Positions 1 through 32,986 of a DNA stretch of 32,986 nt are shown here, in pieces; the stretch's first letter is position 1, and each line of letters begins with the position of its first letter. The stretch is from NCBI GenBank assembly GCA_017551925.1, contig JAFZKA010000060.1, positions 1 to 32,986 on the forward strand. The letters are read 5' to 3'. Below the pieces are notes generated by a model that saw nothing but the letters and a program-made list of their open reading frames with translations, had not been told where the DNA came from and searched no databases. The position numbers were made by a program, and so were the translations under genes. This stretch comes from Bacteroidaceae bacterium (GTDB lineage: Bacteria; Bacteroidota; Bacteroidia; Bacteroidales; Bacteroidaceae).

Positions 1-729
1 ATGAGCCTTCTCAACACAGACCAGAAGCGTGAGAAAGAGCACATGGCTACCATGCTGACCATGGCTCGTGACTATGCACGCGGCAAGGGCTTCAAGGGCA
101 CATTCCTGATTGAGCCTAAACCATGCGAGCCTTCAAAGCACCAGTATGATGTTGACACCGAGACTGTTATCGGTTTCCTCAAGGCTCACAAGCTGGATAA
201 GGACTTCAAGGTAAACATCGAGGTTAACCACGCTACTCTGGCCGGTCACACATTTGAGCACGAACTGGCTTGCGCTGTTGACGCCGGTATGCTCGGTTCA
301 ATCGACGCTAACCGCGGTGATGCTCAGAACGGTTGGGATACCGACCAGTTCCCAATTGACCAGTACGAGCTTGTACAGGCTTGGATGGAGATCATCCGTA
401 ACGGTGGTCTTGGCACAGGTGGTACCAACTTCGACGCTAAGACACGTCGTAACTCAACTGATCTTGAGGACATCGCTATCGCTCACATCAGCGGTATGGA
501 TGCTATGGCTCACGCTCTTGAGTCAGCTGCAAAGCTGCTTGAGGAGTCACCCTACAAGAAGATGAAGGCTGAGCGTTACGCTTCATTCGACAGCGGTATG
601 GGTAAGAAGTTCGAGGAGGGCAAGATGACCTTCGAGGAGGCTTACGAGTACGGCAAGAAGGTTGACGAGCCTAAGCAGACCAGCGGCAAGCAGGAACTGT
701 ACGAGGCTATCGTTGCCATGTACGCTTAA
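1..729 (+). CDS. xylA: Xylose isomerase, 3' part (cut by window edge)
   Basis: Interconverts D-xylose and D-xylulose in the cytoplasm, the first step feeding xylose into the pentose phosphate pathway. The 242 residues visible are the C-terminal half of a family protein of about 440 residues; the frame is open at base 1, so the first ATG here is almost certainly internal. The metal and substrate ligands typical of the class II enzyme are present: E38 and K40 in IEPKP, E74 and H77 in IEVNHA, D102 in SIDANRGD, D113 and D115 in WDTDQF, and D145 in NFDAKTRR. The sequence closely resembles the Bacteroides and anaerobic-fungal enzymes as I remember them. Codon use is that of a well-expressed gene (GGT, CGT, AAC, AAG). 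A strong terminator follows 16 nt after the stop, so this is the last gene of its transcript. Upstream neighbours, possibly xylulokinase, are not visible. Confidence 0.97.
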   Translation: MSLLNTDQKREKEHMATMLTMARDYARGKGFKGTFLIEPKPCEPSKHQYDVDTETVIGFLKAHKLDKDFKVNIEVNHATLAGHTFEHELACAVDAGMLGSIDANRGDAQNGWDTDQFPIDQYELVQAWMEIIRNGGLGTGGTNFDAKTRRNSTDLEDIAIAHISGMDAMAHALESAAKLLEESPYKKMKAERYASFDSGMGKKFEEGKMTFEEAYEYGKKVDEPKQTSGKQELYEAIVAMYA

Positions 730-745
730 TCCACAAGCATCAATC

Positions 746-777
746 AAAAAAGGCTCGGAATTTCCGAGCCTTTTTTT
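746..777 (+). terminator. Rho-independent terminator of xylA
   Basis: A near-perfect inverted repeat (arms 746-760 and 762-776, GGCTCGG over CCGAGCC at the GC-rich core) is flanked by an A run on the left and a run of seven T on the right. It begins 16 nt after the xylA stop. The symmetric A and T runs would let it work in both directions. Confidence 0.93.
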
Positions 778-782
778 GTCCG

Positions 783-1104
783 CATTAGGGACGGTTCCTT
801 TTGTGGACAACGCAGAACTGTCAGTTTGGGGAGCAGCCGCTCCTTGGCTACGCAAGACCTTTCCGGACCCTAAACGGCGAACTCCTCCATCATAGCCACC
901 TTCGGTGTCTATTCGTCGTCAGACAAGCGCCGTTTTTAACGGGATCCTCCCAAGGTCTTGCGCTTAACGCCAAGTCACTGAATGCTCCCCAAACTGACAG
1001 TTCTGCTTCTGCAAATCGCAGGCTTTGATACCGATCTCCCAAAAAGTTCTGTGCACCTTGGAATAATTTCAGCACACAGAAATAACCGTTCTTATTGTGT
1101 CATA
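783..1104. repeat. MITE-like noncoding element with inverted ends
   Basis: A 322-nt noncoding stretch bounded by inverted copies of the dispersed repeat found elsewhere in the window. The left end (784-805, core AGGGACGGTTCC) matches the reverse complement of the right end (1075-1096) at 16 of 22 positions. The right portion (about 1027-1105) is also colinear with 20829-20912 upstream of proS, sharing the block CCCAAAAAGTT about 35 nt before the repeat core. Between the ends lies a long hairpin, annotated separately. No open frame here looks protein-like and no transposase is visible, so a non-autonomous mobile or REP-like element is the best reading. Boundaries are approximate and no target-site duplication was recognised. 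Confidence 0.6.
812..1006. repeat. 195-nt long hairpin with 24-bp perfect outer stem
   Basis: Nested inverted repeats can be read directly. The outer arms 812-835 and 983-1006 are perfect over 24 bp. Inside them pair 843-848 with 969-974, 851-861 with 952-962 (11 bp), 865-870 with 941-947 (one bulge), and 872-879 with 929-936; a tip hairpin CACCTTCGGTG sits at 898-908. The whole would fold into one long, nearly continuous stem as RNA or as single-stranded DNA. It lies centrally within the 783-1104 element. It could be the folded core of a mobile element, a structured RNA, or a strong terminator; the sequence does not decide between these. Confidence 0.8.
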
Positions 1105-1125
1105 TTAGAGAAAGATATATCTTTG
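1094..1125 (+). promoter_or_regulatory. Promoter of the small-protein/GNAT pair
   Basis: A Bacteroidetes-type promoter: ATTG at 1094-1097, a 20-nt spacer, then TATCTTTG at 1118-1125, matching the TTTG-N19-21-TAnnTTTG consensus. The start codon at 1153 lies 27 nt downstream of the -7 box. The -33 box falls within the tail of the dispersed repeat (TTATTGTGTCA), so the repeat seems to supply half of this promoter. Confidence 0.65.
1111..1124. promoter_or_regulatory. Perfect 14-bp palindrome over the -7 box (candidate operator)
   Basis: AAAGATATATCTTT is a perfect palindrome covering seven of the eight bases of the -7 element. A second, looser AT-rich palindrome (AATAT, six bases, ATATT; 1137-1152) abuts the start codon of the 52-aa gene. 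Placement on the promoter suits autorepression, as is usual for toxin-antitoxin operons. The function is inferred. Confidence 0.45.
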
Positions 1126-1152
1126 CGATGTAATTCAATATAATTTAATATT

Positions 1153-1311
1153 ATGGCAACACCAATCAGACCAATACCTGTAGTGACAGGTGACGATGCA
1201 GCACGCTTCGTAGAAGCTGCTGAAGCTGCGGAACGTAATCCGCACACAGTAGAACTTGAAATGTCGCGCGAGGATTTCAACAAGATTATGTCAACGGCAC
1301 AAATCTATTAA
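1153..1311 (+). CDS. Small 52-aa protein, putative antitoxin partner of GNAT
   Basis: A 52-residue frame beginning MATPIRPIPVVTGDDAARF and ending STAQIY. The N-terminal Pro-rich opening is followed by a helix-prone Ala/Glu segment (about 14-28) and a second short helix around MSREDFNKIM (37-46). It is not recognisably ribbon-helix-helix (DUF1778/TacA), the usual partner of toxic GNAT proteins, and I know of no characterised family for it. Support for its being real comes from a good promoter 27 nt upstream, a spacing of only two bases to the next gene, and its position as first gene of the pair, where antitoxins normally sit. The sequence resembles short conserved proteins in Bacteroides and Prevotella often found before GNAT genes, but that is from memory and unverified. 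Confidence 0.7.
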   Translation: MATPIRPIPVVTGDDAARFVEAAEAAERNPHTVELEMSREDFNKIMSTAQIY

Positions 1312-1313
1312 CT

Positions 1314-1904
1314 ATGGGATTTCTTGCCGACAAGTGTATTTTCAAACTGCTTACACGTGAAGTTATTAGCTCGTGCAAGCAGTTTTCTTGTGGATATGAT
1401 GACTTGGACGAATACTTTTTGAAAGACTCGCCATTATGGGCCGATCAGATGTATGGTAAAACCTATTGCTTTGTTTTAAAGGATGATCCACAAACTATTG
1501 TGTGTGCTTTCTCTCTATCAAATGAGACAATCCGTGTAGATTTACTACCTAGCAGCAGAAAGAAACAGTTTCTTAAAACAATACCTAAGGACAAACGAAT
1601 TCGTCGTTATCCGGCGGTATTGATCGGTAGACTTGGAGTTGACGTTAAGTTCTCGAATAAAGGAATAGGTACAGAACTTATGCAGATTATCAAGTTCTGG
1701 TTTATTGAACCCGATAATAAGGCTGCTGTGCGTTATTTGGCCGTAGATGCTCTAAACAATCCTCATACAATGAATTATTATGAAAAGAACGGTTTTGTTT
1801 GCTTGTTCAAGGATGAAGAACAGGAGGCAAGCAGTTCAAGACTGAAATTACCATTAAAAACACGTTACATGTATTTTGACTTGATAGATGTCATTAGAAA
1901 ATAA
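1314..1904 (+). CDS. GNAT-family N-acetyltransferase, putative toxin
   Basis: A 196-residue GCN5-related acetyltransferase. The acetyl-CoA-binding motif A is seen at about 101-125 (AVLIGRLGVD, then NKGIGTELM, where the pyrophosphate loop is KGIG at 116-119). A candidate catalytic tyrosine lies in NYYEKNGF (Y155/Y156), a position matching the conserved Tyr of TacT/AtaT-type toxins that acetylate aminoacyl-tRNA. The length is slightly above the usual 160-190 for that group. The gene starts two bases after the stop of the 52-aa partner, so the two should be translationally coupled. Base composition is more AT-rich, with more AAA/ATA/TTA codons, than the flanking xylA and esterase genes, suggesting acquisition. 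Toxicity is inferred from gene pairing and family resemblance; an ordinary acetyltransferase cannot be excluded. Confidence 0.85.
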   Translation: MGFLADKCIFKLLTREVISSCKQFSCGYDDLDEYFLKDSPLWADQMYGKTYCFVLKDDPQTIVCAFSLSNETIRVDLLPSSRKKQFLKTIPKDKRIRRYPAVLIGRLGVDVKFSNKGIGTELMQIIKFWFIEPDNKAAVRYLAVDALNNPHTMNYYEKNGFVCLFKDEEQEASSSRLKLPLKTRYMYFDLIDVIRK

Positions 1905-1945
1905 AACTCCTAATACTTAATATAGGGTGTTGATTCTTTACTGTT

Positions 1946-1977
1946 CCTGATTACTTCAAACTATCGGGTCCTTTTTT
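1946..1977 (+). terminator. Possible terminator after GNAT gene
   Basis: CCTGAT (1946-1951) can pair with ATCGGG (1963-1968) using one G-U pair, followed by a run of six T. The stem is short and the loop is 11 nt, so the call is weak. The position 40 nt after the GNAT stop is suitable. Confidence 0.35.
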
Positions 1978-1981
1978 ATAA

Positions 1982-2012
1982 TGACACAGAAGGGGCTGTC
2001 CCTATTGTGTCA
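1982..2012. repeat. Single copy of the dispersed palindromic repeat
   Basis: TGACACA (1982-1988) and TGTGTCA (2006-2012) pair perfectly around a GGG/CCC inner match, an imperfect palindrome of the same family as the copies near 1090, 14040 and 20900. The last three bases are the reverse complement of the stop codon of the minus-strand esterase gene, so the repeat abuts and forms the gene's end. It may act as terminator for both convergent genes. Confidence 0.7.
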
Positions 2013-3185
2013 CTTGAAGAGGTACTGGGCGAACTCGTGGAGGGATTTGCGCCAGACTTGCCATTCGTGGTCGCCGGGGTAGGAGTTGAATTTTACTTTT
2101 ACGCCGGAGTCCTGCATTTTCTTGACTATGTTGCGGGTGTGGTCGATGCGGGGATCCTGCTCGCCGCAGCTCAGGAAGAATACGTCAAACTGCTTGTTGA
2201 AGTTCTTGGTGTCGGTGAGGATACCGGGGCACTCTGCTTCCAGATCAAAGTTTGATGCGCCCTGGATGCCGCCGAACATTCCGGTGGAGAATACACCCAC
2301 ATTGGCAAAGACCTCAGGGTCACGCAGGCCGATGTAGAATGCCTGGCCGCCACCCATGGATAGGCCGCACATAGCGCGGCTCTTGCGGTCTTTCTTGACG
2401 CGGTAGTTCTTTTCAATAAAAGGTATGACGTTGTCGATAAGTTCGCTGCGGAATGTCTGCATGCCTTGCCAACTATAGCCGCCGCCCATGCCGCCGCTGC
2501 GTGACTGTACGTTACTGTTAGAGCTTACAACTATCATAGGCACTGCCTTCTTTGCGGCAATCAGGTTATCCATAATCATTGCGGTACGGCCCTGTTCCAT
2601 CCATCCGCGATGATCTTCACCGCCGCCGTGCTGGATATAGACTACAGGGTAGGAGTCCTTGCTTTCATTATATCCTGCAGGGGTATAGACCATGACTGGA
2701 CGCCATGCGTTCTCAACGTTTGAGAAATAATATACGGTACGGACCTCACCGTGCGGTACATCCTGAACCTCAAAGACATCCATGCCGGATTCCTTAATCT
2801 CAATGGCACTTGTCCAGCGGCTACAGCCGTAGAAGGGCTGGCTGGCGGGATCTGAAACTGATACGTTGTCAATGAACAGGTTGTAGTAGTGGAATCCGGG
2901 TACCTGAGGACTGGTGGTAACGGTCCATTGACCGCCTTCAGTCTTGGTCATGTCATACTTGGTACCGCCCAAGTCAATCTGGACTGTCTGGGCCTGTGGA
3001 GCCTGTACGCGGAACATTACACTGTTATCGGCCAATACACGTGGGTAAGAGTTGCGGTTGATGTTGGTGACCGGTGAGTATGAACCCTCGGGGAATGATT
3101 CGCGACGGAAACCGCCCTGCGGCTGAGCGAAGGACGATGTTGATGCTACTAATAGGGTTAGTAATGCGATTGAAAGATGTTTCAT
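2010..3185 (-). CDS. Exported CE1-type esterase (feruloyl/acetylxylan esterase-like)
   Basis: A 391-residue alpha/beta-hydrolase of the esterase D/CE1 group, which removes ester-linked feruloyl or acetyl groups from plant polysaccharides; the exact substrate cannot be read. Residues 1-20 form a signal peptide ending SSFA|Q. About 35-135 is an N-terminal beta-sandwich of the CBM48/E-set type common before this domain. The catalytic domain is about 150-391, with an oxyanion-region HGGGED at 186-191, nucleophile Ser276 in GLSMGG, likely acid Asp344 in GEQD, and His373 in GDHEWQVW. It is last in a minus-strand run behind the SDR gene (21-nt gap). A paralogue of similar layout lies at 15392, with its nucleophile also at residue 276. 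The stop codon lies in the edge of a dispersed repeat. Confidence 0.9.
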   Translation of the reverse strand: MKHLSIALLTLLVASTSSFAQPQGGFRRESFPEGSYSPVTNINRNSYPRVLADNSVMFRVQAPQAQTVQIDLGGTKYDMTKTEGGQWTVTTSPQVPGFHYYNLFIDNVSVSDPASQPFYGCSRWTSAIEIKESGMDVFEVQDVPHGEVRTVYYFSNVENAWRPVMVYTPAGYNESKDSYPVVYIQHGGGEDHRGWMEQGRTAMIMDNLIAAKKAVPMIVVSSNSNVQSRSGGMGGGYSWQGMQTFRSELIDNVIPFIEKNYRVKKDRKSRAMCGLSMGGGQAFYIGLRDPEVFANVGVFSTGMFGGIQGASNFDLEAECPGILTDTKNFNKQFDVFFLSCGEQDPRIDHTRNIVKKMQDSGVKVKFNSYPGDHEWQVWRKSLHEFAQYLFK

Positions 3186-3206
3186 ATCTGTTGTGATTAG
3201 GTTGGT

Positions 3207-4001
3207 TCAAAGGTGATAGTATGATGCAAGGATGCGGTCGTACCATTTTGCGGGGAGGATTGTCTTGAGCGTAACTGACAGCCGCTGGACGAATGTTGCT
3301 ATGATGTAGCGGTTGGCAGGGCGGCGCTTGCGTACTATGCGGCTGATGCGGCGGGCCAGATAGTCGGGCTGCAGACCGGAGCGCTCATCACTCTCAATAC
3401 CTTTCATTGATTCGCTGTAGCCTGGATAGGCAGTAGTAGCCTCTGGCGGGAGATTCTTGCTGCGTGCAGCGGTGAATCCGGTAAAGAAATCTCCGGGATT
3501 GATTATCGTAACGTGGATGCCGAACTGACGTACCTCAAGACGCAGCGCCTCACAATATCCCTCAATGGCAAACTTACTGGCAGAGTACATGCCCTGATAG
3601 GGCAGGCCCATAAGTCCGCCTATGGAACTGATGCAGATGATATGGCCGTGATGCTGTTTGCGCATGATAGGGACCACCTGGTTGAGAAGTCTTACCATAC
3701 CCATAAAGTTGACGTCCATCTGGCGCTGTGCATCTTCTGATGATGTGAACTCAAGCGGTCCTCCTACGCCCATGCCGGCATTGCTGACAACGGTATCAAT
3801 GCGGCCCTCTTTTTCAATTACGCTGTTTACGGCACTGCGGAGTGATGATTCATCCTGGACATCGGCCTTAAGATATGTTACGCCAGGTATCTGTTGTGAG
3901 TCTCTACGATATGTACCATAGACTTTATGGCCGTCAGCACATAATTGTTGAGCCATGGCGCGGCCGAAGCCCGATGTTATGCCGGTAATAAGTATGACCA
4001 T
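3207..4001 (-). CDS. Short-chain dehydrogenase/reductase (SDR), classical type
   Basis: A 264-residue cytoplasmic oxidoreductase using NAD(P)H. The Rossmann cofactor motif TGITSGFG is at 6-13, NAG at 74-76, Asn98 in VNFMG, Ser125/Ser126 in ICISSIGG, and the catalytic pair Tyr139 and Lys143 in YSASK. A dinucleotide-side Arg at 32-33 (YRRD) suggests, but does not prove, NADPH preference. The C-terminal 50 residues are basic and end in a hydrophobic stretch, as in SDRs of lipid or steroid type. The substrate is unknown. The start is one nucleotide after the stop of the mscS-like gene, so the two are probably co-transcribed and coupled; the esterase follows 21 nt later. Confidence 0.93.
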   Translation of the reverse strand: MVILITGITSGFGRAMAQQLCADGHKVYGTYRRDSQQIPGVTYLKADVQDESSLRSAVNSVIEKEGRIDTVVSNAGMGVGGPLEFTSSEDAQRQMDVNFMGMVRLLNQVVPIMRKQHHGHIICISSIGGLMGLPYQGMYSASKFAIEGYCEALRLEVRQFGIHVTIINPGDFFTGFTAARSKNLPPEATTAYPGYSESMKGIESDERSGLQPDYLARRISRIVRKRRPANRYIIATFVQRLSVTLKTILPAKWYDRILASYYHL

Positions 4002-4002
4002 A

Positions 4003-4923
4003 TCAGTTGTTTATGGTTATGTTCATATGCGGGTACTCAAAGTGGAATCCCTGCTTGGGCAACTCTGTAAAGAGAGCCTTGTTCAGGTCAAACTTGACAG
4101 GCCAATAATCCTGTGAGTTTACCCATACTCTTGCTATGAATGTGATTGTACTGTCATTCATGGAACTGAGCATGGACGTTGGGTCAGCCGCACCATCAGT
4201 CTTGGAGTCAAGAACACGTTTGTCGGCATTCAGTATCTTGAGAATAGCTTTGATACATTTTTCAGCGTCAGTGTCATATGCCAGGTTGATCTCTATGTCA
4301 AGGCGACGTATGGGCTTGGCTGAATAGTTGTCAATATTGCCGTTTGAGAGTGCACCGTTGGGGATTATTATTTCACGGTTGTCAGGTGTGATAATCTTGG
4401 TGTTCACTATTGATACCTCTTTTACCGTACCGCTGTAACCTTGGGCATTGATAAAATCACCGGCCTTGAAGGGCTTGAATACCAGAATCATTAGTCCGCC
4501 GGCAAAATTGGATACCGTTCCGCTGAGTGCCATACCGATGGCCATGCCTCCGGCGGCCAGGAGCGCTGCAAGTGATGTGGTGTTTATACCCAGAGTACCT
4601 ATGGTTATGACAATAAGCAGTACGGTCAATGTTATTGATACGAGCGATGTTACGAATGTAGCCAGAGTACGCTCGGTTTCACGTTTTATGAACAACTTGG
4701 TGAGCCCTTTCTTGACTCTCCTTATTATCCATGCGCCCACAAAATATATTACGATAGCGGCAAGCAATTTTAATCCGAAATCTATAGCACTCTGCAAAAG
4801 TCCCTGAAGGAATGTATCAGGGTCTTGTCTGACTTGTGAAATCAGGTTGCTGGTTGCCGCCTTGATGGAGTCATTCACATTAATAACCGTATTCGGGTCA
4901 ATTGTTGTCTGAAGAAATGTCAT
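4003..4923 (-). CDS. Small-conductance mechanosensitive channel, MscS family
   Basis: A 306-residue inner-membrane channel that opens under membrane tension to release solutes during osmotic downshock. Counted from the chosen start, an N-terminal segment with a hydrophobic helix (about 48-68) precedes a second membrane region (about 86-110) and the pore helix rich in Ala/Gly (LAALLAAGGMAIGMALSG, about 117-134). The MscS beta domain follows, with FKPFKAGDFI and PNGALSNGNIDNYS. The frame is open 48 nt further upstream, but those 16 residues look noncoding and overlap the promoter region, so I chose the ATG at 4923 giving MTFLQTTIDP. It heads the minus-strand group with the SDR and esterase genes and is divergent from the TPR-HTH gene at 4988. 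Confidence 0.93.
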   Translation of the reverse strand: MTFLQTTIDPNTVINVNDSIKAATSNLISQVRQDPDTFLQGLLQSAIDFGLKLLAAIVIYFVGAWIIRRVKKGLTKLFIKRETERTLATFVTSLVSITLTVLLIVITIGTLGINTTSLAALLAAGGMAIGMALSGTVSNFAGGLMILVFKPFKAGDFINAQGYSGTVKEVSIVNTKIITPDNREIIIPNGALSNGNIDNYSAKPIRRLDIEINLAYDTDAEKCIKAILKILNADKRVLDSKTDGAADPTSMLSSMNDSTITFIARVWVNSQDYWPVKFDLNKALFTELPKQGFHFEYPHMNITINN

Positions 4924-4942
4924 AATATGATGTTTGGTGATG

Positions 4943-4950
4943 TAAAAATA
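4943..4950 (-). promoter_or_regulatory. Possible -7 box for the mscS-like operon
   Basis: On the minus strand this reads TATTTTTA, seven of eight bases of TAnnTTTG, 19 nt before the ATG at 4923. No clear -33 box is seen at the usual distance. Confidence 0.35.
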
Positions 4951-4972
4951 GGAATTATTCCCCAAAATCAAC

Positions 4973-4980
4973 TATTTTTG
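4973..4980 (+). promoter_or_regulatory. -7 box just before the TPR-HTH gene
   Basis: TATTTTTG matches TAnnTTTG exactly, but it ends only seven nt before the ATG at 4988. If used, the transcript would be leaderless or nearly so. No good -33 box is visible 19-21 nt upstream. Confidence 0.4.
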
Positions 4981-4987
4981 GCGTGAT

Positions 4988-6544
4988 ATGAAAAAGCAAA
5001 CCTTATTTCTGATTCTTGTCCTTGTTTTATGCTCTTGCGCCGGGAGCAGTATGAAGGAACTTAAGAGTGCCGAACAGGCTCTTGAAAGCAGTCCTGTTGA
5101 GGCCGGTCGCATTTTGGACAACGTCAACCCCGAGAATTTGAGTGGCAGACAGGCCGCATTGTACGGACTGTTACGTACACGTGTTGATTATATTACAGGA
5201 AAAGATATAGAATCTGATTCGTTGGCCAGGATAGCAACTGATTATTGGGGCAGCCGCCGTAAAGGCAGATACAATGCCATGAGTTGGACTGCTCTGGGAT
5301 TTGCATATTCATCAATGGAGAGAGATGCAGAGGCTATTTTTACACTTCTCAAGGCAAAGGAACTCTATAAGGACACACTTTCAAGGGATTATGCCGATGT
5401 GGTAAGTCTTTTGGGGCGTCATTTTCTGCGTCGGGGACTTTATGAAGAGGCTGAAAATGCTTTTTCTGAAAGCCGGATTCTTTATCATAACCTTGGTGAC
5501 AAGAGACTGGAGTCTTTCTCAGAATACAATCTGGGCAAGGTCTATTTTGAGCAGAAGGATTACAGAAAGGCTCAGGGTATAATGGAGAGGAAACTGACTG
5601 ATATAAATCTGGAGCCGGCATACCGCAATAACTGCAATCTCTATATGGCGCATATTCTTAACGGAATATATAATATGGAGAGGGCTCGTGAGGAACTGAA
5701 TTATGTGAATGCATATATAGCAAGGTGCAATAATGACGAGGACCTGTCTGCGGGATATGCAATGAAGGGCATAGCATTATATTACCTGCATGAAAATGAT
5801 TCATCATTTATCTATCTTGAACGTGCGCACAGGCTTTCAAATGATTTGCCGACCAAGATTTTTGCTGTCAAGGGTCTTGAACAGGTGGCTACTCAGGTAA
5901 GGCAGTTCCAGGCTGCATGGAATGCTGAAATGCTTAACAAACAGTATCAGCAGGAACTTGACGCTCTTTCAAATGAGTCAGAGATAACACAGATACGTTT
6001 ACAGTATAATGATGAAATTCAGCAGCATAAGTTCAAGGCCAGAATGTCAAGACTGGTGCTTTATATCATATTGCTGCTGATTGTCTTTATTGCAGCAATA
6101 GTGATATTCAATATCCAGCGTGACCGCAGGAGAGAGGCATATTATCTGAAGAAGTATGATGACCAGATTCAGAAACAGATTGAGGAGAAAACTAACTCTG
6201 ACGGAAACCGCCTGTTGGAGGCCTGTGATGCATTCCGTACAGGAATCGCGTTTAATCTGGTCAATGATATAGCCATGCAGCACCGTTCATTCAGGCAAGA
6301 GGAGAGGGATGTGGTAGTACATGACATAAATCTTTATTTTGCCTCTCCGATAGCCCTGTTGCGTGCTGAGATGGGTAAGGTGAGTCAGCAGGAGATTAAT
6401 CTGATTTTCTGCACTTTGCTTGGCTTTGATCAGGAAATGACCGCTGATATCATGTGTACTTCACGCTCAAATCTGAGAAGCATCAAATCCCGACTCAAGT
6501 CTAAGATATCGGCTGATACGTTCTCTCTTTATTTCAAAGAGTGA
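4988..6544 (+). CDS. Membrane-anchored TPR protein with C-terminal HTH domain
   Basis: A 518-residue probable transmembrane regulator. It opens with a signal sequence carrying a lipobox (LCSC, Cys17). About 25-320 is a tetratricopeptide array with typical A/Y spacing (for example GRHFLRRGLYEEAENAFSES at 143-162 and KVYFEQKDYRKA at 184-195). A coiled segment (about 318-350) leads to one membrane helix at 355-376, followed by basic residues (QRDRRR), which puts the TPRs outside and the C-terminus in the cytoplasm. The last part, about 408-516, holds a candidate helix-turn-helix at about 465-507 (SQQEINLIF to KSRLKSKI), resembling sigma region 4/LuxR folds. This same domain is found again in the protein at 19715. 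The layout suggests a one-component sensor passing an envelope signal to DNA; ligand and targets are unknown. It may belong to a DUF6377-like family; that is unverified. Confidence 0.85.
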   Translation: MKKQTLFLILVLVLCSCAGSSMKELKSAEQALESSPVEAGRILDNVNPENLSGRQAALYGLLRTRVDYITGKDIESDSLARIATDYWGSRRKGRYNAMSWTALGFAYSSMERDAEAIFTLLKAKELYKDTLSRDYADVVSLLGRHFLRRGLYEEAENAFSESRILYHNLGDKRLESFSEYNLGKVYFEQKDYRKAQGIMERKLTDINLEPAYRNNCNLYMAHILNGIYNMERAREELNYVNAYIARCNNDEDLSAGYAMKGIALYYLHENDSSFIYLERAHRLSNDLPTKIFAVKGLEQVATQVRQFQAAWNAEMLNKQYQQELDALSNESEITQIRLQYNDEIQQHKFKARMSRLVLYIILLLIVFIAAIVIFNIQRDRRREAYYLKKYDDQIQKQIEEKTNSDGNRLLEACDAFRTGIAFNLVNDIAMQHRSFRQEERDVVVHDINLYFASPIALLRAEMGKVSQQEINLIFCTLLGFDQEMTADIMCTSRSNLRSIKSRLKSKISADTFSLYFKE

Positions 6545-6559
6545 CTCAGAAACAGATTC

Positions 6560-7189
6560 TCAGGCTTTTGTCTTTTTGCGGTTGCGGATAAAAATCACCA
6601 CAAGTACAACAACTACGATGGCTGCAATCGAGTAGCCTATCTCATGACTGTAATGTGTTACAGTCTCAACAAGTTGGTCTTCGGCTACAACCTTTGAGAG
6701 ACTGTAGCCCAGAACGGCGAGTACGGTATTCCATATGCCGGCTCCAAGTGCAGTATAAAAGATGAACTTGCCGATATGCATTTTTGCAAGTCCTGCCGGT
6801 ATGGATATAAGTTGACGTATTACAGTAATCAGTCTTCCGACAAATGTTGACACTGCTCCGTGCTCGTTGAAATACTCTTCTGCGCGTTTGATCTTGGAAC
6901 CGTCCAAAAGGAAAAGATGTCCCAACTTGCTGTCAGCAAACTTGTAAACCAATGGTTTGCCTACCCATAGTGCCAGATAATAGTTGATAAGAGCGCCAAA
7001 CAGGGCTCCAAGAGTGGCAAACACTACTATCAGTATCACGCTCATATCATCATTTGATGCCGCATGATAGGCTGCCGGCGGAACTACCACCTCTGAAGGA
7101 AATGGTATGAACGAACTTTCAATTGTCATCAGCAGAGTTATAATCCAGTAGTTCAGGTGTTCAAGGCACCATTGAAGTAATGTTCCCAT
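6560..7189 (-). CDS. DedA/SNARE-associated (VTT-domain) membrane protein
   Basis: A 209-residue inner-membrane protein of the DedA family, implicated in lipid-carrier (undecaprenyl phosphate or phospholipid) flipping and membrane homeostasis. Family signatures are clear: Glu24 followed by PFPSE at 29-33, and the segment FVGR through RQLISIPAG (about 116-133) with its conserved arginines. Four to five hydrophobic stretches are seen, the last at about 184-200, with a basic tail NRKKTKA. I chose the ATG at 7189 rather than an in-frame TTG six bases upstream. The start lies two bases after the stop of the TPR gene, third in the glnS operon. Its own stop is only 15 nt from the convergent TPR-HTH gene, with no obvious terminator between. 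Confidence 0.94.
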   Translation of the reverse strand: MGTLLQWCLEHLNYWIITLLMTIESSFIPFPSEVVVPPAAYHAASNDDMSVILIVVFATLGALFGALINYYLALWVGKPLVYKFADSKLGHLFLLDGSKIKRAEEYFNEHGAVSTFVGRLITVIRQLISIPAGLAKMHIGKFIFYTALGAGIWNTVLAVLGYSLSKVVAEDQLVETVTHYSHEIGYSIAAIVVVVLVVIFIRNRKKTKA

Positions 7190-7191
7190 TG

Positions 7192-8307
7192 TCAATTCTT
7201 ATTTGTTGTGGTGAATAATTTTGCTTCTTCATCAGGAAGTATCTGTCTTGCCAATTCCTGAAGATCCTGATCATCAGGGTCAATGGCGAGACCTTCATAT
7301 AAGTATGTTCTGGCCTGCGCAGGATTGCCGTTCTTGTAATGGCTGCTTGCAATTACATAGAACAGTTCCGTATATAGTTCCTGCGGTACATCAGGGTCAA
7401 GCAATAGCATCTCATGTGATTTTGTCAGATAGAACAGGGCATCATCATAATTGGCTTGCTCGTACATGCATCGACCGCAATAGTACAGCAGGGTATATGA
7501 GTTCCGGTCATCATCCAGCAGAGAACGGTATATTTTGTATGCTTCATCCCACTGCTCCATGCTGAACAGGCAACCGGCTTTCATCATGTGGGCCGATGAG
7601 TTGTCGGGGTCAATGGCCTCAATGAACTCAAAGCACTCTTTGGCTTGAGGAAAGTCATTCTTTTCATAGTAGATACGGCCCAACTGCTCCCAGTAGTATG
7701 TGTCATACGCGAATTCGTCAAGAAGGTGGTTGTACCATTCTATGGCGCTGTCAGCCTGACCTGTATCAAAAAACAGATCTGCCTGAAGTTCTATGAAATT
7801 CCGGGAGTCAGGTGACAGCACCAAAGCCATGTCCAACCATTTCTGACACAGGTCAAAATAGCGGTTGTCCATAAACTTGACTATAATGTCATTGAACATT
7901 CCCGGATCATTATCGCTCAGTTCAACTGCCTGGGTGAACCATGCATCGGCAGTGTCAGGGTCATCTGAAGCAATTGCAATTACGCCTTTCAGATAGAGCA
8001 GTTCCTGATTTTCAGGATCATCAATGGATTCTGCTATCACTGTGGCTTCATCCTTGCGTCCGCGTTGTAACAGGTTGCCGGCTTTGGCAATAAGTATGTC
8101 AGGATCAGAAGGGTGCAGGTTCAGACCATACTCAATGGCTGCGTCTGACTTTTCAGGCTCACCTGAAATGGTATAGTATTCAGCTATGTTGGCAATGTCA
8201 AGACTGTCAAAATAAACGGTACTGCCATCGGACAGCATATTCTCATATGATGCCAGGAGTTCAGTAAACTCCTGACTGTCATAATATGATGCCGAATCGT
8301 CCCTCAT
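7192..8307 (-). CDS. Acidic TPR-repeat protein
   Basis: A 371-residue protein built almost wholly of tetratricopeptide repeats, about nine to ten from residue 35 to 360 (for example YYWEQLGRIYYEKNDFPQAK near 214-233). It is strongly acidic, with many Asp in loop positions (DDPDTADAW, DPDNSSAH). It has no signal peptide or membrane segment, so is probably a cytoplasmic scaffold for protein contacts; partners are unknown. It sits between glnS (10-nt gap) and dedA (2-nt gap) on one transcript, an arrangement that looks stable and coupled, though no functional link follows from it. Confidence 0.85.
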   Translation of the reverse strand: MRDDSASYYDSQEFTELLASYENMLSDGSTVYFDSLDIANIAEYYTISGEPEKSDAAIEYGLNLHPSDPDILIAKAGNLLQRGRKDEATVIAESIDDPENQELLYLKGVIAIASDDPDTADAWFTQAVELSDNDPGMFNDIIVKFMDNRYFDLCQKWLDMALVLSPDSRNFIELQADLFFDTGQADSAIEWYNHLLDEFAYDTYYWEQLGRIYYEKNDFPQAKECFEFIEAIDPDNSSAHMMKAGCLFSMEQWDEAYKIYRSLLDDDRNSYTLLYYCGRCMYEQANYDDALFYLTKSHEMLLLDPDVPQELYTELFYVIASSHYKNGNPAQARTYLYEGLAIDPDDQDLQELARQILPDEEAKLFTTTNKN

Positions 8308-8317
8308 TTACAGGCTG

Positions 8318-10060
8318 TTATGCTTTGTCCTTAACCTTGCTCCAGGTATCCTTGAGAGATACTGTGCGGTTGAATATGAGATGCTCCGGTGTGGAGTCCT
8401 TGTCGGTGCAGAAATAACCTATGCGCTGGAACTGGAAATGGTCCATGGGCTTGGTGTCTGCCAGGAACTGCTCAACGTAGCAGTTCTCACGCACCTCGAG
8501 TGATTCAGGGTTCTTCATCTGCTTGAGTGCCTCAACGGGATCCATACCCTCCTCACGCAGGCGGGCCAGTTCATCACGCGGGTTCTCTACTTTCCAGAGG
8601 CGGTCATAGAGACGGACCTCGGCCTTGATGGCGTGGGCTGCGCTTACCCAGTGGATGGTGCCCTTGCACTTGCGGTTGCAGTCAGACTCGCCGGTCTTGG
8701 TATTGGGGATATATTCGCAGTAAACCTCCTCTATAGTGCCGTCGGCAGCCTTCTTGCAGCCGGTGCAGAGTACAATGTATGAACTCTTGAGACGTACCTC
8801 ACGGCCCTGGCTCAGACGGAAATACTTGGCGGGAGCATCCTCCATAAAGTCCTCACGCTCTATCCAGAGTTCGCGGCTGAATGTAATCTTATGTGTACCG
8901 GCCTCCGGGTCCTCAGGGTTGTTGATAGCCTCAAGTTCCTCAGTCTTGCCCTCAGGGTAGTTGGTCACTATCAGTTTGACGGGATTGATTACGGCCGATA
9001 CGCGTGTGGCGCGGCGGTTCAGATCCTCACGAATGGCTGATTCCATAAGAGCCATGTCATTCAGGGCATCGAACTTGGTGTAGCCTATGCGATCCACAAA
9101 CATACGGATGGACTCCGGGGTGTAGCCGCGGCGGCGATAACCGCATATGGTGGGCATGCGGGGATCATCCCAGCCTGATACCATGCCGTTCTGTACAAGT
9201 GCCAGCAGGTTACGCTTGCTCAGAAGGGTGTAGTTCAGGTTCAGTTTGTTGAACTCGGTCTGACGCGGACGGTTGTCATCAAGGTCCTGTCCCTTCTTGA
9301 GCCAGTCTATGAACAGGTCATAGAGCGGACGGTGAGGCACGAACTCCAACGTGCAGAGAGAGTGGGTGACACCCTCAAAATAGTCACTCTGGCCGTGTGC
9401 AAAGTCATACATGGGGTATGCCTTCCACTTGGTGCCCGTGCGGTGATGCGGAGTCTTAACTATGCGGTATATGATAGGATCACGGAACAGCATGTTGTTG
9501 TGCGCCATGTCAATCTTGGCACGCAGCACCATTGAGCCCTCCTCAAGTTCGCCGCTGTTCATCTTATAGAACAGGTCCAGACTCTCCTGTATGGGGCGGT
9601 CACGATAGGGGCTGTTTATACCGGGTTGGGTAGGGGTACCCTTCTGTGAAAGGATGGTCTCCTGATCCTGCTCGTCAACGTAAGCTTTACCCTCCTTGAT
9701 AAGTTCTACTGCAAAATCCCACAGTTGCTGGAAATAGTCTGATGCGTAGAATTCGTTTGCCCAGTGGAAACCCAGCCACTCGATGTCCTCTTTGATGGCA
9801 TCAACGTATTCTGTATCCTCCTTGGTTGGGTTGGTGTCGTCAAAGCGAAGATTGCATATGCCCCCGTGCTTCTCTGCCATACCAAAGTCAAGGCAGATAG
9901 CCTTGGCGTGACCGATGTGAAGATAACCGTTGGGTTCCGGCGGGAAACGTGTCTGTACACGGCCTCCGTTCTTGCCGTTGGCCAGGTCTTTCTCAACCAT
10001 CTCCTCAATGAAGTTTAGACTCTTTTTCTCGCTGTTTTCAGTTACAGTATTCTCTGTCAT
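8318..10060 (-). CDS. glnS: Glutaminyl-tRNA synthetase
   Basis: Charges tRNA-Gln with glutamine in the cytoplasm (class I aminoacyl-tRNA synthetase). The 580-residue length fits the bacterial enzyme. The HIGH motif appears in PEPNGYLHIGHAKA (HIGH at 48-51), and the KMSKS-equivalent is LLSKRN at about 279-284, followed by GMVSGWDDPRMPT. The C-terminal anticodon-binding beta barrels include CTGCKKA and a Cys-bearing loop (CNRKCKG). The frame is open nine codons further upstream from a TTG, but a -7 box overlaps that region, so the ATG at 10060 (MTENTVTENSEKK) is preferred. The presence of GlnRS implies direct Gln-tRNA charging rather than the amidotransferase route alone. It is first gene of a three-gene operon. 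Confidence 0.98.
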   Translation of the reverse strand: MTENTVTENSEKKSLNFIEEMVEKDLANGKNGGRVQTRFPPEPNGYLHIGHAKAICLDFGMAEKHGGICNLRFDDTNPTKEDTEYVDAIKEDIEWLGFHWANEFYASDYFQQLWDFAVELIKEGKAYVDEQDQETILSQKGTPTQPGINSPYRDRPIQESLDLFYKMNSGELEEGSMVLRAKIDMAHNNMLFRDPIIYRIVKTPHHRTGTKWKAYPMYDFAHGQSDYFEGVTHSLCTLEFVPHRPLYDLFIDWLKKGQDLDDNRPRQTEFNKLNLNYTLLSKRNLLALVQNGMVSGWDDPRMPTICGYRRRGYTPESIRMFVDRIGYTKFDALNDMALMESAIREDLNRRATRVSAVINPVKLIVTNYPEGKTEELEAINNPEDPEAGTHKITFSRELWIEREDFMEDAPAKYFRLSQGREVRLKSSYIVLCTGCKKAADGTIEEVYCEYIPNTKTGESDCNRKCKGTIHWVSAAHAIKAEVRLYDRLWKVENPRDELARLREEGMDPVEALKQMKNPESLEVRENCYVEQFLADTKPMDHFQFQRIGYFCTDKDSTPEHLIFNRTVSLKDTWSKVKDKA

Positions 10061-10084
10061 TTTTGCTGTTTTATTTTGAGAGCG

Positions 10085-10092
10085 CAAAGTTA
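10085..10092 (-). promoter_or_regulatory. -7 box of glnS operon
   Basis: On the minus strand TAACTTTG, a perfect TAnnTTTG element, ends 24 nt before the glnS ATG and supports that start. No convincing -33 box is seen. Confidence 0.6.
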
Positions 10093-10114
10093 CCTCTTTT
10101 TGCTGTTATATTAC

Positions 10115-10122
10115 TATTTTTG
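10115..10122 (+). promoter_or_regulatory. -7 box of the TIGR02757 gene
   Basis: TATTTTTG matches the consensus exactly and ends 13 nt before the ATG at 10136. It lies 22 nt from the oppositely directed glnS box, so the two promoters share the same 75-nt gap. Confidence 0.55.
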
Positions 10123-10135
10123 TATGATAATATAT

Positions 10136-10858
10136 ATGAAACAGGGGATAAGAGAGGAACTGATAAAAGCGGCTGACCGTTGCGAGTGCGCCGCTTTCAT
10201 TGAAGGGGATCCCGTGCAGTTTCCGCACCGCTATACTGACCGCAGGGATATAGAGGTTTCTGCCTTTATTGCAGCGTGGATGGCATATGGGAGCCGCAAG
10301 GTGTTTCTGTGCGTACTTGACAGGCTGCATCAGTTGATGGATTCTGCGGGAGGCCCTTACCGATATGTGACAACAGACGCATGGCACAACCTGAATGCTG
10401 AAGGCTGTCTGTACCGGTTCTACAAATGGGCCGATTTCAGTATGCTGTGTGCACGGCTGGCTGATGTGTATTCACGCATGAACAGTCTGGAATGCCTGTT
10501 TGTACCCGGTGAGCCGCTTGAAAAAGGCGTGCTTAACCTGTGCCGAGAGTTTGAAGGAATAAACGGAATACCCGTACCGGGCAGTACATCGGCAAACAAA
10601 CGTCTGTATATGTTCCTCAGGTGGATGGTACGCAAGGACAGTCCGGTGGATTTCGGAATCTGGACACGCATTACTCCTGCGCAGTTGTTGGTTCCTGTGG
10701 ATACTCATGTGTATGCTACGGCTAAGGCGTTGGGACTAACTTCAAGATGTAGTGCAGACCTCAAGACAAGCGTTGAAATTACAACTCAGATGGCACAAAT
10801 CTGGCCTGATGACCCTGCCCGTGGTGACTTTGCCCTGTACGGCAGTCAGGTTATGTAG
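10136..10858 (+). CDS. TIGR02757 (DUF2400) family protein
   Basis: A 240-residue cytoplasmic protein of a widely conserved but uncharacterised family. Recognisable features are FIAAWMAYGSRK near the N-terminus, NKRLYMFLRWMVRKDSPVDFG, and VPVDTHVYATAKALGLTSR near the C-terminus. The last resembles the Pro-Val-Asp segment of helix-hairpin-helix DNA glycosylases, so a nucleic-acid role has been suggested for such proteins; that remains inference here. The open frame begins 60 nt upstream, but those residues (hydrophobic, FLLLYYYF) overlap the promoter, so the ATG at 10136 (MKQGIREELI) is chosen. The 3' end overlaps the convergent transporter gene by eight bases. Confidence 0.88.
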   Translation: MKQGIREELIKAADRCECAAFIEGDPVQFPHRYTDRRDIEVSAFIAAWMAYGSRKVFLCVLDRLHQLMDSAGGPYRYVTTDAWHNLNAEGCLYRFYKWADFSMLCARLADVYSRMNSLECLFVPGEPLEKGVLNLCREFEGINGIPVPGSTSANKRLYMFLRWMVRKDSPVDFGIWTRITPAQLLVPVDTHVYATAKALGLTSRCSADLKTSVEITTQMAQIWPDDPARGDFALYGSQVM

Positions 10859-11753
10859 GATTCTCTGTCTCAGCAGGTTCCATGTGTATGGCCACATGGG
10901 TGTTTTCTCCGAACCTTTGCTTGAGTTGGTCTTCAATAGAATCTGCGTGGTCATGAGCCTTGGCCAGAGTAATGCTTCCGCTCATAAGTATATGCAGTTC
11001 AATGGCGTATCGGTTGCCTATGCGGCGCGTGCGCAGGTCGTGAGGCTCAATGACATCGGGCTCTGACTGGGCTATCTGCATTATCTCATCCTCAACATCA
11101 TCGGGCAGTGAGTGCTCAAGTAAATCTCTCATTCCCTGTAAGATAAGTTCAACGGCAACCTTGACGATGAATGCGCCTACCACGATTGAAGCAATGGGAT
11201 CCAATACCGCCCAGCGTTTACCCAGAAGAACGGCACCTCCAATACCTACAGCAGTTCCGATTGATGAAAGCGCGTCACTGCGGTGATGCCACGCATTAGC
11301 CTCCAATGCAGGTGAATCCAGTTGCCTGGCTTTCAGAATTGTATATCTGTATGTGAGTTCCTTGAGAATAATTGATACAAGAGCAGCCCATAGGGCAAGC
11401 ATTCCGGGGGCTTCAATCTGTTCACCGTGATACCAGGCGGCAATGCGTTGTGCACCGCTACTGAAAATTCCTACAGCAACTATCAGCAATGCGATTCCAA
11501 TTATGGTGAGTGCTAAAGTCTCATATTTGCCGTGTCCGTAATCATGTGACTTGTCTTGCGGCTTGCCGCTGATATGTACAAAAATCAGCACAATCAGATC
11601 AGTAATGAAATCTGACAGGGAGTGCACGGCATCGGCTATCATTGCGGCACTGTGTCCAAGTATGCCGGCAACAAATTTGAACGCCAGTAAAACTACGTTG
11701 ACTGCTCCGCCAGCCAGTGTGACCTTGAAAATATCTTTTTCTCTTGATTTCAT
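10851..11753 (-). CDS. Cation diffusion facilitator (CDF) family transporter
   Basis: A 300-residue inner-membrane metal(II)/proton antiporter that exports zinc, iron or a similar divalent ion. The metal-site motif of membrane helix 2 is visible as ADAVHSLSDFITD (in the chosen numbering D41, H44, D48, D52), and the second site as HHRSDALSS in helix 5. About six membrane helices span 1-215, and a cytoplasmic domain of about 85 residues ends with a His/Glu-bearing tail (HVAIHMEPAETENPT). The metal cannot be assigned. I chose the ATG at 11753 (MKSREKD); an in-frame codon eight residues upstream overlaps the promoter. It is divergent from the glycosyltransferase gene, and its tail overlaps the TIGR02757 gene by eight bases. 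Confidence 0.95.
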   Translation of the reverse strand: MKSREKDIFKVTLAGGAVNVVLLAFKFVAGILGHSAAMIADAVHSLSDFITDLIVLIFVHISGKPQDKSHDYGHGKYETLALTIIGIALLIVAVGIFSSGAQRIAAWYHGEQIEAPGMLALWAALVSIILKELTYRYTILKARQLDSPALEANAWHHRSDALSSIGTAVGIGGAVLLGKRWAVLDPIASIVVGAFIVKVAVELILQGMRDLLEHSLPDDVEDEIMQIAQSEPDVIEPHDLRTRRIGNRYAIELHILMSGSITLAKAHDHADSIEDQLKQRFGENTHVAIHMEPAETENPT

Positions 11754-11774
11754 TGTGCTGTTTTTTCTGCTCCA

Positions 11775-11782
11775 CAAAAATA
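11775..11782 (-). promoter_or_regulatory. -7 box of CDF transporter gene
   Basis: On the minus strand TATTTTTG, a perfect match, ends 21 nt before the ATG at 11753. It is separated by only two bases from the plus-strand box for the neighbouring gene. Confidence 0.6.
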
Positions 11783-11784
11783 GT

Positions 11785-11792
11785 TACTTTTG
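11785..11792 (+). promoter_or_regulatory. -7 box of glycosyltransferase-rarA operon
   Basis: TACTTTTG, a perfect TAnnTTTG match, ends 19 nt before the ATG at 11812 and supports that start over the longer open frame. Confidence 0.6.
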
Positions 11793-11811
11793 CAAAACAC
11801 TGTGCATTTTG

Positions 11812-12699
11812 ATGGAAGCATTGTCAATACTCATACCGGTTTACAATTGGGATTGTTCTCAATTGATTAAAGACCTGCATTTTCAGGGTCTTGAATCGGG
11901 TATTCCGTTTGAGATTATCATTGCCGATGACTGCTCGACAGACAGGTCTGTCATGGAGAGAAACCGTAAAAAGGCAGAGTGTCTTGAGAACTGCCGTTTT
12001 TTTGCGCTTGAGCACAATAAAGGTCGTGCCTCCATACGTAATTTTCTTGCAGACAACTCCAGATATGACAAACTGCTGTTCATGGATTGTGATGCAGCCG
12101 TCAAGGATACGCAGTTCCTAAAGAGATACGTTGATGCGGCCGATAAGGCACAAGTGGTATGTGGTGGAGCAATCCATTCTGATGAGATACCGCAAAAAGG
12201 AGTGGAACTGCGCTGGATTTATGAGAAGAATGCAGATAAGGAACGTTCAGCAGAGTTCCGCGGCAGGAATCCGTACGCCAGATTTACGCCGTTCTCATTC
12301 CTGATAGACCGTGAAGTGTTCATGCAGATAAGATTTGATGAATCATACGCCGGTTACGGATATGAGGATGTCCAGTTTGGACGTGAACTTGAAAAACGTG
12401 GCGTAAGCATTCTGCACATTGACAATCCGCTGGTTCATCTTGGATTGGAAACGAGTGATGTATATCTTGAAAAGACCCGTCAGGCTGTCCGGAATGCTTT
12501 TGAGCATAAGGATGAGATAGGTGACAGTTCAAAATTGCTCACACATTATCATCGGGTTGTAAGGTTCAGGATGAGGTGGATTTTCAGGGCTATTTGGAAT
12601 CTGTCCGGAAATAAAATGGAGAAAAACCTGCTTGGTTCCAATCCCAATCTGCGTATTTTCTCCCTTTACAAACTCTGTTATATTTGTTCACTTAAATAG
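11812..12699 (+). CDS. Glycosyltransferase family 2
   Basis: A 295-residue GT-A fold enzyme that transfers a sugar from a nucleotide-sugar donor, probably at the cytoplasmic membrane face for surface glycans; donor and acceptor are unknown. The N-terminal nucleotide-binding strand is ALSILIPVYNWD (3-14), with IIADDCSTD at 36-44. The metal-binding DxD is DCD at 92-94, and the acceptor-side motif GYGYEDVQFG is at 181-190. The frame is open 87 codons upstream, but that part is antisense to the CDF gene and lies before the promoter, so the ATG at 11812 is chosen. No membrane helix is evident. It precedes rarA by three bases, so the two are likely co-transcribed, an odd pairing of functions. Confidence 0.9.
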   Translation: MEALSILIPVYNWDCSQLIKDLHFQGLESGIPFEIIIADDCSTDRSVMERNRKKAECLENCRFFALEHNKGRASIRNFLADNSRYDKLLFMDCDAAVKDTQFLKRYVDAADKAQVVCGGAIHSDEIPQKGVELRWIYEKNADKERSAEFRGRNPYARFTPFSFLIDREVFMQIRFDESYAGYGYEDVQFGRELEKRGVSILHIDNPLVHLGLETSDVYLEKTRQAVRNAFEHKDEIGDSSKLLTHYHRVVRFRMRWIFRAIWNLSGNKMEKNLLGSNPNLRIFSLYKLCYICSLK

Positions 12700-12702
12700 T
12701 AT

Positions 12703-13968
12703 ATGCAGCCGTTAGCCGAAAGAATGAGACCAAGGTCTCTTGAAGATTATGTAGGGCAGACACATCTTGTCGGTCCCGGTGCCGTATTGCGCCGTATGAT
12801 AGACTCCGGCAGGTTGTCATCATTTATACTATGGGGCCCTCCGGGAACAGGTAAGACCACCCTGGCTCAGATTGTAGCAACCAAACTTGAATTACCGTTC
12901 AGTACTTTAAGCGCGGTTACGGCAGGTGTCAAAGAGGTGCGTGAGGTTATTGACCGCGCCCGCAGCAATCCTTTGTTCCGTACAAAAGGCAGCCCCATAC
13001 TTTTTATAGATGAGATTCATCGTTTCAACAAGGCCCAACAGGATTCTTTGCTTGGAGCCGTTGAACGCGGTGATATAACGCTGATTGGCGCTACAACTGA
13101 GAACCCTTCATTTGAGGTGATACGTCCGCTGCTGTCACGTATGCAGGTTTATGTGCTCAACTCTCTTGAAAAGGATGATCTGCTCAAGTTGTTGGACCGC
13201 GCCATCAAGACTGATACAATACTCAAGCAGCGTGATATTGAACTGCGTGAGACAACCGCCATTCTGCGTTTCTCCGGCGGTGATGCCCGCAAACTGCTCA
13301 ACATACTGGAACTTGTGGTTGAGGCAGACAGTTCCGATAAGGTTATAATCACTGATGAAATTGTAAATGAGCGTCTGCAACAGAACCCCTTGGCGTATGA
13401 CAAGGACGGTGAGATGCATTATGATATCATATCGGCATTCATAAAGTCCATTCGCGGCAGTGATCCTGATGCTGCGCTTTACTGGTTGGCACGTATGGTT
13501 CAGGCGGGTGAGGATCCCGCTTTCATAGCACGCCGTCTGGTTATATCGGCCGCCGAGGATGTCGGCCTGGCTAATCCAAATGCTCTGCTGCTGGCAAATG
13601 CGGCGTTTGATGCTGTTATGAAAATAGGCTGGCCGGAGGGTAGAATCCCACTTGCTGAGGCCACGGTATATCTGGCTACCAGCCCCAAGAGCAACTCTGC
13701 ATATATGGGTATAGGCGCTGCTCTGGCCAAGGTAGGGGAGACCGGCAACCTTCCGGTCCCGCTGCATCTGCGCAATGCTCCAACCTCACTGATGAAAGAC
13801 CTTGGCTATGGTGAGAACTACCGGTATGCCCATGATTTTGCGGGTAATTTCGTTAACCAGCAGTATCTGCCCGATGAAATAAAGGAGTCCCGTTTTTGGG
13901 AACCCCAGAGTAACGCCCAGGAGGATAAGATCAAGGAGCGTATGGATGCTCTTTGGAAACGCAAGTAA
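12703..13968 (+). CDS. rarA: Replication-associated recombination protein RarA (MgsA)
   Basis: A 421-residue AAA+ ATPase of the clamp-loader-related MgsA/RarA/WRNIP1 family, which acts at stalled replication forks. The Walker A GPPGTGKT is at 45-52 (Lys51), Walker B is [10 protein letters not shown] at 99-108, sensor 1 GATTENP at 129-135, and a likely arginine finger is R146 in LLSRMQ. The C-terminal tetramerisation region contains [10 protein letters not shown] and YLATSPKSN, both characteristic of the family. Its length is as expected (about 420-450). It is second in the operon after the glycosyltransferase. The last base of its stop codon is already part of the 31-bp arm of a hairpin repeat that fills the gap to the next gene. 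Confidence 0.97.
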
Positions 13969-14061
13969 CACAATAGGGACGGTTCCTTCTGTGTACTTTT
14001 GAAGGTTTTCAAGAATGAAACTTGATTACCAAGTACACAGAAGGAACCGTCCCTATTGTGT
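13968..14061. repeat. 31-bp perfect inverted pair of the dispersed repeat
   Basis: Arms 13968-13998 and 14031-14061 are exact reverse complements over 31 bp, with a 32-nt loop; each arm holds the core AGGGACGGTTCCTTCTGTGT. The element fills the whole gap between the convergent genes rarA and DUF5103. The right arm contains the last codons (Thr-Gln) and the stop codon of the minus-strand gene. As RNA it would form a very stable hairpin and could terminate both transcripts, although no clear T run follows. The loop shares GAAGGTTTTCA-like sequence with the copy upstream of proS. Confidence 0.9.
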
Positions 14062-15291
14062 CACTTCGAGTGTACTGATCAGGCGGTCATAGCGTGAACC
14101 GCGCTGGCGATAGTATAGCAGTATAAGGTATTCGTTCTTTGTTTCATACCAGTCACCCTCGGTGGGTTTGGTCTGACCTGCAGTTTCTCCGTCAGGAACC
14201 CAAATGTACTGGTAGTCATACGCTCCCTGTTTCAGGAGTACTGTCGCCTCATATTTCTTGGTACGGGTATTGTACTCCATTTTATATTTGCTTACAATCG
14301 CTCCACCGGTAAAATGACCTGAAACATATAGTTTGCCTCCTGAAAGTTGCTCACTTGCCAGACTGAAATGCACGAACAGGTAGTCTGCCTCCGTGTCGCT
14401 GTCATCGGCCTGATTGTAACGTATCAGATATCGGCCGTTATGGTCATAATCAAAGGTGTAGGCGTGGTGACGTGTGTCCTCCATGAGACTGGCATGATAA
14501 TACGGATCATGAAAACTCACCCGGTCCACATTCCTGAAATAATCATACATATTGACAACTTCAAAACGGCGGAACTCGTTGCCTGCAGGAAAAATCAGGT
14601 CACGGCAGTGCTCATATGTGAGTTTTCCGCCTGAGTTGTATGTGGGTTGCGGATTGATGACAGCATTGTCAAAACGACGGTTCTGCATCACTACCGTGTA
14701 GATTTCCTTGTCCGGATCCCTTACGGTCAAACCATTCAGGCTGACGCTCATATCCACTTGCTGATGTGCTTTGTGCGTATCTATGTCTGTATTGCCGCTT
14801 ACTGTTGCAGACAGATTGTGCCGGTCTTCAACTACAAGGAACCGGAACCATGCCACCTCCTTGCCATTCTCACGGATTGAGACACGGTAGTTTCCTGACA
14901 ACTTGAGCGTTACATCATTATTGGGCAATGAAAGCGTATAGTGGGTATAGTCAAAAGTGGTGTTCAGCGAGTTCTGCCAAAAATCAATAGGCTGGCCGTT
15001 GAATCCCTCCATATACTCTGATTCCAGCAGATCAGACTGTTTCCATTGTGCATCACAATGTATGATATGATAGGTAAACCGATGATACTCATGTGACATC
15101 TCATCAAAAGAGAACTCAATGGTCTCATTACTGTCAAGAGTAATATATGGCGCACGCTCCCAATCGCCGTCAGATATAATCCGAAGCGTATTGATTCTTT
15201 CTGATGCACTGCCAAACCACTGGGCAAATAACGCCGTCGGCATGAACAGAAGCAACAGAAACAGTATCTTTATTTTAGCCTTCAATCCCAT
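14053..15291 (-). CDS. DUF5103 / type IX secretion system plug protein
   Basis: A 412-residue exported protein. Residues 1-23 form a signal peptide (hydrophobic core ILFLLLLFMPTALFA). The body is beta-rich with features of the DUF5103 family: FSFDEMSHEYHRFTYHIIHCDAQW (split around 60-83) early on, VSFHDPYYHASLMEDTRHH midway, and a C-terminal TKKYEATVLLKQGAYDYQY (about 347-365). Members of this family are described as the plug of the SprA translocon in type IX secretion, placed in the periplasm or outer membrane; whether this organism has the rest of the system cannot be seen. The last residues LEVTQ and the stop codon come from the dispersed repeat, so the native C-terminus may have been altered by its insertion. 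The gene stands alone on this strand. Confidence 0.85.
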   Translation of the reverse strand: MGLKAKIKILFLLLLFMPTALFAQWFGSASERINTLRIISDGDWERAPYITLDSNETIEFSFDEMSHEYHRFTYHIIHCDAQWKQSDLLESEYMEGFNGQPIDFWQNSLNTTFDYTHYTLSLPNNDVTLKLSGNYRVSIRENGKEVAWFRFLVVEDRHNLSATVSGNTDIDTHKAHQQVDMSVSLNGLTVRDPDKEIYTVVMQNRRFDNAVINPQPTYNSGGKLTYEHCRDLIFPAGNEFRRFEVVNMYDYFRNVDRVSFHDPYYHASLMEDTRHHAYTFDYDHNGRYLIRYNQADDSDTEADYLFVHFSLASEQLSGGKLYVSGHFTGGAIVSKYKMEYNTRTKKYEATVLLKQGAYDYQYIWVPDGETAGQTKPTEGDWYETKNEYLILLYYRQRGSRYDRLISTLEVTQ

Positions 15292-15339
15292 TCTTTCATA
15301 TAACGACGTGAAGATACTGCTTATTGTTCATAAAAAAGT

Positions 15340-15347
15340 TATATTTG
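15340..15347 (+). promoter_or_regulatory. -7 box of the second esterase operon
   Basis: TATATTTG, a perfect TAnnTTTG match followed by CG, ends 44 nt before the ATG at 15392. No clear -33 TTTG is found at the usual spacing. Confidence 0.55.
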
Positions 15348-15391
15348 CGTAGTTATTCACACTTCAAGACTAACCTTAAATTAAATATGTT

Positions 15392-16522
15392 ATGAAAAGA
15401 ATCCTTACAGCAGTATCATTACTGATTGCTTTGTCTGTTTCTGTTTTTGCCCAGGAACTCAACAATTTTTCAAGAGGTCGTCAACAGGTGATATCGCCTG
15501 AAATCAATGGAGAAAAAGTGACATTCCGCCTAAATGCCAATTATGCTACAATAGTTAATCTGGTAGGCAGTTGGATGGAGAATCCGTATGGCGAGGGCGT
15601 CCCAATGAGAAAAGGCCAGAACGGAGTCTGGGAGATTACCATAGATACTCCATCACCTGAGATTTACACATATAATTTTGTTGTTGACGGTGTTTCTGTA
15701 AATGATCCTCAGAACTATATGGTACAACGTGACGGAACCCGCTATCTGAATATGCTCATGGTTCCCGGTGAACGCACTGAAAACTATTTTGAGGCAAATC
15801 AGCGCGGAACCGTAACATACCGCTGGTATGACAGCAAGATATTGGGAATAAACCGCCGTCTGACCGTATATACTCCTTACGGTTATGAAACCAGCGGCAA
15901 GAAATACCCTGTTCTATATCTGCTTCACGGAGCCGGAGGTGATGAGGAGGCCTGGACATCGATGGGCCGTACTGTACAGATTCTGGACAACCTTATTGAG
16001 AAAGGTCTGGCCAAGCCAATGATTGTGGTGATGCCAAATGGTAATCCCGGACAGCAGGCTGCCCAGCCGCTGGGTTTGCCTGAAAAGCAGATTGACCGTC
16101 GTGATCCTGCCATGACCGATGCATACGTAAAGAGTCTCTGCACAGAGATTGTACCTTTTATCGAGAAGAATTTCCGCGTTATAGCCAAGCCCGAGTCACG
16201 TGCCATAGCAGGCCTTTCAATGGGTGGTGGCCATACCATTACCGCCACAAACCTGTATCCTGCCATGTTTGACTGGATATGTCCATTGTCAGCAGCCGGC
16301 AGTTCAACAGCCGAGCAGATTACAGCGCTCAAAAAAGCAGGCGTAAAACTCTATTTCCTGGCATGCGGTACAAGTGATTTTCTTTGGGAACAATCCGTAA
16401 CCCTTGACAAAACTATGACAGACTGCGGCCTGGAGCACACATTCTACAAATCAGACGGCGGTCACGTTTGGGCCAACTGGCGTTTGTATCTGAACACATT
16501 TGCGCCATTGCTCTTTAAGTAA
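15392..16522 (+). CDS. Exported CE1-type esterase, paralogue of the one at 2010
   Basis: A 376-residue alpha/beta-hydrolase with a signal peptide (1-20, VSVFA|Q), an N-terminal CBM48/E-set-like beta domain (about 30-130), and an esterase D domain (about 140-376). Catalytic residues are Ser276 in GLSMGG, likely Asp329 in CGTSD, and His358 in GGHVWANW; the oxyanion strand is YLLHGAGGDE. Family members include feruloyl and acetyl-xylan esterases and trehalose/mycolyl-type enzymes; here a hemicellulose ester is likely given xylA in the window, but this is inference. It shares the segment PFIEKN before the nucleophile with the 2010 paralogue. Compared with that protein it lacks the Gly-rich loop near residue 230 and instead has an insertion PLGLPEKQIDRRDP. 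It is first in an operon with an acetyltransferase. Confidence 0.92.
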   Translation: MKRILTAVSLLIALSVSVFAQELNNFSRGRQQVISPEINGEKVTFRLNANYATIVNLVGSWMENPYGEGVPMRKGQNGVWEITIDTPSPEIYTYNFVVDGVSVNDPQNYMVQRDGTRYLNMLMVPGERTENYFEANQRGTVTYRWYDSKILGINRRLTVYTPYGYETSGKKYPVLYLLHGAGGDEEAWTSMGRTVQILDNLIEKGLAKPMIVVMPNGNPGQQAAQPLGLPEKQIDRRDPAMTDAYVKSLCTEIVPFIEKNFRVIAKPESRAIAGLSMGGGHTITATNLYPAMFDWICPLSAAGSSTAEQITALKKAGVKLYFLACGTSDFLWEQSVTLDKTMTDCGLEHTFYKSDGGHVWANWRLYLNTFAPLLFK

Positions 16523-16553
16523 TAGTTAGGCGTTGCTAGTATCACATAGTAGT

Positions 16554-17141
16554 ATGACCAGAAAAGAAGAACTTGAACAGAACCCAGCGTTGCAGGATGA
16601 GTTGCGTCGCATGATGAGTGGCGGCCATTATGATGCCCATACTCCGGAGATGCGTGCCTGGCGCGATGAAGTCAAGAAACTGTTGCGTCGTCTGAACATC
16701 ACTGAGTATCATGAGGATACCATGGCTGCAATTACACGTGAACTTTTACCCAATTGTGCTCCCGATGTCTTTGTGGAGCCACCGTTCCATTGTGATTACG
16801 GCAATCTTATCCATGCAGGTGAGGGCGTGTTCATCAATTTTGGGTGTACCATTCTTGATGGCGGTGGCGTTTACATCGGCCGTGGAACCCTGATTGCCCC
16901 GGGAGTCCATATCTATACTGCAGAGCATCCCATAAATGCCGATGAACGTGACGTTTGGGAGAACTGCCGCCCCGTTCACATAGGTGAGCGTTGCTGGATT
17001 GGTGGCCATTCTACCATCTGTCCCGGTGTGACCATTGGTGATCGTACCGTGATAGGCGCCGGCAGCGTTGTAATCCGCGACATCCCTTCAGACTGCGTTG
17101 CGGTGGGCAATCCCTGTCGCGTGGTCAAACGCCTGAAGTGA
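16554..17141 (+). CDS. Hexapeptide-repeat O-acetyltransferase (maltose/galactoside type)
   Basis: A 195-residue acetyl-CoA-dependent sugar O-acetyltransferase of the LacA/Maa/NodL group, cytoplasmic and trimeric in known relatives. The N-terminal helical part (1-60) carries the family MMSGGHYDAHTPEM. The left-handed beta-helix follows (about 75-190) with repeats such as VYIGRGTLIAPGVHI and ICPGVTIGDRTVIGAGSVVI. The catalytic histidine is H125 in TAEHPI. The ATG at 16554 is chosen over an in-frame TTG 21 nt upstream because the family begins at this point. It lies 31 nt after the esterase stop and is probably co-transcribed. It ends four bases before the convergent FISUMP gene. Confidence 0.93.
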   Translation: MTRKEELEQNPALQDELRRMMSGGHYDAHTPEMRAWRDEVKKLLRRLNITEYHEDTMAAITRELLPNCAPDVFVEPPFHCDYGNLIHAGEGVFINFGCTILDGGGVYIGRGTLIAPGVHIYTAEHPINADERDVWENCRPVHIGERCWIGGHSTICPGVTIGDRTVIGAGSVVIRDIPSDCVAVGNPCRVVKRLK

Positions 17142-17145
17142 CGCA

Positions 17146-18336
17146 TTAGGGATAAACAGCGCGAACAGACCTTCCAAAGAAACGCTCATCTGTGTAAATG
17201 CCATTAAAATCAGCACCCATATTAAAATATGCGGCATGTGATGGGTTTTCAGTGTCAAGAAGTGTACTTGACCAATAATTACCCAGTATATTTTGATGGA
17301 ACGATTCTGTGCCATGATGACAGCCGGCTTCGGGAAGAAAAATGGATTTTCCGTTCTTATTACTGGTCATTTTGTGACCATATACGCCATTTAATACGCC
17401 CCATGTCCATGTGCAGTTTTCTTTCAGTTCCAAGAAATTATCAGCAGTAGGCATGCGCCATTTTTTACCCATGATAACACTGGCCACATCATCTTTTTTG
17501 TCCAGTACAGCCTTTTTATCTGTAAAGCCCAAATATCCATAATCATCATTGTTGCAATATTTAGTCAGGGCATTAGGGACTCCGTTACACCATTGGTATG
17601 TTCCCCATGAGTAATCTTCTTTAGGTTTTGTCTCACCCCATGCATAATAGTATCCGGAATCATAAAGTTTTTTTGCTCCGATATTTGCCGTAGCCCATTT
17701 GACTGACAAGCCTAAATCCACATATTCATATGAACCGTATTTACCGCTTGCTTCAAAGTCAGATTCGGCAAATTCAACTGGAGAAAGAACAGCCATGTAC
17801 ACATCATCAAAATAGCAATTATTGCTTGAGCTGGGATAAGATAGATTGAAAGCAAATGTTTTGATATCATCCCTAGACAGCGGGTCATCTACAGTAAAAT
17901 CTAAACTTCCGGATGTCCATTCTGTTCCAATGATCAATTCCGCGCACGTACTGACATAATCGCCAGGAGATGCATGAACATGTATTGTAGCCATTTGTAT
18001 TTCATCAGCCTTTAATCTTAATGTGAGTTTTACATGATCTCCTGCCTTAAATGTTTTGTCAGTACTAATAAATAACTGAGCATCATATGTATTCTCAGGA
18101 TTCTCATTTGTTGTAACCACAATACATTTATTGTTTTCATCAGAAGGATCATCAATTATACGCGGAGAAACATGTTCTAAACGCTGTCCTTCAACATAAT
18201 CATTAACCAGAAGAGTTACACTTTCCGATTCTAAAACATCCTCTTTATACTTGTCATATTCAGAATTATTCTGAGCATAACAGAACAGCGTAACAGCTGT
18301 GAAACAAGTCAGTAAAACAGTCCTTTTCATAATCAT
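17146..18336 (-). CDS. Exported protein: carbohydrate-binding-like + FISUMP domain
   Basis: A 396-residue exported protein of unknown role. A signal peptide covers 1-21. About 35-185 is a beta-sandwich with the look of a CBM4/9-type galactose-binding-like domain (FKAGDHVKLTLRLKA at 96-110, and CYFDDVYMAV near its end). From about 202 to 396 is a FISUMP domain (TIGR02145), shown by EYVDLGLSVKWATANIGA, YYYAWGETKPKEDYSW, KKWRMPT, WSST and the closing GRSVRAVYP. Such domains are common in large paralogous families of Bacteroidetes and Fibrobacter surface proteins, with C-type-lectin-like resemblance. No lipobox or sorting tail is visible. ATG codons at 18336 and 18330 are both possible starts. 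The stop codon lies in CCCTAATGCG, resembling the left edge of the dispersed repeat. Confidence 0.85.
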   Translation of the reverse strand: MIMKRTVLLTCFTAVTLFCYAQNNSEYDKYKEDVLESESVTLLVNDYVEGQRLEHVSPRIIDDPSDENNKCIVVTTNENPENTYDAQLFISTDKTFKAGDHVKLTLRLKADEIQMATIHVHASPGDYVSTCAELIIGTEWTSGSLDFTVDDPLSRDDIKTFAFNLSYPSSSNNCYFDDVYMAVLSPVEFAESDFEASGKYGSYEYVDLGLSVKWATANIGAKKLYDSGYYYAWGETKPKEDYSWGTYQWCNGVPNALTKYCNNDDYGYLGFTDKKAVLDKKDDVASVIMGKKWRMPTADNFLELKENCTWTWGVLNGVYGHKMTSNKNGKSIFLPEAGCHHGTESFHQNILGNYWSSTLLDTENPSHAAYFNMGADFNGIYTDERFFGRSVRAVYP

Positions 18337-18355
18337 ATCAATATTTTAGATTAAA

Positions 18356-18385
18356 CAAAAATAATGAAAAAATGTGAGAGTCAAA
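18356..18385 (-). promoter_or_regulatory. Promoter of the FISUMP gene
   Basis: On the minus strand TTTG (18385-18382), an 18-nt spacer and TATTTTTG (18363-18356) form a near-consensus Bacteroidetes promoter, 19 nt before the first ATG. This makes the gene a separate transcript from the unknown gene upstream. Confidence 0.6.
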
Positions 18386-18412
18386 CAAGTGTATCTCATT
18401 TTTTGCGGACAA

Positions 18413-19702
18413 CTATCTCAGCGGGTCCTTGAACAGGTTGTTTCTGATATATTCATGAATGTTCTTTTTTGCTTCTTCCTTTTGAGGAGAGGTCCGAGGC
18501 TCAAACCCCAGCTCATGTTTTACCAGCATCTCTTCCTCTGATGAGTAATAGTCTTTACTTTGGAGCTTGTATTGTTCCTGAATAGGCATTTTCTTGCTCA
18601 ACTGGCGTTCTGCGTCAGATACATCAAAAGCCCAATTGATCTTGGCTATTGCTTCTGGATTATATGAGTTGTTCTCTGGACTCTTGCCTAATCCAATCAA
18701 TGCATTGATCAGGATTTTCTCTTTCAACTTTCCCAGTCTTTTTTTATTGTCAGACTTGGTATCGGGCGTCTTAAAAGGTTCTGTTTTCCAACATTCGGTA
18801 ACAATAAAATCTGTTCCGACTACATTGGCTCTGGGTTGTTTGCCTCTTCCGCCTTTGTAATACTGTGTCATTGACGGATTCCATTGCAAATGAATAAGTG
18901 CATAATTAATATCTCCGGATTCTTTTACCTTGAAATCGCAATCAATGCAGTCTTGCAGTATCTTTTCATCGTGATAGTCAGAGTATCGTTCTAATTGTGT
19001 TTCCAGTGTGCTGCAACGGCCTGCGAAATGGATACCCATCCTTTCTATCCTTATTGATGTCAACTTCATGGAACTCATCTCTATCTCCAGATTTCCTTTG
19101 GCATACAGCGGATTCTTTTGCGGGTATCTGTCCGATGATTCAAAGCTGAAAACGTAGGAATCATCAGTTATATCGGTGCATTTGAAAACATAGTCGGAAT
19201 AGTTACGGCTGTATATAGGACCAAAGAGATAGATGACTCTCAGAATATCAAACATGTATCTTGCTCGGGCATCATAATGATTGTTCCACGGAGAAGGCTC
19301 CTCGGGATTTGCGTAGCTTGCGGGCAGGACATTCTTGCCATCCATTTCATATCTCAGGCTCCGTGCGTTATAGACGGGAACGAAATTCAGATACCAACCA
19401 CCGTCAAACTTGTTTGCCATCTTGTCTGAATAACCGTTAGCAAAGAAATATCCGTATTCGCGGCTCAGTTGAACCACAGAACCGTTGGCCTCCATTATCT
19501 GGGTGAGCTGTCCGTTGCCGAATGTTATAGACTCTTTAATCCTTTTCTTGAGGTTGCCAATGGCTTTGTTAATGATGGTTTTATTAGAAAGAGCTTCTAT
19601 CTGAACCTCTTCAAGAACTATTTTTTTCTCCAGGGTTTCCTGTGACAAAGCAGGGCTTATTCCGGCCATCATGACCAGAATGGAGAGAAGTATCTTTTTC
19701 AT
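18413..19702 (-). CDS. Exported protein of unknown function
   Basis: A 429-residue protein with a clear signal peptide (MKKILLSILVMMAGISPALS|Q). I do not recognise a characterised domain with confidence. The run IINKAIGNLKKRI, then a YFFANGYSDK segment, GPIYSRNYSDYVFKC, and PLYAKGNLEIEMSSM resemble the domain that follows the carboxypeptidase-regulatory-like region in some Bacteroidetes envelope proteins (DUF5686-like), but without that region or the outer-membrane barrel. No membrane helix beyond the signal is seen. The C-terminal 60 residues are charged. The start is 12 nt after the stop of the HTH-DUF805 gene, so both probably form one transcript, which suggests the HTH protein may control its own operon. 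Confidence 0.75.
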   Translation of the reverse strand: MKKILLSILVMMAGISPALSQETLEKKIVLEEVQIEALSNKTIINKAIGNLKKRIKESITFGNGQLTQIMEANGSVVQLSREYGYFFANGYSDKMANKFDGGWYLNFVPVYNARSLRYEMDGKNVLPASYANPEEPSPWNNHYDARARYMFDILRVIYLFGPIYSRNYSDYVFKCTDITDDSYVFSFESSDRYPQKNPLYAKGNLEIEMSSMKLTSIRIERMGIHFAGRCSTLETQLERYSDYHDEKILQDCIDCDFKVKESGDINYALIHLQWNPSMTQYYKGGRGKQPRANVVGTDFIVTECWKTEPFKTPDTKSDNKKRLGKLKEKILINALIGLGKSPENNSYNPEAIAKINWAFDVSDAERQLSKKMPIQEQYKLQSKDYYSSEEEMLVKHELGFEPRTSPQKEEAKKNIHEYIRNNLFKDPLR

Positions 19703-19714
19703 GTTGCTTGCCGT

Positions 19715-20746
19715 TTAACTGTTGAACTTGGAACTATTGGTGTTGTAAAGAGGATCAGGACCGTATCTGTTGGGGCCTTCGGTGCCTTTGCTGCAGTACC
19801 AGATGACGGTTGTAATGCCCAAAACAAGGAATATGACCAGGTCTATCAGAAGGATGGCCTGCCACCAATTCAAGACAAATCTGTCGGGCAGGAGGGCATG
19901 GTTTTCCAATGAGGTCTGGTACTCTGTGTACCATATCATAATCACTATGAATGCGATATGCGGCAGCAGGTATGATGTGCACCACATCCATCCGTTTCGC
20001 TCAGTATCCTGAATTCGACGGACTGACATTGCTGAATGGGACAATACCAGAAATAAAACCAATGCCAGCCATACTCTGCCTATATAATAGCCTATGTCAT
20101 TGCCCACGGTTGAGATGTTTAATGAATACACCCATCCGAATAACAGGAGTAACTGCATGATTAGGCAGAAGAGAGTGTAGTACCAGAACTCAGAGCGCGA
20201 TGCGCGTCCTCTGAACTTTACTGTACCTGTAAGACCTTTAACTACGGCCTTGCCAAATGTCATTTTGATTTGATTGTTTTGTTCCATAACGTTTTTGTTT
20301 TGGGCTTCTGATGCCAAAGGTATGGCGGCATCCTTTGGGCCCGAAACATTTTGCGTAACACAATCGTGACATTGATCCTGATACATTTTTGTTACAGTGT
20401 GGAATATGAGTGAGAACCACTCCTGGGGCAGTTTTTCACGCAAACGGCTTTTACGCATGCGTACTGCATCGTTTGAAACAGAAAAGCATTCAGCAATCAC
20501 CGATACAGAAAAACCCTCATATGATAGTACGCTCAGCATCAGATCCCAGTCAGTAAGAGAGGGGTTGACGTTGCGCAATTCCAGAAAGACGGGGTAAAAT
20601 ACCTTTTCTATCTCCTTAGTGATGAAAAGACGTTCATCAAATGACAGGCGGTTGTCTCGGCTGCGGTACAGGGTGAGAATCCTGGCGCTCTCAGTTACGC
20701 TGAACGCCTCATGGCACTCGCTGAGCAGTTGCTGCTTGTTATCCAT
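19715..20746 (-). CDS. HTH domain fused to DUF805 membrane domain
   Basis: A 343-residue protein. The N-terminal 115 residues are soluble and contain a candidate helix-turn-helix at about 64-106 (LTDWDLML to KSRLREKL). They align along their length with the C-terminal domain of the TPR protein at 4988 (shared LLxxC..AF start, KSRL, FSLxF end). A linker (about 120-160) leads to a DUF805 domain, about 165-332, with the hallmark FRGRASRSEFWYY at 178-190, four hydrophobic helices (about 191-208, 222-241, 255-273, 294-315), VRRIQDTERNGW between helices, and a typical end GTEGPNRYGPDP. The frame stays open 65 codons upstream, but that is antisense to the repeat before proS, so the ATG at 20746 is used. 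The order suggests a membrane-tethered DNA-binding protein; targets are unknown. Confidence 0.85.
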   Translation of the reverse strand: MDNKQQLLSECHEAFSVTESARILTLYRSRDNRLSFDERLFITKEIEKVFYPVFLELRNVNPSLTDWDLMLSVLSYEGFSVSVIAECFSVSNDAVRMRKSRLREKLPQEWFSLIFHTVTKMYQDQCHDCVTQNVSGPKDAAIPLASEAQNKNVMEQNNQIKMTFGKAVVKGLTGTVKFRGRASRSEFWYYTLFCLIMQLLLLFGWVYSLNISTVGNDIGYYIGRVWLALVLFLVLSHSAMSVRRIQDTERNGWMWCTSYLLPHIAFIVIMIWYTEYQTSLENHALLPDRFVLNWWQAILLIDLVIFLVLGITTVIWYCSKGTEGPNRYGPDPLYNTNSSKFNS

Positions 20747-20769
20747 ATTGGTAAAACTATTGTTTTCTG

Positions 20770-20777
20770 CAAATTTA
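20770..20777 (-). promoter_or_regulatory. -7 box of the HTH-DUF805 gene
   Basis: On the minus strand TAAATTTG, a perfect match, ends 23 nt before the ATG at 20746 and supports that start. Confidence 0.55.
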
Positions 20778-20828
20778 ATGTAAAAAAGGAGTTTTATGCT
20801 ATTTAAAGGGTATAACAGATTTATAACA

Positions 20829-20912
20829 CAATACCGATACCCCAAAAAGTTTTGTTCACTTTGGAAGTTTTTCATAATTACACAGAAAGAACCGTCCCTT
20901 TTGTGTACCTTT
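20829..20912. repeat. Dispersed repeat, long single copy upstream of proS
   Basis: The stretch is colinear with 1025-1108 at the right end of the 783-1104 element: TACCGATxCCC, then CAAAAAGTT, a CACxTTGGAA block, and the core ACACAGAAAGAACCGTCCCT ending in TTGTGTAC. It has no inverted partner here. Its right end runs straight into the proS promoter box. Confidence 0.75.
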
Positions 20913-20913
20913 G
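20906..20913 (+). promoter_or_regulatory. -7 box of proS, formed at the repeat edge
   Basis: TACCTTTG matches TAnnTTTG and ends 21 nt before the proS ATG. Its first bases belong to the repeat terminus (TTGTGTAC), so the repeat appears to contribute the promoter. No -33 TTTG is seen 19-21 nt upstream. Confidence 0.55.
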
Positions 20914-20934
20914 CACTCCGAAAAATCTTAGGAT

Positions 20935-22416
20935 ATGGCAAAAGAACTGAAAGATCTTACCAAAAGAAGCGAGAACTACTCGCAGTGGTATAATGAACTG
21001 GTAGTTAAGGCTGACCTTGCAGAGCAGGCTCCTGTGCGTGGCTGCATGGTAATCAAGCCTTACGGTTATGCAATCTGGGAAAAGATTCAGCGTACCCTTG
21101 ATGACAAGTTCAAGGAGACCGGTCACGTGAACGCATATTTCCCGCTGCTTATACCAAAGTCATATCTTAGCCGCGAGGCCGAGCATGTGGAGGGCTTTGC
21201 CAAGGAGTGCGCAGTAGTGACACACTACCGCCTCAAGAATGCTGAGGACGGCAGCGGTGTCATTGTGGATCCCGCAGCAAAGCTTGAGGAGGAGCTGATA
21301 GTACGCCCTACATCAGAGACAATCATCTGGGCAACATACAAGAACTGGATCAAGTCATACCGTGACCTGCCTATCCTGTGCAACCAGTGGGCTAACGTAA
21401 TGCGTTGGGAGATGCGTCCGCGTCTGTTCCTGCGTACCGCCGAGTTCCTGTGGCAGGAGGGTCACACCGCACACGCCACTCGTGAGGAGGCTGAGCAGGA
21501 GGCACGCCGAATGCAGCAGGTTTATGCAGACTTTGTTGAGGGTTACATGGCTGTTCCGGTAGTTCGCGGTGTCAAGTCAGAGACCGAGCGTTTTGCAGGT
21601 GCCCTTGATACCTATACCATTGAGTCAATGACTCAGGACGGTAAAGCTCTGCAGTGCGGTACATCACACTTCCTGGGTCAGAACTTTGCCAAGGCCTTTG
21701 ATGTTCAGTTCATCAACAAGGAGAACCAGTTGGAGTATGTATGGGCTACTTCATGGGGCGTATCAACACGTCTGATGGGCGCCCTTATCATGGCTCACTC
21801 TGATGACAACGGTCTGGTTCTGCCTCCAAAACTTGCACCTATACAGGTTGTAATCGTTCCTATCTATAAGAATTCCGATGACCTGGCACAGATAAGCGCC
21901 AAAGTTGACACACTGGTCGAGGCTCTGCGTAAGAAGGGCATCAGCGTTAAGTATGACGATGCTGATAACAAGCGTCCGGGATTCAAGTTTGCCGATTATG
22001 AGGTGAAGGGTGTTCCTGTTCGCGTTGCCCTGGGTATGCGTGACCTTGAGGCCGGCACATGTGAGATTATGCGCCGTGACACTCTGGAGAAGGAGACCGT
22101 TCCGTTTGAGGGTCTTGAGGATCTTATTCCCAACCTGCTTGATGAGATGCAGACCGCAATCTTTGAGAAGGCAAAGGCATGGCGTGACGCACGCATGGTT
22201 GAGGTTAACAGCTATGACGAGTTCAAGGAAAAAATTGAGGCCGGTTACTTTGTTCTGGCTCACTGGGACGGCACCGCTGAGACTGAGGCCAAGATCAAGG
22301 AGGAGACCAAAGCTACAATACGCTGTCTGCCTTTCGGCATGAAGGAGGAGCCTGGCACCGATGTTTACAGCGGTAAGCCCGCAGCGCGCCGCGTGCTCTT
22401 TGCCCGCTCGTATTAA
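20935..22416 (+). CDS. proS: Prolyl-tRNA synthetase, short (archaeal/eukaryotic-like) type
   Basis: Charges tRNA-Pro in the cytoplasm (class II synthetase). The 493-residue length and lack of an editing insertion place it in the ProS type 3 group rather than the longer E. coli type. Visible features are RPTSE (about 122-126), motif 2 [20 protein letters not shown], the substrate loop [21 protein letters not shown], and motif 3 around [15 protein letters not shown]. The anticodon-binding domain begins near [11 protein letters not shown], and a C-terminal domain with [11 protein letters not shown] ends ARSY, matching the family's Zn-type tail. Codon use is that of a highly expressed gene. The stop codon overlaps the convergent TamB-like gene by four bases. 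Confidence 0.97.
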
Positions 22417-25400
22417 AAGTCCATCTCAAATATTAGCCCGACCCCTTGAGTGGTTAGCGTGGTTTTTGAAAAGTATTTGTCGTTGCTTTTGTTGTACCCC
22501 CTGATACTGAGTTTCTTGTCATGACGAGGGGTTTCATACAACAGATATTTGGCATCAAGGTCACCTACAAAACTTGAAGTGTTGTTGATGGTGTTTTCCC
22601 TATAGCCGAAACTTCCGTTTACAAGCAGGCGGTTGTTTAGCAGATGTGCCTCAAGAATGCCCTCCAATTCTTTGTTGTTGAGGTTCGTCGCGTCATTGTT
22701 AAGATAACTGCTGGCACTCAAGTTGCTTGATATGGAGACTTTGTCATTGTCAAGAACCTGTGACAGCAGATTGTTTACCTGTCCGGTCACGGTTGAATTC
22801 ACAAGTGATTCCATTGCGCTGGGGGTGAGTCCCGCATTCATCTCCGGGTTTACATTAAAGGTGTAGAAGCGTCCTATTGCAAGCAGATAGATGAATTGTA
22901 TGTTACGCTGCTCCTCAGTGGCGGTAGCGCTTGCAAGAGTCTCTTTCTCCTCGGATGTACCCGTGGGCATGTCAATATCAAATGTGAGTTTGGGTTCAGA
23001 GACATTGCCTGATATACCTAAGAGGCATCTTACACGTACATTGTTGCTTGATGATGCACTCGGATCCAGATCATATATGGATACTGAATTTACATTGTGG
23101 TATGTAAGCAGGTTAAGTTCCGTATCCATGGGAGAACCATAGAAACGTACATAACTGCCGTCAAGCAATGTAAAGTTTTTGCGTATCAGGTCTTCAACAG
23201 AAAAGGTGCACTGCCCCTGGCTCAGATTATAAATGCCGTTCAGAAACACACCGTTTTTAGGTGTATAGTTGACATAAACGTCTCCGTTACCTCTGAAGAA
23301 TCCTGATAATGAACTGACAGACAAGTCTATGATAGCGTCCTCACTGCACTGTATGTTGAGGTTCAGACTAAAGTTGCTGCTTTTTTTTTTGTTGTCAGAA
23401 AGAATTGCGCTTACTGCGTCATCATTTATTTCAACGGTATTTCTGTCAACTATGGTTATAAAGTTGTAGTCAGCAACAGAACCTGCATTCGGTTTCAGTC
23501 CGAGTCTGGTACCTGGGGCTGTCCTTGCATCGACTTGAATTCCAAGACCATTGCGCTTGTCAAACAGCAGTCGCATACTGCCTTCGGCATAAACGGTAGC
23601 GTAAAAACTGCTTTTTTCTGTTCTGGGCTGATTGTAAACAAGCATATCGGCAACATCGGCAGTCATATCCACACTCCAATTTGAAAAATGGTCATGGTTG
23701 AGTATGCATGAAAGAATACCGTCGTGTCCGTATTCATCATAGAACTCAACGTCTGTAAACTGCATCTGGCCGGGTTTGAACCACAAAGTATCCTGTTTGA
23801 TAAAAAAAGAGGTGTTTACACTTTCCTGAACAAATTCAGCCTCTTCAACAAGAGACTCTCCCTCAAGGTCCAGATCCGGAAGTGTTCCGAACAGACGAAG
23901 ACTGCCTGTGGCGCGACCTGACAGTTCCTTGAAAACACCGCTTGTCCAATGATTGAGGAAATGAAGGTCTGTGTGTCTGGCGTTGATAATGACATCCAGA
24001 TCATTTGTTTTGGGAATGTAATGACCGGATAAAAGGGTTCGCTCAATACCGGGGTTGGTCATCTCGCCATTCAAGACCACTTTTTCATTAATCTGATCCC
24101 AATGGCAGTCTGCAGCCAGACGTCCGTGATAGGAATCCATGAATTCAAAGTCATCAATATTGAATGAACCGTAAAAAACCGGTCTGCCGGTAAGTCCTGC
24201 AATTGATATGTTGCCCGAAGCAATACCCTTTAGCATAATGCTGTTGGCATGCATCATGGATAGGGTGTGGTCCAAGTCTATGTTCTTAAGGAATACGTTA
24301 AGGATATCACTGGAGTCAGCTGAAACAGTGCCGTCAATACCGAGTTTCTGATCAATGTTGCTTATATCCAGACCGTTAACGGTTATTTTACCCTTGTCGG
24401 TACGTATGTCTGTAATTGAGACCTTCCATTCTGTGTTGTTGACATAAACTTTTGTTGAGTCAATCAGGATCATTGATTTGAGGCCGTTCTTAGGGTCATA
24501 TCTGAAGAACTGCGACAATGATTTGGCTGAACCTCTTATATCTCCCTGTGTGTTGCTCCAATTGTAATTGCCGCGAATTATGTCATCAAAAGCCAGAATT
24601 GAGGCCCGGACGTCAACTTTGTCTTTGTCACCGTATTTACCTGAAAGTTCAGAACGGCAGGTGCCCTTATCTGTGTTAAGTACGAACTGCAGTTGCGAAA
24701 TGTTCTCGCCGGCCACCTCAATTGAAGGAACACTGACCTGTCCTGAATATATGCTGTCAGAATCATTGAATGAGAACCTGAATTTGGCCGGATCCTTCAA
24801 ATCAAGCGGGAAGTGGAGGAGAGGTTTGACCATGTCAGTGTTTTCAATATCGGCGTTAATTACAAAGTTGTTTGGACGGACACTCGTATTGTCACCCAAG
24901 TTTGAGGCTACCATTTTTCCTATGGTGGGCAATACATCTCCGCATGCTCTTGACAGGGTGTATGGTAGGGCGGATATGCTGTAGTCTCCTACGACTGACA
25001 GATTGATGAAATCACCGAACAGCGATATGGACTTGGTGCTTTCATTCACATCACCTATGTTTGCGGTCAGGTTTTCAAGATCCCAACTGCCTTCTGAATC
25101 AGAATAGGAGAGACTGTCAAGTGAGAGCTTTCCGTTTATCTCATCTATGTTCTTGCCGTCAAGATCTGCCGTAAAGCGTGCTGACAGAATCAGATTGTCA
25201 CGTTCGGTGAGATTGTAGGCGCTCAGATTAAGACTGTCGGCTGTTATGCGCAGGTCATATGACGGATTGTCACCGATGCCGACCGATGCATCAAGTAACA
25301 AAGAACCGTTTCTGTCAGAAAAGACTAAATCTGATACAATCTTTTCAGGCTCGATGGTTCCGTTTACGGCTATGTCGCGATAATCGTAATTCTTATATGT

Positions 25401-26756
25401 GAGCGATGTTATATCACTGCTGAATGTTCCGGAATACTGTTTCTGTGAACCGGTGATGGCGGCATCGGCCAGAATATCCAACTTTCCAAAGTCGCTGTTG
25501 CCGGTAAGTGCATCAAGCATTATCTCCTTGCCTTGCAGTGAAGCCTGGTGAGTTCCGTTGGCTGAGTTTATGGAGCCGTGCAAGGTACCGGCCTGGCAGA
25601 CCAGGTCTATGTCAGAGTTGATGTCACCGTTTGTACTGTTGCATACCAGGTTGAAAGAACCGTCACCAAGAGCATGGCATTGGTCGGGTAGGGTGATTCC
25701 GAACCCGCAGAGTTGCCCTCCTAACCAGTCGGCCAGATTGTCATTAAACTTGCCGTTCAGCCTTAAGTCGCGGCAACCTTTGAATATTTTTTCCTGTCCG
25801 GTCAGAATTGTGCCGCGACCTTTTATATCAAATATGTCTCCTGCTGACAGCGCAAGTGAACTGACTGAAAGGGTGGTGCCGTTTCCACTGCAATCCAAGG
25901 TCATGTCTATCGGGTCTTCAAGACATGTCAGTTCTGGGAAAAACGATTTGAAGTCACTGCCGGTAACAGAAGCATTGAAATGGGCGTCAAGACTTGGAAT
26001 GCCTTCTGGACGTTTAACAAAACCCGCTTGGGCGTACAATTCTGCAATATTGAATTCGCTTCCCGGTGTTGTGAACTGCAGATTTGAAACATGGGTGAAA
26101 TCTTTTCCCACAGTAACGCTGCCCTTGGTCCTTGACAGTTTGAATCCGGCCTGTTCCGCAAATGCCAGTTTCCTGACAATGAATGCCAGGGAATCAGAAG
26201 CCATGGCCTTGAGCGAGAGATTTGCATTCAGACCGCTAATGGCAATATGGTTCTTGTTGAAAATGCTGTCAGTCTGTTCTGCAGACTTTAAATCATATCT
26301 GATTGAACCGTTGCGGATCAGGATTAAATTCGCTCTGAAAGATTTGCTTGCCCCTTCACCGCCTTTGGAGAGATTTGTCAGGAACGCATAATTCGGTTCT
26401 GAGACGGAATCAGTCCTGTTCAGTTTGACAGAAGGACTTTGCAGTCTTATGCTGGTAATACTGACCTTGTTTTTCAGCAACTGCAGCGGCTTGAGTCGTA
26501 TTACAGCAGAATTGATCTTGACCAAAGTGTCTTTCTCAAGATCAAAAACGGCAAGGTCATCAATGGCAATGCCGAAAGGATATACGATTTGTGTGCGGCC
26601 GGCAGAAACATCGGCATTGAGCGATGACTTGACAATCTTTACGATATATTGAGCCGTTTTCTGCTGAATCTTTTTGTTGTTCAACAGGAAATGGCCTGAC
26701 ATAAAGATTACAATCAGTATTGCCAGAATGATATGTAGTACCTTTCCGAACTTCAT
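22413..26756 (-). CDS. tamB: TamB-like translocation/assembly protein (DUF490, AsmA-like)
   Basis: A giant 1447-residue envelope protein anchored by one N-terminal membrane helix (about 6-25) followed by a long beta-rich periplasmic body of repeating AsmA/TamB type. The C-terminal DUF490 domain is recognised from about 1240 to 1440, with [20 protein letters not shown], then [14 protein letters not shown] and [16 protein letters not shown]. Relatives bridge the inner and outer membranes and are linked to outer-membrane protein assembly or phospholipid transport. The usual TamA/BamA-type partner is not in the window. An ATG at 26756 is preferred to a TTG three bases before. A run of ten A lies in the coding strand at 23381-23390 (Asn-Lys-Lys-Lys-Ser). 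The 3' end overlaps proS by four bases. Confidence 0.9.
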
Positions 26757-26763
26757 CAAAAGG

Positions 26764-26771
26764 CAAAATTA
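26764..26771 (-). promoter_or_regulatory. -7 box immediately before tamB
   Basis: On the minus strand TAATTTTG is a perfect match, ending seven nt before the ATG at 26756. As with the TPR-HTH gene, this would give almost no leader. Confidence 0.45.
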
Positions 26772-26950
26772 ATCAACTTAATTTATAAAAAAAAATCTAT
26801 AATAAGAAAACTACAATTATAATGTGATGTGGCCGTTCCGCCCCATGTTGTGTGATTGCAATCTGCCGATTAAAAGGCATATTTTAAATATTGTTGAAAA
26901 CATAACGTGCTTTTTTTATTTTTTATGTTCTTTATACCCCCTTTTATTAG
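26772..26950. other. Noncoding gap between tamB and nqrA
   Basis: This AT-rich spacer has no gene-like frame. It contains a 10-bp perfect palindrome, GATTGCAATC (26854-26863), and a small TGCC/GGCA inverted repeat just after it (26864-26879), which could be a regulator site for the nqr operon. No RNA gene or dispersed repeat copy is seen. Confidence 0.5.
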
Positions 26951-26958
26951 TAATTTTG
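26951..26958 (+). promoter_or_regulatory. -7 box of the nqr operon
   Basis: TAATTTTG followed by CG is a perfect match, 48 nt before the nqrA ATG. The leader is A-rich and C-poor just before the start (TTCAACTAACAACAAA), typical of strongly translated Bacteroidetes genes that lack a Shine-Dalgarno sequence. Confidence 0.65.
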
Positions 26959-27006
26959 CGCCCGCATTCTGAATAATATTAAACTATATATTCAACTAAC
27001 AACAAA

Positions 27007-28356
27007 ATGGCAGAAATCATTCGTTTACGAAAAGGTCTGGACATCAAGTTGCTGGGCGCTCCCGCCAAGGAGTTGACTGAGGTTGGTATGGCATCAGAGT
27101 ATGCTCTGTGCCCTGCTGATTTTACCGGAGTCACTCCCAAGCCGGTCGTCAAGGAACAGCAGACCGTCAAGGCCGGTGAAGCTCTGTTCATTGACAAGAA
27201 CCACCCAGAGGTGAAATACGTTTCACCTGTAAGCGGTGAGGTTACAGCAGTGAACCGTGGCGCACGCCGCAAGGTCTTGAGCATTGTGGTCAAGCCCGAT
27301 GCAAAGCAGACTTATGTCGAGTTCGGAACCAAGAGTGTTCAGTCACTCTCAGGTGATGAGGTTAAGGCTACCCTGCTGGAGTCAGGTCTTTTCTCATTCT
27401 TCCGTCAGCGTCCTTATGACGTTATCGCAAATCCCGCCGATGCACCGAGAGACATATTTGTATCGGCATTTGATTCCAAACCTCTGGCTCCTGATTTTGA
27501 GTTCGTACTCAAAGGCAATGAGGTGGATTTCCGCACCGGTCTGAGCGCAATCGCCAAGATTGCTCCTACAACACTGAGCATCAGCGCTTCACAGACAGCT
27601 GAGACCCTTACCGATGCCAAGAACGTTGACCTGTACGCATTCAAGGGTGCTCATCCCGCAGGTAACGTAGGTGTACAGATCAACCATATCAAGCCCGTAA
27701 ACAAGGGTGAGATTGTATGGACAATTGATCCTGAGGCAGTCATCTTTATCGGCCGTCTGTTCAACAAGGGCGTCGTTGATATGACACGTACCATAGCCGT
27801 AGCAGGCGAGGAGGTTGTAAATCCTCAGTACCTCAAGGTTATTGCAGGTGCCAAGATTGATTCAATCGTTGACGGCCGTCTTAACAGGACTGAGCACATC
27901 CGCATCATCAACGGTAACGTTCTGACCGGTGTCAAGGCCAGCAAGGATGATTTCCTGGGCGCTTTCTCAAACATGATCACCGTTATCCCTGAGGGTGATG
28001 ATGTTAATGAGTTTATGGGCTGGATCGCACCGCGCTTTGGTCAGTTCAGCGTTAGCCGCACATTCTTCTCTTGGCTCGCATGCAAGAAGAACTTCAGCAT
28101 TGATGCACGCATCAAGGGCGGTGAGCGTCACATGATCATGTCAAATGAGTATGATAAGGTGTTCCCCATGGATATCTATCCCGAGTTCCTTATCAAGGCT
28201 ATAATTACGGGCAATATCGACAAGATGGAGGCATACGGTATCTATGAGGTGGCTCCTGAGGATTTTGCTCTCTGTGAGTTTGTGGATTCTTCAAAACTTG
28301 AGCTCCAGCGTATTGTACGCGAGGGCCTTGATAACCTTCGTGCCGAGATGGCCTAA
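27007..28356 (+). CDS. nqrA: Na+-translocating NADH:quinone reductase subunit A
   Basis: A 449-residue cytoplasmic subunit of the Na+-NQR complex, implicated in ubiquinone/menaquinone interaction at the membrane surface. It begins MAEIIRLRKGLDIKLLG, has the biotinyl-lipoyl-like fold segment VKYVSPVSGEV, and contains FSFFRQRPYDVIANP, GAHPAGNVGVQINH and FFSWLACKKNFSID, all characteristic of NqrA. No membrane helix is present, as expected. It is first of six genes in standard order A-F with gaps of 5 to 18 nt. Codon bias indicates high expression. Confidence 0.98.
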   Translation: MAEIIRLRKGLDIKLLGAPAKELTEVGMASEYALCPADFTGVTPKPVVKEQQTVKAGEALFIDKNHPEVKYVSPVSGEVTAVNRGARRKVLSIVVKPDAKQTYVEFGTKSVQSLSGDEVKATLLESGLFSFFRQRPYDVIANPADAPRDIFVSAFDSKPLAPDFEFVLKGNEVDFRTGLSAIAKIAPTTLSISASQTAETLTDAKNVDLYAFKGAHPAGNVGVQINHIKPVNKGEIVWTIDPEAVIFIGRLFNKGVVDMTRTIAVAGEEVVNPQYLKVIAGAKIDSIVDGRLNRTEHIRIINGNVLTGVKASKDDFLGAFSNMITVIPEGDDVNEFMGWIAPRFGQFSVSRTFFSWLACKKNFSIDARIKGGERHMIMSNEYDKVFPMDIYPEFLIKAIITGNIDKMEAYGIYEVAPEDFALCEFVDSSKLELQRIVREGLDNLRAEMA

Positions 28357-28369
28357 AAACTGAAAAGCT

Positions 28370-29533
28370 ATGAGTTTAAGAAATTACATAGACAAGATCA
28401 AACCGAATTTTGAGGAGGGCGGCAAACTGCACGCATTCCGTTCGGTGTTTGAAGGATTCGAGACATTCCTTTATGTACCCAACACCACAGCCAAGAACGG
28501 CGTGAACATTCACGACTCGTTTGACAGCAAGCGTATGATGATTATGGTTGTCATCGCCCTGTGCCCGGCTCTGCTGTTTGGCATGTACAATGTAGGCTAT
28601 CAGCACTTTGCTCTGGCCGGTATGCTTGGACAGGCTACTTTCTGGAGCAAGTTCTGGTTCGGTTTCCTGGCTGTTCTGCCCAGACTGATAGTATCATATG
28701 TAGTAGGTCTTGCCATTGAGTTCGTCGTGGCTCAGTGGAAGCATGAGGAGATTCAGGAGGGTTACCTGGTATCAGGTTTCATCATTCCTCTGATTGTTCC
28801 CGCCACCACACCGCTGTGGATCCTTGCCATTGCAGTGGCATTCTCGGTAATATTTGCCAAGGAGATATTCGGCGGTACAGGCATGAACTTCCTCAATGTG
28901 GCTCTTATTACACGTGCATTCATCTTCTTTGCATATCCTTCAGTTATCACAGGTGAGACCGTTTGGGTGGTTGACCACGCAATCTGCGGCCTGGGTGCTG
29001 ATATTGACGGTATGACCGCTGCTACCGCTCTGGGTACAGCCGCTACCACAGCAACCGCTCCTGCATTCACAATGGATATGGTCTGGGGCTTCATTCCCGG
29101 TTCAGTAGGTGAGACAAGCGTTATCGCAATTGCTCTTGGCGCTCTGCTTCTGCTCTACACCGGCATTGCAAGCTGGAAGACAATGCTTTCAGTGTTCGCA
29201 GGCGGTATCCTGATGGCTCTGGTTTACAATACATGGGGTCCCGACAATGCTATGGCTCAGATGCCCTGGTATGAGCACATCTGCCTGGGCGGTTTCTGCT
29301 TCGGTGCCGTATTCATGGCAACCGATCCTGTTACATCGGCCCGTACAGAGGTTGGTAAGTGGATTTATGGTCTGCTCATTGGTATGATGGCAATCACAAT
29401 CCGTGTGATGAACCCCGGTTATCCTGAGGGTATGATGCTGGCCATCCTGCTCATGAACTGCTTCGCTCCGCTCATTGACTGGTGCGTGGTACAGCGTAAC
29501 GTCAACAAACGTGCTAACAGAATAAACAAATAA
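28370..29533 (+). CDS. nqrB: Na+-translocating NADH:quinone reductase subunit B
   Basis: A 387-residue integral membrane subunit that carries a covalently bound FMN and forms part of the sodium pathway. It starts with NFEEGGKLHAFRSVFEGFETF, typical of NqrB, followed by about ten hydrophobic helices. The probable flavinylation site is Thr219 in DIDGMTAAT (compare the S/T-x-A-T motif of NqrB in general). PGSVGETSVIAIALGALLLL and FMATDPVTSARTEVG are also family hallmarks. It sits 13 nt after nqrA. Confidence 0.97.
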   Translation: MSLRNYIDKIKPNFEEGGKLHAFRSVFEGFETFLYVPNTTAKNGVNIHDSFDSKRMMIMVVIALCPALLFGMYNVGYQHFALAGMLGQATFWSKFWFGFLAVLPRLIVSYVVGLAIEFVVAQWKHEEIQEGYLVSGFIIPLIVPATTPLWILAIAVAFSVIFAKEIFGGTGMNFLNVALITRAFIFFAYPSVITGETVWVVDHAICGLGADIDGMTAATALGTAATTATAPAFTMDMVWGFIPGSVGETSVIAIALGALLLLYTGIASWKTMLSVFAGGILMALVYNTWGPDNAMAQMPWYEHICLGGFCFGAVFMATDPVTSARTEVGKWIYGLLIGMMAITIRVMNPGYPEGMMLAILLMNCFAPLIDWCVVQRNVNKRANRINK

Positions 29534-29538
29534 GGATT

Positions 29539-30357
29539 ATGGCTACGAAAAAATTCAGATGTAAGGTTTGTGGCTATGTCCACGAAGGAGACAAGGCTCC
29601 TGAGAAGTGCCCCATGTGTCAGGCACCTCAGAGTGAGTTTGAAGAGATTGTAGAGGAGGGCGCTGCCGCTTCCAAGAAGGGTCTCAACACCAACAGCAAC
29701 GTTTATACCATCCTCTATGCAGCCGTAATGGTTGTCATCGTGGCATTCCTGCTGGTGTTCGTATCACAGACCCTTAAGGACCGTCAGACCGCCAATGTTA
29801 TCAATGACACCAAGCAGCAGATACTGTCTGCCCTCAACCTGAGGGATCAGGCTGATGTCGCCGCTACTTATGATAAGGTAATTACCGCCGATGCCCTCAT
29901 GCAGGCTGACGGTTCACTTGCCAAATATAACGGTGAGTTCAACACCTCTTATAAATCAGAGTTTGACAAGGGTAACCTTCATGTATTTGAGGCCAGCATT
30001 AACGGTCAGAAGAAATATGTGATTCCTATGAACGGACTTGGACTGTGGGGTACAATCTGGGGCTACATTGCTCTCAATGAGGACCGCACTACCGTTTACG
30101 GCGTATATTTCTCACACTCATCTGAGACCCCGGGTCTGGGTGGTGAGATTGCCGGAACCAAGTTCCAGGACCGTTTCCCCGGCAAATCTGTTGTTGATGG
30201 CAATAATGTGGCTCTCAAGGTGCTCAAGTACGGCAAGGCCGACAAGAGTTCAAAGTATGAGATTGACGGTGTTACCGGTGCTACTATCACATCAACCGGT
30301 GTGAATGCGATGATTAACAAGGTGCTTTCAGCATACCTTCCGTTCCTGACAAAATAA
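29539..30357 (+). CDS. nqrC: NqrC with N-terminal rubredoxin-like domain
   Basis: A 272-residue Na+-NQR subunit with an unusual extension. Residues 1-36 form a rubrerythrin-type rubredoxin module: C8-x2-C11-G-Y then C24-x2-C27, with 12 residues between the pairs as in rubrerythrin. A linker (37-54) precedes the membrane helix at about 55-77, with NTNSNVYT at 50-57, where ordinary NqrC proteins begin. The periplasmic FMN domain follows; the flavinylation motif DGVTGAT (243-249) has Thr249 as the expected FMN attachment residue. GLGLWG and SSETPGLGGEI are family hallmarks. The four Cys would bind one Fe and, given the usual NqrC topology, lie in the cytoplasm beside NqrF. The frame is continuous with no frameshift sign, and codon use is uniform across the junction. 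It lies five nt after nqrB, preceded by AAGGATT as is nqrD. Confidence 0.96.
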   Translation: MATKKFRCKVCGYVHEGDKAPEKCPMCQAPQSEFEEIVEEGAAASKKGLNTNSNVYTILYAAVMVVIVAFLLVFVSQTLKDRQTANVINDTKQQILSALNLRDQADVAATYDKVITADALMQADGSLAKYNGEFNTSYKSEFDKGNLHVFEASINGQKKYVIPMNGLGLWGTIWGYIALNEDRTTVYGVYFSHSSETPGLGGEIAGTKFQDRFPGKSVVDGNNVALKVLKYGKADKSSKYEIDGVTGATITSTGVNAMINKVLSAYLPFLTK

Positions 30358-30369
30358 TTGATAAGGATT

Positions 30370-30990
30370 ATGGCAAACAAGAATAATGAGGCTCTCAAGC
30401 AGCCTATGTGGGCTAACAACCCTGTTTTGGTCCAGATTCTGGGTATCTGCTCTGCACTTGCGGTTACCGCTCAATTGAAACCGGCCATCGTGATGGGTCT
30501 TTCAGTGACCATCATCGTTGCTATGGCAAACGTGATTATCTCACTCCTGCGCAATACAATACCTAACCGTATCCGTATTATCATACAGCTGGTTGTTGTA
30601 GCTGCTCTGGTAACAATAGTAAGTGAGATCCTTAAGGCATTTGCTTATGATGTAAGCGTTCAGCTTTCAGTATACGTAGGTCTTATCATTACCAACTGTA
30701 TCCTTATGGGCCGTCTTGAGGCTTTTGCAATGCAGAACGGTCCCTGGGCTTCTTTCCTGGATGGTATAGGTAACGGTCTGGGTTATGCCGCAATACTGAT
30801 TGTGGTTGCTTTTGTACGTGAACTTTTTGGTAGCGGAACATTGTTCGGATTCCAGGTAGTACCGCAGTGCTTCTATGAGGCCGGTTACCTGAACAACGGA
30901 CTTATGATCATGCCTCCTATGGCACTTGTGCTGGTAGGTTGCGTTATCTGGTTCCATCGTGCCAAGAACAAGGATTTACAGGAAAACTAA
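30370..30990 (+). CDS. nqrD: Na+-translocating NADH:quinone reductase subunit D
   Basis: A 206-residue membrane subunit with about six helices, paired with NqrE in an inverted-topology dimer. The conserved cysteines thought to bind iron-sulfur or iron at the D/E interface are Cys27 in LGICSALAVT and Cys110 in TNCILMGR. The frame is open from a TTG 12 nt upstream, but the ATG at 30370, preceded by ATAAGG, gives the family start MANKNNEALKQPMW. RELFGSGTLFG is another marker. It is 12 nt after nqrC. Confidence 0.97.
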   Translation: MANKNNEALKQPMWANNPVLVQILGICSALAVTAQLKPAIVMGLSVTIIVAMANVIISLLRNTIPNRIRIIIQLVVVAALVTIVSEILKAFAYDVSVQLSVYVGLIITNCILMGRLEAFAMQNGPWASFLDGIGNGLGYAAILIVVAFVRELFGSGTLFGFQVVPQCFYEAGYLNNGLMIMPPMALVLVGCVIWFHRAKNKDLQEN

Positions 30991-31008
30991 TCTCAAAGCG
31001 TTAGAACT

Positions 31009-31617
31009 ATGGAACATTTTTTCAGTCTATTCGTAAGGTCAATCTTCGTTGACAACATGGTGTTCGCCTTCTTCCTGGGTATGTGCTCATTCCTGGCCGT
31101 ATCCAAGAACGTAAAGACGGCTTTGGGACTTGGTGCTGCCGTGATATTCGTGCAGTTCATTACACTCCCTGTAAACTATCTCCTTCAGACAAAGGTTCTT
31201 GATCCTATGGGTCTTGGATTCCTGAGTTTCATACTTTTCATTGCGGTTATTGCCGGTATCGTTCAGTTGGTTGAGATGATAGTTGAGAAGTTCTCACCGT
31301 CACTCTACAACTCACTGGGTATATTCCTGCCGCTTATCGCTGTTAACTGCGCCATCATGGGCGGCTCCCTGTTCATGCAGCAGCGTATCGGCATGGATCC
31401 CGATAATACCCAGGCCATCACTTGCTTTGGTGATTCTATCGCCTTTGCACTGGGCTCAGGTATCGGTTGGGCTCTGGCAATCGTTTGCTTAGCCGCTATC
31501 CGCGAGAAGATGGAGTATTGCGATATTCCCAAGCCTCTGAAGGGTGTAGGTATTACATTCATTACCGTAGGCCTGATGGCTATGGCTTTCATGTGTTTCT
31601 CAGGTCTGTCAATTTAA
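31009..31617 (+). CDS. nqrE: Na+-translocating NADH:quinone reductase subunit E
   Basis: A 202-residue membrane subunit homologous to NqrD. Family features are [20 protein letters not shown] at the start, Cys26 in [15 protein letters not shown], Cys114 in [15 protein letters not shown], and [11 protein letters not shown]. The two cysteines match those of NqrD and complete the shared metal site. About six helices are predicted. It is 18 nt after nqrD. Confidence 0.97.
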
Positions 31618-31630
31618 AAAAGGTAAGATT

Positions 31631-32896
31631 ATGAATCTGTATATATCAAGTATTATAGTTTTCCTGGCCGTTATCCTGCTGCTGGTAGTCATACTGCTGG
31701 TGGCCAAGAGCTACCTTGTTGCCTCAGGCAAGGTCAAGGTAACCATCAACGGTGACAAGGAACTTGAGGTTAATTCAGGTGCAAGCCTTTTGAGCACCCT
31801 GGCTGAGAACGGCGTTTATCTGCCATCGGCCTGCGGTGGTAAGGGTTCTTGCGGACAGTGCAAATGCCAGGTCGTTGAGGGCGGCGGTGAGATTCTGGAC
31901 TCTGAGAAGGGCCACTTTACCCGCAAGCAGATCAAGGACAACTGGCGTCTGGGTTGCCAGTGCAAGGTCAAGGGTGACCTGGCCATAAAGGTTCCTGAGA
32001 GTGTACTGGGTGTAAAAGAGTGGGAGTGCGAGGTTATCTCCAACAAGAACGTTGCTACCTTCATCAAGGAGTTCATCGTTCAGCTTCCCGCCGGCGAGCA
32101 TATGGACTTCCTGCCTGGTAGTTACGCTCAGATCAAGATTCCCGCATACTCTATGGATTATGACAAGGATATCGATAAGGATCTTATCGGTCCTGAGTAT
32201 CTGCCCGCATGGGAGAAGTTCGGTCTCTTTGGCCTCAAGTCAGTGGTTACCGAGCCTACCATCCGTGCTTACTCTATGGCCAACTATCCTGCCGAGGGTG
32301 ACCGCATCATGCTGACGGTACGTATCGCTACTCCTCCTTTCAAACCGAAACCGGAGGTTGGTTTCCAGGATGTTCCCACCGGCGTGGCTTCATCATATAT
32401 CTTCAGCCTCAAGCCCGGTGACAAGGTTATCATGTCAGGTCCTTACGGTGAGTTCCATCCTATCTTTGACTCCAAGAAGGAGATGATTTGGGTTGGCGGC
32501 GGTGCCGGTATGGCTCCTCTGCGTGCTCAGATCATGCACATGACCAAGACCCTTAAGACCACTGACCGTGAGATGCATTATTTCTACGGTGCACGTGCCC
32601 TTAACGAGGTGTTCTATCTGCAGGACTTCCTGGGTCTGGAGAAGGAGTTCAAGAACTTCCACTTCCATCTGGCTCTGGACCGTCCTGATCCCGCAGCCGA
32701 TGCAGCAGGTGTTAAGTACACCGCTGGCTTTGTACACAACGTGATGTATGAGACATACCTTAAGGACCATGAGGCTCCTGAGGATATCGAGTACTACATG
32801 TGCGGTCCCGGCCCCATGTCAAAGGCCGTTACCGGTATGCTGGACAACCTGGGTGTTGATCCCGCCTCAATCATGTACGATAACTTTGGCGGCTAA
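31631..32896 (+). CDS. nqrF: Na+-translocating NADH:quinone reductase subunit F
   Basis: A 421-residue subunit that accepts electrons from NADH. An N-terminal membrane helix covers about 5-26. A plant-type [2Fe-2S] ferredoxin domain (about 35-125) holds Cys68, Cys74, Cys77 and Cys109 (SACGGKGSCGQCKC and LGCQC). The FAD-binding domain has RAYSMANYP at 212-220. The NADH-binding part has WVGGGAGMAPLRAQ (about 287-300), FYGAR, and YYMCGPGPMSKAV near the end, with the terminal aromatic FGG motif. The length is near the usual 405-425. It closes the operon 13 nt after nqrE and is followed by two hairpins. Confidence 0.98.
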   Translation: MNLYISSIIVFLAVILLLVVILLVAKSYLVASGKVKVTINGDKELEVNSGASLLSTLAENGVYLPSACGGKGSCGQCKCQVVEGGGEILDSEKGHFTRKQIKDNWRLGCQCKVKGDLAIKVPESVLGVKEWECEVISNKNVATFIKEFIVQLPAGEHMDFLPGSYAQIKIPAYSMDYDKDIDKDLIGPEYLPAWEKFGLFGLKSVVTEPTIRAYSMANYPAEGDRIMLTVRIATPPFKPKPEVGFQDVPTGVASSYIFSLKPGDKVIMSGPYGEFHPIFDSKKEMIWVGGGAGMAPLRAQIMHMTKTLKTTDREMHYFYGARALNEVFYLQDFLGLEKEFKNFHFHLALDRPDPAADAAGVKYTAGFVHNVMYETYLKDHEAPEDIEYYMCGPGPMSKAVTGMLDNLGVDPASIMYDNFGG

Positions 32897-32902
32897 AAAT
32901 AG

Positions 32903-32936
32903 TACAATTGGGGTCTGTCCCCAATTGTATCATTTT
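32903..32936 (+). terminator. Hairpin after nqrF, derived from the dispersed repeat
   Basis: Arms 32903-32913 and 32919-32929 are perfect over 11 bp (ATTGGGG over CCCCAAT) with a 5-nt loop, followed by CATTTTTG with five T. The layout GGGG-TCTGT-CCCC then ATTGTATCA mirrors the other repeat copies (GTCCC, ATTGTGTCA), so it appears to be a diverged family member acting as the operon terminator. It begins seven nt after the stop. Confidence 0.7.
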
Positions 32937-32948
32937 TGCGATATTTGG

Positions 32949-32980
32949 AGCGGACCGATTACTTCGGCCCGCTTCTTATT
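32949..32980 (+). terminator. Second possible terminator near the window end
   Basis: AGCGGACCGA (32949-32958) pairs with TCGGCCCGCT (32964-32973) with one mismatch and a 5-nt loop, followed by TCTTATTT. This is a plausible GC-rich back-up terminator for the nqr operon. Confidence 0.55.
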
Positions 32981-32986
32981 TGCACC

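Follow-up and report, generated by a model that had tools for sequence, protein, structure and literature searches.

The window analysed here, a stretch of 32,986 nucleotides from a Bacteroidaceae bacterium (contig JAFZKA010000060.1), holds an nqrABCDEF set that spans positions 27007-32896, with nqrC inside it. All six genes lie on the forward strand: nqrA at 27007..28356 (PF24836, PF05896, and PF11973), nqrB at 28370..29533 (PF03116, E 1.7e-95), nqrC at 29539..30357, nqrD at 30370..30990 (PF02508, E 6.8e-58), nqrE at 31009..31617 (PF02508, E 3.5e-56), and nqrF at 31631..32896 (PF00111, PF00175, and PF00970). The last of these encodes the NADH/FAD and [2Fe-2S] subunit, which is the electron donor proposed below. 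The end of nqrB, at 29533, is five bases ahead of the nqrC ATG. In the case of nqrD, two starts should be kept in mind, an in-frame TTG at 30358 and an ATG at 30370, of which the ATG looks likelier. Upstream of nqrA, a 1448-residue ORF on the minus strand (22413-26759) is TamB/AsmA-like by eye.

The nqrC product, 272 amino acids long, can be sub-divided into four parts. Residues 1-38 (29539..29652) form a rubredoxin-like domain of the short-spacing FeCys4 type (RUBY_RBDX, PF21349). This is followed by a cytoplasmic linker (29653..29703; start-codon scan and alignment), a single transmembrane helix at about residues 56-79 (29704..29775; by eye and by homology to NqrC), and a periplasmic FMN-binding part with a TGAT(I)T region (29776..30357; PF04205 and TIGR01938). 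The assignment as NqrC follows from FMN_bind (PF04205) matching residues 168-263 at E 4.3e-19 in Pfam and TIGR01938 giving 191.2 bits against a cut-off of 144; the narrower model NF003750 gives 307.7 bits, under its cut-off of 352. Among 58 aligned NqrC rows, the helix residues Y56, Y60, V65, V68, and A69 are invariant, as are T249 and T251 of the FMN attachment region. The best NCBIfam NqrC model aligns from residue 49 onward. In some relatives (L006, L048, L051, L115, and L149), the FMN domain is followed by a tail that contains Cys; its expected location is periplasmic, and metal binding there is possible.

An earlier reading of this DNA from its letters alone (the sequence-only reading) had described a complete rubrerythrin-type Fe(Cys)4 motif ahead of the NqrC helix, and the profile searches bear this out: PF21349 matches residues 6-35 at E 2.4e-15, with 56.1 bits against a cut-off of 26.5. 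The domain is in frame with the NqrC core within a single ORF (29539-30357, forward strand). Its cysteines at 8, 11, 24, and 27 make up CxxC-x12-CxxC, in the positions and with the spacing first described, and the end given for the feature, 29650, is about right, the Pfam match ending at base 29643. The best PDB sequence matches of the domain are the rubrerythrins 1ryt and 1b71 (E 5.4e-9), which we take to be those of Desulfovibrio vulgaris. Canonical rubredoxin (PF00301) has no match in NqrC in the Pfam search at E 0.1, and the spacing between the Cys pairs is 12 rather than long. Nor does Pfam find a diiron four-helix domain in the chain, which is thus neither a rubrerythrin nor a reverse rubrerythrin; model NF045767 gives 39.2 bits against a cut-off of 200. 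The presence of a rubredoxin-like domain on NqrC, N-terminal to the membrane helix, is confirmed as real at the level of the sequence, and its four cysteines are a candidate site that would bind one iron. A passage of PMC12174285 describes NqrC/RnfG as having a single N-terminal helix with the large domain outside; because of that topology the rubredoxin-like domain is predicted to be cytoplasmic, the side on which the extension had been expected.

One should ask whether translation could begin downstream of the domain, for example in the NTNSN region, an alternative that the earlier reading had itself raised. After residue 1, in-frame start codons occur at residue 26, within the domain, and at residues 64, 68, and 73, within the helix; since there is none in the linker, such a start is unavailable and can be excluded. 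The use of the domain's own ATG is also visible in synonymous divergence. In fused genes, the first codons of the domain have the lowest dS (0.13 over codons 1-12 vs 0.58 over codons 37-48; 190 pairs), and at the old NqrC start there is no such dip (0.66 vs 0.62 over the next 25 codons). Unfused genes, for which only 25 pairs could be used, have 0.48 at the start vs 2.08 next. Low dS at the domain's first codons, and not at the old NqrC start, therefore supports translation from the domain's ATG. Recombination as a cause of the lower dS of the domain was dropped, the start-codon gradient being sufficient to explain it.

For the question of fusion we gathered a non-random set of NqrC cores, from which one short sequence (L161) and 23 duplicates were removed (167 to 144). 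The fusion is carried by 67 of the 144 distinct cores, and these come from many assemblies, which excludes assembly error or frameshift; together with its presence in Parabacteroides distasonis, this upholds the original view that the extension is not an assembly artefact. Fused rows were defined by two CxxC pairs 8-20 residues apart, so that forms with a broken pair would count as unfused; by this definition CxxC-x12-CxxC is present in 67/67 distinct fused sequences. No CxxC occurs in the first 45 residues of any of the 77 unfused NqrC. Tblastn of up to 300 bases upstream (E 0.01) found no remnant of the domain before unfused nqrC (0/77) and, as a control, recovered the domain in 67/67 fused genes. 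By the Nei-Gojobori method, the domain has an omega of 0.105 and the core one of 0.107 (46 loci at 80-98.5% core identity, compared in 194 pairs; loci are shared between pairs, which are thus non-independent). Purifying selection on the domain equals that on the core.

Many Bacteroidales of the gut and rumen carry the fusion, among them the gut bacterium P. distasonis. In the window's genus it is present in 30 of the 32 genomes with a match (37 searched), and in the window's family in 39 of the 108 with a match at E 1e-30 (121 searched). All 39 were verified in the DNA, as were 52 of the 69 others; the remaining 17 were assigned by match range alone. Within the order, at least five more fused genomes lie outside the family (G347, G138, G161, G406, and G224), among 247 with a match (295 searched), and a phylum sample of 395 genomes gave 20 matches at E 1e-40, among which only G000, the window's own genome, and G224 are fused. 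Where the source of a locus is named, 21 of 23 are fused, mostly ruminant and horse MAGs titled Bacteroidales, Bacteroidaceae, or Prevotellaceae; the exceptions are L052, which is unfused, and L055, a rubrerythrin-like gene of a Selenomonadaceae bacterium. In P. distasonis TSDC17.2-1.1 the fused nqrC (WP_005856889.1) lies within nqrABCDEF, and its core is about 43% identical to that of the window. Judged by listed match starts only (residue 42-49), the domain is absent from Bacteroides finegoldii, Phocaeicola massiliensis, Prevotella nigrescens, and Prevotella sp. oral taxon 299. The sequence L111 (NZ_OY725779.1) is labelled a plasmid yet carries nqr, holA, and dihydroorotate dehydrogenase genes, and is more likely a piece of chromosome.

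A tree of NqrC cores was built by a quick method and left unrooted, after rows of at least 92% identity had been thinned (144 to 125, of which 51 are fused). On it the fused/unfused label requires 16 changes, at least 10 of which are forced by the starred branches, compared with a mean of 39.7 when labels are shuffled; long branches (L075, L065, L062, L059, and L149, with L059 and L062 meeting) and 43 weak inner branches out of 122 should be kept in mind when these numbers are read. A single clade of fused cores is rejected (p-AU 4e-140). By contrast with the cores, a single clade for all 48 NqrC domains is not rejected (p-AU 0.61), a comparison based on 34 columns and of little power; there is accordingly no support for the idea that each lineage captured the domain from a rubrerythrin of its own. 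Perhaps there was a single origin of the domain, followed by many losses or transfers. A divergent form without CGY, with CGQ or CGK instead, occurs in five (L026, L032, L125, L148, and L149) of the 51 fused rows left after thinning, and these may perhaps derive from a second source. The search for homologues and their mapping on a tree, which had been suggested as a check, has thus been answered in part: the fusion is patchy and its state has changed repeatedly.

The domain is present in one and absent from the other of several sister rows, for example G071/G029, G068/G117, G038/G060, and G109/G074. Within the window's genus, L052 (RUG12511; G435 has an identical core) shares the leader and the MATKK start and then passes directly into the NqrC core; it is placed among fused relatives and is therefore read as an in-frame loss of the domain. 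Also unfused in this genus is G423, where the gene is cut at its 3' end by the end of the contig. At the other extreme, the NqrC of G094 (L020:1492-2640, minus strand) has 382 amino acids and opens with three rubredoxin-like domains in tandem, of which the first and second are nearly identical in protein sequence. It is the sole triple among the 11 genomes of its genus with a match (15 searched); by match range, five others are single and five unfused. On this comparison of sequences, the NqrC domain is a swappable module. The same relatives bear on the suggestion that the domain stands in for a factor like NqrM in delivering iron to NQR or maturing its cofactors. NqrM (PF04400) gave no match in 25/25 genomes; as the 14 control genomes were equally silent, this counts neither way. 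Close relatives without the domain retain the same kind of nqrC, and we hold this role to be very unlikely. A chance fusion without function, carried as a neutral passenger, would fit the patchy distribution and the clean losses. Such a passenger is hard to reconcile with an omega near 0.1 across the domain, with four cysteines kept in 67/67 sequences and no decayed form seen, or with persistence of the domain between cores as far apart as those of the window and P. distasonis, and we give it hardly any credence.

As to the type of domain, the kinship to rubrerythrins that had been proposed stands, with the qualification that the closest proteins found are reverse rubrerythrins, whose rubredoxin domain is N-terminal, and not the classical ones. 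Within the window's own genome the closest domain (66% identity; G000 C43) belongs to a reverse rubrerythrin by layout, and genomes such as G000, G022, G038, and G161 hold both a classical rubrerythrin, with a C-terminal domain, and a reverse one. Asn and His at two places are each present in 7/7 classical rubrerythrins, in 0/54 NqrC domains, and in 0/30 reverse rubrerythrins. The place after the second Cys pair is Lys in 30/30 reverse rubrerythrins; in the NqrC domains it is Glu in 37/54 and Lys in 6/54. By these residues, the NqrC domain is of the reverse-rubrerythrin type. Near a reverse rubrerythrin gene in G161, a 67-residue open frame (L235; C7:71500-73200) encodes little beyond a rubredoxin-like domain.

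These residues may also bear on the potential. According to a passage of PMC6033852, which cites Luo 2010, Asn and His raise the potential in the rubrerythrin of D. vulgaris, and on our reading of the alignment the places counted here would be that pair. Passages of PMC7482061 give +10 and -10 mV for the centres of Clostridioides difficile reverse rubrerythrins and +185 to +281 mV for those of the classical rubrerythrin type, and part of PMC6033852 gives about -110 mV for the short-spacing rubredoxin domain of FDP_F. Our guess is that the potential of the NqrC domain is in the low class, near the +10/-10 mV of the C. difficile reverse rubrerythrins, or about -110 to +50 mV.

The best explanation at hand, which we hold tentatively and at somewhat under even chances, is that the domain is a cytoplasmic centre on a tether, which passes electrons of NqrF on to reductases of O2 or H2O2. 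Residues 1-38 would be a rubredoxin-like module on a cytoplasmic tether, with one iron held by four cysteines. The mobile [2Fe-2S] domain of NqrF, or else the inward-open cluster of NqrD/E, would supply electrons singly, and the module would hand them to soluble diiron O2/H2O2 reductases, with reverse rubrerythrin the first candidate. NQR would in this way be branched, NADH electrons passing either to menaquinone with sodium pumping or to the removal of O2 and H2O2 when oxygen is met. The iron, the potential, the donor, the acceptor, and the function of the domain are all given here as we infer them, and NADH:rubredoxin oxidoreductase activity would be a putative role of the fused NQR. From the last Cys to Tyr56 there are 28 residues in the window; by alignment, 48 fused rows have 20-35 such residues, some of which still belong to the domain. 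A tether of this length may let the domain reach along the cytoplasmic face. On energetic grounds, a low-class centre could accept electrons from NqrF and donate them to diiron peroxidases, its potential being too positive for it to feed the pump. Because of the predicted low-class potential and the tether, an electron exit to reverse rubrerythrin or a similar protein is favoured. The three tandem copies in G094 count for this exit; against it, the NQR operon persists without the domain after repeated loss, and a zinc site would look alike in sequence. A precedent for the chain is C. difficile FDP_F, in which, as the relevant part of PMC6033852 describes, NADH electrons pass through flavin and a short rubredoxin domain to diiron O2 reduction.

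The question of zinc leads to the alternative of a structural or docking module, off the electron path, which would bind zinc or iron and would recruit a cytoplasmic partner or steady assembly. Rubredoxin-type and zinc-ribbon sites are hard to separate by sequence, and two of the divergent domains (L125 and L149) match Zn_ribbon_8 as well, under its cut-off. Clean losses are tolerated, and the surface change from Lys in reverse rubrerythrins to Glu in most NqrC domains is such as a new partner might require. Against this, NqrC is an electron-carrying subunit of a redox pump, and such domains carry electrons in rubrerythrins and FDP_F, their function elsewhere being stated as unknown in part of PMC6033852. 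We consider a docking role unlikely but worth keeping in mind.

The same centre might instead be an electron buffer or a redox switch, which would store an electron or sense oxygen and slow or uncouple pumping with no outside acceptor. NADH donates two electrons and NQR moves one at a time, and the potential predicted for the NqrC domain lies near that of menaquinone; a mismatch of this kind would suit a buffer, and the three copies in G094 would suit a store. A flexible tether, however, suits delivery above a fixed relay, and we regard this role as improbable. Nor do we expect the flow to run the other way, with reduced cytoplasmic rubredoxin-like or rubrerythrin carriers feeding NQR through the domain. 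It is true that RNF, a relative of NQR, accepts electrons from ferredoxin, as a passage of PMC12174285 states, but about -110 to +50 mV would be too high a potential to drive the clusters of NqrF or NqrD/E and to power sodium pumping with menaquinone as acceptor, and free rubredoxin was not found in 12/40 fused genomes. Entry is less likely because of that predicted potential, and we would put its chances as slim indeed.

In assessing the exit of electrons from NqrF, one might look for partner genes that accompany the fusion. Our panel held 40 fused and 40 unfused genomes, chosen by us among those at hand and many of them incomplete. Within it, neither free rubredoxin (absent from 12/40 fused and 8/40 unfused; Fisher p 0.44) nor flavodiiron protein (absent from 6/40 and 5/40; p 1.0) is associated with the fusion, and tree-controlled pairs, eight on starred branches, had too few partner-gene differences for a decision. 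Six fused genomes (G104, G070, G088, G050, G068, and G138) have neither free rubredoxin nor flavodiiron protein. With nqrC itself counted, all 80 genomes match the rubredoxin domain, and rubredoxin-domain genes beyond nqrC are present in 79/80; the exception, G068 (84% complete), matches only once and so may have no rubrerythrin with such a domain. The electron exit put forward in the sequence-only reading thus fits the predicted potential and the kinship of the domain, whereas the genes for free rubredoxin and flavodiiron protein do not follow the fusion. In the window's genome, matches to these two proteins adjoin on opposite strands (G000:C93:26728-27641).

How does this NqrC compare with known systems? 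It shares with known NqrC the FMN_bind domain, the T(S)GAT(I)T region, and the nqrABCDEF context, and differs in its extra N-terminal rubredoxin-like domain, to which no matched solved NqrC chain aligns. One of these chains, 3lwx_A, corresponds to residues 73-270 of P. distasonis NqrC with one difference in 198 residues, and P. distasonis is presumably also its source. The first residue of the chain corresponds to residue 72 or 73, so the construct was apparently made without the N-terminal part. Like reverse rubrerythrins, NqrC has the domain at the extreme N-terminus, with CxxC-x12-CxxC and, at the two places tied to the potential, mostly Val and Ala; unlike them, it has no diiron bundle after the domain, is a membrane subunit, and has Glu for Lys in 37/54. 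The FDP_F of C. difficile likewise uses a short-spacing rubredoxin domain as a module of an NADH-driven electron chain (part of PMC6033852), although it is soluble, has its own diiron site, and is not a sodium pump. RnfG of the RNF complex is a homologous FMN subunit with one N-terminal helix, but no rubredoxin-like domain was matched in solved RnfG chains.

We found no description of an NqrC-rubredoxin fusion in the open-licence literature on NqrC or NQR with rubredoxin or rubrerythrin; one paper that came up, PMC5924567, is unrelated to it. The word rubredoxin is absent from the main texts of the NQR papers PMC10739449, PMC6560451, and PMC12174285, and NQR is described with one cofactor chain in parts of PMC12174285 and PMC10739449. 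We regard the complex as the known NQR in a variant form, with a domain that is real and a function that is putative.

A conserved, repeatedly changed iron-type domain on the moving electron-shuttle subunit of NQR suggests a branch or control point. The fusion bears on questions that are stated as open in parts of the literature: the electron donors of C. difficile reverse rubrerythrins are given as unknown in PMC7482061, and in B. thetaiotaomicron NROR is one electron source for rubredoxin and not the sole one (PMC5210497). The matter is directly testable, with fused P. distasonis and close relatives without the domain as natural controls. It is possible, if doubtful, that some Bacteroidales have an NQR from which electrons of NADH can leave by one to three rubredoxin-like centres on tethers, which would make this pump a missing donor of reverse rubrerythrins. 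If this is true, a respiratory pump would couple energy conservation to the removal of oxygen and peroxide in strict anaerobes.
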